Positions 1-64,000 of a DNA stretch of 64,000 nt are shown piece after piece. Each line of letters begins with the position of its first letter. Position 1 is the first letter of the stretch. The position numbers and the translations under genes are program-made. The stretch lies in NCBI RefSeq assembly GCF_019649055.1, contig NW_026570233.1, positions 1,488,001 through 1,552,000 on the forward strand. Direction: 5' to 3'. The notes beneath the pieces were generated by a model. It saw only the letters and a program-made list of their open reading frames with translations. It searched no databases and was not told the origin of the DNA. Source of the stretch: Paramacrobiotus metropolitanus (taxonomy: Eukaryota > Tardigrada > Eutardigrada > Parachela > Macrobiotidae).

Positions 1-767
1 TTACCGCAACTGCTTGGAATGATCCAAATGTGTAAGACGGAAGAAAAAAAATAAACTAATAACTACCGTTAAAGCCAAGGCTAAAAATTTTGCAGACCGC
101 GGCACGCCGATACCGGCCATCATCTTCACGGCCATCCTCTCCCTGATATACTTGTTCTTTGGGAACGTCTTTTCACTGATTTATTTCTTTTCCGCGGTTA
201 ACTGGCTGGCCATTGCCGCCGGCGTCTTTGTACTCGTGAGCAACTACGCTTAGTCTGTACTACTTTAGCAAAAAAACGTTTATAGCTACAATTTCGCGCT
301 TTCAGATTTGGATGCGATGGAAGCGGCCAGATTTAACGCGACCTTATAAAGTAAAAACTGTACATGTATTGGGAAAACGGTTTTTGCATACACTGCTGTT
401 TAACGCTATTGATTGTAGGCGTCGCTGGTCTGGCCAATCGTGTACTTAATATGTACCATATATTTCATCTTTCCTCCTTTGTATGAAGATTTATTGGACA
501 CCGGTCAGCATACTCAGCATACCGTTTGGTCTGATACATTAACCAAAAGTATTACGAAAGCTTTCTGTAGGCGTTGGTGTTCTGATCATGCTTACTGCTG
601 TGCCTGTTTATTTTTTCCTTGTCAAGCCTTATTATCGACCAGATTTTCTTGACCGATGGACAGGTGAGAAAACGTTTCGACTGCGGTTAGTCTTATCGAG
701 CCGAGCATTTTCGCTTATTGCAGGAGCTTTTACGCGTGGCGTGCAAAAAGCGCTGCTTGTATATTAG
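1..767 (+). CDS. LAT/y+LAT-type amino-acid transporter (SLC7 family), C-terminal part; 5' end outside window
   Basis: Exons by splice site and phase: <1-31, 96-235, 306-350, 419-503, 571-663, 724-767; the stop is TAG at 765-767. The joined frame stays open through five introns of 60-70 nt. It reads LPQLLGMIQM, then TPIPAIIFTAILSLIYLF, then NWLAIAAGVFVL, IWMRWKRPDLTRPYK and WPIVYLICTIYFIFPPLY. The pattern TPIPA + hydrophobic segment + WLAIA + WMRWKRPDL.RP matches TM8-TM10 of SLC7 light-chain transporters. These exchange large neutral or cationic amino acids at the plasma membrane, usually as a heterodimer with an SLC3 glycoprotein. The last segment (VLIMLTAVPVYFFLV) is the twelfth membrane helix, followed by a short cytosolic tail. 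The heavy-chain-linking cysteine and the substrate site lie outside the window, so LAT versus y+LAT cannot be decided. Family call is strong; subtype is open. Confidence 0.88.
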
Positions 768-1216
768 GAATTGCCGGGCACTCCATTAAGAAGCATTTGT
801 ACAAGACACATTTGTCTGCTCAAGAGGGTTAATTCAGTCGACAAATTTCCGGTTTTTTTGTACGTGAGGTTTCCTGTGAATGTCTGCACAAACGGTCTGC
901 ATATGTTTTTCAGCTGATCTTTATTGGAGATTATTTTGACGTAGAAAATGGGTGGAGAAGTAGATGAATGTATTTTGTTAGCGGATAAAATGGGATTTAA
1001 CGGAAATTAATTTCGTATCGATACCTGTTGTACAGTATTTGCTATATGGATAAGCACGTTCAGTTACGAAGCTAGTAAAGCATAAAACATTGTCAGTTAT
1101 GCACCATCATCTTTACCCCAGTAGCTCAAAAATGTTATCCAAAGTTTTTCTTTTTGACGTAACACAGGTACATATTACTGCTTTTCCTTTTAAATTTTTA
1201 AGTATTTCGTAGTACT

Positions 1217-1355
1217 TTTATTGCACACATTGTATCGATTCAAAAACAAAACCTGCAACATTTTCCTTTCCACCGCAGTAGTGTAGGCGCAAAACAATAA
1301 ACACCCGAGAACACAATTAATTTCTAATAAAGCGGAGAATAACTGGATATTTATT
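1217..1355 (-). terminator. Candidate poly(A) signals for sorbitol dehydrogenase
   Basis: On the minus strand an AATAAA overlaps the stop codon itself (1350-1355, stop TAA at 1351-1353), and another lies at 1217-1222. The distal one would give a ~130-nt 3' UTR that overlaps the 3' UTR of the convergent SLC7-type gene. Motif evidence only. Confidence 0.35.
1296..1331 (+). terminator. Candidate poly(A) signals for the SLC7-type gene
   Basis: Two AATAAA hexamers lie at 1296-1301 and 1326-1331, about 530-560 nt after the transporter stop codon. No earlier AATAAA was noticed in that 3' flank. If used, the transporter 3' UTR runs up to the end of the convergent sorbitol dehydrogenase gene. Inference from motif and position only. 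Confidence 0.45.
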
Positions 1356-4046
1356 GCTGGCGACTGCAATCAATCATGACCTTGATGCCGGCGCCGATGC
1401 GGGCCGTCTCAAAGGCTTCCAACGCCTGCTCCAGTGCGTAGCGGTGTGTTATCAAGGGCTTGACGTTAACACGGCCGGAGGCCACCATTTCCAGTGCTGT
1501 AGGGTAGCTGCAAAACAACAACAATAACAACCCGGTTAATTAACTTACTAGCCGCTAAACGGTAATTATAACAGCTTCATTATATTAACGGTTACCAGTT
1601 GAGATAGCGGAAAGACCCGCGAATGTCAACTTCGCGACATAGCGCATCCATTATCGGCAGCTTGTTCTCCAGGGTGCCCATACCGACAAGCACAACACAG
1701 CCGCCGGACTTAGTGGACTGCAGTTAGAAAATTTATGAGTTGGCTGGAAGGATAAGTCAGTCATAAAATATTTCAAAACACATCAATTAAATGCAAGGAA
1801 AAACGCTAAAAGCGGAAGGTTGATAACAACTACTGGCACTAAAAGAACTTCTATCAAGGTCAGTCATCCAGTAGAAATTAAATCTGGTCTATACCTGTAC
1901 ACGTGATATAATTTTACCCGTAAGACTTTTTTAATCTGAAAAACTGTGAATATCTCATTTGTCTGAATTTGGTTTCTTAGCAGAAATCTTTCAGATTCAA
2001 AAAAGAATAATTGTGCTTGTACAAATATGAATGCGCATGTTATGTTTTTACTGCATTTCGAATTTTTTTGGAAATTCCGATAATATACCTGTGAGCTAAC
2101 ACAAACTTTGTTTAGCTGTAACTGAAGAAATTATAAAACGGTATTTCTCCTTACATAAATGGCAAGCGCTTGACTGGTTTCGGCGCCGCTGCACTCAATA
2201 GCGCAGTCCGGCTGACGACCAAGACATTCGGCGACCAGTGCTGCTACAGCTTTGGGATCTTTGCCGGTTACGTTGATTGTGTGGTCAGCGCCCAGTTCTT
2301 TAGCAAATTTAAGGCGCTCTTCCGATACATCTGGAAAAGAAATGCGTTACTGGTGTGGTTAATGGACAAAAACATTTTTTTATGTACTCGTACCGGTAAT
2401 GACGACTTTTGAAGCACCCATTGCGCGGGCGGACAGCATGTTTACAAGGCCAATGGGACCTGAAAAATCAGTCTGTTATTATTTACTTGCGTATAGATAT
2501 AAGTGCATTCACAGACCATATTACAGTATAAGAAACAAAATTTATTGGCAAACTGATAGTTTAGAATACAACTAAGGACGTGTTCGAGTTTTGTAATCTT
2601 ATATAAAGCAAAAATTAGCATTAGCTCGAAAATACATATGCCCCACAACTATGGTTATTATTTACAGGAGCTATGCATATCGGTGGCTCTATCACGTGAT
2701 AAAAACATTTGTAGATCGTAGAGATGCTGGAAGCTTTACTGATAAATTATGGCATTAATTACCTGCACCGCAAACAAGTACATTGTAGCCGATTACAATT
2801 CCTGCTCGTCGGCAAGCGTGAACAGCGACGCTTAGCGGTTCACACAATGCGCCCTCTTCCAAAGAAACATGATCGGGAAGTCTACAGCAAAGACACTGTA
2901 ATTTGTTGGAACTGGAATTTCCTTGTTGGAGACTATTAACTGGGAAAAAAATACGAGATTTTAGATGGACGTACTTGTAGCAGAAATCCGCGTCATGAAC
3001 GTAATAGCGTGCGAGAGTGCCGTGCCAGGGCGGTGTGGCGCAGAAGGTGACATGCGAGCATAAATTGTAGCGGCCTTCTTTGTTGTAGTCACACCGCCGG
3101 CAGGGTACACCAGGCTCGATAGCCACACGGTCACCTGTATCATGTAAGTAGAACATATTAAACAAATACTCGTTAGTCGTTACTAGTGCATCTGATTATT
3201 TAAGCAACCATTATTACTTGGATCATAAATACTTTCACAAAATTGCAGCACAGAGCGAAAGAATGGAGTGATTGCGTTTACCTTTTTTCAAATGGGTAAC
3301 ACCTTCGCCGACAGCGGAAATAATACCGCTGGTTTCGTGTCCCAAGACCAGAGGGGCTGAAAAGGGGGAGCAAATAAAACCGACATGTTGAATAAATGGA
3401 AACGGTTTCTTTGTCATTCAGAAATCTTTGCACACGGACCTTTGACTACGTAATCCCCGATGTATCCGCGTTGCCTAGAAAAAAACTGAATCATAAAGTA
3501 ACCGCATACAGTTTTGGAAATCGCTTGCCAAATTATTTTACCAGCTGTTAAAGTACTACTAATAGCGGTAGACAATCAGCATATGAACGAATTTTTACGT
3601 GGCGAGTATTATACGACGTACCAAAAGTGGACATCAGAGCCACAGATTCCGACTTTTTGTATAGCAATCTGCACTTCTGAAATGCAAGTAAACAGTAAGA
3701 ATTCAGCCGGGGTCAATTTTGTCTTTCACACGTAATCCTTTTGATGTTTAAATAAATCAAAAGCCATTCTCTTTACTGACATATCGTAGATATTCCAACA
3801 TTGTTATTTTAAGGAATTTTTTTATGGAAGCTTACGATGGGGGCCTGGTTGGGGGATCGGCATCTCCTCCTAGAAACGTACAACGCTGCTGAGAAGAATT
3901 ACCCTTTATATTTCCTGATGAGCTTTTTTATACCCGATATATTTTCCTAATGAGATTTAGAGTATATTGCATCGGATACTTACCAAACGCAAATTTTTGA
4001 CAGACTGCAGCACTGCCGACAGATTGGTATCAGGTGAAGAAGGCAT
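1351..4046 (-). CDS. SORD: Sorbitol dehydrogenase (zinc-dependent polyol dehydrogenase), complete, 11 exons
   Basis: Exons, in + coordinates from the 3' end: 1351-1507, 1596-1717, 2155-2330, 2394-2459, 2763-2881, 2975-3134, 3282-3356, 3440-3474, 3622-3676, 3836-3869, 3984-4046. They sum to 1062 nt, giving 353 aa, close to the usual ~355. The enzyme oxidises sorbitol to fructose with NAD+ (polyol pathway, cytosol). Catalytic zinc ligands fall at C44 ([11 protein letters not shown]), H69/E70 (LVLGHE) and E155 ([11 protein letters not shown]), the numbering known for the mammalian enzyme. A GAGPIG Rossmann motif follows VLVC. C-terminal signatures are [18 protein letters not shown] and VKPLITHR. 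In the structural-zinc loop C99, C102 and C113 are present but the third position is N105, so that site looks incomplete. The start ATG (4044-4046) opens [22 protein letters not shown] long intron separates the IECSGAE exon from the next. Very sure of identity. Confidence 0.95.
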
Positions 4047-5405
4047 TGTAGGTAGAATGATTAGCACAGTAATACAAACAATTCAAATAAACTAACTAAA
4101 AAATTGATCAAATGATTCAATACCAGGCACAGGACGGTAAATTTAATTTTGATTTTCACCGCCGAACTACCGAAATAATTGCACTAAAGCGATAACACAG
4201 TTGTACTTCTATCGCTGCAATCAGATGAACGATTGTGGCGCGCCAGTAATTTTTGGCTCGGAGCGACGCTAATAAATAAAACTGCAACCGAAAGTTCTAC
4301 TGCCTGCTTAGTCATCTGTGCGCACTGCACATACTGTGCAAGTGCATGGAAAAGTATATCTTGCACAGTTACACTTACACCTGCTATTAAGCGTAATAAT
4401 TTTAAACTGCGTCTGTTCAACACTCGAAGTTCGTGGAAGACACCGGTTTCCATTGTGCCAGGTATTAATTGTGCCAAAATGTCGTAAATTTAACATATTG
4501 CTGGTTCCACTGCTGTGTTCTATAATTTAGTCTTCGAATTATATCTGCCTGTAACGGGCTCTTGGTTGTCACGCATCTTCCAATACGATCGAGCGCTTCA
4601 GTACATAATTATAGCAACGTATGTATTTCCGGCGGTATTCTCGAGCAGTATTAGCCGGTACCGTTGCTCGTTATATGCCGCTCTTTCCTAATGATAAAGT
4701 CCCCATGAGCAAGCAAACGCTCCTATGTTAGGGCGTTTGTAAACGCTGTCGGAAAATGTCCCGGGGACGTTTTGGCTATCCTCTGAGAGAAAGCGTACTA
4801 AACGAGGCTGCTATAACATCTCCAACTTAAACTGCTCATAAAACGTCTCAAAATAGCATGTTGCGTAAAATGGAAACGAATTCCTACTGTAGTTGTATAA
4901 ACTGGAGAAGGATGGAAGGTACTGTAAATAAATGTGCGCAGTCATGCCATGCTCATGGTAAGGTTGGGAGAACAGCTGCCGAAATCTCACGAGTGCGCGG
5001 GTGTTTCTGGTTCCAGTTGAAATTCAAATGCGCTTGTGCTCGTGCAATTTGCATGCATGCAGTCCATGGGACTTTTTTATCGGGTAAACCCATATGCGCG
5101 CATTTCCTGTTTATCCGATAAGATATGAAATGCAAAGTAGCCAACTGGCCAAGTACATATATTTAAGTGACCCAGAATGATTATTTTCTAGCGATAGCAC
5201 TATTTGAACATTGATAACACTCTTTCGATTCTGTTCCAAACATCCCTGGCAGCTGAAAACCATTTAACAGCGTTACAGCGTAGCATTTCCAAAATTTACT
5301 ATAGAAATAGTTACTATATCGGAGACGCACGTTAAAGAAAGTGCACTGAAATCTAGACGCGGAAATTAAAATTTCTCAAGCCGCAAGCTGTTCTGGACGA
5401 CAGTT
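4047..5405. other. Intergenic region between divergent sorbitol dehydrogenase and kinase-Kelch genes
   Basis: About 1.36 kb between two divergently transcribed genes, so it should hold both promoters. Several open frames of 60-97 codons lie on both strands around 4184-4530, but none shows a recognisable domain or splice-consistent extension, and they overlap each other. No RNA gene or clear repeat was seen. Confidence 0.5.
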
Positions 5406-8045
5406 ATGGGGAATAATGTTTTCAGAAAGAACGCCGCTGTCGAAGTCATTGGCAGTAAAATGCGGTACAGCTACTCACAAGCGGAATTTATTGGCAAGGG
5501 AGCATTTGGTGTTATCCACAAAGCCAGAGTTGTAAAGCGGGCGGGCTTCACCGGAGCAGATGCGATAGCTGTCAAAGTTATACGTATCGCCGCTAATTCC
5601 GGAGTAATGACGAGCGAAGAAAGCTGGAAGAAAGTCGTGAGCAGATTGCGAAAGCTACGTGGACTACTGCACAAACATCTCGTTCTTTACCACAAAGTCA
5701 CCATAACCAGAGCGTCCGGCGGAGCCACAGTTGAGCTGGCAATGGATGTCTACGACTGTGAGCCAACGGCGATTTGTGACACTGACCGTTAATTTATTAA
5801 GCGTGTATTAAGGCTAAGGGTATACGGAACAAATTTCGTAAACATTTACGGAAACTCTTACTTTTTCGCACACTCCGAAGCACTTTCTTGCAGCGATCCG
5901 GTTGCGCGCACATACGGTGTTCAAGCCAATGTATGCAACTCATTCGGCTGTAGAATGATTTACAGAAGAACGCTGCAATAAAGCGTTTCGGATTGTGCGA
6001 AAGCGAAAGATCTGCTGGATATATAAGAAGCTTGTGCCGTGTGCCGGGTCCTGTCATTTTCCTTAACAGGCTTACATTTTTCCAGGCGACCTTGCCTCCT
6101 TTTTACGGGAGGCCAAGAAGAAAAACGTGCTAAGCGACGAAAAAGTTATTCGATTTGCCAAGAACATAACCAAAGGACTGCACTTCTTGCATCAGAATAA
6201 CATAATACATGGCGATTTAAAGCCAGAAAACATCCTGATGAGAATTTTCCCGAATAACCGGGAAAGGCTTTTGATCGGTGACCTAGACGATCTGGTGCAA
6301 ATGCAAGAGAGCGTCACTTGTTCCGGAGATATCTCGCAGCTGCGCGGTACGATACGTTACATGTCTCCGGAAATGCTAAAAAAATTTGCTCAAATGAAAA
6401 CCGAGGATCCTGGGCGAAAGACCGATATCTGGAGTCTGGGTTGTATGATTCTGGAGATGGCTGAGTGCTGCCAGCGCCTTGATCAAAGAAGATTGGTGAA
6501 CGAGAGAAAAATAATAGAGGTTGGAGATGATATACCGAATCATCGGTATGCCAACCTGATTATGGACGGATACGCGCCGTTTGTGAGCGACGTCATAGTG
6601 GAAGACCTTGCAAGGCTTATCGGACACTGCTTGCAACGCCGTAGCACGAACAGAATATCGGCAGAAGCCCTGTTGCGTAAATTGTGGAAGTATCAGGGCC
6701 TAGTATTTTTTTATACCGGTCGCATTCAAGAAGAATGTGGGATACCTCTTGTTGTATTCGATCCTTCGACTGGGTCCTTGCATACTCGGACTCTACCTTG
6801 CCCATCATCGACAACGGACAGCAAATTATTAAAGGGGTATTATTCTTCATATTGCATAGCGGCCACCGAAACCGAAGTAATAGTCGCGACCCGGATAATT
6901 CCTGACTGGGCTTCTCATTCTGAATCGCACTTCCAGCGTGTCGATGAAGAAACGGGGCGTGTTTTGCGCCCTTTACCTGATAGCCCAGTTTGCACAAGCG
7001 CTGTCGCTATAGAAGACAAGCTTTATTTCTGGGATTTAGGACATGAAAGATTCGTGGCAAAGGACGTCACTACTGGTAGCGATGTATCGTTGGAAACTCC
7101 CGGAAAAGGGTACGAGTACACAAAAGATTGCGTTCATTCGTTTAATTGCTTAGCAGTGAGTTAGCACCAGTCCAGTTGCGCGGACGCCCTGTAAAGCACA
7201 TAACCCTACCCCTACCTACCCTAGCATGAATCTTCACTTTCAGGTTTTCATCAGCTCAGATAGTGGGAATATTCGGTAAACGGATACTGTATGCCACACA
7301 TGACGAGTTATATTCGTACGATACCGTAAACAATAACTGGGCGTTCGTATGGAAATGGCCAATCAACCGACGCTGGAGTTATGCTGCGACGGTGGTAAAT
7401 GGATGCATATACGTTTTGGGTGGAAACATGCCACAGCTGCTACCTGACAACCATGGTCGCCCAACAGCAACCTGCTTTCGCTTGCAAATTGAAACGGCTA
7501 CGCGTGAAGAATTAGAGGCGCTGAAGCGGCCAAGATATGACCATGTCGCCCGTGTTATCAAGAACCGCATTTACATCTGCGGTGGCCGGCATTCCGCTTA
7601 CGAGTACGCCGCTACAATAGAGTTCTACGATATGAAACATAAAGCAGGATGGTCAGTCGTCAGTCTATCGGCAAGCGATCAGCAACTGCTGCCTTGGATA
7701 TCCGGATCTGCTTGTGAAAGGCTGGGAAATTGCTGGAATGTGGCTGCAATGTATGTTAATATAGATAGCGACGGTTCTACTGAACAAGATTCCGTCAGTA
7801 CTTCTATAGTGCGGCAGCAGTTGCTGCCTTGCGTTTCGGGGCATGTTCGTGAACGGCTGGAAGAGGACAGGAATATGGCTGCAATGTATGTGAGTATAGA
7901 CTGCGACGTTTCTGTAGAAAAAGATTCCATCAGTACAGACCAGCAGCTACATTGCGTATCGGGTCCTGGTTGTGAAAGGGTGGGAGAGGACAGGAATGTG
8001 GCCGCAGTGTATGTGAATATACCTAGACTGCGACGCTTCTGCTGA
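5406..8045 (+). CDS. Protein kinase-Kelch fusion protein with C-terminal tandem repeats
   Basis: Exons 5406-5757, 6086-7155 and 7260-8045 give 735 aa in one open frame. N-terminal kinase domain: Gly loop IGKGAFG (29-35), ATP lysine K57 (IAVKVI), catalytic loop HGDLKPEN (159-166, so non-RD: H-G-D), metal motif D183-L184-D185 in place of DFG, activation-loop end GTIRYMSPE (205-213), and DIWSLG (231-236). K, D161, N166 and D183 are kept, so activity is possible but the DFG glycine is lost. After the kinase domain come beta-propeller-like Kelch segments: KLYFWD, ELYSYD..NNW, GCIYVLGG and RIYICGG. From about residue 615 the protein is a run of near-identical 42-45-aa repeats (QQLLP..SG...ER...) ending at a frameshift. 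The exon 2/3 junction uses the acceptor at 7259; the nearby acceptor at 7243 breaks the frame. Probably a cytosolic signalling scaffold; partner unknown. Kinase and Kelch calls are firm, the exact C-terminus is not. Confidence 0.8.
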
Positions 8046-8205
8046 AAAAGATTCCATCCGTACACCGCAGCAGCAGCTGCTACCTTGCGTATCGAGACTT
8101 GGTTGTGAAAATTTGGTAATGTAAATGTCAGGAATGTGGTTGCAGTGTATGTTAATATAGACAGCGACGGTTTTACTGAAAAGTCTTCATCAGTTCGGAG
8201 CCTTT
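7680..8205 (+). repeat. Four ~126-135-bp tandem repeats at the 3' end of the kinase-Kelch gene
   Basis: Units begin with CAGCA(A/G)CTGCT-like sequence at about 7680, 7815, 7941 and 8071, each followed by TTGCGT/TGGATA..GG, GTGAA(C/A)GG, ATGTGGC and GTTAATATAGA. Unit lengths are 135, 126, 130 and about 130 bp. The first two units are in frame. The third carries an extra CCTA just after GTGAATATA (about 8020), which shifts the frame and produces the stop at 8043-8045. The fourth, more diverged unit therefore lies outside the reading frame. The reverse strand is open across the whole block for 222 codons, but I treat that as a by-product of the repeat. Confidence 0.85.
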
Positions 8206-8742
8206 GAATCTTAGTTGGAGAGTAGATCTTTGCTCTCATCGAAATCAATCGGAAATTAAAATAATACAGCACAAAAAACGGAATTCGATAGGATAGCAAA
8301 TACCCAGAATCAGTATGAGTTAGTTTTTTGTGCTGTTTCCGGTTCACCGTTTTTTAACATTATGCCTATACCGTATACGTTATGTGGTTAGTCCGTTCGC
8401 GAAAGGTTCGTGATACTAGCCGGGCTAGTTATCATACGCGTATTAAGTGAGCGAACTCAACGACCCATGAATGGAAATCGATTTCGAATTGCTATTTTCG
8501 ACTACATTAAATATTATTAAATTGCTTACAACCTAAACAAAAATCGACAAAACGCAGTGGCACAGGATTTATATTGCAGCATAAAGCCGGACCCAGTTCG
8601 GCGAGACTATATACGACACGCCCAACTTGATGCCGGACTTGGGTGGAACCGTGGAACGATAGGTGCTTTTTTAATTTTTAGGCATTCACCATCATCCATT
8701 TAATTTCCATTCGGTTGCAAGCGTTCGACAGTATAGCCTTCA
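8206..8742. other. Intergenic region, convergent 3' ends of kinase-Kelch and GPCR genes
   Basis: About 540 bp of AT-rich DNA between the repeat tail of the kinase-Kelch gene and the stop codon of the first GPCR gene. No coding signal, RNA gene or repeat was recognised. Confidence 0.4.
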
Positions 8743-9816
8743 CTATCTCATTACGTCGATCGCATTAGCTTCGCGCTGTTCATCTCTTACAAAGCAAACA
8801 AAAAACGCACGTAAATTCCCGATGCTGAGAATGAATAATAAGGGATCGCAGAGGCTTTGCATCGGGTACAGGTAGGTTTGCATTATTCCTAGTATGGCAA
8901 AACGGCTAGCTCCATTAGGGACAGTTTTCAATAAGGAGAAGTAGACCATACTAGGTATCCAGCAGATCGACGTGCTGACTGTGTACAGCGTAAGCAAAAC
9001 AAACGGTCTAGCTGCAGCAGCTTGTCGCTGTCTAGAATCTGCCCCCCTCTCCCATACCGCTCGCGACCGTCCCGCCATGCCACGGTTCCGGTGTTGCAAC
9101 CGCTTCCATAAAAGGACCGGATAGGTGAGAGGAATTAATAACTTCGGCACGCCAAAAACCCAGATTGCGGAAAACAGATACCACGCCCGTTGCGCATCCG
9201 TATTGGCCCAGCACGAGTTCGGTTTCCGATAATACACGGCGTCCATTAGCACTCCCGGTAATTGGACAATATGGAGGTAGAGCGTAATGCTGGCACACAC
9301 CCACCATGTCAGTTTTGCGATATGGTGCAATCGATACGACAGCGGCCAGAAAAGAGCCCACGCACGGTTAATGGTGATTAGTACGTGGAAATGTACCGTT
9401 ATCGCTACCAAAACGTTTTGACTGTACATCAACAGTGTACAGTACCGGTCATCAGCAGGCCAGAAGTTCTTGGGGACGATGACCGGTGCGCTAGTGGCGC
9501 AAAGGAAAATAATATTGCTTAAACGCATAACAATGATGTAGATGTTAAACGGCGCTCGGAGACTTTTAGTTTTCAGAAGAACTATCGTAACGGCAGTATT
9601 GAGGATCAGGGAGGCTACCGATACGCTGAAAAGAAATACCGGCCCACCGTCCGCGTTAGTGAAGGCCGCCGTCGTGTTAATACTCGGCGGCAGTGTATCC
9701 GCGCGTGACTCGTTTAGCAATAAAACGGTAATGATAACGGGAAGCATTATGGTTAACGTACTGAAGAAGCTTTGAGCATGGTTAAGAGTCGGATGCCAAA
9801 CGAAAACATCCAGCAA
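8743..9816 (-). CDS. Divergent rhodopsin-like (class A) GPCR, intronless, copy 1
   Basis: One open frame of 357 aa with seven hydrophobic helices and a short tail. Class A landmarks: N73 in TM1 (SLILNTAVTIVL), C126 at the top of TM3 pairing with C202 in extracellular loop 2 (KPNSCWAN), CWIP (285-288) in TM6 and DPLLF (324-328) as the NPxxY equivalent in TM7. The DRY motif at the end of TM3 is replaced by NRA (150-152), and TM2 has LSN where LxxxD is usual. Two N-glycosylation sequons (NES at 35, NTT at 47) lie in the N-terminus. A hydrophobic stretch at 20-34 could be a signal peptide, so the start might be M24 or another downstream Met. The ligand cannot be inferred. A paralogue with the same motifs lies at 14686-15717 and a broken copy lies between them, so this is a local tandem family. 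Confidence 0.88.
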   Translation of the reverse strand: MLDVFVWHPTLNHAQSFFSTLTIMLPVIITVLLLNESRADTLPPSINTTAAFTNADGGPVFLFSVSVASLILNTAVTIVLLKTKSLRAPFNIYIIVMRLSNIIFLCATSAPVIVPKNFWPADDRYCTLLMYSQNVLVAITVHFHVLITINRAWALFWPLSYRLHHIAKLTWWVCASITLYLHIVQLPGVLMDAVYYRKPNSCWANTDAQRAWYLFSAIWVFGVPKLLIPLTYPVLLWKRLQHRNRGMAGRSRAVWERGADSRQRQAAAARPFVLLTLYTVSTSICWIPSMVYFSLLKTVPNGASRFAILGIMQTYLYPMQSLCDPLLFILSIGNLRAFFVCFVRDEQREANAIDVMR

Positions 9817-10009
9817 AGGTCTCGCGCATCTTATAACAAATCAGACCAAACACTCCTACCAAACTTGCCCGTGGGGTGTAACTGTAGTACGAGGTGGCGG
9901 TGTATCAGAACGTTGAAACGCATCATTGCAGTTTACAGACACAGTTCATTTTATTTCAAACTTGTACAAGCAAATGCCCTTTAAAAACTTAGACTCAAGT
10001 AACCAAAAG

Positions 10010-10631
10010 CTAGAACAAATAAAACAATTCCTCTAGCTCTTTTGAACAACCAACAGTTCCAAGAACAGAAGCGGCATTTCCACGCTGAATTTCAACACTT
10101 ATGCGCTGCCACAAAAACGCGGTAGCGCGCGCCTCTCCTGTTTGTTCTTTTATGCGTCGACCAACTTCATTGATGAACTGACGAGTACTGACGCCGCAAC
10201 TTCCCGCAGTTTCGAAGGCCAGAAGCTGGAAAAAATAACGATCGGTGAGTTCTTCATAATTACGCCACTTTCGTTCTTCTGCATCCTCTGCTGCCGATCC
10301 CGATACTTCTGATGAGCCGGCGATGTATGACATAGCAAACGTGTCGCACACAGTTACACCCCAGATCAAAGGGATGCCGTTCTTCCAGGGGAAAAGTGAT
10401 AAACCGTCCGGCCGCTTACCATTTGACCTGCACAATCCAGGTGGCTCTAGAATAGTTGGAACTTTTGCTGAACCCGGGCTTGGCTGAACTCTTTTGCTGA
10501 ATTAGACTGTTCAGACTTGCGTGACGCCTGAATCTCCCCTGGCTTTTCAAACATGACAAACCGTGCAGACCTTTTACATCAACCATTTCACCGCATCGGC
10601 ATTTATGCTGCTTACAGACCGGAGCTCCCAT
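10010..10631 (-). pseudogene. Retroelement fragment: zinc-knuckle plus endonuclease-like C-terminal region, frameshifted
   Basis: Two overlapping minus-strand frames (10416-10631, then 10010-10435) together read as one protein with a frameshift near 10450-10500. The first part has a Cys/His cluster (CKQHKCRCG, GLHGLSC, GRFRRHASLN). The second reads LEPPGLCRSNGKRPDG, then VTVCDTFAMSYI, then RYFFQLLAFETAGS..GVSTRQF and QRISVEIQRGNAASVLGT. This order is typical of the region downstream of reverse transcriptase in animal non-LTR-type retroelement proteins, where RPD..W-D-V-T resembles a restriction-like endonuclease core. Here the residue expected as D before VTV is G (IWGVTV). No reverse transcriptase domain is next to it, so the copy is truncated and dead. 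The element clade is not certain. Confidence 0.7.
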
Positions 10632-10644
10632 CCGTAACGCAACA

Positions 10645-10690
10645 GCGATTCGTAGTAGTAATTTCGTAGTAGTAATTCGTAGTAGTAATA
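10645..10690. repeat. Short tandem repeat, about three units of CGTAGTAGTAATT
   Basis: Three consecutive copies of CGTAGTAGTAAT(T) lie just upstream of the retroelement fragment. Simple tandem array, clear by eye. Confidence 0.8.
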
Positions 10691-10894
10691 ACAGCGATTT
10701 GCAGTTTAATAGGTACTAATCATGCGATGGATTCATGTACGGCAGCAAAGCGAGGCGAAATATACCGTTATACTCGGTTATACTGTCTTAGACTGAGATA
10801 CTGTACGACACTTCAGACAAAATATCAATATCATCATCTTGGCATCTTTTTGCATTATCGAATTGGTAACGCTTGGCAGAACAAAAAATAACGG

Positions 10895-11218
10895 TCAGTT
10901 AGTTACCTTTCTCAAACAAAACCGGCCTTCAAATGTAGTGAGGCGTAAATATAAATTTAAATATAATCCAGCCTTGACCAGCCAGTATGATTTCTTCGGA
11001 TCGTGATTAACGTCATTAGGATGTGCCTTCAACCATACAAGTTGTGGATAAAAATACTTTGCAGAAAAAAGAATTCCAGTTAGAAAATCATTGCTCTCCA
11101 CTAAAAAATCTTCGTGTTCATTGTCGCGGGAAACAACAATAGCAATCAGTCTACAGGTTATAAAAGCGTGAACGACTGCGCAAGCAAAACATTTGAAGCT
11201 TTCTGCACTAGATTTCAC
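10895..11218 (-). CDS. Hypothetical 107-codon open frame, doubtful
   Basis: An open frame of 107 codons between two retroelement or GPCR relics. It contains FKCFACAVVHAFITCRLIAI near its start, which could be a short hydrophobic segment, and FYPQL / WLVKAGLYLNLYLRL later. I recognise no family and see no splice-supported extension. It may be an exon, a retroelement relic or chance. Low confidence that it is a gene. Confidence 0.15.
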   Translation of the reverse strand: MKSSAESFKCFACAVVHAFITCRLIAIVVSRDNEHEDFLVESNDFLTGILFSAKYFYPQLVWLKAHPNDVNHDPKKSYWLVKAGLYLNLYLRLTTFEGRFCLRKVTN

Positions 11219-11607
11219 GCTCTTTCACCGGATTAATAGATCTGAAGAACAAGGCGCTCTTTTCAGAGATACACAGGAAGGTTATTTCGCTTTAGCAGGA
11301 GCAATTTTGATCAATTTAGTAGCAATCTAAAGTAACGAAATTTAGTACAAAAATTAAAACTTCTTAATATATTTTAAACTGAAAAAATTCGCCGTGGAAG
11401 TGGTTTTAGTTCAGACTCGCTTCTTAACATTAAGCCTTTTGGAGGCAACTTCAGAAACATCGAACACGTAGCAACCAGACTTTCGGTGCTACGGTGCATG
11501 ACAATATGCTCAAATTCGTTATACATATCGAGTCGGCATACCTCGGCAACCAGGTGCTGGAACTGTGCGGTGTCCCAGCCCTCAGTGTCTGATAACGTCA
11601 ATCTGTA

Positions 11608-12035
11608 CCACATTTGGTTCGTGCTGGCGGCCTCTCAAAAAGTGAACATAAAACGTCCGCAAATTCTCCATGCTGAGGAAAAATAGCAATGGATCGCACA
11701 GAGTTTGCATCGGGTACAGACAAAACTGCACTTGCCGTAGTGTTACCAGGTGGTTAAAACTAAAAACGCCAATTTCAATAAAGCTGTACTAGGCAACCAA
11801 CATACAAGGTAACCAACGTATAGACATGCTGACTGTATATAGTGTCAGCAAGACGAATGGTCGGGCTGCAGCTTGGCGGTGTCTTGTTTCCATCCCGTTA
11901 TTCCTTGCCGTTCGCGACCGTCCGGCTATACCACGGCTCCGGTGTTGCAGACGCTTCCATAAAAGTACCGGATATGCCACCCGAATTATACGTTTCGGGA
12001 CACCTAAAACGCAGATCGCAGAGAACAGGTACAGG
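11608..12035 (-). pseudogene. GPCR pseudogene, TM5-TM7 remnant of the same family
   Basis: Minus-strand sequence reads TM5 (IRVAYPVLLWKRLQHRSRG), loop 3 (ARNNGMETRHRQAAARPF), TM6 (VLLTLYTVSMSIRWLPCM), then TM7 and tail (YPMQTLCDPLLFFLSMENL, then FLRGRQ). These parallel the intact GPCRs at 8743-9816 and 14686-15717. The frame breaks between TM6 and TM7 (about 11760-11790). The CWxP motif has become RWLP, and nothing 5' of TM5 is attached. Upstream of about 12035 the similarity stops abruptly. A second relic with the 5' end of the same gene type lies at 13405-13695. Confidence 0.82.
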
Positions 12036-13120
12036 AAACGCAGGAAAAAGCTGTAAATGCTATTACAGTATAAATCGGAATAAAATAAGAACATAGCCAT
12101 CAAGCGAACGTCCCGGGGCTTGTTTCATATTAAAGGAAACCGAAAATAAAATTATACGATATGCCCATGGTCTGTAATTTAGGTACGAAACAGCAGTGTA
12201 ATAGGCTTTTATTCTAAGAAGGAAACCGTTACGGACAAATCTCTTACTCGATGTTATTGTAGGGATCCTTTGGCGCATCATGTTTATTATAGATACCCAT
12301 ATTAATAATATGATATTTATCTTAATTAATATCCATTTACTTGTTTTAACCACCGATAGCCAGATTAACCGAACTCCCAAAGCTGCAGTTCGAAAAGGTC
12401 ATATTTTCTGAGATACTCATTCTACATTAATTTGGTGAAGGCACTGCAGAAACGTTAGTTGCAAATACCGTGAGCGAAGGAAAAATGTCCGAAACGAAAA
12501 CGGTGACATGGAAAAAGGCGAATTTTAAGCCGAGTCCGAGACGTATGCCCCGAAGTTTCTTTTTCGGTCAGTTCTTAACTGGTTAACGCATTATTCCGCA
12601 TTCCGAGGTACAGCATATTACGAGAGAAGTATTCCGCTGCCGGGACAGTCGCAAAGCTTCTACCTGAATCTGGCTAACCAACCATTTAGCCAAAGCGGCT
12701 CCGCAGTCCAGCGGTAAATCCTTATGCAACATTCCGTATTGCGATAACAGTAGATCACTGCCTTGGTTAAACCCTCGCTTAACGGTCGATTCCAAATTTA
12801 ATTTTGCAAGCGCAGTACAAACTTATCTTGCCACAGTTAACTTAATAACTGCGCTTGTGCAGTTATATCTATTTGAGCTAGTACAGTCCCTGTGTGTAAA
12901 GCCTTTAGCAAGTATCGTCATGTAAGTACAAACTGAGTACTAAAAAAACGAGATTCATGACAAAAACACTTCTTCAATGCTATCCGGCTCGGGTATTGTA
13001 CCCATAACACATATCGCGTTTTCTCGTTGCATTTGGATAGGTAACCGCTGTCTGATATATCTCCCCCCTTTCTGGCCTGTGGCAGTGGCGATACCGTTTC
13101 TAACCTTTTACACTAGCTGC
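12036..13120. other. Sequence separating the two GPCR relics; no gene recognised
   Basis: About 1.1 kb between the TM5-TM7 remnant and the retroelement fragment. A 70-codon minus frame at 12583-12795 (ALAKWLVSQIQVEALRL) is not recognised and could be more of a mobile element. Otherwise AT-rich unique sequence. Confidence 0.3.
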
Positions 13121-13324
13121 TTAGTCCCGTCGCTCCATGGGCCATAAATTTCGAACGCTGCAGCGGTGAAAATATACGGTGCGGTCAATGTACGAAGCTG
13201 CGAGTCTGTCGACGCACGTCACATCCACTGCTAGCGGTTTTCCAGGCTCCCACGGTACAAGTGTGATCACGTGATTCACATCCGGCCTCTTGTTATCTTT
13301 CACGAGTAGACCTTTCGAATCCAT
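13121..13324 (-). pseudogene. Second retroelement fragment, endonuclease-like region
   Basis: A 67-codon frame reads KGLLVKDNKRPDVNHV, then VPWEPGKPLAVDVTCVDRL, then AASYIDRTV. This parallels CRSNGKRPDG..PWKNG..VTVCDTFAMSYI in the fragment at 10010-10631, and keeps the D before VT that the other copy has lost. It lies between the two halves of the broken GPCR copy, so insertion of this element is a likely cause or consequence of that break. Truncated on both sides. Confidence 0.6.
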
Positions 13325-13404
13325 TCTTGCTGGGAAACCGGAACTATTGAAGAAAAATTCAGCACTTGTTACTTAATATGACGTATCGCTTTAGCCCGCA
13401 TTGC

Positions 13405-13695
13405 GCTGGTTCTGTGACGTACAGCGATGTCAGACCATTAGAAGGCGGATCCATGCTGTTGGGAGTAGTCGTCCCGCTGGTCCTTACCGGCAGTTTGTTC
13501 GCGCGTGAGCCAATAAAGTAGTTAACGATACGCATGGTGTTTAAAGCAATAAAGAAGATTTGAACATTCCCGAAAACCGGGCACCATACGAAACCATCAA
13601 GGGAAGGTCTGGCGCGCTTCGCAACAAATGAGACCTAATTAATACAGCAAACATGACCGTTGAGTGCAACTGCAGTAGGAAGTGGCAGTATAGCA
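13405..13695 (-). pseudogene. 5' relic of the broken GPCR copy (N-terminus and upstream flank)
   Basis: This stretch resembles the region that covers the start codon and upstream flank of GPCR copy 1 (about 9690-9905): shared blocks such as GGCAGT..CGCGCGTGA, AAGAAG(A/C)TTTGA, ACGAAA..ATC, AAGGTCT(G/C)GCGCG and CAACTGCAGTA / AACTGTAGTA. It is followed on the left by retroelement sequence and then by the TM5-TM7 remnant, so TM1-TM4 of this copy are missing. DNA-level comparison by eye only. Confidence 0.6.
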
Positions 13696-14685
13696 AGCAC
13701 GAAGAGGTGCGCCATTAGTTTAATAGTTTAATAGTTTCATCTCGGTAGCAGGTAACCCATTAACCTTTCATGTACAGATATAATAAGCACTAAATACCAA
13801 TACCTGACGCAAATGCCAAATCATGCGATAATTCATTTACGCAATACGGATTATTCTTGTAACAAAATATTGTTGTTTCATGTACTTTGTGTAGAAGTGT
13901 TGAACGATTTCCTTACCCATCGACGCGGAAAACAATAACGATTAAACCGTCTTCGGGTACTGCAAACATGAAGAACTTGCAGTATTTTGTAAAGCTTTTT
14001 GCGTCGGGAACTAATTAGCGACTTCATTGGCGGAACTACAGACCACATTTACACCAAAATCTAGCCAACCGAATACATAGTTCTTCGGGAGCGAGTGAAC
14101 TAAGCAAAATACTATGTCCAGTCTTATGAATGCTGTGTTCGTCCTTGTATGGGTTCTGCAGGTTTTACTTTTCCGTCAAATTACGTTTTATTTTTTCAGG
14201 CAAAGGTGAATGAAAGGTTTGGATGCAAACTGCATAGAATTGGTCCGCCATATACATTTACTTATGCTACAGTGCGGTGACTTAATAAAATAAAATTATG
14301 GGAGCTTTTCCATTTATTTCCATAAGAGAGACCCGTACTTATCATTGAACGGTTTACATGATGTAAACACTATTACATTTATTTTGTCATGTTTACATGT
14401 CGGCATGATGTGAGGCTCTAACCGGTTTACGTTTTTGTAGATCTGCATTAGGAATAATTCCGTTATCGAGTAAAGTATTTTCGGTTTACCATTTCCCTAA
14501 ACTTCATTAATAAATTTATTGCACCCTTTGGAATATGTGAATAGATAATCTGTGATAGAGCATTCAAAGGCACACCGTAAGGCGTTCCCCTAACAGCAAA
14601 GAAGCAATACTAACAAACCATAAATCACAAAAAATTGCCGGTTGTATCTCTGTAAGCACTACCCGATAGTTCGAGATCATAGCTT
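13696..14685. other. Intergenic, no gene recognised
   Basis: About 1 kb of AT-rich DNA between the broken and intact GPCR copies. I see no coding signal, RNA gene or repeat that I can support. Confidence 0.4.
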
Positions 14686-15717
14686 TCAATGTCTTGTAAA
14701 GTCTACTGCATTTTCTTCGCGCTGACGACCTCTCAGAAAACGAACAATTAGGGCACGCAAATTCCCTATGCTAAGCAGAAACAGTATTGGATCACACAGA
14801 CTCTGCAGCGGTGACAGATAAAACTGCACCGCTCTTAAGGTGCCAAAGCGGCTAGCGCCATTAGCGACAGTTTTCAATAAGGAAAAGTAGATCGTACTAG
14901 GTATCCAACATACGGACGTGCTGACGGTGTACAGTGTCAGCAGAACAAACGCTCGAGGTGAAGCATGTCGGTGTCTTGTTTCCATCCCATTATTCCTTCC
15001 CGCGATGGCACGGTTTCGGTGCTTCAACCGCTTCCATAAAAGCACAGGATAGGTCACCTGAATCAATAACTTCGGCACGCCAAAAATCCAGACCGACGCA
15101 AAGAGGTACCACGCCGGTTGTGTATCCGTATTGGTCCAGCACGTGTTCGGCTTCCGATAATACACGTCGTCCATAATCACTCCTGGCAGTTGGACAGTAT
15201 GGATGTAGAGTATCATGATGGTGCACACCCACCATGTTAGTTTCGCCGTATGATGCAGGCGGTACGACAGCGGCCAGAAAAGAGCCCAAGCGCGATTAAC
15301 GGTGATCAGTACGTGGCAGTGGACGGTTATCGGTACTATTACGTTCTGATTGTACATCAGCAATGTACAGAGCCAGTTATGCAGAGGCCAGAAGCCGTTT
15401 AGAGGGGTGGTCAAGACCGGTATGGTGGAGATGACCAGGAAAATAATATTGCTCAGAAGCAGAATAAAGATGTAGATGGTAATCGGAGCCCGGAGACTTT
15501 TGGTTTTCAGGAGAAGCACCACAACGATACAATTGAAAATTATTGAAGCGACCGATGTGCTGAAAAGGAATACCGATCCGCTGTCTGTGTTCGTAGTGGT
15601 CGTCCTGTTATCGCTCGGTGGTAATGTTGCCGCGCTTGACATGTTAAGGATTTTAACGCTGTAGTTAACGGCAGACATGGTGTGTACAAAATTGTTCTTT
15701 AATTTCAGCCCAATCAA
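14686..15717 (-). CDS. Divergent rhodopsin-like (class A) GPCR, intronless, copy 2
   Basis: One open frame of 343 aa, clearly paralogous to the GPCR at 8743-9816 (shared LLKTKSLRAP, RAWALFWPLSYRLHH, YPVLLWKRL, FVLLTLYTVSTS, QSLCDP). Landmarks: C in WLCTLLMYNQNV at TM3, C in KPNTCWTN in loop 2, NRA replacing DRY, CWIP in TM6, DPILF for NPxxY, and LSN in TM2 in place of the usual Asp motif. The third intracellular loop is shorter than in copy 1. The N-terminus has NYS, NMS and NRT sequons. The start could be the first Met or the Met in TMSAVNYS, since no signal peptide is obvious. Likely a plasma-membrane receptor of unknown ligand. The shared non-canonical motifs mean they predate the duplication. 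Confidence 0.88.
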   Translation of the reverse strand: MIGLKLKNNFVHTMSAVNYSVKILNMSSAATLPPSDNRTTTTNTDSGSVFLFSTSVASIIFNCIVVVLLLKTKSLRAPITIYIFILLLSNIIFLVISTIPVLTTPLNGFWPLHNWLCTLLMYNQNVIVPITVHCHVLITVNRAWALFWPLSYRLHHTAKLTWWVCTIMILYIHTVQLPGVIMDDVYYRKPNTCWTNTDTQPAWYLFASVWIFGVPKLLIQVTYPVLLWKRLKHRNRAIAGRNNGMETRHRHASPRAFVLLTLYTVSTSVCWIPSTIYFSLLKTVANGASRFGTLRAVQFYLSPLQSLCDPILFLLSIGNLRALIVRFLRGRQREENAVDFTRH

Positions 15718-18700
15718 GATGCGTCGAACAATGCTTCGAACTGGAGTGCTATAGCTTATAGAAGATATAAGAACATCGAAAGGTCTGACTTACTTTCCAA
15801 TGAAATGAGGAGTAATTACAGAGCAAACATGCCCGTGGACTGCGGCTATAGTTGACGTACGAAGCGCTAGTGTAATTGTGCTGAATAATTAGAAGGGAGT
15901 CGCTGAGCGCGCACTTCACTTGTAATATAGTTTTGATATGATCTAATTATATGTTAACATGATATTCTATATTTACATGTTTTCACCGGTGCAGTCGAAT
16001 AGCCCGGTCAGTCGAATTGTGGAGCGGTAAAGACGAAGATCAAGCTGAAACCAGAGATGTATGTAATTACGCGTAACGTTTCGGTCTGGCTGTCAGCTTT
16101 CAACTGGCTAAAAATTTCTAAGCATTTTAATTGGTGTATATCTGCGCAAACGTATTGATCTGTGCGCTAGCTGTTGCTGAATAAAAATGTAAATAATATC
16201 GACTAATTGCAACCGGCAAAAAAAGACGTCCATTTGTTGTTGTCCATGTGCGAGAAACATTTCTGAGATTTTTTTAGCCATTACAACGTCTTTATCGTAG
16301 TAGAATTATCAAGGAACTGCAAGTCCGATGCCACCTCCAGCAAACGTTTTACAAATAGCAAAACAGTCCTCCTTTCGCTCCTGTTGACGACCCAACGTCG
16401 CAGGTCGTAAACAAACAGGTAAAACTCAAGTAGAAACACCATCCAGGTAAAAAAGGCATTTTATACCTTCTGGTCACAGTGAAAGATGCCCTGTCAAATA
16501 GCTGGGAAATGTTCGAGATGCGAAGTCATTTCATTATAGGCTGGAATGTCTACCGTCTGTATTATACCTTTGGTTTAGTTAAAATTACTGAGAATGTATT
16601 TGCATGTTCCTTTTCAGGCTCTTCTTATATGTATTTGCGTGTTCCTCGTATTAGACATGATTCCATCTTGCGCCATCTTATTCGGCACATTTTTTCGCTT
16701 ACAAGCGCACACTAGAAATGGCGCCGGAAAGTCTTGCGAACCAGCATCACTTTACGAATGCCAAATGTCGGCAGACTCTTGTTAGGGACTCCAGTGTAAG
16801 CTTATCCAGTTATCCTTGTTTTATGGTGCATCCACTTGTTTCAGTAGTAGTATTTGTACGTTACTCCAGCCGTATACTGTATTATTTGTATAACACTTTG
16901 GTGACCTTTGCAAAACTGTTCATAATGCACGTTGCAAAGCCATCGCGAGTGGATGGAAAGATGTTCCCGAGAACATAAAACAGATTTTGTACGCCAGATT
17001 AGCTGTAATTTGCAGTCCCTTTGGAATTAAAGATTATGCTACAGTTTTTATTATGCTACAGTTGTAATTCATCGACATGGTAAACATAATGTTGTATTAT
17101 TACCTTGCTATCCATGATAATATAACTTTAATAGCGAAGCGAAGCGTTTCGCATAGGTTTTTATTCGCCTACAAACTATGTACAGTATCTTAAAATTAAT
17201 GTTATCCGCCCTTAATTACAGAGTACCTGCCTGCCTACAGTGCCTAGTGTACCTATGGTGGATTATTTGCTAAAAGTTCGATATATCTATTTAACATATA
17301 CTCGTATTAGTAAAATGCTTTGTCAAAGAACAAAGGCAGTACCAGTTATTTCTAAATGAGAGCATCCCTTTTCCGGTGTACTCAACGGGTTTGTACTTTT
17401 TTAAGCTGTGCGTAGAAAATACACTGTTGCACATTGGAGGTGGGTGTGTGCCCTTTGCTGTGAGAGTTTGTCCGCTTCCAACCGATTCCTGTATCTCCAC
17501 AGACAAATTGGGTGTATTCGTCATAAACGGACTGCTGATCGCTTTTTTTGTTGGATATATGCACGGATTAACGCCAATAACCAGCGACGGGATCGTTACA
17601 CGCACGAAAGCCCACGGACGCTCCGCCCCTAAGCGCTTGGCAAGTAATTCAAAGCCCAAATGAATGGCCACGAGTGAGCGAGCGTGTATCACATGCCCAT
17701 AGTCTCCCTGTGTTTCCATTGCCACGCTCCTGTTTACACAGTCATCTCGCCGCGCCTGGTCGCGCACTGTGTGAGGGAAAGTAAATTTCTTATGGAGAGG
17801 TTTTTAAGTTGATGCCACATCCTTTGTCCAAGGGCTTAAGTTAACTGGTGCGCCACTCACGGTCTCTGGTTGCAGCGTGCGGCGGTGCATTATTCCCGGG
17901 GCCGGCGAATTGGCCCCATCCGGATCTGCAGACAAAACCCGGGTCTTTTTTGTCCGGTCCGCACCCTACAAACTTAAACAGCCCAACAGGATGCGGCCAA
18001 ACAGGGAAGCAGATGACGCTGCTTCCGGTTGTTGCGCAGTCAAACGCTGCACGCAGCGATCGATGATCAGTCAAAGTTGTGCGTTGTACAGCAAGCTACA
18101 CCTGCCTAATTTCTTGTACACTTTAAATATACCCACAACAACATGCACTCAATTTGTTCGCCACACCCATCGCAATAAAATCCCCCGACCACACACACGC
18201 GTGTGTGCATGTGTGGGCCATGCCGCAGTCATCAGTCCAAGGAGAGTAGTTTCCATTCAATTTAATTTTTACTGTTGCCGGCCTCACAGGAACATTTGAT
18301 CCCGCGTGAGTGGCTGGCAGTTGTGTGTGTGTATATGTTGTGGTCCAATCTAGCTTCTGGATTATGACTGCCATCCAGCTGCAGCAGTCAATGTGCGCGC
18401 TCTCTCCTTTCCCTTCTTATTCCTCTCTCGCGGTTGTGGGATCATGAGTAACTCTTCTGCCTATCTGGTGCGGGAGAGATGAGAAGGAAATTAATAGCAC
18501 ATCACTCCTGCTTGTCATATCCAACTCTGCTCCATATCACTCTATCCCCGGCCCGAACGCCGGTCCTGTGAACGCATGCCGTTCACTTTGCCACATACAC
18601 ACATACTCATACACAGTCGTCGCGCTGCTCTCCTCCATTCCACCGGAAACCGTTATGAACGGGTCAGAGGCCTGCCGAGTTTTTCTTGCACATTGGGCGC

Positions 18701-19040
18701 TGATCTTATCGCAGCGTGAAATATGCCCCATTATTCAGCTGCTCAAGCGTCCACCCACCTTGCCGATCAAGCACGCCGGCGCTCGGTAAACGCCGGAATC
18801 TGATTTTTCCCAGGAGTCAGACACTGTGGGAAGATTTTTCCGCACCATGCAATAGTTGTGTTTTCTTGCTGGAATATTATCCCGGTTGAATGAATGATCC
18901 AGCGCCTTATCGAGGACGTTGGTGGTGTCTTGTGGAAACCGATGCGATCTGATGCTCATGCCGGGTACGGAGCCGCAGCTGCCTGCTCAAGCGGTTGTCG
19001 TGATTAAGGCACCAACGGCTGCTGCGGCCGGTTATGCGCC
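15718..19040. other. Intergenic region between GPCR copy 2 and the TARP-like gene
   Basis: About 3.3 kb. The first 130 bp (to about 15850) resemble the upstream flank of the other GPCR copies (AAAGGTCTGACTT.., ATGAGGAGTAATTA, CAAACATGCCCGTGGACTG), so the duplicated unit included promoter-proximal DNA. Beyond that I recognise no gene. Open frames near 16479-16978 and 17291-17767 overlap on opposite strands and show no domain. A CA/TG-rich palindromic stretch (CACACACACGCGTGTGTG) lies near 18190-18210. The last kilobase probably holds the promoter and 5' UTR of the TARP-like gene. Confidence 0.4.
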
Positions 19041-22000
19041 ATGGTGGCCTGCACTGAACGGCGTATGGCCGTCAGCAGTCACGTACTGAACGCGGCCTCC
19101 ATCATCTGCCTGGCAACCTCCATGCTCACCAATCACTGGCTGCTGACCGAGGAGCGCATCCCCGAAGAGTCGGCCACGCCGCATTTTATGCTGACAAAGG
19201 CCGGGACGTTCGTGCAGAGCAATACGACGTACTGGAATCGGACCACGTTCTCCGGCATGTTCGCGTTCTGTACGCGCAATGGTAGGTCTGTAATATTGGT
19301 AGTTCTTCCATTTGCTTCGAGTAGATCGCAGCGCTGTCGTTCTTCGAAAAAAACTCAGCGTTTACAGGATTTTTAAACATCAATGCTCCGAACTTATGAA
19401 ATTCGATATTCTTTTCGTTTGTACACTGTACATAGTCATTCCAGCATTTGAACTTCGTGATTTGGGTAGATTGAAGCTAAATTGTGAGCAACTGAGTAAG
19501 CCATATAATTTATTTTTGCCAAATGATTTTTATAATAATTATTTGTGTCAATTGGTGCAGTTTTCGTCCGTTTCGCACATCCCTTTAAATAATGCTTTTC
19601 GTATGGTTACAGATATATCATGACAGTCAAGTGTATTATGACGCGTGCACTTACGCGTAAATCAATTTGAGCATTTTTTAAACTTTGTTTCGGCGAATTA
19701 CGAATGTCAAGTGTTCCAATTAAATGGCGCGGCATCGCGTGTCTGCCCGTAATAAATATCCAGCTGACGATTGCACTCCATAATTTATTGGCATGTACAC
19801 AAACTCTTCGATTTCTACTGTTTGTCTATAATATATACCAACGATTGTTGGGATACATTGATTGTTTATCTTTGGGGCTGCGCGGATGCTCGGGGACGAG
19901 AGTGGGAGAAGCGGTACCGGGCAGGGGGAGCGATTGTGTCTATCTCGCATGCATTATTTGAAGAAGTTAACCCAATTTGTCTAGCTAGCAGTTGGCAAGT
20001 GCGTATAGGGATAAAACGGGATGCAGCGTACACACACACACACGACGCCACACAGCGTCGCAATGTGCCGGTCGGACAGTTGAAAAATCAATCGATCATC
20101 AAAGCAGCAGCATGTGGTGCACATGTTCCCCCCGGTTCGGGCGTGCTGTGTAATGGCCAGTGTAACCGTCGATACGCGAACGGGTTTTTTAATTTCCAGT
20201 TGCTCTGATCGCGCCTGTAACACCCGGCATCCTCCCATCGATCAATGGGACGCCATAGACGGTTAGATTATACAATACCGTATATACAGTGATATATGCA
20301 CTCTCCCGGCATTCGAATCGCAGCATTGTCCACGCGGGAATAAATAGACCAACGTCGCACCCCCCAACAATGTCGATGGCCCGGCCACTTGAGTTAGCTG
20401 CACGCGGCCGAAAAAAAGGTTTCTATGTTGGAGAGCGGTTTCTGTTGGTCTCGGTTAAATGCGAAGAAGCAGCTGTGCATTATCAGGGTGTTATGAAATC
20501 CAAACAAAGCCGGTGGAAGGCGTTGACGCACAGCTTTTTTCGTAAAAATATTTTTGCGGTTTGCAAAATAGATTCTTGTCTTTCTAAATATAACCCAAAA
20601 CATTAAATTCTGAATTCTGATTGTACTATGATTGTGCATAAGTATATATTACTTTTTTGCCGTATACGTAGTACCATCTTTGATGAAGCGTTAGCGTCGA
20701 AAATCACGACATACTACGTAATCAGAAAAAGCTAACATTCCAAAAAGCAAACCCAAGCAGTTTTAAATCTTCATACAGCCTTGAATTAAGCGTAAAATTA
20801 AAATAAATAGAAATAAAAGGTTTACGCTATTTAGAAGTAGCGTGTAATGTGCGGTATTGCGATTCAGCACATTATGCTTTTAATTTGTGCACATACTTTT
20901 TTAGCCCTACTTCACTGTGGTCTCTCTTAATTTATTCGTTAGTATTACTATCAGTTAAGCCACTGCAAACTCCAGGAGAAACTTGTGAGATGAATAGTCT
21001 TTTGTTGAAATGTTTCCCTGCGTTCAAATTTTACTTTTATTTTTGTTGATAATATCTTTATAGTTTATCCCCCATCAAATCTTCGCATTATTGCGCTTTT
21101 TGTTACGCCTTCTAATGTAAGAAATGAATGCAATGTTCTGACATGCAGTGTATACGAATAATTCCGGCTTTGGTCTGGCTACAACTCGTAATCCTTACAG
21201 TCGTCATTAAACAAGTAATAGATTTCCAATTATTTTCCCACCCAATCTGACTGGAGGGAAAAATTCGTTAGAGCGGCAAAATGTATTATGTAGACCAGGG
21301 CTGGCTGTTCAGGGGCACTAGTGGCCCGCGGCGTGCATCGTGGTCGCCACGCATCCACCACCAAATGTCCCTAGACTCCGCACTGCGTAACCGCACTGTA
21401 AATTGCACATCAAAACCTCATTTCCCAGTAGACGTTCCCGCTCGTTCACGCGACCACCGCCACCACCATAATACGGAGACCGTGAGCTGGAGAGATTGTG
21501 TAATCGATTACCTAACCACCCACCACTCATCATTAGGCCAACTCGCGCCATTTTTTTCATGTAACACATGGACCAATTGCCAGTGCCTTGGTATGAACAT
21601 TGGGGAATTTGTTTAGGAGAAAAAGCCGGTTCGGGTTTATTAGTGCACTTGCTGTAGCATCATTAGCATTATCACATCACTTTGTCTGATGGTGCCTGGT
21701 TGTTGTTATATTGGCTGTGCTGCTCTGCGCAGTCAAGGATATGGGCTGCAATTTAATCATCCGCAGCTTGATTTCCGCAGGATATCGTGGGTACTTGTGG
21801 CGCTGTGTGGGGCTGCTGTACGCTGGGACGGCTCCAATTGGCATGTGACAGTGTGCTAAACAGACCATTTCTCATGTTGCTATATTGCTCTGTCTGTTCC
21901 TTCTGCAGTCTATCCCTCCTTACCGGAGCAGCCGGCTGACTGCTTCTGGATCGACCACCACATTCCCGATCATACGCGCCTGGTGGATGCCCGCAATGCC

Positions 22001-24364
22001 ACGACGTGTGTTATTTGTAAGTGTCTGGATAATTCCGCAGACCAGTTATTTTTCTATCAGAAATTGTCTATTCCCTGAATTATTTAATTTCGCGCGGCTC
22101 ACGTTGCTGATTTCGCCGGGCATTAGGAATACTGCAGAACAAAATATGTACCAATCGGAGATCAGTAGAAACGGTATCGTTAATTTTGAAACCAGAAGGC
22201 ACTAATCAGTTACAGTATTTTAACGATACATACCTACTAAATATAAAAATTTGACACTTTTAACGTATTATTTCTTACTAACGCTCGTATTACTTGTGAA
22301 TAAAAGTTCAACGAACGCGGAAAAATTAAACGTATGGGCTCAAGACCGAGCCGTTTAAGTCTACTGTAGCCGTCCATTAATATATATATAGTAGCATACT
22401 TTCACTTTAATGCCGACGCTAAATGCCAATGCACTACGTTGAAGCCACAATTTCCCCAGGCAAAGTCTGCGTTCTTTTTTTGCCACAGAAGTTACGCAGT
22501 TTTTTATTATGCAGTAACTAGTAAGTAATTTCTTCGTTCGAATTATATAATTTTACTTGCAGCACTCTTAGCAGGTTTTTATTGCAATTACAAGTACTGC
22601 AGTGACTAATGCTGTACTGTATAATACGCGGCTGGTACGTTAAATTGTAGTTTACTCCATGAGCAGACGACCATGTGCTCTTCGAGTCTTTTGAAAACTA
22701 TTATAATTATTACTTCACTGATCAGGTTAGTTTACTGTTTAATCGCAGGTAAAAAGAATCAAAAAACGTTGCTGACTGCTGTTCAGCGCGCATTGTAACG
22801 CTATAGGTATTCGTTTAGTAATGCGAGCTGGGGGAATTATTAATAAATAAACAGAGCCTACGCGCGTTTACCGCGGCAAGCGAATCACTGTTAATCTTAG
22901 TAAATTTGGCGTTGAACTGGTTAAAACTCAGAATCTCATGGTAGAAAATTCGTAAATAACATCGGTGTAAACCCTGCCACAGGAAAACGCAGATCGTAAA
23001 ATTATCCAAGCCAAAATATCCAAATCAAACTATTGGCAATGAATCATTACCAATAGTCCGATTGGCGATAATTTGCACATCATTACCAATGATGTCGTGA
23101 ATTGTTAATTTACTGCAGTGGAAAGGTATCTAGTTGGTTTTAAAACACGAAAAGATTGCCAACGGTCAGTAACAATACCCAAAAATTGCCCATGGTCAGT
23201 AACATCATTGCCAATAGTTTTTGGAGTTTTGGAGTTTTTTCATTTTTATTATTCATTTGTTGAAAGAATAAATCAACATATTAGAATAATGCGAATAAGC
23301 AAGCTGTTAACATGTTTAAATTTTATTGATAACAGTAAATGGTTTTGGTAAGCAGCATGCCGTTACGCGAGGGCGAAAAATTCGTTTAATATCGTCTGCG
23401 GAAAATGATCAGAACTATAAACCAATTTCTACTCTTCGTAGATGCCACAATTATCTCCATGCCTTCTCTTGTATCGGCGGCCGCCGTGACCTTTATCGGT
23501 ATGGTGACCAACATGCTCATCCGGGTGCGCAAAATCTGGGTCTTCATCACTGGCATCATCTACATCACCGCCGGTATCTGCACCTTTACCTGCCTCGTTC
23601 TCTACATCACCTACGTCGTACAGGAGCTCGAGCACAAACACGACGAGAAATCCGAAGACGGCGAGGACAGCTTCCAGCATTGGTACGGCTACTCCAGTAT
23701 CCTGGCCATGGTATCGTTCTGCTGCCAGGAGCTGGGCGGCATCAGTCTGGTGTACCTCAGTATCTTCCAGTTCAAAGCGCACTGGGATAAAAAAGAGCGC
23801 CAGGAGCAGGGTCGCCAACTGCAGCTCAACAATTACCCGTTTAATCGCAACCCGGACTACCGGTTCCCTGGGCAACCCGCCCGCTCGGCGTGTAATCACG
23901 TAGAAGCGCGGGGATGCTATTCCAGTCTGGACCAGATTGAGATGGTTCCTCTATACGAGCAACGGGCGTTTTATAACTCCCGGAATCCTTACGATACCTG
24001 CCTGGCGAATTGTTCCCCGAAACTCAGTCGGAAGAGCCTGACCGTGCCTGATCTGGATGTCCGCACGCGGGATGTGTACGTGGGGAATCACGTGGGGTGT
24101 TCCTATAATACGCCGTACTGCCCGTCGTACTATCCGCCGGACAAGCGGAAAGCGGCCGGTGGACAGAATCCGCGGTACGCGGCGCCCCCCGCCATGGGCC
24201 GGTTGCCGCGACAGGTGACCTTTTCCGATGAGGAACTAGACGCTGTGGAGCCACGGCAACGCTCGTTTGCTGCCGCGCAGTTCAACTTGCCCAACGCGAC
24301 CTATGCTCAGCCGAGGAGGCATCGGCCCTTACGGACGAGTAGTCTCCGGATGACGCCGGTGTAG
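19041..24364 (+). CDS. Stargazin/TARP-like voltage-dependent calcium channel gamma-family protein
   Basis: Exons 19041-19281, 21909-22016 and 23442-24364 give 423 aa in one open frame. Four membrane segments: TM1 (SSHVLNAASIICLATSMLT followed by NHWLL, cf. DYWLY in stargazin), TM2 (SMPSLVSAAAVTFIGMV), TM3 (KIWVFITGIIYITAGICTF) and TM4 (YGYSSILAMVSFCCQELGG). The first extracellular loop has NTT and NRT sequons and CFWIDHHIPDHTRL, matching the C..IDHFPED region of stargazin. The long cytosolic tail is rich in Arg, Tyr and Pro and ends RTSSLRMTPV; the last residues TPV form a class I PDZ ligand like the TTPV of vertebrate TARPs. Such proteins assist AMPA-type glutamate receptors or calcium channels at the plasma membrane. 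Intron 1 is 2.6 kb. M9 is an alternative start. The family is firm; TARP versus channel gamma role is inferred. Confidence 0.87.
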
Positions 24365-24601
24365 AAGTGCTATTTTTCACGTTTTCCCCGGATCCGGGAA
24401 ATATGATTTATGTTCGTTCATGTTGTACATGTGCTGGAGTGAATGATGAAACCGATTGTCTGCTTATATATTCCGAGTGTGCAATTTTGCTGCAGTCTTC
24501 CGTTCGATGTACATACAGATACATTGGTCTGCCTCAAAGGCGGGAATGCCTGCCATGAAGTCAATATTTCTTTCAGTCATGCCATCATGACATTGGTCGG
24601 A

Positions 24602-24607
24602 AATAAA
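24602..24607 (+). terminator. Candidate poly(A) signal of the TARP-like gene
   Basis: AATAAA about 240 nt after the stop codon at 24362-24364. Motif and position only. Confidence 0.45.
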
Positions 24608-24975
24608 CGAGTAACATTTCTTCTTATTTTGTTCTCAAAGAAGATAACTGTCACCTAGGTAGATTATCCAGAATTTAAAAAGAATGAATGACTTGAGTAA
24701 GCTGCAATTACGATGGACGTCGTAAACTGTCGCTGTAAACTTAAATTTTTCGCTAATTGGTATTACGGCTCATTTTATTTGTAAAGGATGAAAATACTTT
24801 GGAGAATTGTGCCGACAGCAAGAACTCAAGGAGTAACACAAGTATCTGCAGCATTTTTGACAGACGCGACCGGACTAGTAGAGTAAGTTCAATTGAGCTA
24901 CTAGTTTCTCTGTTCCTGGTGTGAATATTTTCCGTTTTATCCTACGAAGAAAATTTTATGGAGCAGCTGTTCTTG

Positions 24976-26207
24976 TCAGCCGTCTGGCAAAGATTTGATT
25001 ATGCCAAGCTGTGGATATCCGGAAAAATACAGCACCGGCACCGGGTAGGCAATATAGTGCTGTTGCCACTTGATCCACAACGGTTGTTTCGCTTCCGTTG
25101 TAGAGGACAATGGCGTCGCGTCGCGTGGCGGTGGCGATGCTGTCGTTGTAGGAATCGGTGGTGTTGGGTACGCAGCCCCTGGTTCGAAGCCAAACTGCAG
25201 AAACAGCATTACTGTAGCGACAAAGGTCACTAAGTCTAAGCGTTTACTGCTTACCCATTCGTTCAACGGGAATGTCGCATACATCGAATCAGTTAGTGCG
25301 GAAAATGCAGCCACTGGGTGAGCGTTACAATACGACTGGACACAATAACAGTCAAAGACCACGTCGGTGCTTCGCCGGCATAGATACGGTAAAGATGTTC
25401 CGATATCAGAAAGCGGGATGGGGCCATTAAGACAATCGCGAGTTACTTCGTTTCCTATAAATTAAGGTACAAGAACTGTGCGGGAACTTGTCTTCATTTC
25501 CAGCATTACAATTAGCAAATCAGTACAATACGAAGTATACATGTAATATGTATAAGGGATCATTGGTAAGTCTGTCTGGGTCTTTGTCTCATATCATTAT
25601 GCATACAAGCGGTAGAACCGAAATTCTTTACGCAAAAGCTAGTGTAGTCTGATGCTAGTCGTGTTCCCGTTTTGTAAGCCAGCCAAACAAACGGTTTCGG
25701 ACAAAGTCGCTTGTCTGCCATTTACTCCGTATTATCTGGATATCAGCCGATATTTTGGTGTAAATCGAAAAGCCCGCAGATCAGACGTACCAGATGCGTT
25801 GTAAGTGAGGGCACAAATCGCTGTTTCGCAAAACAGGGCTGCCGATGTCGGCAAACGCAGCAGGTCACCACAGCCCGCAGATGCTGCGCACCGGTAGCAG
25901 GTGTTCATGGCGCCGGTCACCCATTCCGTAAATTTTTCAGTGGCGTACCGCCGTGGAATGGTTGTGGTGCTGGTAATCGTTGTGGTTGTGGGCGTGGTAG
26001 TAGTCGTCGTTATGGTTGTGGGCGTGGTAGTAGTCGTCGTTGTGGTTGTGGGCGTGGTTGTAGTGGTCGTTGTTGTTGGGGTAGTTGTTGTTGTCGTAGT
26101 AGTTGGTGTTGTCGTCGTAGTGGTGGTAGCTGTAGTAGTAGTGGTGGTGGGGGTGGTGGTTGTTGGGACCGGTAGCGGGTCGCCGAAATCGAACTGCAAC
26201 GGAACTC
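24976..26207 (-). CDS. LU (Ly6/uPAR, three-finger) domain protein with Thr-rich stalk and membrane segment; 5' exon not found
   Basis: Two exons are supported: 25791 to about 26207 (or 26193), and 24976-25454, joined by a phase-1 intron (ASG|NEVTRDC). After FGDPLPVP there is a ~50-residue Thr/Pro tract, a mucin-like stalk. The LU domain follows: CYRCAASAGCGD, FCETAICALTYNASG, then EVTRDC, PYLCRR and the diagnostic C-terminal finger DCYCVQSYCN. Downstream is a hydrophobic segment LVTFVATVMLFLQFGF and a Pro/Thr-rich tail. LU proteins are usually secreted, GPI-anchored or membrane-anchored modulators of receptors and channels. No signal peptide is visible in these exons. An upstream start exon is needed, since the frame has no ATG before the Thr tract, and I could not place it with confidence. 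A paralogue lies immediately upstream at 26648-27424. Confidence 0.7.
25962..26166. repeat. ACC/GGT-type trinucleotide-rich tandem repeat coding for poly-Thr
   Basis: On the + strand a G/T-rich array with a recurring ~30-bp unit TTGTGGGCGTGGTAGTAGTCGTCG. On the minus strand it encodes the Thr-rich stalk of the LU protein (TTTTTTTTPTT runs). All three frames are open on both strands because of the composition. Likely length-variable. Confidence 0.85.
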
Positions 26208-26647
26208 CTGTATTCAGTACAGTACATCGCCATCTGTTCTAATCGACGAGAGGCTGTCCTCTTGACGTATTTGCTTTGTGACGTACGGAACTTGAGCTGA
26301 ATTTCGTACAACCCGCAGGTCACTTAAGTGACCATTCATCTGACCACTCAGGTATGTAAGATAATGAATTTTTTCTTTCAGGACGCGTCTTTAATTCGAA
26401 GCAGCTCTGGCTGTAACCGCTTCCATGGGCATGGGTAATTTACTCTGTATAATGGCGCCAACCATACTGATTACTTTCATACTCGTACCTTCACTGTGAT
26501 TGCTCATTGTGTCACACGACCTTATTTAACAAAATGACTCCTTATTAATCCGGAAATAAATGCAACGTTGGGGGAAGAAAATCCGGAAAATTTTTAGTGA
26601 AAAGAATCAACTGAGTTTTGAGTATTTTTACCAAGAAACAATGGAAA

Positions 26648-27424
26648 CTAGCAATCGAGAATTCGTTCCGAACAAAAACATGTTCCTGCAATTCGATTAA
26701 TTATTACGTATTCACTGTAACTATAAGGAACTGACAGTTGCTCAGGCAAGCAATCCCTGTACTTGCTGCCGTCACCCGGCTGGAGTTTTACGTGGTGGCT
26801 AAACAAGGTGCTTATATACCGCGCCTGATTTAGCCGTATGTATTGCCGCAACGGCGCAGTGTGACTTGCTGATGCTATGGTAATAGGAAACAGGATGGCA
26901 GAGCATGCCGCGAAGCCGACCTTACATACCCATTCATCAAGGTATTTCTGTTTAAATTCCGGTGAGTTAAACTTCTCCTCTAAATAGGAAGCACTGTACA
27001 TTCCATTGCAGAAATTCATAAGATCACCACGGCAGAAACACTCAATATTCCTCCATGTGGGATCCCATTGGCTGTAGACTCGTTTCTTACAGATAAACCA
27101 CGTGGTATCGGAAAAGGTCATGGGTGGGCGATGGCGACCGCAAGTGCGCCATTGCAAGCGATAAGGGGAATTCGGACCCGTCGCAAAACCCTTAATCATA
27201 CAGGCACCGTCATTGCACCACGACATAAAACTGGAACCGACACCATCGATCTTGCTTGTTGTGTTCAAATTGTGCGCGGCTATGTCCTCTTGGCATGCGG
27301 CTTTGTCAAAGATACAGTGCAGACACGGATCGGTATAAATGCTCTTTATTGGTGTGGTCGTCTTTTGACATACAACGTTCCACGACGTCAGCAGGGCCAC
27401 CACAGTTATCCACGCTAACCGCAT
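26648..27424 (-). CDS. Secreted or membrane LU (Ly6/uPAR) domain protein, single exon
   Basis: 258 aa. Signal peptide at residues 1-20 (MRLAWITVVALLTSW, cleavage likely near VCQ/K). Mature part starts with KTTTPIKS, a short Thr-rich remnant of the stalk seen in the neighbouring paralogue. LU cysteine pattern: C34-L-H-C37, C44, SWCNDGAC, WRTC, WFICKK, then ECFCRGDLMNFCN, the classical CxC...CN end of a three-finger fold. A hydrophobic segment (VCKVGFAACSAILFPITIA) follows and could anchor the protein. The rest (from about SHHVKLQPGDGSKYRDC) overlaps DNA matching an inverted-repeat element at 52.5 kb, so the native C-terminus may have been replaced. Unlike the neighbour it has no intron inside the LU domain. 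The receptor or ligand is unknown. Confidence 0.75.
   Translation of the reverse strand: MRLAWITVVALLTSWNVVCQKTTTPIKSIYTDPCLHCIFDKAACQEDIAAHNLNTTSKIDGVGSSFMSWCNDGACMIKGFATGPNSPYRLQWRTCGRHRPPMTFSDTTWFICKKRVYSQWDPTWRNIECFCRGDLMNFCNGMYSASYLEEKFNSPEFKQKYLDEWVCKVGFAACSAILFPITIASASHTAPLRQYIRLNQARYISTLFSHHVKLQPGDGSKYRDCLPEQLSVPYSYSEYVIINRIAGTCFCSERILDC
26753..26808. mobile_element. Fragment related to the inverted-repeat element at 52.5 kb, inside LU coding sequence
   Basis: CCCTGTACTTGCTGCCGTCA onwards for ~55 bp resembles both arms of the inverted repeat at 52525-52735 (arm: CCCTGTACTACTGCCGTCAC on the reverse strand), including CCGTCACCCG(G/A)CTGG, GACGT/TACGT and GTGGCT(A/G)AACA. It is read on the minus strand as HHVKLQPGDGSKYRDC of the LU protein. 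Similarity judged by eye, roughly 80 percent over 50 bp. Confidence 0.55.
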
Positions 27425-28113
27425 GATCCGGTAAACATCCTAAACTTAAAAAAAATCCACTCGCCAGTATTGCACGGCTGTTCGTTGCTGTATCTGTGCC
27501 TTTCGTAGCAGGAATTTTAATAACGAACCAATAAGATCTAACGAACAAAAACTTTCGTTCAGTTTAGATAATGTAAAGCAGTGAAAAGGCTTGTTGATCG
27601 GAACGTTCCACCAATTACAAACATTCAGATTTTGTCCGAAATGGATCAATATGACTGAACAGTCCAGTCCTGGCCATCGTGAGACATCTACCTGCACCTA
27701 CCTGCACGCCAGTAAGTCTGTGACCGTATCTTTTAAAATGCTGAGAAGATTATGACTGTTTACAGTGTATTGTGTTAATATCGCAATATATTTTGCGCAT
27801 ATAAAGGCGTTATGTTTCGGAATGATGCTGTCGAAAATGTTAGGAAAATATTACAGATCAAGAAAAACAGCTGAACGGTGCAGAAAACTTCAAATGGGAC
27901 GTTAGCGTTTTACGTGAACATTGTAATCAGTTTGCATGCTACCATGGCAATAGGCCTTGAACTATTTACGCTTATTAACATTGCTCAGATTTGCGGTTAC
28001 AACGCTTTTACAAACGTGCTTCTTCAAGCAGTACTTATTTATTGTACCAAAGCTAGGTGGAGGACAAAAAGAAAATTTCTTTAAGCACTGAGAACACATG
28101 GTCACTGCACTAC
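27425..28113. other. Intergenic, presumed promoter of the LU gene; no gene recognised
   Basis: About 690 bp upstream of the LU gene start and left of the inverted-repeat element. Short overlapping open frames only. CCTACCTGCACCTACCTGCA is a small tandem duplication near 27690-27710. Confidence 0.35.
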
Positions 28114-28116
28114 TTA

Positions 28117-28835
28117 CCAGGGCACATTTTCCGGGTCCAAATTCAGAAAAATCTGATCTTTGGCAGAAACATAGTATACCATCATAGTATATTTAAAAAA
28201 ATAATTTCAGCTGCTGACACTCAAAGGGCGTGGCCCAACAAAATTAATAAGTATTAGTAAGTAATAGTACATACTATTGCACTGCACTAGTGTAGCACTC
28301 TAACAGCTGTTTGTAACACTGTGATAATAATACGTCAGGAAATTTTCATCTTTTGCCGAATGACAGTGTACGACTATAGCACGCTAAAAATATTTAACTT
28401 TAATATTTATGACAAGTTTCGGGAGCACACTGCAGACAGTGAGGAAAAGTAAAGTCCAGAATTCAAATACAGTGGCAGTATGTGGTACGTACTGTTGCAC
28501 TACCGCAAAGAATCGCAGCTGCAAAATGGTTTTTCTACTGTTTCGTCTTAACTTTTGCACATGAAATTTTTCATTAATCATAATGTGGCAAAATACTACG
28601 TTTCTGCAAGAGGTGAAACTTTCCTGATCTGCTGTTATTTTATAAAAAGCCTGTGCGGGTATTGCGCTATAGTGCATTGTAATAACATGCAGTATTACTC
28701 ACTTATTAATTTTGTTTGGCCACGCCCTTTGAGTGTCAGCAGCTGAAATTATTTTTTTAAATATACTATGATGGTATACTATGTTTCTGCCAAAGATCAG
28801 ATTTTTTGAATTTGGACCCGGAAAATGTGCCCTGG
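28117..28835. mobile_element. 719-bp MITE-like element with long terminal inverted repeats and TTA target duplication
   Basis: The left end CCAGGGCACATTTTCCGGGT and the right end ACCCGGAAAATGTGCCCTGG are inverted copies. The pairing continues inward for about 137 bp at high identity (28117-28253 with 28699-28835) and more weakly to about 28292/28660. TTA lies on both sides (28114-28116 and 28836-28838), fitting a 3-bp target-site duplication as made by PIF/Harbinger-type transposases. The ~370-bp core has no transposase frame, so it is non-autonomous. The superfamily call is inference from the duplication alone. Confidence 0.78.
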
Positions 28836-29243
28836 TTAGCGTAAATATTCGAAATTCATGTTGAATTTTAAAGAAACTTCTATACTTATGCAATGATTCC
28901 TAATACGGCTGGATAAATGAAAAATTATCCTCTCAGGCTCTCACATATCCGTACAAAGTATACATACTTCGTAAGAGTATCTGCTCACGCTGCTGTGACT
29001 GTGTAAAGTCACTTTGTAACAAAACGGGAGCGTGCCCTTGTGGTGATCAAAAATTTTATTGAGTTGGTTATTAGCTAGAATTTTAAACATCACATTCACA
29101 AACATTACAAAACAAAGTAAACAGCATTAAGACCATCCGAACGTGGGACGCGACGTAACAGACAAAGCATTTCCCCTCTGTATTTCAATGCTAAGACGCT
29201 GGAGCAAAAACTCAAAAGAGCGTCTTTCTCCCGTAGCATCCTT

Positions 29244-29953
29244 AAGGGAAATGGCCCGGTACATGGTGTCAAAAATGGGATACATACACTAAAACTTTCG
29301 CTTTCGCGCACTCCAAATCTCTTTTTTGTAATACTTTATGTTATTTTAAAGCTAAATGATTTGTATACATTGTTCTGAAAACCGTTTGCGCGCGCAAAGT
29401 CCGGTTGCCGAGATATGACGTACTAAAATGGGTGAAAAGTTTAAACGCATTGTTGTGTACCAAAAGTCTGGTTATTACCCGATCTTCTTGAAACTTTGCA
29501 GTAAAAGACACATAGCCATGAAGTCGAAAGTGAACCAATTTCAAGTTCATAGCATTTTTTTCAGATTTTAAAACGAATTTCAAAAATTGTTAAATTCATT
29601 TTAAAAATATGGGAAAATGCTGTGAACCTGAAATTGGTTCACTTTCGACTTCATGGCCATGTGTGTTTTGCAGCAAAGTTTCAAGAAGATCGAATAATAA
29701 CCAGACTTTTGGTACACAACAATGCATTTAAACTTTTCACCCTTTTTAGTACTCGTACGCCATATCTCGCCAACCGGATGCTGCGCGCGTAAACGGTTTT
29801 CAGAACAATGTGTACAAATCATTTAGCTTCAGAACGAATCGTTCTATTGAACGAACGTATTACAAAAAAGTGATTCGGAGCACGCGAAAGCGAAAGTTTT
29901 AGTGTATGTATCCCATTTTTGACGCTATGTACTTGTACCGGGCCATTTTCCTT
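29244..29953. mobile_element. 710-bp foldback (giant hairpin) element
   Basis: The left arm (29244 to about 29583) begins AAGGGAAATGGCCCGGTAC. The right arm (about 29592-29953) ends GTACCGGGCCATTTTCCTT. Arms of ~340 bp pair nearly throughout, with a loop of under 10 nt, e.g. ACACTAAAACTTTCGCTTTC on the left and GAAAGCGAAAGTTTTAGTGT on the right. Minus-strand open frames at 29341-29583 and 29601-29822 are the two arms read in both orientations and are not genes. No target duplication was identified. It lies 408 bp from the MITE-like element and is not similar to it. Confidence 0.8.
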
Positions 29954-31040
29954 GGGCCGCGCGCCCAGCTAGCTCGCGCAGAAACTTCATACATGCAGGG
30001 CCAGTTATGCAGACATGCAGAGCCAGTTGTTGTGATTGCCAACACATGCAATAATTGCAATTTACAAATAGTTAAGAAAATCTGGCATGATATATTTCCT
30101 TAGGTTTTACAGACTGTGCTGGTGTTTATTTAATAAAATATTGCATGGAATGTGAGCGTCAAATGGCATCCAATTGCAAGCTTTTGGCTAAAATGATAAC
30201 AAAATTAATATTATTAAGCACTAAAAGTACAAACCGGCCGGTCATTAGCCGTATTATTTGGAGATCATGTATGTAATTATATTTGGTAATTAATTTTCAT
30301 TCTTTCATCATATTTGGTACTCGTAATTAATTTTCATTCTTTGATGGCCAAGTCACGATATTGTAGCAAAATAATAGCTGTTTTCAGTAAAATAAACACA
30401 AAATTGCGAAGATTTGGCCACTCTTCCATTCTGCAGTCTGCATTCTGTTTTTTTCGGACATCTCACATCATCAGAAAATAATCTGACAGAAGGAATCGTG
30501 CAATTGTCAACTGGAATTTAGATTATAGTTCTATACTTACTGTATAAACTACGTACTGTAGTTGAAAGTGTAAACTGTAAACTTGTAAAGCTGCAACGCA
30601 GATCAGCCGCAAAATCGCCATAAGCTCCTGGCTAGAACAATTCATTCAGTGACATTCACCAATTCATTTAATCGACTTGGTGAATGCCTCCCGACGGACA
30701 GTGGCCCTGTCGACAGCTTTCATCGTGAATGTTGTGTTTGGGGAATTTTCGGTTCCGATTTCGTCATAGCACTGAAGTTTCCATCCTTATCATGCTTATG
30801 TTATGTAAAATTGTTATTCTGATGATATCCCGATTATCACACGCATCGGTCATTTATACGAACCTTTGCATCCATTGGGAAATTTCGAACCTGATGTCGT
30901 CCTTCTGATCCATCTGTCTACCGCGAGTGCAGCGTTAATTTGCCTAAAAGTGCAGTTTGCACGCTCGATCATGCACGATGACGGCTAATCCTTGACTCAG
31001 CCTAGCTGTTCTTCCCTTCGTGTACAACTCCTCTTCCACG
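29954..31040. other. Intergenic, upstream of the ABCB10-type gene
   Basis: About 1.1 kb of AT-rich DNA with small local duplications (e.g. TATTTGGTA..TAATTAATTTTCATTCTTT twice at about 30280 and 30310). It should contain the ABCB10 promoter. No coding signal recognised. Confidence 0.4.
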
Positions 31041-34000
31041 ATGTTATGCCGCGCCGTATGCATGCTGCAGGGTGCCGCTGTCCACCGTCTCTCTGTCCGC
31101 GTGGAGATACCATGCTCCCTAGCGCGCGCACCCTCGGTACGGCGGTCGGCGATGTGGGCTGCAGCGAGGACGCCTGCGCGGGTCCCTGGGTTCCTCCGCG
31201 TTGTGCCCGCGCGCACTCGCGTCTCCCAGCCGCCCAAGATCCCCGAGAAGGTGGAGGGCAAAGATCAGCCCCTGAAGACGGATAATGCCGTGCCGTCGCT
31301 CCAACAAATGAAGAAGGGAGAGGTGCGGAGATTTTTCCGTCAGGCCTACACGGAACGCTGGCGACTGGCGGGTACGTTAGAAAGCAGCGCTCGCTCGCTT
31401 ATCGGACAGTAGTGAGCATAGTGCTCTAAAATACGTAGGTGTATTTAAGTTTTTATTGTTTTTCTTCGCATTTTGACAGCGTGCTAGTAGCGTGAGGAAA
31501 AATCGTAATTTTGCTGGTTTTTTTCTGTAATTTCGTATTCGTGTTATTTGGAAATTTTTTGGATTTTTGATTATCTTCGTACTGTATCCTGTGTAGTGAC
31601 ATTGTAGTGCTTTATAATTTTTATTGCGCATTTATTTTTTTATGGTGATTTGCATCTGCATACTTACTTCGTCGGTTTGCATTAACTTTGCGTTCTTACT
31701 GTTTTTAGAGTTTTAATATTTTCCGGTTTTTATGTTTTCCTTTTTTTCTCAATTTTGTTTCTCGACTTTTTCTCAGCTCGGCTCGGATTTTCCCTCTACC
31801 ATCCTCACAGAAATTTTGAAATTTGTTTGCTTTTTCAGTAAAATAAATTCGTTGCGTTTTCCGGAATCTTTAGTCTTTGTTTTCGTATTGTAACCTTGCT
31901 GGGAGTCTTTTATTACGCATTTTAATGTTTCGCGTTGTTTTGCAATTGCAGCTGCTTACTGTATTCGCCATAAATTTGCGGTTTTTGTGGTTTTTGAAAG
32001 GTTTTCTTATTTTCCGGTTTTATTTGGGATATTAGTTGTTACTTCTGATACTTACTCCTGAAATTTACTGTGTATGTGAGCTACTTTTTTTGCGTTTAGG
32101 TGCCGTGGGATTGCTGTTGATCTCCAGCAGCGTGACGATGGCGGTGCCGTTCTCCGTGGGGAAAATAATCGATCTCGTGGCCAACGCCGGCCCGAATATT
32201 ATGCAGACCCTGCAGATGGTGGCCGGCGCGCTGGTGGTGATATTTATTGTCGGCGCCGCGGCCAACGCCGGTCGGGTGTACCTCTTCCAGTCCACATGTG
32301 AGTGTTTCGGTTTTTGTTTTTTTTACACAACGAGAATGTACTGAAAAGATTTTATTGGTTTGCGTCAGCGGTGGAAATGTGTTTTTATTGTTTGCATTTT
32401 GTAAGATTGTCTTCGATTCGATGGCGACGTAAAAACTACACCGTATGAAAATTTTTAATTTTTTAAATATTGCTTTTGAATATTGAGATTTTAATGACGA
32501 AATTGTAGAAAACTGGCAAGCGGGAACAGTAGGGAAATACAAATGATAAACGTACCAGTGTCTTAAAATATTTTGTTTGATGTATTACAACTTCATTTCA
32601 GTTTGATCGGCCAAAAAAGTATTTTGATGTTTTGTTAAAATTAATTTATGCTGCAGTTAAAGTGGGAAAACTAAATAAAAGCATTCAGATCAATCGGCAT
32701 ATATTTTTTCATCGGCATTTCACTTCGTTGTAAAATACGAACAAAATTAACAAAATTTTTTTAAAAAAACTGAGATGTTTCGACAGTTTATTTGAACGTT
32801 TACCGTTTCGGTTTCTGCAGCGGCACGGCTTGGTGGAGAAATCCGTAACCGTCTGTACAGTAGTCTGATGTTAAAGGATATGACGTACTATGACAACCAG
32901 AAAACGGGAGAATTAGTCAATCGTCTGTCTAACGACTGCTGGACGGTGGGGGAAGCGCTCACTCAGAATATTTCCGACGGATTACGCTCACTTCTCGGCA
33001 GTATTACCGGCGTCGCCATGATGGTTAGTCGTTGCGATGCCTCTGATTTCTTTTGAATATTTTAAGTTTTGTGTATTTATTTTTGTCTTTTTATTTGTAT
33101 TTTTATTTTCGTAAACGTGGTTCTTATTCTCATTAGTTTTTTGTGCATTAGATTAGTAATTTTCAGTAAATATCAAATATAGGAGTTGAATTTGCTCTGT
33201 TGCACTTAACGGGATGTAATTGTTTGCAGCATGCCAATTTTATTGACAACTTTGAAAATTTGTTGTGCGCCTTTGGTTCGTCTGTTCTCGAAGTGCAAAG
33301 ATTCATTATAAATCTTATAAATTGCACTTTTTAACATATAAGTTTTTAAAATGAAGCCTAAAAGTGCAAACGGGATATAGAATTTTATGTTGTATGTGCC
33401 CCAAAAAACTGCGCTGAAGCACCCAATGGGGCAACTTCAAGTTTGCTGTTTCTAAATATAACGTATAATTATTTTACATATTGGATTTATTTTGAAAAAT
33501 CTTGTGTAAAAAACAGTAAAGATATAAATTTTAAACATTAAACTAATTCCCTAACTGAGAAAACCACTGATCGTTGGAATTCAGATGGCTCAATTCCAAA
33601 ACCAAAAAAACCCAGTATGTAAAATAATTTTGTCTTTCCAAAGGTACCAAGAACAGCCAATTCCATTGCGGCAATGGATTATAAGGCGCGTAGAACTGTC
33701 CGAACTTTAATTCTAGTAAATATGGGTTTTTGTTTTTCGAAAATGGTCCTCTGCATCGGCGCAGAAAAGTAAACATACCACCACGCTACCTGCAGGCTGC
33801 ATAAAGCGTTCATCAAATCGCAGTCTGCGCGCGGTAGCAGCGCAACGCAGACACGCAGCCCGCGTGCGGTTGTTTGCGGTTCGGTTTGAGAGGAGATGGC
33901 AGTTAAGTGAATCGAACGTACTGCTGGACCCGAGCGTCGTTTTAGACCCACGGTACCTTTTGATCTTTTACACAGTTGTGCTTTTATTTGGATCTTCGAC

Positions 34001-37000
34001 TTTCGAAAAAACACATTTTAAAGAGCATTTTTTCTACCTGGGAAACTGTAGCTATTGTAACTCCTCTGAAAATGAAGGCAAAACAATTACCTCGCCTTAA
34101 ATGGTTGTATTTTTCATGTGTTGCGTTATAGTTTTACATTTCGACCAAATTGGCCATTGTCGGGCTGTTAACCGTTCCACCGATCGCGGTTCTCGGTGTA
34201 ATATACGGGCGATTTCTCAAGACCATAACGGAGAAGATACTGGACGCCTGGGCGGAATCGACGCAGGTGATTTTTACCTGCAAATTTTATTTTTATTTTT
34301 GTTGTTCCTTGGGTAGTTGGGCAGTTTGTGTGTAATAGCTTTGTTGTAAATGTATTAAAATTTAAGAACTAAATATCTGATCGCTAGCTTTTGACTTGAG
34401 CCAGTTCATTACCATGGCATTTTTTATTTCCGACCTTTTTCCTTTGGATGAACGAAAATAACACACTGCATTTGGCCAGTGCAGAAGTTGACCACACTGT
34501 CCGTATTATGGTAGTGTGCTGGCCGTCGGGTTAACGATTAATACGTGGGCTCAGTGGTTGTGCTTCGTAACACAGAACTTTACTCTCTCTGTTTTGATTC
34601 TGTAAGCAAAAACTACTTTTTTATAATTTCATTATTTATTTATGCATTTTTATTATTTCATTATTCATTAAAAATAATGTTTTTATTATTTTGAATTATT
34701 CCCCCTAAGTAAGACCAGCTGACTTCGATATTATTGGAATTTATTGTCCGATGAAATGATGATTAATCAAGTTTTCTCCGGATTAGGTGGCATCCGAGCG
34801 GTTAGGCAACATGCGGACGGTGCACGTGTTTAACCAGATTCCCAAGGAGCGCAAACTGTATGATGCCAGTGTGGTCAACATCCTGAATATGCAGTACAAG
34901 GAGGCCATGGCCAAGGCGGGATTCTACGGGATGGTGAGTTGGCATAAGTTCTCTATGCATCCTTGTCATATCAGTGTGTACATGCGGATACCGGGAGGAA
35001 AACGTAGAATACGACACTCGTAACGGGCGTCTTAAATATTCAGACTGGAGTGTCACGGCAGTTGAATGGGCTGAGGTTCAGATAAATGCCATATTCCACT
35101 TGTACTGGTTATTAATTTTTGATTATTATTTTTATTTATTTTTAATTATCATTAATCAGTTACATAGTTTGACGTTCGTGTGATTAATGTGGCGTTGAAA
35201 CCTTGAGACAATCCAAGTCCCAAGACTTATTGCAGAGTATAGCCTACCGTTGACATAAGCAGATATTTCTTAACGAAGCCGGTACCTCACTTTCGGCTAG
35301 GATAATCTTCTAGCGGAGGATTTGAAATTTGGCCAAAACGGTTAAAAGAGATAGTGCAGTAACAATTTAGATTCAGGGAACCGAAAATTCATACTAACTA
35401 TTTTCTGAACACGCTAATATTACTAGTGTGATACTAGTACTCACGAGAACCGTGGTATATGAGTAGTACTCGTAGTCGTACATACTGTAAATATATAGTG
35501 ACATGTAATTCTCTGTAACTTAAGTACCTTTTAGTTTTTGCGATACAGTAATGTCTTACGTAGTTTCGGGTTTCATTGCCTTCTGTTCAACTGGCGACTG
35601 GGTGTATGTGATTTTTTTAGACTGGCATAATTTTTTTCCCCTTTTTATAAAAGTTGTTATTTGTAATATTTTCATGTCTTGTTTACTTTCATAGGCGGGA
35701 TTATCGGGGAATTTGGTGGTGTTGAGCGTGCTGTATTATGGCGGGATCCTGTTGACGCGAGGCGAGATTACCGTGGGGGATCTGTCGGCATTTGCCATGT
35801 ATGCCGGCTATGTTGGTGTTTCCATTGCTGGTGCGAAATACTATAATTATGCACTTCAGTACGAAGTGTTATAATTATCATTATTTACTATAGTTATATT
35901 TATTTATAATTATTTATTTTATTTATTATGGCACGAAGTACTATAATTATTTTTGTAGACTATAATTATGCTCTTCAGCCCCTTTCATGATACTACATAT
36001 TACGAATTACGATGATTGACCGCGTTATTAGCAGCAAATCTGAACTGAAATGGCTGAAATAACGGATTATTCACGCGCTAAACATCGTGTTAGTAGAAAT
36101 TGTCTGATCCTACGGTTAAAATTTACATTATAAATTTCTCCATGTTTATATTTTACGAACTAGCACTGTAACGGTATAGAAGCGCTCTTGGGTCTCTCTG
36201 GAGATTTTTCTGGAAGAAAAATCAGCCGCAATGCCGAGTAGTCGGCGGTGTGAAAAGAAGTCATGCTGTGTGTGTATGTGCAGGTTTGTCGTCGTTTTAT
36301 TCGGAGATGATGCGGGGCATCGGGGCCAGTGCGAAAGTGTGGGAGATCATGGATCGACCGGCACGCATATCCGTTGATGGTTAGTAAAAAGACAGGAAGA
36401 GGCTTTCTCAAAAAGCTCGAGTGATTTATTACAAATTTACAATTATTTAGTAAACTAAACTTGCAAATTAAATTAATGAATTATTGAATTGTCACCTGTC
36501 AGCAGAAAATCGTAATGATACGATTAGGATGAATAAGAAGACGTGAAAAATTGTTTTACGTGCGATACATATGTAGTACTTAATTGTTTTCTACATCTAC
36601 GTAAATTACAGCCCATTTATGGAAGTTTTAACTGAATTTGGCTGTTAATTGTGTTTAATTGTGTTTGGTTGTTAATTGTGTTTTAACTGAATCTGGTTGG
36701 TAATTGTGCTTTGTTAACTATTTACTACTAAAATCGTTAGTGAAATCTTGTGAAGTTATTTTAATTTGCAGTTTTTTTAAAGAATGATTCTAAATTTACC
36801 GCGTATGACATAATTGCGAGCGAGATAGGAAGAGCCTGTATACAATTACGGAATGCATTGTCAGTTATGCCTCGTAGTGACTCGTACAACCAGCGATGGA
36901 TTTCATTACAGACGGTAGTGTTCCGACCGCCCCCTTACGGCCCCGCTTCCGGCTGGATGACGTCCACTTCAATTACGGCAGCCGGCAAGAGGTGCCGGTA

Positions 37001-38855
37001 TTGCGCGGCTTCTCCCTGGACATTCCCGAAGGATCCCACACGGCTTTCGTAGGGGCCAGGTACCGTTGAAATCATATTTATGTGTTTTTTTACACACATG
37101 TGTCGTTTATTTTCTTTCATTAAATTTTTGATATTATATTGTTATTGTTGTTTATTTTTTTATGTTGACATGTGTTTTTCATTTTCCTTCCTTATATTTT
37201 TTACATTATATTATTTTTGTTGTTTATTTTTTATACTGACATTAATGACATGTATTGTTCATTTTCCTTCATTAACTTTTTGTATTTTGTTTTGTTACCT
37301 GTTTTTTTATACGTTATTTTATAAATTTATTACTTTATTCCCATCATGGGATTGGTTTCTTTGGACAGTGGTTCGGGAAAATCGACCATCTTATCCCTAT
37401 TGCTGCGGCTGTATGATCCCAACCACGGTATAAATACGCTTCTGCGATTAATAATCGTCACCGCCGTCACGATGTCTGGCTTGTAGGGAAGATCTACCTG
37501 GACGACACGGATATTCGGACAATGAGTCCGACGTGGCTGCGCTCCAATTTCGGATTGGTGCCGCAGGTGATTTTTAATTTTTTACTTTTGGTTATGCTAT
37601 TGTGTACGAGCGCAGCTGGTTTTTGTGTGATTTCGTCGATAGGATATCTATTTATTTTCCGGATCGGTGTTTGAGAATGTGGCGTATGGCGGCGATGCCT
37701 CCACCACGATGGAGGAGGTGGTGGCGGCCTGTAAGAAAGCCAACGCCTACGATTTTATCCAGCGGCTGCCGGAAAAATTCGACACGGTCGTCGGTGAACG
37801 TGGCATGCTCTTGTCCGGTAAACCGCAGTTTTACAGGTTTATTTCGCATTGAAAAAAATATTCACATATTGCCATTTGTTTCGCGGCGCTCTATGAAGAA
37901 ATGAAATCAGAAAAATCCTCGGGTAGGGCTTATGTGTTCCAATACCTCATGGATTTTCAGTATCTTTTATTTTAATATTAATTTTGTTTGATCAGAATTT
38001 TTAATATTTTTTTAGAATAAGATTCTTGGTTCTTTTGCCAACGGTGGTATTAGGCGAATTCGATAAATAGTCGCCGCCGATTATTGCTTGCGTCGTTGGG
38101 TAGAAAAAGAAATTTCTCATTTTATGATTCCGATTAAGAGTTTTTTGAATGAAAATGGTTATTTCCGATTAGGTGGACAGCGGCAGCGCCTCTCCATCGC
38201 ACGGGCTCTGGTCAAGGTCAGTAGCTGGATTAGCATGCAATTGCAGTATACTGACGGGTTTTTTTCCGTGTTTATAAATGGACTGACTGTCCATTGCACC
38301 AAAATTGCTTCTGTAATTTTGTTTACCTTGTTAGATAAGTTATCATTTTTTTGCTGTTTTAATTTACGTACTAGATATTCTATTATCGTTTATTTTTTTA
38401 AATGTAATCTTCAATCGGAATAGAAGTAAATAGAGCACAAAGTGGTATTTTATCTTACACAAAATGTTATTTTATATTGTATACAAAATGGTAAAGTATT
38501 TTTGAAAATACCTACCCTAACTGAGCTAACTGAATGAGTTAATTTTCCGTGATTGACGCGGTTAAAAACATCTTGTGGCTGGATATAGAATCCGAAGATC
38601 CTGCTGCTGGATGAAGCCACCAGCTCGCTGGATTCGGAGAGCGAGAGCCAGGTACAGTCCGCCCTGCGGGAGTTGATGAAGGGGCGCACGGTGATCACCG
38701 TGGCCCATCGCCTGTCCACCATCCGCGACGCCGACCAGATCTGCGTGCTGGACCGCGGCCGGATCATCGAGAAGGGCCGGTACGCCGAGTTGCTGGCCAA
38801 TCCCGACGGGGCCTTCAGGAAGCTCATCCAGCGCCAGATGTTGACTGCCACGTGA
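31041..38855 (+). CDS. ABCB10: Mitochondrial ABC half-transporter of ABCB10 type, complete, 13 exons
   Basis: Exons 31041-31371, 32100-32297, 32821-33023, 34132-34266, 34787-34933, 35695-35830, 36284-36379, 36912-37059, 37369-37427, 37487-37566, 37643-37817, 38173-38216, 38589-38855: 672 aa, all phases consistent. The N-terminus is Arg/Ala-rich with almost no acidic residues for 60 residues, a mitochondrial presequence. One membrane domain follows ([53 protein letters not shown]). The nucleotide-binding domain has Walker A GASGSGKST (about 463-471), Q-loop GLVPQ, signature LSGGQRQR (568-575), Walker B ILLLDE (588-593) and switch His H624 (VAHRLST). ABCB10 homodimerises in the inner mitochondrial membrane and supports haem/biliverdin metabolism in animals. 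Where most relatives have QEP after the Q-loop, this has QDIYLFSG. Introns are AT-rich and without recognisable genes. Confidence 0.93.
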
Positions 38856-38980
38856 GGCCGGTCGCAGCGGCGAGAATTTTTTGTGCGATTTTGCGTGTTT
38901 GTCCTATTTCCGGTCTTTCGCCATTCGTGCGGATCAAGTGCAAGGCTTCCAAATGAACGGTGACGATTTCTTGGTAAAAT

Positions 38981-39294
38981 TGACGGATTTAAGTGTTAAG
39001 ATTTTGAGGTCTTTTTGTATATTGTGATTTTTTCGTCCGATTTTTTGGGCTGGTGTGCTTTAATAAAAGCGAGAAAAACGTTAACAAAAAATAAACCCGG
39101 AAAGTGAACTAGAGGCCAAGTTCCTTATTTGTCGGATTATTTAACGTAAAATTTTTTGGTTTTCTTGTATTTTCGATTTCTTTCGTCCGACTAATTTGGG
39201 CTGATGTGTTAAAGTTAAAGAGAGAAAATAATTTTAAAAAAATATAAGAATATAAGCCCAGAAAAAGGAATATCATCTAAATTCCTTTTTTGTC
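38981..39294. repeat. Diverged tandem duplication just 3' of ABCB10, with poly(A) signals
   Basis: Two ~150-160-bp units, about 38981-39131 and 39132-39294, share (G/T)TCGGATT(T/A)..., TTTCGTCCGA(T/C).., TTTGGGCTG(G/A)TGTG, GAGA(A)AA, AATAA(A)CCC/ATAAGCCC and ATTCCTTxTTTGTCGGATTATTT. The first unit has AATAAA at 39062-39067 and 39090-39095, which are candidate poly(A) signals for ABCB10 on the + strand. Confidence 0.65.
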
Positions 39295-39299
39295 GGATT

Positions 39300-41260
39300 A
39301 TTTACGTATTACAAACTTTTAAAGTCTTTTTCTATAGGTAGTTGATAAGGCCAAATGGATAGAAGTAAAGTCCATCATATGTCGAATGCTTTACGGTAAA
39401 TTGGTCATGTACTGCAGCAGATTTATAAAAAGCAAATTTCGCGAAAGTTGCCGAATAAAGTCCTCGAACATGTTGGCGACAAGTTTGGAGATTTTCTGAA
39501 TTTATTCGCATATTTGTATAATTCAATGACAACCGTCATAATAATGTTGTTACTGTTATTACTGCATTTAACGAATTTTTTTGGAGATTTTAGGCATTAA
39601 TATTGCGCGCGGTACCCATGGTGAGATATTGAGAATGCAATGCACAGTGATTTTCTCCCGTTTTTTCCGCGTATTGAGTTGGTTGCTTCGTTTGATTCAT
39701 TGCAACCGAACATCGTTAGAACGCCGGTGTTCGGCTACAGCTAACATTGTAAGAAGGATGGATGTTTTGTTTTTCCCTGTGCACTGGGATCAGCAGCCTG
39801 GGTGCGTGCCGGTGCCTAGCACGACTGTAATGGCAAATATAGGCACGTGCCATTTTTAGCTCGCGTCACTCGTCCAGTCTCGCTCCACCACCGCTCACTT
39901 CCGCTCCTTATGTAAGCGATACACTTTTATGCACCGCGGCTAACCTTGCATAAACACACCGATCAGGCTTCCGTGCTCGCTTTTTCTGCGCCCATATCCG
40001 CTGATGATTACGTGCTTAAAATGTCATCAACTGCGCGCCGGTTATTATCATTCGGAGAAAAACAGAACCATTACAAAATCAAAGCATAATTAATTCTTAT
40101 TGCTCAGTCGTCTGATATACCGAGTGTCCACGTTTTGAATCAATTTTTTTAAATATCCGACATTTTATAAATACTAAAATAAATACTTACTAAAATGAAT
40201 TTTTATAAATGAAATTTTACAAATATTTTCATAAATATTCGAAAATTTCTTCCATATCGTTAATGTTTCGTAAGAAAATCTAGTGCAAATTCTCGGTTAC
40301 ATAATTCTCAAAAATGTAATGTTTCTATCGTAATGCGGTAATTATTTGCGGTCCATCATTTATGTGTTTGCTGGGTCATTTTAGTATATCCTCTGCAAAA
40401 AACTTCTTGCATAAAGTTTCGACTGCATTATTTTTTAACTGTTGTAATTAATGTAATTGTTTTATCGAAATAATATTTTTGCGGTCCAACGTTTATTTGC
40501 TGAAAGAGTTGATTATTTCAATGACATTGCGGTCACACTCTCCGTTCCATAATAATTTCCCAGCCTAAGGGCGGCGTGGGAGTTTGGCAGCGACACCGCG
40601 CACATGTAGGCGGACAGGCAAACTGTCTTCCCATCCATCCAGCACTCTGTGCACCAGTCAGTGCTCTCAGCAAGTCCATCATTATTAACCCTGTTTTCTT
40701 AAACCACGTGTAATTTTTAAATGCGTACTGTGATAGCGGTTGAATTGCTGCTCGGAGATTTGGTTCGTCCGACGTCCCGTGCTGGTTGTGGACGGTGGTA
40801 TCGACCTTTATGCTGGTGGTAGAATAAGTAGTCGTATAATACCCGCGTGCAACCAATGCGAAAAGAAATACTTAATAATTGTAATATTCCATGGGTTGTC
40901 ATTATCGATGCGCAGAATTATGCAACAAATTCACCATTACTTTTTTTAACACATAAATCGATAGTCGGTTCGCGAAAACCCGATGCACTGTACACTGCAT
41001 CATATGTACGTTGTCCGGAAAATCCGAGAAAAATGTAATAAAATATAGTAAAGTAAATCAGCGCGACCCGATCATATGCCCTTCCGGTGACGTGTTGCGT
41101 GCTGTTTTATTTTTGTTTACGCGCTTATACCAGATTATAAGTATGCATGCAATTCGTAGGTTTAAATTATGGCGTACTCACTCACGTATTATACTCACGT
41201 ATTTCAATTTTTATCTGTTTTATAATAAAAACTTATGGTAATTTAAAATAGGTCACTTCG
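39300..41260. other. Intergenic, no gene recognised
   Basis: About 2 kb of AT-rich DNA. A 107-codon minus frame at 40533-40856 and short + frames around 39581-39859 show no domain or consistent splice partner. No RNA gene seen. Confidence 0.4.
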
Positions 41261-42686
41261 ATGCGCCCCAAAATTTTAGGGCGCATAGTTAATTTGCTAT
41301 GCGCCCAAAAAATTTAAGGCGCCTAGTTAATTTGCTATGCGCCCCAAAATTTCCGGTCAAAATAGAAAAGCGAGTAATTTAAAACCTTATAGAACGTTAA
41401 AACATGGTATCAGCGAATCCGTAATGTTGTGTAAAGTGGTACAGACCAGGCAAATATTGCAAAAAAAACAAAGGTCTTGCTTGTACTCGTACATGCATCA
41501 CGGCACTATAATACAAAACATTTTAATACAAATAATTATGATGGCTCACTAACCAGGCATAATCAGGTTTAATTCAAAAGAATTTGCTGCAGTATTTCCT
41601 ATTTAACTTGTCATAAACTAAGAAAACTGTAATTACTGATTGAATTTACGAATGTTTTTATTGGGGGTACTTAAGTGTACTCCTTAATTTTGGGGAACAT
41701 AACCGACAAATAGCTTTCTTTTTTTCAATCAGGCAATCTCTACGTACTCATTTCTTTATTGGACAAAACATAACATAACATAACAAAATATGCATACGCG
41801 TAATACTACATAAAATGATTCGAATTTACGTTAAAATCTCTACGTTAAAATTTTGAAACATGCATTCGCAATGCCTATAAAAGCCAAAACGCATTGCTAA
41901 CTAAATAACAAGTGCTGAAGAAAACCTAAATAAGCAAACAAATTTTGTTTTTAACAACTTGCCAGATGCAGAGTACGTTTGATTATAAATTTAGATGATA
42001 ACTATTAACGCCTTCCGACTTCCGCATAGCATGTCACTATGCCGAAATACAGATACACAGAGTACAGCGAAGTTAGGTTTGCCTTTCTATGTCACTATGT
42101 ACCGGTAATTGTTATTTTGATAATCATTTATCTTTATAAAATCAGATTCTCCAATTTGATATTCTCATATCTCACAATAAATTTCCGAAAAACTATACAC
42201 ACGGCTGAAACACCTCTATAATCGAGATAGTGCCATGCAATTATGGAAGCCGTCTTGGAAGCGCGGCCCAAATAACCGCAGAAAAACTGTTTGCTTTAAG
42301 CTATTAATATCGATAATCGCAAAAGAAAGAAGTTGACGAAGTTCTCGGAAAACGAAATTTACCGGTTAAACAGATGAGGTCATGACAGTGTGCCATTTAT
42401 ACTTTTATAGCTTGAATACGAAATGTAACAATTCAAGTTTGGTAAATCTAACTGGTACGTCAGCGGGGTACTTATGCACTGTACACATATACGAAAAAAT
42501 GCATCAGATTTCGCGGATAAGTCAAAAGCAGTGAACAAACTTCTAAAAGAAGTCAGCGAACGTAAAATTAATTTTCCCGTTAATAGAGAGTAATAAAAAC
42601 GGTAAAAATTGAAATACAAAATTTTTAACTGCAATTTTTTGGGCGCATAGCAAATTAACTATGCGCCCTAAAATTTTGGGGCGCAT
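41261..42686. mobile_element. 1,426-bp element with perfect 54-bp terminal inverted repeats
   Basis: The first 54 bp (41261-41314, starting ATGCGCCCCAAAATTTTAGG) are an exact inverted copy of the last 54 bp (42633-42686, ending CCTAAAATTTTGGGGCGCAT). Inside each arm, GCGCATAGTTAATTTGCTATGCGC is itself a hairpin. A third partial copy of the motif sits at about 41318-41352. Flanking TCACTTCG (left) and GCACTTTCG (right) might be a decayed 8-bp target duplication (hAT-like), but this is weak. The interior is AT-rich and has no transposase frame, so the element is non-autonomous. Confidence 0.8.
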
Positions 42687-43714
42687 AGCACTTTCGTTTA
42701 AAATAATATGATGATTCAAGGACTTCGTGTACCAAAACTGCAGAAGTCGCTAAACGGTTACATGATTGTACAGACTGTATATATAATATAGATGTAGCAC
42801 ATGTGGAGCATAATGTGTTTTTAATTAGGGCAAAAACCGCCACATGCTGAGTGGTCGCATTAGCCGATAATTCATATCCACTGTGTATGGCTAATAATGC
42901 GCATCCGAAAACAGTTAGCTGCGCTGTTTGGCTTGTCAGCGCCCGGTGCCGTGCGGTACTTTTCACCAGATTGCCGACACATGTTTTTCCTCGCGGTTTC
43001 CACCGCGGTGCTGGAACAAGCGCTGTCGGCAATTTCCATGCCCTTATTAAAACGCAAAAATAAAGATATATACGTATTAGGAACGTATATAAAAACCGGA
43101 AATTAATGAGGATATATATGTATATAAAATTCCGCATATGATTGTCTAACTTCCGGTGCTGACAGTTGTCTGTATAATACTATGTACAATACAGTAGTAT
43201 AAATACCATCCCAAACCACAAAAGAGAACTCTATTTGGCAGTCATTTTTATATGTACAAAATAGAACTTTCCTGTAAGCATGCGAAAATCATTTTACGTA
43301 TTTGTATTTTTTTGCAAAGTTACGTATATATTAAACATATTTTTCGAAAATGTTATTGTTTCTTACAAGGAATTCTCCGAGATAAATAAATCATTTTTTT
43401 TGCTTTCCGGTCTAGTTCGCGTATGTACATATCGCTTGCTGTATTAGTGCCAGCAGAAGGCCAATAAATAATCGATGTTTGCTAAACGGGAATCGCCTTT
43501 GTTTGTAAAATCCCATTCTATTTGGGAAATTATTACTTAATAAAGATATTTGAAAATAATTAACAGTAATAAAAATTCGAGTAATAGTTAGAAATGATTC
43601 ATAAAAAAACAGGAATAATATAAGTAAGTGGGAACCGAAACTAATCAAAACTAATTAAACTGGTTCGAACTAATTTTCGATTTTTCTTGGGAATTTTTGT
43701 GGATAAATAGTGAG
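42687..43714. other. Intergenic, no gene recognised
   Basis: About 1 kb. A 160-codon minus frame (42655-43137) starts inside the terminal repeat of the adjacent element and shows no domain, so it is probably chance. Confidence 0.35.
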
Positions 43715-43749
43715 CCCTGCCATTTCTGGTTCGAACCAGATTGGCAGGG
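43715..43749. repeat. Near-perfect 35-bp palindrome centred on TTCGAA
   Basis: CCCTGCCA-TT-TCTGGTTCGAACCAGA-T-TGGCAGGG pairs end to end with a single unpaired base. A partial copy of the centre (CTGGTTCGAACTA) lies at about 43660. It could form a cruciform, be the centre of a small foldback element or bind a dimeric factor. It is not a tRNA: the GGTTCGA B-box match is part of the palindrome and no cloverleaf arms surround it. Confidence 0.75.
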
Positions 43750-43904
43750 ACAAGTAAAAGTTGTTCAGAGGAACTACAGGTACACTCTCCAGTGTACGAA
43801 CTGCCCTCGGTTCTCGCAGCATCTTTTCGTGACTGTATTCCTCTCATTATTCCTTACTTAACTTCATACTGCTCGAGTCATACGTCGGAACGCATTCTTG
43901 TCTG

Positions 43905-44400
43905 TCTAATGGAGTCGTCAGGACGCTGGAGCCTTTGCTGCGGGAGCGACCGCATGCGCCGTGAGGGGGGGGACATTCTGGGGCGTCTGAATGTTGTGCT
44001 TCGAGTGATCTGGGGGCTTGCCCTTATAACGCTTCGCGTTTGGCCCTTTTAACCAGTGATCTCATCAGCGCGGCATCCGGTCAACCCCTAAATCCTGCTT
44101 TTATGGTAAATGCGGCCGAAGAACGTAGATCTGTGCTGTGGAGCCTTGTTGACTTCTGCAACTCTCACTGCGCGTTGGATCGTTTCATTTCGTTGTTCAT
44201 GTCGTTGGGGTATCGTGGAACGAACGTGGATCTTCCAGGCTCTGGAGACGGATGGAGGAAGCGCGGATGTTTGCGGTCGGATTTTTTTGTTGTTACGCCC
44301 GAAGCAATCTGGGGGCTTGCCCCAACGCTCTGCGTTTGGCCCTTAACCAGCGAGCTCGTTGGTGTGGCACCTGTGGATTCTGGCTGCTTGTTTCCGTAGT
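43905..44400. repeat. Duplicated GC-richer segment, unit spacing about 300 bp
   Basis: Two diverged copies share ATCTGGGGGCTTGCCC, then AACGCT(T/C).GCGTTTGGCCC and TTAACCAG.GA(T/G)CTC, at about 44008 and 44307. Before each core are similar blocks (CAGGACGCTGGAGCC / CAGGCTCTGGAGACGG, then GCGGATG / GCATGCG). Overlapping open frames of 103 and 119 codons here show no domain. The base composition differs from the AT-rich surroundings, suggesting a mobile or duplicated segment of unknown type. Confidence 0.5.
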
Positions 44401-45389
44401 TTTTTCTGTCGGTCTCTGTGTTTGCTAGGTTCGCGACTGTCGTAAAATCATCTTAATTGTCAGTTGTTTTCGCCTATGTTGGTTTGAACATTTTCATGTA
44501 CTGGGATGTATAATACAGTACATTAAACTGGTTGGAAAATTTACGGTGACCACAGCAGCGGTTAATGTCAAGGAATTTTTATTCACATTCTCCATTTTTG
44601 AGGAAGAAGAAATTACATACAATTTTCTGTACAATCGGAACATCAGCGTCAACAAATCAGACAGACGAATGAAGAAATTTCCCACACAGGAAAATCGGCA
44701 GTGATTGCAAAATTAAGAAACACAGGTGCAAAAAAGAAACATGGGAAACACGTTACAGCACCATCGTCGCCGGCTCAAAACCGCAGCTGTACAAAAAAAA
44801 TTGTGAAGAAGATCAAAACGAGCTAAAAACTGTATGTATCACGTGACACCGCTCTAAAACGCAAATGCGACACTACGAACAAATTAACGCACGCGTGCGA
44901 CAATGGGCAGTGGGTGTGTCGACCAATTACACCAACGCTGGATTATTAAAAACGAATAAAACAGAAAATAAAATAAAATGTGTGTGTAAAATATTATAAT
45001 CAAATAAACTAAAATTCTTTGATGAGATACTGAAATTAATGTCGGGCATTTGTCCATTTGTCCACCAATCAGAAAACAGAAGAACGCGGGCCATCCCCCC
45101 GCCCCCGGGCGCCGCTGCCCCCGCTGAATGGCAAAGGGTGCACGGATGCGCGGATGCATCGCACACACGGGAAGCAAGGAACAGCCAGCGTCCGCGGGCG
45201 GGCAACTGAACGCAGTTTAATGACAGCAGGAGAAGGAGAGATCAGGAGGAAGACGCGTGTTTCTCGTTCTCCCACGAATGAATTTTATATCCCGTCAGAA
45301 CACAGCCACACAACACAGTCCATGAAACGCCAGCCAAACTGTCCACATCATCCATCGTATACTCATTCAAAAGGTCGTCTTCCTCGTTA
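44401..45389. other. 3' flank of the C2H2/C-clamp factor gene
   Basis: About 1 kb downstream of the stop codon. On the minus strand an AATAAA lies at 44578-44583, a possible poly(A) signal giving an ~800-nt 3' UTR. A short GC-rich patch lies near 45090-45130. No gene recognised. Confidence 0.35.
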
Positions 45390-48300
45390 TTAGGCGTTCA
45401 GTTCCGCGAAGCGGGTGCAGGCCTTCTTCCTGCAATTATTACATATTCTATTTATTGTTAATGATTAATTTATAATTTTTTTAATTTAATATATCAATTT
45501 ATTAATTAGTAAATTAATTTTATATGTGCGGTGTAATTATATGCATTGCATGAGAGAAACGGGACGTACCATTTGCACTGCGTGCACCACATTTCGCGGT
45601 TCTCCATGCCGTACACTTTGCGGCATTTCTTCACATCCCGACCCTTCTGCAGATGGCGAATTGCCGACGGCGAAAGACTGTGCATGTCCGAGTGGCCGTA
45701 TTGCGGAGCCGAAGCCTACGGAAAAATAAAGAAATAATCAAAAGTCCGTAATAAAATGGTATATGTAAAAAAAAATATATATGTATGTACCGCACATTCT
45801 TCCGCTGAACAGGTAACTTCAAAATTAAATTAATAAAAATGCGGCAAATAAATCTCAAGGTTTACAAATACCGCGCAGCTCATACTCTGTAATAACATTA
45901 TCATGAAAATTATTCGACATTGACGTTGCGGCTGTAGTTTTGTTTTGCACAGTAATAAAAATAAAATCAAACCAATTAAGCTACAATATATCATAAAATA
46001 ATTCATAATGCTTTCATATTTATAATTATTAGGCTAGCGGTTTTGTTTGGTTTATCTGTGCATATAATTTTGGTGTTACTACAATATTAAAATAAGAGCA
46101 CCAATTTATATAAGCATTTATATTTTAATTTATTTTATTCATTATTTATTCATATTTGATTCCCATTGCTTACCGATTCCCATTCGTGGCGTTTGCCGGT
46201 GGCCGGCCGGTGCGGAATCGTGATGGGCTTGGCCGAGCCGGTCCGCGGGCCAAAACGCCCCCCGGTCCCGTCTGACGAGGCCGACAGCGTGGAGCGCTGC
46301 CGCTGTCCCCCCACCGCCGTCCCCGGCGGCAGCCGGAAGTGACTATGCGGCGCCAGGAGATCGAGCACCGGCGGACTGCTGCCGCTGTGGCTGCTGCCGT
46401 CTATCTCGTTGTAATAGAACTCCAGATCATCGGCCGGCAGTCCAGCTGACCTGTAAACAAGGGATCAATCAATTGCCGGCTATACGATCCACTGGATCAT
46501 CCGCCACTTCCGGCGGCAGGCTAGTATAGGCCGTTGTACGCCTAATCGGGACTGCAGCCGGCCGTACCAATCTAATTGTGTGCTGCGCAGTTTGCTGCCT
46601 CTTTTGTGGGTTTTTGTTCTGTTTGGCGTGGGTGAGGGTGGATGCGGAGCATGCGGTGTTTACGTATGCGGTATAACCACCGGCATGGCAAAGAAAATAA
46701 AAAGAAAACATCGCCAGGGAAAAAGAATTACTGATTAATTTTTCAATGTCCAGAAAGTCATTACAACCTTTAAAAATACTCAGAATAAATCGTTGAAAAG
46801 AAAGGAGAAGAAAATTACTGCTGATAAACATAGTTTCATAAATACAAAAATAATAAAAATAAAGTTTTAAAAATAACCATTTTTACGATAAAAAAGAAAA
46901 ATAATTATCGGTTAATTTTTCAGTGCTTAAAAAATTATAAAATAATACAAAAAAGTTCGCAGAACAAAATCGAATCCATCTACTGTAGAGTGGAGAAAAA
47001 TTACTGCTGATAAAAGCGTAAAATTTATATATACAAAATATGAACAACATTCCGTACAGAATTTTAACGACGAAAAAATCGATACAAAATTCCAGAATAT
47101 TTAGAATACACTATTCCGCTTCCGCTTCCATTATTTTGTATACGATTGATTATTGGTGAATATTCTAAAGAAATCCCCCATCCCATTCTACCCGCGATGT
47201 TTTCGTTTTGCGGATGATTAAGTGCTTTTAGCGGTGTAAGTGAACGGCAGTGCACGTGGCCCACATCGGCGTCCTGGTTACACAGCGACGGAATAATATA
47301 TATATTCTACGAAGCGGGGTTTATGGACGTTGAGGGATCTGCGCGCAGAGAGAGTGCCGGGCGCGGATGGATGCCGGTGGCCGGATGGAGCGGAGGGGAT
47401 CCCTTATCTGGCCAATGTGGATCAGTCACCGGAAACGATTCCCCCAGGCAGCCATAAAACTAGCCGATGCGTATCGCACTGTGTACTGTGTAGAGGAGAG
47501 TGCATTGTGCCGTTCCTGGCTGTACTGGCCTTTTCATCTCCCGGCATTCATCAGCCGCAGGATGATCAAAGTTTCCCGGCGCGCACCAACACACACTGCG
47601 TCACCGGCTTCATGATTATTAATTGGATGCTTCGTGTGTAATTATGATTGAGCCAGGAGATTAATCCCCTGTGCGCGCCCGGGATAAACAGGATGACATG
47701 CTTTTCTATGAAAAATAATTTCGGAAATACACTGGTACACAACTTGCATATAAAATATTTGTTTATTTATGCATTATACATAAATACGTAAAGATATAAA
47801 ATAAGCATAAAATACATTTTAACCAAAAAATATTTATCTATTTTTTAACCATGAAATAAAATTTTATTTACGCGTCAACGTTTAAGAAACAAAAATCCCA
47901 TTTTCGCGGAGCAGGTGGATTTGGAAAAACTGTAAAAGCCAGTCGAATAATTTGTATTACCGAAATCACAGAAATAAGAAAAAAATTGCTAACATCACCC
48001 CAAAAATTCGATTATTTAATTTTTGCCGGTATATGCGTGTGTATTGATTTGGTTAAACGAAGCGGTTTCACGCGCTGAACATGTACCGGCCGGCAAAGCG
48101 GTGGGCACTGTGTAAATGTGTGCGGGGTGGCGGTAATAGATGATTTCCGTGTAAGGTTATGTTACAGCGGAAGTGCCGTTTGGATGGCGTGATCAGTCCC
48201 GGTGCCGGTTGCCCCGTATTATATATATGCGGGTGTATATTGTGTGCTATTTGCACAAGCCAGCATGTACATTCGTCCCTGCAGCGACTTACGCAAAGTG

Positions 48301-51300
48301 CACATTCTGGATGTGCTTGGTCACACCGGCTCGCGTTGACTCCATGTGCTGACACTCCGGCCATGTGCATTGGAACACGACACTGTTTGACGGCTGCCAA
48401 CAATAATTAACATCCTTAGCACGTCAGTCTTTCACCAAAAATCATAATAAATGTACAGTACATTAAATCAAAATATTTAACTGATTTAACCGGCAGCCAA
48501 ATAAAAATCGTTCCATCGGCATTTAATATTTAAATTAAATAAACTGCACATCTAATAATAATATTTTTTTAAAAATATGAATGTAATTTAAATATGAATG
48601 TAATTTATGCAATGCGATTAATTTATAAATTTGCTTACTATAATTTATTTATATCATAACTAATTCTAGCATTTGTTACCAAAATAATTTCTTAAATATG
48701 GCGAAATTTGTTTAAAAAAATGTGGAAAAATACCTACCCGGCGTTTGCGGGGTCGCTCGTGGAAATCAGAGGCCTCCGGCCAGCCGGCAGCGTAATCATG
48801 GTCCATGGCCGACATGGAGCTGGCCATCTCGATGCCCTCGTCGCTGGAGGCCGTGGTGGACGTGGAGTCGTGGAACGAAGCCGGCGAGATGGGCCGGTGC
48901 AGTGACGATACGCCGCTCGTCGGGCCGCTGGAGCCGGTAGAGTTGGACAGCTGGCGCTGCCGACCCATGTTCCGCTCCGACGGCCACGAGGACCCGTACG
49001 TGCTAGGGCAAGATGTGCCGCTCTGGAAGCCGGCGTCCTCTGCAAAGTAAGCGATATATATCAGCCACCGTGCAAGTTGTTGTAAATTCGTCATCAATTT
49101 GTTTCAGTTTTTAATCTCTCATTATCAGATTTATACATTTATCGTACGAGTAACCGTTGAATATTTCGACCGAAATTTATTTAATTCAAGCCAAGGCGTT
49201 AAGTTTTCGCATTCGTAGAATATTGGTAATTTTTTATATTGCATTTTCTGGAAGGCGCATGTTACCCTGTACTATTTTGTAATTTCTGTGCATTTTCCAG
49301 GGGGAAAAATCACAAATTTTGTAATCTTTTCGCAGCGGTTTTTATGAGGATCGATTTATTTTACCGTTTTCTTTTCTTCGATCAGTTATGATTGTTGGCA
49401 ATATTTTTTTTATGCGGCGCTGTGCACTGCCGCCACGACGCGGGGTGGTTCGGGTGCAGTACATTTCAGCAAAGAAAGAAACGAACGGCCTTGTGCGCAT
49501 ATATATGCTGCGCTGCGTTTCGGTCACGCCCATCGAGTGATCAATATCGGCACGCTTTCCGGTCGCTGCTGGCCGTCAGCAGCCGGCGTTTTGTCAGGAG
49601 CCGGCAGCCCCCTGCATGCGCCCCAAACGGCACAGCGAGCGCACAGAGATATCTGCGCAGCCGTGTAGCCCGACCCTGTTACAGTTCATCCGCAGTCGAG
49701 AACTTTCCAAGGTCTTTTAACCGTATATCAATATTATTTTTAAATGAAATTCCTCAATCAGCAGTCTCTACTAATAAATCTAATTATCGCCTAATTTATT
49801 GACGGCAAACCAAATTCATAAACCACCGAGAACCAGAAACGTGTTGATCATTTTTATTTAAATATTCGGCTATATATGCGTATATTCCTTAAAAAGCTAA
49901 TGTTTTTTATCTGGACTGGTTTCTGGAAGATGCACTAAGACTTTTTTATGCCGGTTCGATCAATTAAAACAATTTTAATATGCTGAGTTGTACAGGCTGC
50001 CTGCGTTAAAGGAATGTTCTAAGAAACCCAAGAAACCTAAGAAACCCAGCGGCGAATAATTACCGTGCAGATCCAGTTGCGGCGGCATATGCAGCTTGTT
50101 CCCGGGCGAGGAGGCGCCCAGACTCATGAGCACCAGCGCCGCTGAGCACTCATCCATCAGCACATCGCCCTGGCCGTCGGCGGCGGCGCTGCCACCGCGC
50201 TCCCCCAGATTACTCTCATCCGAATCGGCATCCGGCGATTCGTACACGTCGTTGAGTTCGCGGTAGGCGCGCGTATCCAACGGACCGGGGATGGACAGGA
50301 CGTCAAAGTTGGTCTCCACGGCCACCGGCACACTGCGCTTCCGACTGCAACGACCAGAATTACGCCGCATCACCACCGGCCGCATCGTGCCGTACACACA
50401 CTCTGCCGTTGAATAAATAATAATAATAATAATAGTAATAATAATAATTGGGATGGCGGTGCACTTTACGGTTAAAAAAAAAAGTGCCAACAGCTAAATT
50501 TTCGCCGAAGCGATTAAAATGTGGCCACGCCGGATCAGCAGCAGCAGCAGCGACGGTTCTGTGCAGTATGCCGCGCGTATATATGCAGCTTCGTCAGCTG
50601 ATCACTGGTGAAGGAACTCACTCGCTCCCTCTCAGCACCGAGCTCGATTTTCACTGCACTTAGCCCAGCTTAGCATTACAAGAGTGTACGGCCGGGGCGG
50701 AGCGTGACAAGTACGCACCGGCACGGAAAATTACCCGGCTCGTTACTTTATTGCCCTGTTCACCCGCTACAAATACAGCAATGTTGTACCGGGAATCAAC
50801 AACACCGGCAAAATTTAAGAGGCGTATGCGCCAAATTTGTGTATTTTCTGTAGAATCGTCTGATTTTGCGTAATTGCGTACAGGGAAATAAGCAAGCCGC
50901 GGGAGGCTGATGCCGGTAATGCGCCCGCAACCCGGATCTTCCCCTATGGCTGGTATATATATGCGAGGCAGTGATCCTCTGCATTCGCAGGCGGCATCGA
51001 CCGAACTAGGCATTCTCGGCTGTGTGAGCTTTATGCAGAAATGAGTGTAACCAGCAGTGTGTTATTTGGTGCGTGCCAGCGTCAAAAGGAATGGATGGAA
51101 TTTTCTCTCGGGATAAAATGGAAATTCACCTTTTATGGTGAAAATGCTATTGATTTCACCAGGGCCAATGACAAGTGCTCCACAACCCGGCAAAATGCAG
51201 TGTGCTCCGCGTCGATGCAAAGTGTACACGATATTCGTTTTAAGCACAGATAATGCGAAAAGCAATCAATTACCAATTTATATAAATGATGTGCATAATA

Positions 51301-54300
51301 TATTGCGCATCTCCCATTCCACGGGGCGATTTAGATAAAAGCCCTGACAAAAATAAAGAGGGGAGACATTTTTCTGCTTAAGTGAAAAATTCCTAAGCAC
51401 GGTAAATTATCGTCTGTAAAATAGCTGCTTTGGTAATTTTTTTCCTATAACCGGCAAATATTTTCTGACATTTTCGGTTCTATTTCCGGTTCGTCCCAAT
51501 TTTTTTTATGTAAATTATTTCTGCGCGAATTTCTGAGTGCCATCAGATTTCAATGTCATGATCAGGAGGACCGTTGACTCGGAAGCATTTTGACTGTTAG
51601 CATGTTTTTGTTATTTAATTTTACCGCGGCAGATTCCGGGCGGAAGCCATCTGTGCATTGTTTACCAGCTGATTACTAGCCCGGCTTCACAGCGGCCCCG
51701 CCCATTCGCCTACCAATCAGCGCTGTGCCGGTTCCTGCTACCCGATCCCGCCCACTTGCCGGCCGGCATATTCTCGGCTTTCCTCGCTTTTTTTCCTTCT
51801 TCTGCCGGGTATACACGGAAATTTTATACCCACCTTTTTCGCGTAAATCGCATCGCTGCGTGCGTCAATTATCATTCGGTAAAAAGTGCTGATACATTCG
51901 CTTGCTGATGTTCTCGTAAAAATAAAAATCTCGTGTATTATGGCAATGTTTGAGTGCTGCTTTTCGCAGACTTATCTGCCGATCAAAACGCTGTAAAAAA
52001 TAATAAAAATAATTTCAAAAATTACATGGAATAGAATGATTTCTGACAATATTACAAAATAAACGAATTTACAAAACACCGGTCAGTTTTTATTATTTTA
52101 TCTGTATATAGAATATGTTTTTATATTTCTATTTGATAAAAAATATATTTCTTTATAAAAACATTTACTGAATATCACTCGTCATCGAAATACCTATTAA
52201 AATAAGCTCCCAAATTTCAGTTTAACTATGAAACTGAAAAATTAATCATATATGCATTCGTAGCATATGCTGGAAAATGACCATTTTGCCGGTTGTTGTT
52301 GTTATTGCAGTTGGACGGTCTAATCGATATGGCAGCTGGGCGTTTGTGGCCGACAGTGCAGCCGTGTTGACAGGGTAAACAGGGAAGAAAAAAGGCCCCA
52401 GTTGGTGGTCGGCGGAATCGATAGAGTCCGCTTTCATATATTGTATAAAATACTACGTCTTTTTCTTTTTGTGGGATTGCCCACACAGTGTGCCTATACT
52501 GTGTGTCCTGTACTCGTGCCGCCACATATAAGGGGCGAAAGTAAACGCGTTCCACCGTTCCTCTGTACTGCTACCGTCACCCGCCTGGAGTGTGACGTTA
52601 CGGCAATACATATGGTTAAATCTGGCGCGGTAGGTAAGTGCCATGTTCAGCCACAACGTCAAATCCCAGTCGGGTGACGGCAGTAGTACAGGGGAACGGT
52701 GGAACACGTTTACTTTTGCCCCCTATATATGTACAGTGTGTACATATATCGCTGAATGTGCGCGCTTATTAAAACGTCAAACAGTGGCGCTTATGTCACT
52801 TGACATTAAACAGGAAGCACTGCAGCCGGGGCTGGGACCGGGCGCGCTGACTGCAGCGGTATTACTGAACGCCGGCAAGAAAACACATCCAACTGGCGCG
52901 GAGATATATTTTAAAAATAACAAGCCAGCCCAGGTTCCGCATTCGACCTTGCAGCGGCCATCGTGTGGGCGGTGACGCAGCTGGCCGGATCAGCGCATTT
53001 GGTAATTACGAAAAACAAACTATCCGTGCAATACCGTGAAATATTGGTGTTCCCTGAAATTTTAAAATTAACCTGGGCCGAAATAAAATTCAACGAAAAG
53101 ATTGCCAGATTTATAAAAAATAACAGGAAAAAATAGTGGGAGTATTTGACAGATTTTATGAAAAATAAAAGAAGTAAAAAAATAACTTGCATAAAATAAT
53201 TGGAGACCGGCAGATTTTTTAAAAAAAACTGGAGTAGTGTATTCAAAACAGAATTGCAATTTTCTGCAAATACAAAATGTGCGCAGCCAAAGTTGTAGAT
53301 GACATCATATTTAAGCCTTTAAATATGTAATATTTTTGGTCGATACTTAATTTATTTATACGTGCTTATAATATACTGAAGTGTTTAATAATTTATTTTT
53401 GTTTTTATTTCTTCCACAGCTCAAAACAAATAAACCATTTTAGTAGCAAATATAAACAATTTACAAGTGTTTTCCCTTTGGTTCACGTCAGCCCGTGAAA
53501 TTCAACTGTATAAACGCCGGCGAGTGCTCGTTTCTAACGAGGCTGTATGTAATTTCCGTCGCATTTTAAGCAATTATCGTGATTTGTTTTGGAGATGGTG
53601 GTGAACGTCAAAAAGTTTTGACAGGGATTGGAAAGTGATACGGAATGATTTATGGGGGCTTTCATATAACGCCGGGTGTGCGGGCATCGCACAAATGGAT
53701 CTCTGCCCGGGAAAATACATGACGGTTATGCGCGTCCATCCAGGCCGGTACCGTTCCAGCTGGCAAGCGCATCGCTGATAATTCGCTTTTAAAGCGCCCA
53801 GACACGTGCCGTTAGAATAATATTCAATTCAATCACAATGATTCACTTTTGCACGGAGCACTCAAATTGATAAAAAATATGGCCAACGCAAAAACTGAAT
53901 TATGTACACACAGTATACAAAATACGTAGTAGTACTATGTACATATATAAATGGATCTTGCACTAAAAATTTCTTTACCAACACAAACAAAAAATTATAA
54001 ATAAAACATTAAAATCACAAGAAATCGTTTAGTTTGTAAACCTGTAATAAATACTACTGTTTATTTGATATCTTGAAATTTCCGGCAAGATAAAGAAGCT
54101 CATGCATTAGCAAAAATTCAGCCGTTGCTAATTTGCCCGATTGGGTTAATTATGGTAAGCCAGGGGAAGGAGTTTTGAAGGTTACTGTGAAAATCGATTT
54201 TTCGCCTACAAATGCAAGCGCACCGCACGTGAGCCTCTTCATCGTACATTTGCCGGTGAATTTCTCCAACATAAGCAATTCGCATTTTCTCGCCTAAAGT

Positions 54301-55078
54301 GAACACGGAAATAATATTATGCCGGTTGTTATCAGAAGGAGAATTTCCGCTTGCTGTTCGCATTCGCATTAGCTCAGCAACAAGAATGCCACAGCCTGGA
54401 AGCTTTCCAACTCATTCACCGTACGTGTCATACACCGCCAATCATCGACCGCAAAAAAATTTCTCAAGTAATCAATTTCCCGGAATGTATCAAAATAAAT
54501 CTCGAGAATTTTTAAATGCGAATTTGCGGAATATTTTTATGAAAATAAGCCTAACAGCAAATAAACAATTCTCTTAAAAATCGATCACCAAATGAAAGAA
54601 CAGAAATCGCAAATAAATTTACTATATTGTTGTAATAAAATTTATTTAGTTTTCAGAAATAATTTTTGTTGCGAAGATCTTTGCACCATTCGCGTAAATT
54701 ATGACATGAACCGATGTTCAGTGTCGACGCTGTAATTTCACTAATTTGCTTACTTTGTGGCGATGGAAAACGACGGGACCGGGAGTTCCGGCAGCGACTC
54801 CAGTGAGATGTCGTGGGGAATCTTGCCCAGCGCCAAGGAATGGTAGTCCTTGTCCTTGTCGGCCGTAATGCGAGCGGATTTGCGCGACTTAATGAGACGC
54901 ATATCGTCCTGTTTGCGCTGGATGCGCCGTTCACTTCCGTCCTCTAATGCAATCTCAAACACTTGTGGACTCTTGCCGGCCACGCTGCCGACAATCCGGC
55001 CGGACGTCTCACGATGCCCCACGGTACAGTACACTAACTGGCCCACTGGCAGGCACGCCGAATTAATCGACTGAAACC
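45390..55078 (-). CDS. C2H2 + C-clamp transcription factor, Glut4EF / ZNF704 / ZNF395 family; 5' start not found
   Basis: Seven exons: 45390-45429, 45570-45715, 46174-46450, 48293-48393, 48738-49039, 50064-50344, 54754-55078, about 490 codons with all phases consistent. In protein order: a possible Tudor-like module (GQLVYCTVGHRETSGRIVG..EDGSERRI..DDMRLI); MDECSAALVLMSLG, a family-typical helix; a Ser-rich stretch and RPRKRR, a possible nuclear signal; one C2H2 finger FQCTWPECQ...HIQNVH; DDLEFYYNEIDG, matching the FYYTEV block after the finger in vertebrate members; a Gly/Ser/Pro linker; and the C-terminal C-clamp [28 protein letters not shown]. Relatives bind GC-rich promoter elements in the nucleus (GLUT4 enhancer, huntingtin promoter). 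The exon at 50064-50344 could instead begin at an ATG ending at 50385, but the acceptor next to 50344 matches the phase of the 54754-55078 exon. The first exon lies upstream. Confidence 0.85.
48215..50965. promoter_or_regulatory. Recurring TATATATGC motifs within the transcription-factor gene
   Basis: TATATATGC or a close variant occurs at about 48225, 49498, 49872, 50577 and 50952. The last is followed about 10 nt later by GAGGCAGTGATCC, an arrangement that could be a TATA box with an initiator on the + strand. They may be TATA-like elements of alternative promoters, MEF2/POU-type sites or just AT-microsatellite debris. Seen directly; function is speculative. Confidence 0.25.
50403..50450. 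repeat. AAT trinucleotide microsatellite
   Basis: About a dozen ATA/TAA units with one interruption (AATAATAGTAATAATAATAA), immediately upstream of the second exon of the transcription-factor gene on the minus strand. Simple repeat. Confidence 0.9.
50465..54753 (-). other. Long 4.4-kb intron of the transcription-factor gene (50345-54753)
   Basis: Apart from the microsatellite and the inverted repeat at 52.5 kb I recognise no gene here. Open frames of 60-136 codons overlap in several phases and lack domains. It contains many CCGGC/GCCGG words compared with the first half of the window, a difference in word use noted by eye. Confidence 0.4.
52525..52735. mobile_element. Inverted-repeat (hairpin) element, arms about 77 bp
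   Basis: Left arm about 52525-52602 (CATATAAGGGGCGAAAGTAA.. TTCCACCGTTCCTCTGTACT.. CCGTCACCCGCCTGGAGTGT) is matched in reverse complement by about 52655-52735 (..CGGGTGACGGCAGTAGTACA GGGGAACGGTGGAACACGTT TACTTTTGCCCCCTATATAT). Identity is roughly 85 percent; the spacer is about 50 bp. A part of one arm also occurs at 26753-26808. Small non-autonomous or foldback element; superfamily unknown. Confidence 0.75.
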
Positions 55079-58000
55079 CTGCAACAAATAAACAACCATT
55101 AAATTCAATATTTCAGAATTTTGGTCCATTTTTTGGTACTAGAATTTTTAAACATTTTTTTTACCTGCCCGGAATTTTTTTCTAGCGTATTTCGGAATGG
55201 TTGTAAATTGAAAGAGATCAAAAGCAATAAAAACACCGGTTTGCACCGGCGTAAATTCGCAGACCGGAAACCGGCAAGCGTTGGATTTGCGCACAGTGCT
55301 GCTAAACACGGAAAGTACCTTTGATCACTCACAGCTAACAACTGCTGACGGATGACCAAACTGTTGCCGGCCGGCACAAATACCCAATGCAATAATACAC
55401 CGCTCTATATGGTCTATCAGGTAATCAAATAAAAATTTGTACGATAGAATACTAAATTTATCACAATTGACATATATTAACCGGGTGGTACATTAGCGGA
55501 CGCGATAGCCGTTTGCACTGGCTCCTGAATTGGCAGAGAATATGTCAGTAATCAATTATATCGGACAAATGACCGATAACGGGGAACCGGCGCGATTACC
55601 CGGCAGAATGCAGGTCAGTTGGCCTGGCAACCGCCGCTTGAAAGTTATAAGCAGCAGACGCCCTTGACGTCCGAGCGCACGGTGAGTTATCGGTGAACTA
55701 TCGCTGATAAGGTGTCAAGGTGGCGCTAGCACGGAAATACCGTTTTTACCGGGCTTATGTTTCGTAAATCCATATCCGGTTACATCAGAGAATGAACAGA
55801 AAAACGCCTTTGTAACGTAGCCTAATTTAAAATACGAAACCTGGAAAATATTGCAGATCGGCGATCGCCCATCACCGATTATTGAAAAAAAATTACTGCT
55901 TAAAGTTTTGTTTAAGGTAAAATCATAAATTTAACGAAAAAATTACAAAAATGCTAGCCGAAATTTAACTGATCATAAAAATACAAAAACAGGGAAAATA
56001 TTGAAAATCAGTTATGAAATTAATGCAAAAATCACTGCTTAAATTGTTTTTAGATATAGTCATAAGTTCATTATATAACGAAAAGATACCAAAATGTAAG
56101 AGTAAATTTATATACTGTAACAATAAACCAAAGGAAAAAAAATTTCAAACGGAAATTCGTTGGATAAATTAGCTGAAATATATTTTATGCAAAATCTGGT
56201 GGGTTGCCCTTTCCAGAAGGTCGCCCTATTCCGGCGCTTATGTACACAGGATGCGCGCGTGCGGCATTGTCATCTAATTGAATAACCTCAGCACATTTTT
56301 CATTAAAGAATTTGCATATAAATTAAAGTAAATTTACGGCCGGGAATGGGTCGGCCTGCTGCCAACCATGTTCCATGGTCATTATTGGAGTGCATATATA
56401 CGGCATTCAGCCAAGTGCATGCACACACATAACGGCCAACACCGCAGCAACATTAATGCACACGCGGAGAGCGATAAAAGGCAAGCGGCACTTTAGCGGC
56501 TAAAGTAATCATTCTTGTCAGCTACTGTTTCAGCCGAGTAAATATTAATTTGTACTTGAACGCCGCGAGTATGATTGTCCAACCAACGCCACGGCACTCG
56601 GGCGTCCGGGAATGCCGTGCACTGTATCACGGCAATATTTTGCACTGTACACGCAGCAGCAGCCGGTGTGAGCGAACGAACGCACAGCGAGCCCCCGAGG
56701 TGCGGTGTCAATGGGCTTCTCACGATCCGCCGGCCACGCCTCACTGCACATTACTCCATAATAATAATGCTAATCCCTGACAATTTTCAGACGGCTCGTT
56801 CAAGAAAATTAATCCGGCCAAGAGATCGTGTGGCGCATTAAGGAATTATATTCATAATTCTTCCCGTTGCGATTTACTGAAAACTGAGGGAAATCAGGAT
56901 TTAATCCGATTATGCGGTTAAAATCCTAGCAGAAGAATTTGCCAAAATTCTGATTTGCTTTTAAACAATGTATAAAATAATTTTGGTATTTTTTTATAAT
57001 TGCGCCAAACTCCAAAGCAAACAATTGTATGCGATTAAGTTACGTGATAAATAAAAATGTTTAACCAACGCCGTTTTGACCGCCCAGTCAAACAACTGAC
57101 CACCCAGTTTGGCAGTTTAACGGCTAATGTCGCATACATCCCTAACCGCAGAAAAAAGCGGCTACCGAGTGTTTTATTCGACCGAACAATTTGACGCAAT
57201 CACCAACCGGCCGAACAGGATTTTTTGGCCGCTGCTCGCCACTTCGGTAAATAAAGGATTTCAATAGCACCGCAACGAACTTGAAACGAGCCCAGCCAAG
57301 ATTATCACGAGCTCCATTTCCGCGCAACGAAGGCGTCACATTAACGTGCATTGTGCGTGCAATGCATTAAAATTAACTGCCCAGCAGTTTCTTAATTCGA
57401 CATATTTTTTTGTATAATGCAGTTTTCCCGTGTTCGGTTTTTCCTTATGGAATTTCTATGAGATTTTTAATACACGTACCGAACGTGCTGCATCGTTAAA
57501 CGGCAAAGATGCCCGGCATTATGGCTCATAAAAGACCCGTTCAATTATGGAGAAATTCGGTCAATTGCCAGTTTATAGCCAAGTGAAAGAGAATGGCCCA
57601 GCCATCGGGTTTAAAGTCAGCCGGCATAAATGCGGTTTTTGACCCTCATGTTAAAAGTGCAACTGTTGGCCATCCGGTGGAATATTGCGGTTGGCAACTT
57701 GGCAAACAGTTGCAGATTTCTCCGCATACACAATATATATATATATTAGATTTTGTGTGCAAAGAAATCTGACAAAACTATTTCGCTGCAATCCGAAAAA
57801 TTTATCGTGATAAGCTAGAAAAATTCTATTCTGTCTAAAAAATTTTTTTCGAATTTTAGAGCTACTAAAATTATTAAGAATTGTAGAACAAAATTATAAA
57901 AATTAGCTTTGCTAAAATAATTCAAATTTGCCACATTTGATCGAAGTGAAGACAGAGTCAAAGGTTTAAGCAAACAAAGCAATCTGTAATTGGACAAAAT

Positions 58001-61000
58001 TCAATTCAAAGTCGTGCATGGTACGGAAACTGTACACTTTAATTCGAATAGCAGTGCGAATAGCAGCGATTTTCTCGATGACAAAAATTATTGTTGTCGA
58101 TGTGGCACGCATCAGTGCACAGCAGCCCAGTGAAACGTGCCCATAAATCTGAGAACATTTCAAAAACCCATCAAATCCCTCAAGCAAATCCACATTGGAA
58201 ATCATTATCAACAGCGCAGCCAACCGTTAGGTCAATTTTCTATCAAACGACCAGAATCTCCATGGAAATGAATGTGTGTAAGTATATTTCGTATGCATTG
58301 TGCGTAATACGGTAGTCAGCAGGAAAACGCCAGGTGTTCAACCGCGCTGAGAAAAACCAGGCCGAGTGTCCGATGGCGAGTCGGAACAGTGCCCGTGTAT
58401 TACATCTAGGCTGATCTAGCCTACTTAAATTTTCACGTCGCTGCCATGCTGATACGGCCGCAGCGCACAAGCACACCTAATCAAAAACGCCACCCATTGT
58501 CATTCCATAAATCATTGTCACACCGAAATTCGATACCCGATCACTGCCTTTTGATGCCTAATCGAAAGAAAACATCGATAAAATTTCGCTTGCGGAGTCT
58601 CACGGCTGTTTCTGAAAGAGGCGAGTGAGAGAGGAACGAAGTGACGTGCCAAAGGAAATTCGCCGCAGATTTGCCTGATAAGAGGCTTCAGAAATTCGGT
58701 TTCTTCATAAGCCACCCGAAAAAAATACTTTTGGCCAGCACAATTTTGGTAGAAATACAATTTCCAAGAAAAACTACCGATAAAGTAAAAGTTAGTTAGA
58801 GAGAAAATTTGCATACTTTATTAGTAACGCGCCAACGAAATTCACCATCAATTTGAAAAGTGCCATTTCGGAAAATATGTTTTTTGGAAAGCCATCCGAA
58901 AAAAGTTTTCCTGATTATTATTGGTAAAAATATAATTTGCGAAGAAAAACTATTAATTATTTCTAAAAATTAAATAGAGATAAAATTTGCAAAATTTTTA
59001 CAGAAACACAGAATTAAATTCCGAACCTGTTTCACAAGAGTCGAAGGCAAAGAACGTCCGGAATGGAGAGTTGAGCGAATTTTTAACGGCTATTTTAGCT
59101 ATTGACTGAAATGACCGGCTTCTGTGGGAACCGGGAAAAGCGAACTTTTGCGAACTCAATATCCTACTAACCACAAACGACCGTTATTAAGCGGCCAGCC
59201 ACGTCCTGTGTTCGGCCGGAAAATACCGAAGAATGCCACGACGAAGAATGGACCATTCAACTAGCACTAAATCCATTGCGTCGTTATGTGCCTGCTTTCC
59301 CTCTCTCTGGTTGTGTCAATCTTTGTGTGTGGCTGCACAAAACCCCATTCAAGAGGATATTTCATTGCGCGGCTGTGTGGGCAGCTTGGTCATGGCAAGC
59401 TGTTGCGTACACTTAGAGCCTACTGTACTGTAACAACGCCTGTTATTTGTGCGTACCGGCGCAGCAAAATGGACGGGCGATAGCGTGTTATTCCAAGGCA
59501 ATTTGCTTGGACGCTTATCGACGCACCATGTTTCTCCAGCGACCAACTGCCGGGGCTGATCCCCTGATAAGGCGTAAGGGATTAGGAGTGGTTATTGGGG
59601 AGAGAGCAAGCGCTTCGTAATGATAATGGCCCAAAGAAAAACGAGGCTCAGCCGCGCTGTCGCCACTCGATACATACATTAGTGTCAACGAGATACACAT
59701 CGCTTACACCACATGTGCGCTGCACCATACAAATTATGATATGCGTGAATGTTAATCCGCCTGGTGAATGAACAAAAACCGGTTTTTCCATCATATTGCC
59801 AATCCGATCATGCGGCGAATGCACGAGAGAGAGAGAAATACATAGCATAAAGAAAGACAGCACAGCACGGACGAGAGGTGATGTGGAGAGCATAATAGTG
59901 TTTGATTAGCGATTTTTCCTTGACGATGGACACATTTCGCGCACTGCGGCTACCGCGACACTGAAATTAATCCGGCTGATGAAATGAGTGTAGAATAAGA
60001 GAAACATCGCCGCCAGTAGATATGTCAAAACTTTTAGCGGTACACGATTTTGAGAAAACTTTTTTATTAACTTCCTCGTCAAGCAAGAACAAAAATCTGA
60101 ACTTGTTTTCTGATAAATAATTTACAAAATTTATTCTTGATTGACGTTGATCAGTTCTGGCTGGAAAGTGCATTCCTTAACGAGAGAAATCAATTTTGGT
60201 GTCAAAGCGTCTGTTTACTCAGGTTGTAATTATTATAAACTTATGTTCCCTGTCATTGACTGCGGGATTTCATAGGCGGCCACAATATATACAGGTCCGC
60301 GTATAGTATAGTCGTGGCAGCACATGCGCGCCCGGTTATGGGCAATGTTTATTCGCTGGGTTTCAACTAACATCATTAAATCAGTAGGATCAACAGAACT
60401 TTGTCCAAAATGGCACCACTTACAAACATATGCCGGCATTTATTATTGGCATATTTGACTTTCCGGCCATAATGGTCGCGGTCATGTTAAACGCTGTATA
60501 GTGCCGATACTGTATACTGCGGCGCAATGTGGGTCATATTGTATCGTTAAAAATGACGGCCGGCCGTATACATATATCGGATATCGGAAGTCCGATAAGC
60601 GAGTGCAACAAGGTCGTGTAACTTTCCCCTCCTTGATAACTGTATGGAATGGGGAAAATACGGGCTGCTTGTTCAGCATGTTGACCGTAGAACACCCTGG
60701 TTACGTAACCCTTCTGGGTAGTGCGGTGAAAAGTGCTTTGATTAAAAGAAAATATTTTTAGACGCCTGTGTGACTGCGCGCACATCAATTAAGGGATGAT
60801 GCGCCGGCACTTGGTAGTTGACCTTCCCCGGAATGTTTACCGCCCGATTGGCTGCTTGACGTCAACGGAAGCACTGCACGGACACGTGCCAAAAAACCCG
60901 GCAAGGAGTGCGCGCTGCGCGATAAGGAAACTAGGGCTGCTTCTTCGCACTCGCAGATTTTCAATGTGAAAGAAGGCGACAGAAGTGGAGCACATCAAGA

Positions 61001-64000
61001 CTTTGTGCCGTTTTGTCAAAGCGGGGACGGTTTTTTGCTGTTGCGCCGGCCGGCATGCAATATGCTGGTGTGTGTGCCAGTTCAACAACACCAACCGGAA
61101 ATTGCGCTTAATTAAAATCCAGCAGTGAGAGATAGCCGGCAACAGAGAGAAAAAGCTGAAGGATTTTTCTTGCTTCTAATCGCCCATCGTTAAAATACCT
61201 AATTGCTCTTGCACCACACGACAATCACGCAACAATCGGACATAAAATAAACAGACCGCGAAACGCACGCTTCCACAAATACATTTACAATAAACCACAA
61301 ATTAAATCGAAATAAATTTAAATACGCTTCCGCTTAATAAATAAAACGAAAATGGCATAAAAAAGAAATGTCATAATAATTTTTGTGCGAAAGGACATAT
61401 CACAAAATTTTGTTTACAAGTTAGCGATCGCATTACGCAGTGTGCTGATCGCGGCGGAAGTAGGTTCCCAAGATGGACATTGTACTGTTGCGTTCACTGC
61501 CGCGCGAGTTTTGTAGCCAGAAAAACGTGATGCAATCTGTGAATTAATTTTTGCTAAATCTGGACCGAGTAGGGCTTTATCGGGAAAATAGTATGTCAGT
61601 TTACAATAACAGGCCTCGGCCACTGCCAAATGATCGCTGCACAAGCTGATAACTGTTGGTTTTATCTCGGATTTGTTTGGAGGAAATTAGGTTGCAAATT
61701 CCCACATGAATTTTTGATTATTACCCCTCGCTGCTAAACAGCTGCTCCTTTTAATGCTCGCCAAACAATTTCTGGCCATACCCAAATATAGCCACGAATA
61801 TATTGTCCCATGATTGCGTGGCCTAAATTGCAGTTTTTAAAAATACAATAAATACACCCACAAGGCAGATAAAATTACATTAAATATTTAACTGCAGAAA
61901 AGAAAAACATTTATAAAAGTTTTTGTTATTATGATTTTACTGTTGCAAAAATTTACAGACCAAAAATTTGTCAATGTTATTACGTGAGGAGGAAGTTTCT
62001 GCTTATCGGCAATGTTTTTCTCGATAGCGAAAATTATTTTTACCATTAAGCATACTCTTATTGTTCTTGATCTGCACTGCATAATAAATAGACTAGTTTG
62101 GCGTATTCAGCGAACCAGTAATGATGCACTTATCATACTTAGAAAGCCGGTATTATTAAATGGAAAAACCGGCTCGTGTATGTTAAGAAAACATTTTGTG
62201 CCAACATAAGCATAATCCAAAGCATTCTAATCTGGCCGCAACCGTGGCTCGCACTCTCTGTGCATTTTCTCTCACTCTATCTCTCTACTATTAATACGGT
62301 CATGTCGTAACGCGGTGATACTTGCACGCGGTTACATAAGCGCCCTTAATATCAACCGGCTGACTGCGCATTGCACTATTTATTACACGGGGTACATTTT
62401 ATTCTCATTTAAATTTTTTTCTACCCCGGCAACACTGTCATCCGCGCAAGTAACTTCCCTGTGCGCACAGTGGTGAGCAGCTAACGCCCCGCAGGAAACA
62501 TGTTCAGATCGATTAACGACATTTTGACTTGTACGGTTTTCTCGGCCTGTGTGTATATAAATGTGCACGTAGCCCCGTTTGATGCAGCGATTATGCAACC
62601 GGCATAGCGCACACACCGGCATGCAAATATACCGGCTTTTTTTCTGCTCTTTCCTTCCTTTGAATTTGTGGACAAATGAAACTGTGCGCGCCGTTGGCTG
62701 AATGTTTACCGGCCAAATGGAAGTTACCCGCATTGTTGTGTGCGCTGCTTTGAATGACGATGCAGAGAATTGGCAGCGACCGCGGTGAAAAAAAAACTAC
62801 CAAACACCGAAATTCACTTAAACGCTTTGCGCACTTAATGCAAATCATGCAAGCGTATTTTTAATATTTTCAAACAAAGCCGCGCAAATTTTCCAGTACA
62901 AGTAAAACGTTTTTGATATTTAAAGTGTTTCCTAAATCACACTTCTGTTAATGATATTTTTAATATTTTTAATAACATTATTTTATAAAACAGTACTTCT
63001 ATAATATTTTTGTTAATTTGCACATTTGCAAATTTTTCACACATGTAGTATTTTTCAACGATCGAATACAAGAATTCTTTGTGGTCTCTGATTTTGCAAC
63101 TGCACACGAAAAATGCCGGTTACATCGCTTGATGAGAGAGTGGGTCAAGCTGTGCAGAGCACCAGCCACCGACCGCTGCGTTTTTTTCTACTAGCAGGCC
63201 CCGCTACCGATAAGGACGACGCGTAGGTAGCGAAGAAGAACAGCGATCGAGAGAGAAAGAGAGACCGGCAAAAAAATGGACACAACGCTTTTTCTTGCAG
63301 CCTGCCCTGATAATAACACGGTCTAGCAGCCGGTACGTGTTTTTCTAGCCTTCCACCACCGACACACCACGGTCACTACTACGTGTGTTGATGTATCATG
63401 CATGTGTATCTTTCTACATGAGAAGAAAGCCTTGACGCGGTTGGGTCAAGAGGCTGGACTGGCTCGGCCAATTACACCCCCCTCAACACAACACGGGGGG
63501 AACACAGGCGCCTTATCAGGGGAGTTATGCGGCAGTCGAGTGCACTCCTGTATGCACATACACACACAGTGCACACTCACACACGCACATAGAAGCCAGC
63601 AACGCACAGCTCACGCGCGTACTCCACTTCCGAGTAACAACCGGCAGCAATCAGCTGATCGGCCTAGTAGGAAATATGGGTGCTGGCTGCGTCACCGGGT
63701 GACGATCGATTCTCCTATCCACTTGGGCTTTTTATCAGCCACGAGTGTTCTATGCGTGTGTACGGGGTAAACCCTCTGCAGTGTTTCTATATACTGCTAA
63801 AAATTGCTTTTACAGGAATCACTGTAATTAACGACATACAACCGGTGAGTAATGCACAATGTTTGCTCTCGCTTGCAACGGCCGGCAACCGGCAAAAATG
63901 CCACGGCACACAAATGGCCACACATGAGTATATGTGTGCAGCCGGCATCCGAGCAGAAACCTCCCGGAAGCTGTGGCCAGACAAAGAAAAGAAAAATCTA
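55079..64000. other. Nine kilobases without a recognised gene; likely upstream intron or regulatory DNA
   Basis: All open frames are under 125 codons, overlap in several phases and show no domain. The missing first exon(s) of the minus-strand C2H2/C-clamp factor should lie here or beyond, because the 54754-55078 exon begins in phase after a spliced nucleotide. The region is rich in CCGG-containing words, with GA/CT tracts near 59826-59838, 62258-62292 and 63248-63264 that could be GAGA-type sites, and short CA/TG runs near 63555-63590. No RNA gene or CRISPR-like array was seen. Confidence 0.4.
58680..59005. repeat. Old tandem duplication, units about 190 bp apart
   Basis: Two diverged copies share CA(T/C)CCGAAAAAA, GGTA(G)AAATA(C/T)AATTT, (C/G)AAGAAAAACTA, (T/A)AGA(G)GA(G)AAAATTTGCA and TTT(A)..T. 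They start at about 58700 and 58885. AT-rich, non-coding. Confidence 0.55.

Follow-up and report, generated by a model that had tools for sequence, protein, structure and literature searches.

A 64,000-nt stretch of Paramacrobiotus metropolitanus DNA (hereinafter designated the window) carries a gene predicted to encode a Ser/Thr-type protein kinase with a C-terminal Kelch propeller. By its sequences, the family to which this gene belongs is very large, and its atypical catalytic core is near-invariant among the loci seen. The kinase is probably catalytically active and the propeller very likely acts as a partner-recognition module; for the two together, an active kinase with a propeller that chooses its partners is the reading towards which we lean. 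The window protein is presumably intracellular, and some family members are perhaps N-myristoylated.

Kinase and Kelch motifs in one gene

Three exons joined across two GT-AG introns (5758–6085 and 7156–7259) give a stop-free frame of 735 aa (Table 1), reproducing the model put forward in an earlier reading of the letters by themselves (hereinafter designated the sequence-only reading). A spliced aligner written for this analysis recovered the same two introns on the window, both with the window protein as query, which is circular, and with a profile made of 17 paralogs plus the window gene itself (18 family sequences), which is partly circular. The phase-1 intron after exon 1 recurs in 41 of the 44 Kelch-bearing loci that cover the site. 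An alternative acceptor at 7254 would insert Ala-Gln, and the family length, judged by eye on the consensus, fits 7260 better. A pseudogene reading was rejected, the gene having no stop, no frameshift and its catalytic residues kept.

Table 1 Features of the kinase-Kelch gene (window positions)
Feature	Position	Strand	Basis or remark
Whole coding gene, 735 aa: kinase, Kelch propeller, repeated tail	5406–8045	+	ORF translation, Pfam, spliced alignment
Exon 1: N-terminus (MGNNVF..), G-loop, ATP Lys, αC	5406–5757	+	gene model
Exon 2: kinase C-lobe, linker, presumed blades 1–3, start of blade 4	6086–7155	+	blades by eye
Exon 3: most of blade 4, blades 5–6, closing strand, repeated tail, stop	7260–8045	+	
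Protein kinase domain, aa 23–318, split by intron 5758–6085	5472–6687	+	Pfam Pkinase 1.5e-33
ATP-binding Lys57 (AVK), kept	5574–5576	+	
Arg80 at αC Glu position, non-canonical	5643–5645	+	alignment to MAP3K2
Catalytic loop HGDLKPEN, non-RD	6208–6231	+	
DLDD replacing DFG	6280–6291	+	
GTIRYMSPE, end of activation segment, APE-type	6346–6372	+	
Kelch propeller, presumed six blades and closing strand	6697–7763	+	blades assigned by hand on family consensus
Blade 1, strands B–D	6697–6810	+	by hand
Blade 2	6823–6984	+	by hand
Blade 3	6985–7128	+	by hand
Blade 4, contains intron 7156–7259	7129–7370	+	by hand
Blade 5	7371–7529	+	by hand
Blade 6	7530–7730	+	by hand
Closing strand	7731–7763	+	by hand
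About four copies of the C-terminal segment holding the presumed closing strand (starts 7683, 7818, 7941, 8074)	7683–8190	+	end by eye

The Pkinase match spans the whole fold (aa 23–318 on profile positions 1–262 of 263, 1.5e-33), and Kelch_1 scores in the same frame in two stretches (4e-11), only from about aa 485 on, corresponding to blades 4–6. The fusion proposed in the sequence-only reading is upheld by these matches and by the paralog L003, in which the Pkinase C-lobe and Kelch_1 (three stretches, 6.9e-15) share a single open exon; the window protein aligns with its open frame unbroken over aa 117–648 (42% identity, 5.5e-106, no stop). Likewise, 46 of 58 Kelch loci run from the C-lobe into presumed blades 1–2/3 (profile columns 200–420) without intron, frameshift or stop. 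The existence of the intron at 7156–7259 and the confinement of the window's Pfam Kelch motifs to exon 3 might suggest a kinase gene wrongly joined to a neighbouring Kelch gene, but the single exon of L003, the unbroken alignment and the 46 uninterrupted loci rule out such an artefact for the family at sequence level and make it scarcely credible for the window gene. The intron falls inside presumed blade 4 and therefore does not separate two domains.

From about 6697 on, still within exon 2, the sequence is homologous to the paralogs' propeller half. The consensus can be read by eye as six units followed by a closing strand, with Pfam Kelch support confined to blades 4–6, and the C-terminal propeller is probably six-bladed. 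Across exon 2 (blades 1–3), Pfam finds no Kelch motif in 30 of 31 members, the window gene included, and single-sequence AF2 models have pLDDT of 35 (exon 3) and 41 (exon 2), too low for use. Sequence matches of the propeller in the PDB are headed by designed Kelch propellers, followed by Keap1, KLHL12 and KLHL22; neither BTB nor BACK was among the 14 Pfam families found in the window protein at E up to 1. Kelch segments do follow the kinase, as first read, but the final ~94 aa, which that reading overlooked, are repeated copies of the propeller's C-terminal segment rather than propeller. Three copies are in frame and the fourth lies beyond the stop at 8045.

An altered catalytic core across the family

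The window protein retains the β3 Lys, the catalytic Asp and Asn and the Mg-binding Asp, and shows none of the losses (Lys, catalytic Asp or Mg Asp) that mark a pseudokinase. It departs from the canonical kinase in its HGD loop, in DLDD where an intact DFG is expected, and in Arg80 at the αC Glu position, a placement made by one locally gap-free alignment (to MAP3K2), two other alignments being gapped nearby. The first two departures had been recognized from the letters, as had the retention of the ATP Lys and of the catalytic Asp and Asn, which nearly all family loci share; the third change had been missed.

Our survey comprises 79 loci (the window gene, 58 found by similarity and 20 picked by hand) and is not a random sample. 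The propeller score exceeds every control in 59 of them and gives no such signal in the other 20, although 18 of these loci went into the scoring profile, which makes the score partly circular. ATP Lys is kept in all 58 covered loci (41 of 42 in an earlier 58-locus alignment, where Arg was read in L042), the HxD Asp in 78/78, the catalytic-loop Asn in 76/78 and the DFG Asp in 77/79. HGD occurs in 75 of 78 loci, a share biased upward by the choice of some added loci on the HGD pattern itself. Asp replaces the DFG Gly in 75 of 79 loci, Gly being retained in two, and the αC position is occupied by Arg or Lys in 55 of the 57 loci covered and by Glu in none. Genome-wide, the HGDLKPxN codon pattern is found in 170 places (control, 0) and a GDLDDL-type pattern in 85 (control, 1). 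Since the window gene is one of many copies, which the sequence-only reading did not see, the altered core is a trait of the clade and not of a single gene; the altered regulation once suggested for this gene would accordingly belong to the whole clade.

As in plant-type kinase fusions, the kinase is joined to varied modules: in addition to the Kelch propeller, an HSP70 occurs in L072 (by Pfam) and L055 (by eye and tree position), and a second kinase stretch in L050, L052, L069 and L070 (by Pfam) and L032 (by eye).

Profile A1, with HGDLKPxN among its search patterns, was also run on prokaryotic and viral sequences. Prokaryotic kinases matched at 24–39% identity (80 of 413 relatives, among the matches listed) and viral kinases, seven loci, at 27–37%. 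The 80 listed prokaryotic loci divide into 57 with HGD (54 DxG, three other), ten with HRD (all DxG) and 13 with no motif, and the viral loci into six with DxG and one other; DxD at the DFG position is absent from these 80 and seven. On these listed matches, a bacterial or viral origin was rejected.

Probable catalysis and partner recognition

The sequence-only reading had offered two alternatives, an active kinase with altered regulation or a nucleotide-binding scaffold. We favour the former as a prediction because the four catalytic residues (K, D, N, D) are jointly kept in 55 of the 58 loci readable for all four, and because constraint is tighter on the kinase than on the propeller: over 94 pairs the median dN/dS is 0.22 for the kinase and 0.45 for the propeller, which is higher in 89, figures that concern paralogs, the window gene being in none of the 60 of 95 pairs listed. 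Loss of the αC Glu and DFG Gly could nonetheless leave weak catalysis or none, and the near-general replacement of both (55/57 and 75/79 loci) would suit a dead or very weak kinase fold that acts as an ATP switch and leaves the binding to the propeller. The same can be said of L013, an intact Kelch member that reads GLD and lacks the DFG Asp, of L052, which lacks the catalytic-loop Asn, and of the best PDB phmmer match, CASK, often called a pseudokinase. We nevertheless regard a scaffold as unlikely, considering the constraint on the kinase and the four residues, which are also kept in L053, L060, L061, L063 and L068, early-splitting in the drawn tree; L032, in which αC Arg, DFG Asp and Asn are all gone, has an in-frame stop as well.

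Judged from these comparisons, the kinase is slow-changing and the propeller faster, chiefly, within one young clade, in the loops presumed to lie on the ligand face. With loop borders drawn by hand, and the top loops taken to face the ligand after Keap1-type structures, dN in this clade of five is 0.30 in top loops, 0.10 in strands, 0.11 in bottom loops and 0.075 in the kinase, and 67 of 102 top-loop columns vary, against 63 of 168 in strands and 13 of 33 in bottom loops (Fisher p 5.7e-6, top versus rest). The idea that the propeller recognizes substrates gains indirect support from these loops but not from every close pair: L010–L011 shows no excess (top-loop dN 0.096 versus 0.099 in strands), and top-loop dN/dS is low in L010–L011 (0.11), L006–L007 (0.30) and L005–L024 (0.34). 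The kinase of the young clade has a dS of 0.32, against 0.11 in its propeller strands, so that ratios near 1 there stem partly from low dS or gene conversion and do not prove positive selection.

A duplicating family under relaxed constraint, in which the propeller varies while losing function and the repertoire serves none, would account for the 20 of 79 loci without propeller signal above controls, for the stops or frameshifts in several loci and for the propeller dN/dS that nears 1 in one clade. We consider such a neutral by-product decidedly improbable, as the top loops of the young clade show roughly three times as much amino-acid change as its strands and bottom loops do, the median propeller ratio lies well below 1, and, of the 33 loci with coverage of columns 20 to 585, 24 are free of frameshift or stop.

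For an active kinase with a partner-choosing propeller, we envisage an enzyme that dispenses with the usual switches. Lacking the HRD Arg, it would not need a phosphate on the activation loop, and pairing of the αC Arg with the new acidic residues of DLDD might take the place of the lost Lys-Glu bridge. The top face of the propeller would bind a partner or substrate and deliver it to the kinase, so that every copy would by itself both recognize and phosphorylate, each with a specificity of its own. Such a large and rapidly diversifying repertoire would suit the recognition of partners that change, as in immune, stress or self/non-self signalling, more than housekeeping, and an immune-type role is possible, if less than probable.

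Significance and known parallels

The broadest interpretation is a tentative and rather doubtful one: an animal repertoire of at least 100 single-chain recognition kinases with a rewired core (αC Arg, HGD, DLDD), the conserved kinase being combined with a diversifying Kelch disc and occasionally with HSP70 or a decoy-like second kinase, as an independently arisen counterpart of plant kinase-fusion immune receptors. The usual animal kinome holds some hundreds of kinases. If the interpretation is true, this clade would amount to a sizeable fraction of that number in one genome, almost all copies seen having exchanged three classic regulatory residues, and its domain swaps (Kelch, HSP70, second kinase) and variable binding face would offer a directly testable animal parallel of the plant receptors. 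The family probes how far a protein kinase core may stray from the canonical one and yet function, and supplies natural variants for the charge-swap hypothesis (αC Arg with DLDD).

Among solved structures, the kinase C-lobe profile matches MAP3K5 (ASK1) best (E 7.3e-21). MAP3K5-type kinases keep HRD, DFG and the αC Glu, and the family is not assigned to their group, because many other kinases score close behind. With the BTB-Kelch E3 adaptors (KLHL/Keap1), whose propeller is a partner-recognition disc, the window protein shares a Kelch propeller and the PDB matches described above; unlike them it has no BTB or BACK domain, its other half being a kinase instead of a Cullin-3 adaptor. Plasmodium PPKL proteins reportedly join Kelch to a phospho-signalling enzyme in one protein as well, in their case a phosphatase instead of a kinase, with the Kelch part N-terminal.

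EhSrc and EiSrc of Entamoeba likewise carry a protein kinase and Kelch motifs on one polypeptide, although their authors' modelling could not identify a propeller (PMC5648430). Compared by description, they differ in being amoebozoan and Src-like, and the part of the source at hand describes neither an HGD/DLD core nor a large family (PMC5648430). The wheat Sr43-type kinase fusions and tandem kinases resemble the tardigrade family in joining a kinase to varied other domains, typically a second, non-functional kinase (PMC10260397). Compared again by description, they differ in being plant proteins with a genetically known part in disease resistance and, in the available part of the account, with no Kelch or HSP70 module described; in the proposal of their authors, the partner is set by the integrated domain while signalling falls to the kinase (PMC10260397).

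Structure of the fusion gene and of its paralogs

The window gene (5406-8045, plus strand) is assembled from three exons, joined through GT-AG introns into a stop-free translation of 735 aa. A sequence-only reading had described it as a protein kinase fused to a Kelch propeller, with the catalytic loop HGDLKPEN and with DLD in place of DFG, and this description proved correct: the translation is open, both motifs could be located, and a Pfam search places Pkinase (1.5e-33) over aa 23-318 and detects two Kelch_1 stretches (4e-11), the best of them at 565-600. Presumed blade 4 is interrupted by the second intron. The rhodopsin-type receptor and claudin-like frames nearby are consistent with an animal source of the DNA.

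Features of the kinase-Kelch gene and its surroundings in the window
Feature	Positions	Strand	Remark
Alcohol-dehydrogenase-type fragment	2755-3195	-	ADH_N 5.8e-8
Exon 1	5406-5757	+	
ATP Lys57	5574-5576	+	
Exon 2	6086-7155	+	
HGDLKPEN	6208-6231	+	
DLDD	6280-6291	+	
GTIRYMSPE	6346-6372	+	
Exon 3	7260-8045	+	
Four diverged tandem copies of the propeller C-terminal segment	7683-8190	+	copy starts 7683, 7818, 7941, 8074
Rhodopsin-type 7TM receptor frame near the kinase gene	8743-9840	-	7tm_1 2.4e-16; also Srx-like; intronless over matched part
Fragment, by eye, that may belong to a third 7TM receptor	11789-12124	-	
Rhodopsin-type 7TM receptor frame near the kinase gene	14689-15789	-	7tm_1 4.5e-20; also Srx-like; intronless over matched part
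Claudin/PMP22-like open frame	23390-24361	+	Claudin_2 3.3e-8
Simple repeat array	25959-26163		TGGTTG-like and 30-base units; open frames on both strands overlap there

A translated search with the window protein of the assembly containing the window (G000; 169.8 Mb, 533 contigs) scored 61 of 862 candidate places and returned 86 matches. Merging these by eye left, apart from the window gene, 59 places, extracted as loci L001-L058 (two of the places lie within L008). Gene structures were derived with our own spliced aligner, written in C and guided, in a second run, by a profile built on the window gene and 17 paralogs. In L003 the kinase C-lobe and Kelch motifs share a single open exon (Pkinase 1.6e-23; Kelch_1 6.9e-15, three stretches), and the window protein aligns with this open frame without a break over aa 117-648 (42%, 5.5e-106). 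Of the 44 Kelch-bearing loci covering the site, 41 have a phase-1 intron following about aa 117, and 56 of 59 have an intron within columns 430-500 of the family profile alignment; columns 200-420, which run from the C-lobe to the presumed blade 2-3, are covered by 58 Kelch loci, 46 of them uninterrupted there by intron, frameshift or stop. At the sequence level the kinase-Kelch fusion is genuine, and it is an unusual one. Among the 31 members scanned (rows hand-chosen out of 45 loci, the window gene included), Pfam detects a Kelch motif in exon 2 of L003 alone, whose exon also contains later blades; the other 30 give no match there, and blades 1-3 are therefore read off the consensus from their position, length and strand pattern.

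The N-terminus of the window protein, MGNNVF, has no Ser at position 6, while 8 of the 49 loci with a covered N-terminus combine an MG candidate start with Ser at that position (e.g. MGNQVS, MGNTVS), in a manner reminiscent of an N-myristoylation signal. The tail of the window protein extends 94 residues beyond the last aligned column; in the other loci aligned to column 600 or beyond, the stop, where one is reached, follows that column by at most 52 residues (counts include the stop; L025, L030 and L058 run out of sequence before any stop). The extra tail is a repeat whose copies, spaced by 135, 123 and 133, are 67-88% alike over the stretches compared; three are in frame and the fourth lies beyond the stop. 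The presumed closing-strand segment is present in all three in-frame copies (NVAAMYVNI, NMAAMYVSI, NVAAVYVNI). Just one copy could close the ring, and the remaining ones are probably a slippage product without known role.

Family size and the atypical catalytic core

Codon patterns for HGDLKPxN and for a GDLDDL-type motif gave 170 and 85 matches in G000 (0 in the reversed control and 1 in the control, respectively), and a divergent family member used as query gave 116 (116 of 542 candidates scored). Twenty further loci (L059-L078), a non-random addition biased towards HGD and hand-chosen from the HGDLKPxN and divergent-query matches for their weak similarity or the length of their open frames, brought the sample to 79 loci with the window gene. 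A propeller-only profile, built from 18 of the same 79 loci, gave 59 of them a score exceeding that of every block-shuffled and reverse-strand control; L073, just below this limit, has a propeller by eye and is included in the Kelch count of the kinase tree (60/79), outside the 59. With a minority of the 170 HGDLKPxN places outside the 79 loci inspected, G000 has at least about 59 kinase-Kelch genes, and the number may exceed 100. L002 (contig C232) and L034 (contig C348) are near-identical copies, the latter broken by three frameshifts when aligned to the profile; they are perhaps an uncollapsed haplotype or a duplicate arising in assembly, which would make the copy counts slightly too high.

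By sequence, the window gene belongs to a very large family in which almost all loci examined share an atypical core. The ATP Lys is kept in all 58 covered loci of the 79-locus set (41/42 in the earlier 58-locus alignment, L042 carrying Arg), the HxD Asp in 78/78, the catalytic-loop Asn in 76/78 and the DFG Asp in 77/79, and the four are jointly retained in 55 of 58 loci. The exceptions, as read in the earlier alignment, are L032, which lacks the DFG Asp and the Asn and has an in-frame stop, L052, which lacks the Asn, and L013, an intact Kelch member reading GLD at the DFG site. The middle residue of HxD is Gly in 75 of 78 loci (Ala in 2, Ser in 1), and DFG Phe is replaced by Leu in 74/79 and DFG Gly by Asp in 75/79 (Gly in 2, Phe in 1, Glu in 1). 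The alphaC Glu position, assigned on a locally gap-free stretch against MAP3K2 with two other alignments gapped close by, is occupied in 57 loci by Arg (51), Lys (4), Ser (1) or Gly (1).

Pkinase matches exon 2 in all 31 members scanned; weaker matches come from the fungal kinase family PF17667 in 24/31 and from Kdo in 8/31. In PF17667, Kdo and APH-type kinases, D-x-D may often replace DFG. Among solved structures, the exon-2 profile comes nearest to MAP3K5/ASK1 (7.3e-21), followed by CDKL3, TTK, MNK1 and NEK7. HGD-bearing prokaryote kinases from a profile search (best 80 of 413 relatives, with a search pattern partly demanding HGD) carry DxG in 54/57 and DxD in 0/57; since these kinases lack DxD, the combination of HGD and DLD marks the present family within the data seen.

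Divergence of kinase and propeller

Across 94 non-independent pairs (95 with dS below 1.5 in both domains, minus one of near-zero dS), the kinase has a median dN/dS of 0.22 and the propeller one of 0.45, the propeller value being the higher in 89. Mean identity over 1423 pairs is 0.51 and 0.34, respectively, with the propeller below the kinase in 1419. Strands and loops were assigned by hand on the consensus, in a register backed by PDB alignments for the later blades only; the BC and DA loops are presumably the ligand face, by a rule taken from Keap1-type structures.

In the young clade of L002, L012, L013, L014 and L016, top loops have a dN of 0.30, compared with 0.10 for strands, 0.11 for bottom loops and 0.075 for the kinase, and the pairs L002-L016 and L012-L013, chosen for little common history, give 0.30, 0.10, 0.11 and 0.06. 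Variable columns in this clade number 67/102 in top loops, 63/168 in strands and 13/33 in bottom loops (Fisher, columns taken as independent: top versus rest p 5.7e-6, top versus bottom loops 0.014). Top-loop dN exceeds strand dN in seven of eight other pairs, all but L010-L011. The dN/dS of top loops is low in that pair (0.11), in L006-L007 (0.30) and in L005-L024 (0.34), 0.54-0.95 in three of the remaining pairs, and 0.31 or undefined in two with saturated dS. Regional dS also differs in the young clade, at 0.32 for the kinase and 0.11 for the strands, and the ratios may accordingly be distorted by gene conversion. The pattern is one of rapid change in the presumed ligand face, which falls short of proving positive selection. 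In L006-L007 (G000:C220) the kinases are near-identical (dS 0.025) and the propellers more diverged (dS 0.24), a contrast that suggests gene conversion or module exchange among copies.

Alternative modules and comparison with known fusions

Other modules were sought in the 20 loci where no propeller had been scored. L072 (G000:C150:132600-135700; 1184-2515, minus strand) encodes Pkinase (5.8e-24) and HSP70 (3.3e-31) in a single open frame, and its sister in the kinase tree (support 100), L055 (G000:C132:236900-239500), looks by eye like the same fusion of the atypical kinase with an HSP70-like ATPase domain but contains a stop. Two kinase stretches per frame were matched by Pfam in L050, L052, L069 and L070; by eye, the second kinase of L069/L070 looks degenerate (GGIFPEN where GDLKPEN is expected) and L032 has a second kinase N-lobe. 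L042 terminates in a hydrophobic stretch, and several propeller-less loci stop shortly past the kinase.

In a quick IQ-TREE tree of the 79 kinase domains (midpoint drawing, 30 of 76 inner branches weak), Kelch-bearing rows occupy several early branches (L053, L063, L060/L061, L067/L068), though not those of L066/L075 and the HSP70 pair. Kelch presence requires 12 changes versus 17.2 when shuffled, with 1 of 500 shuffles as low. The simplest reading of this distribution would be an ancestral kinase-Kelch gene followed by repeated Kelch loss and a few replacements.

At the sequence level, the family unites fused domains, retained catalytic residues, a constrained kinase and a more variable propeller. 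We infer that the kinase would be active independently of activation-loop phosphorylation and that the propeller would select its partner.

Searches of the open PMC literature, outside which bioRxiv preprints and most subscription-journal papers lie, returned no kinase-Kelch paper, with or without 'tardigrade'. The word Kelch is absent from the main text of the Dictyostelium kinome paper (PMC1420674, term search) and from that of a tardigrade comparative genome paper, which counts 27 kinase clusters among families exclusive to its two tardigrades (PMC5531438). Wheat kinase fusion proteins (PMC10260397) are a known neighbour of the family. A precedent for joining a kinase to Kelch is found in Entamoeba, whose Src kinases bear KELCH domains (PMC5648430); new here are the scale of the family, its core and the module swaps.
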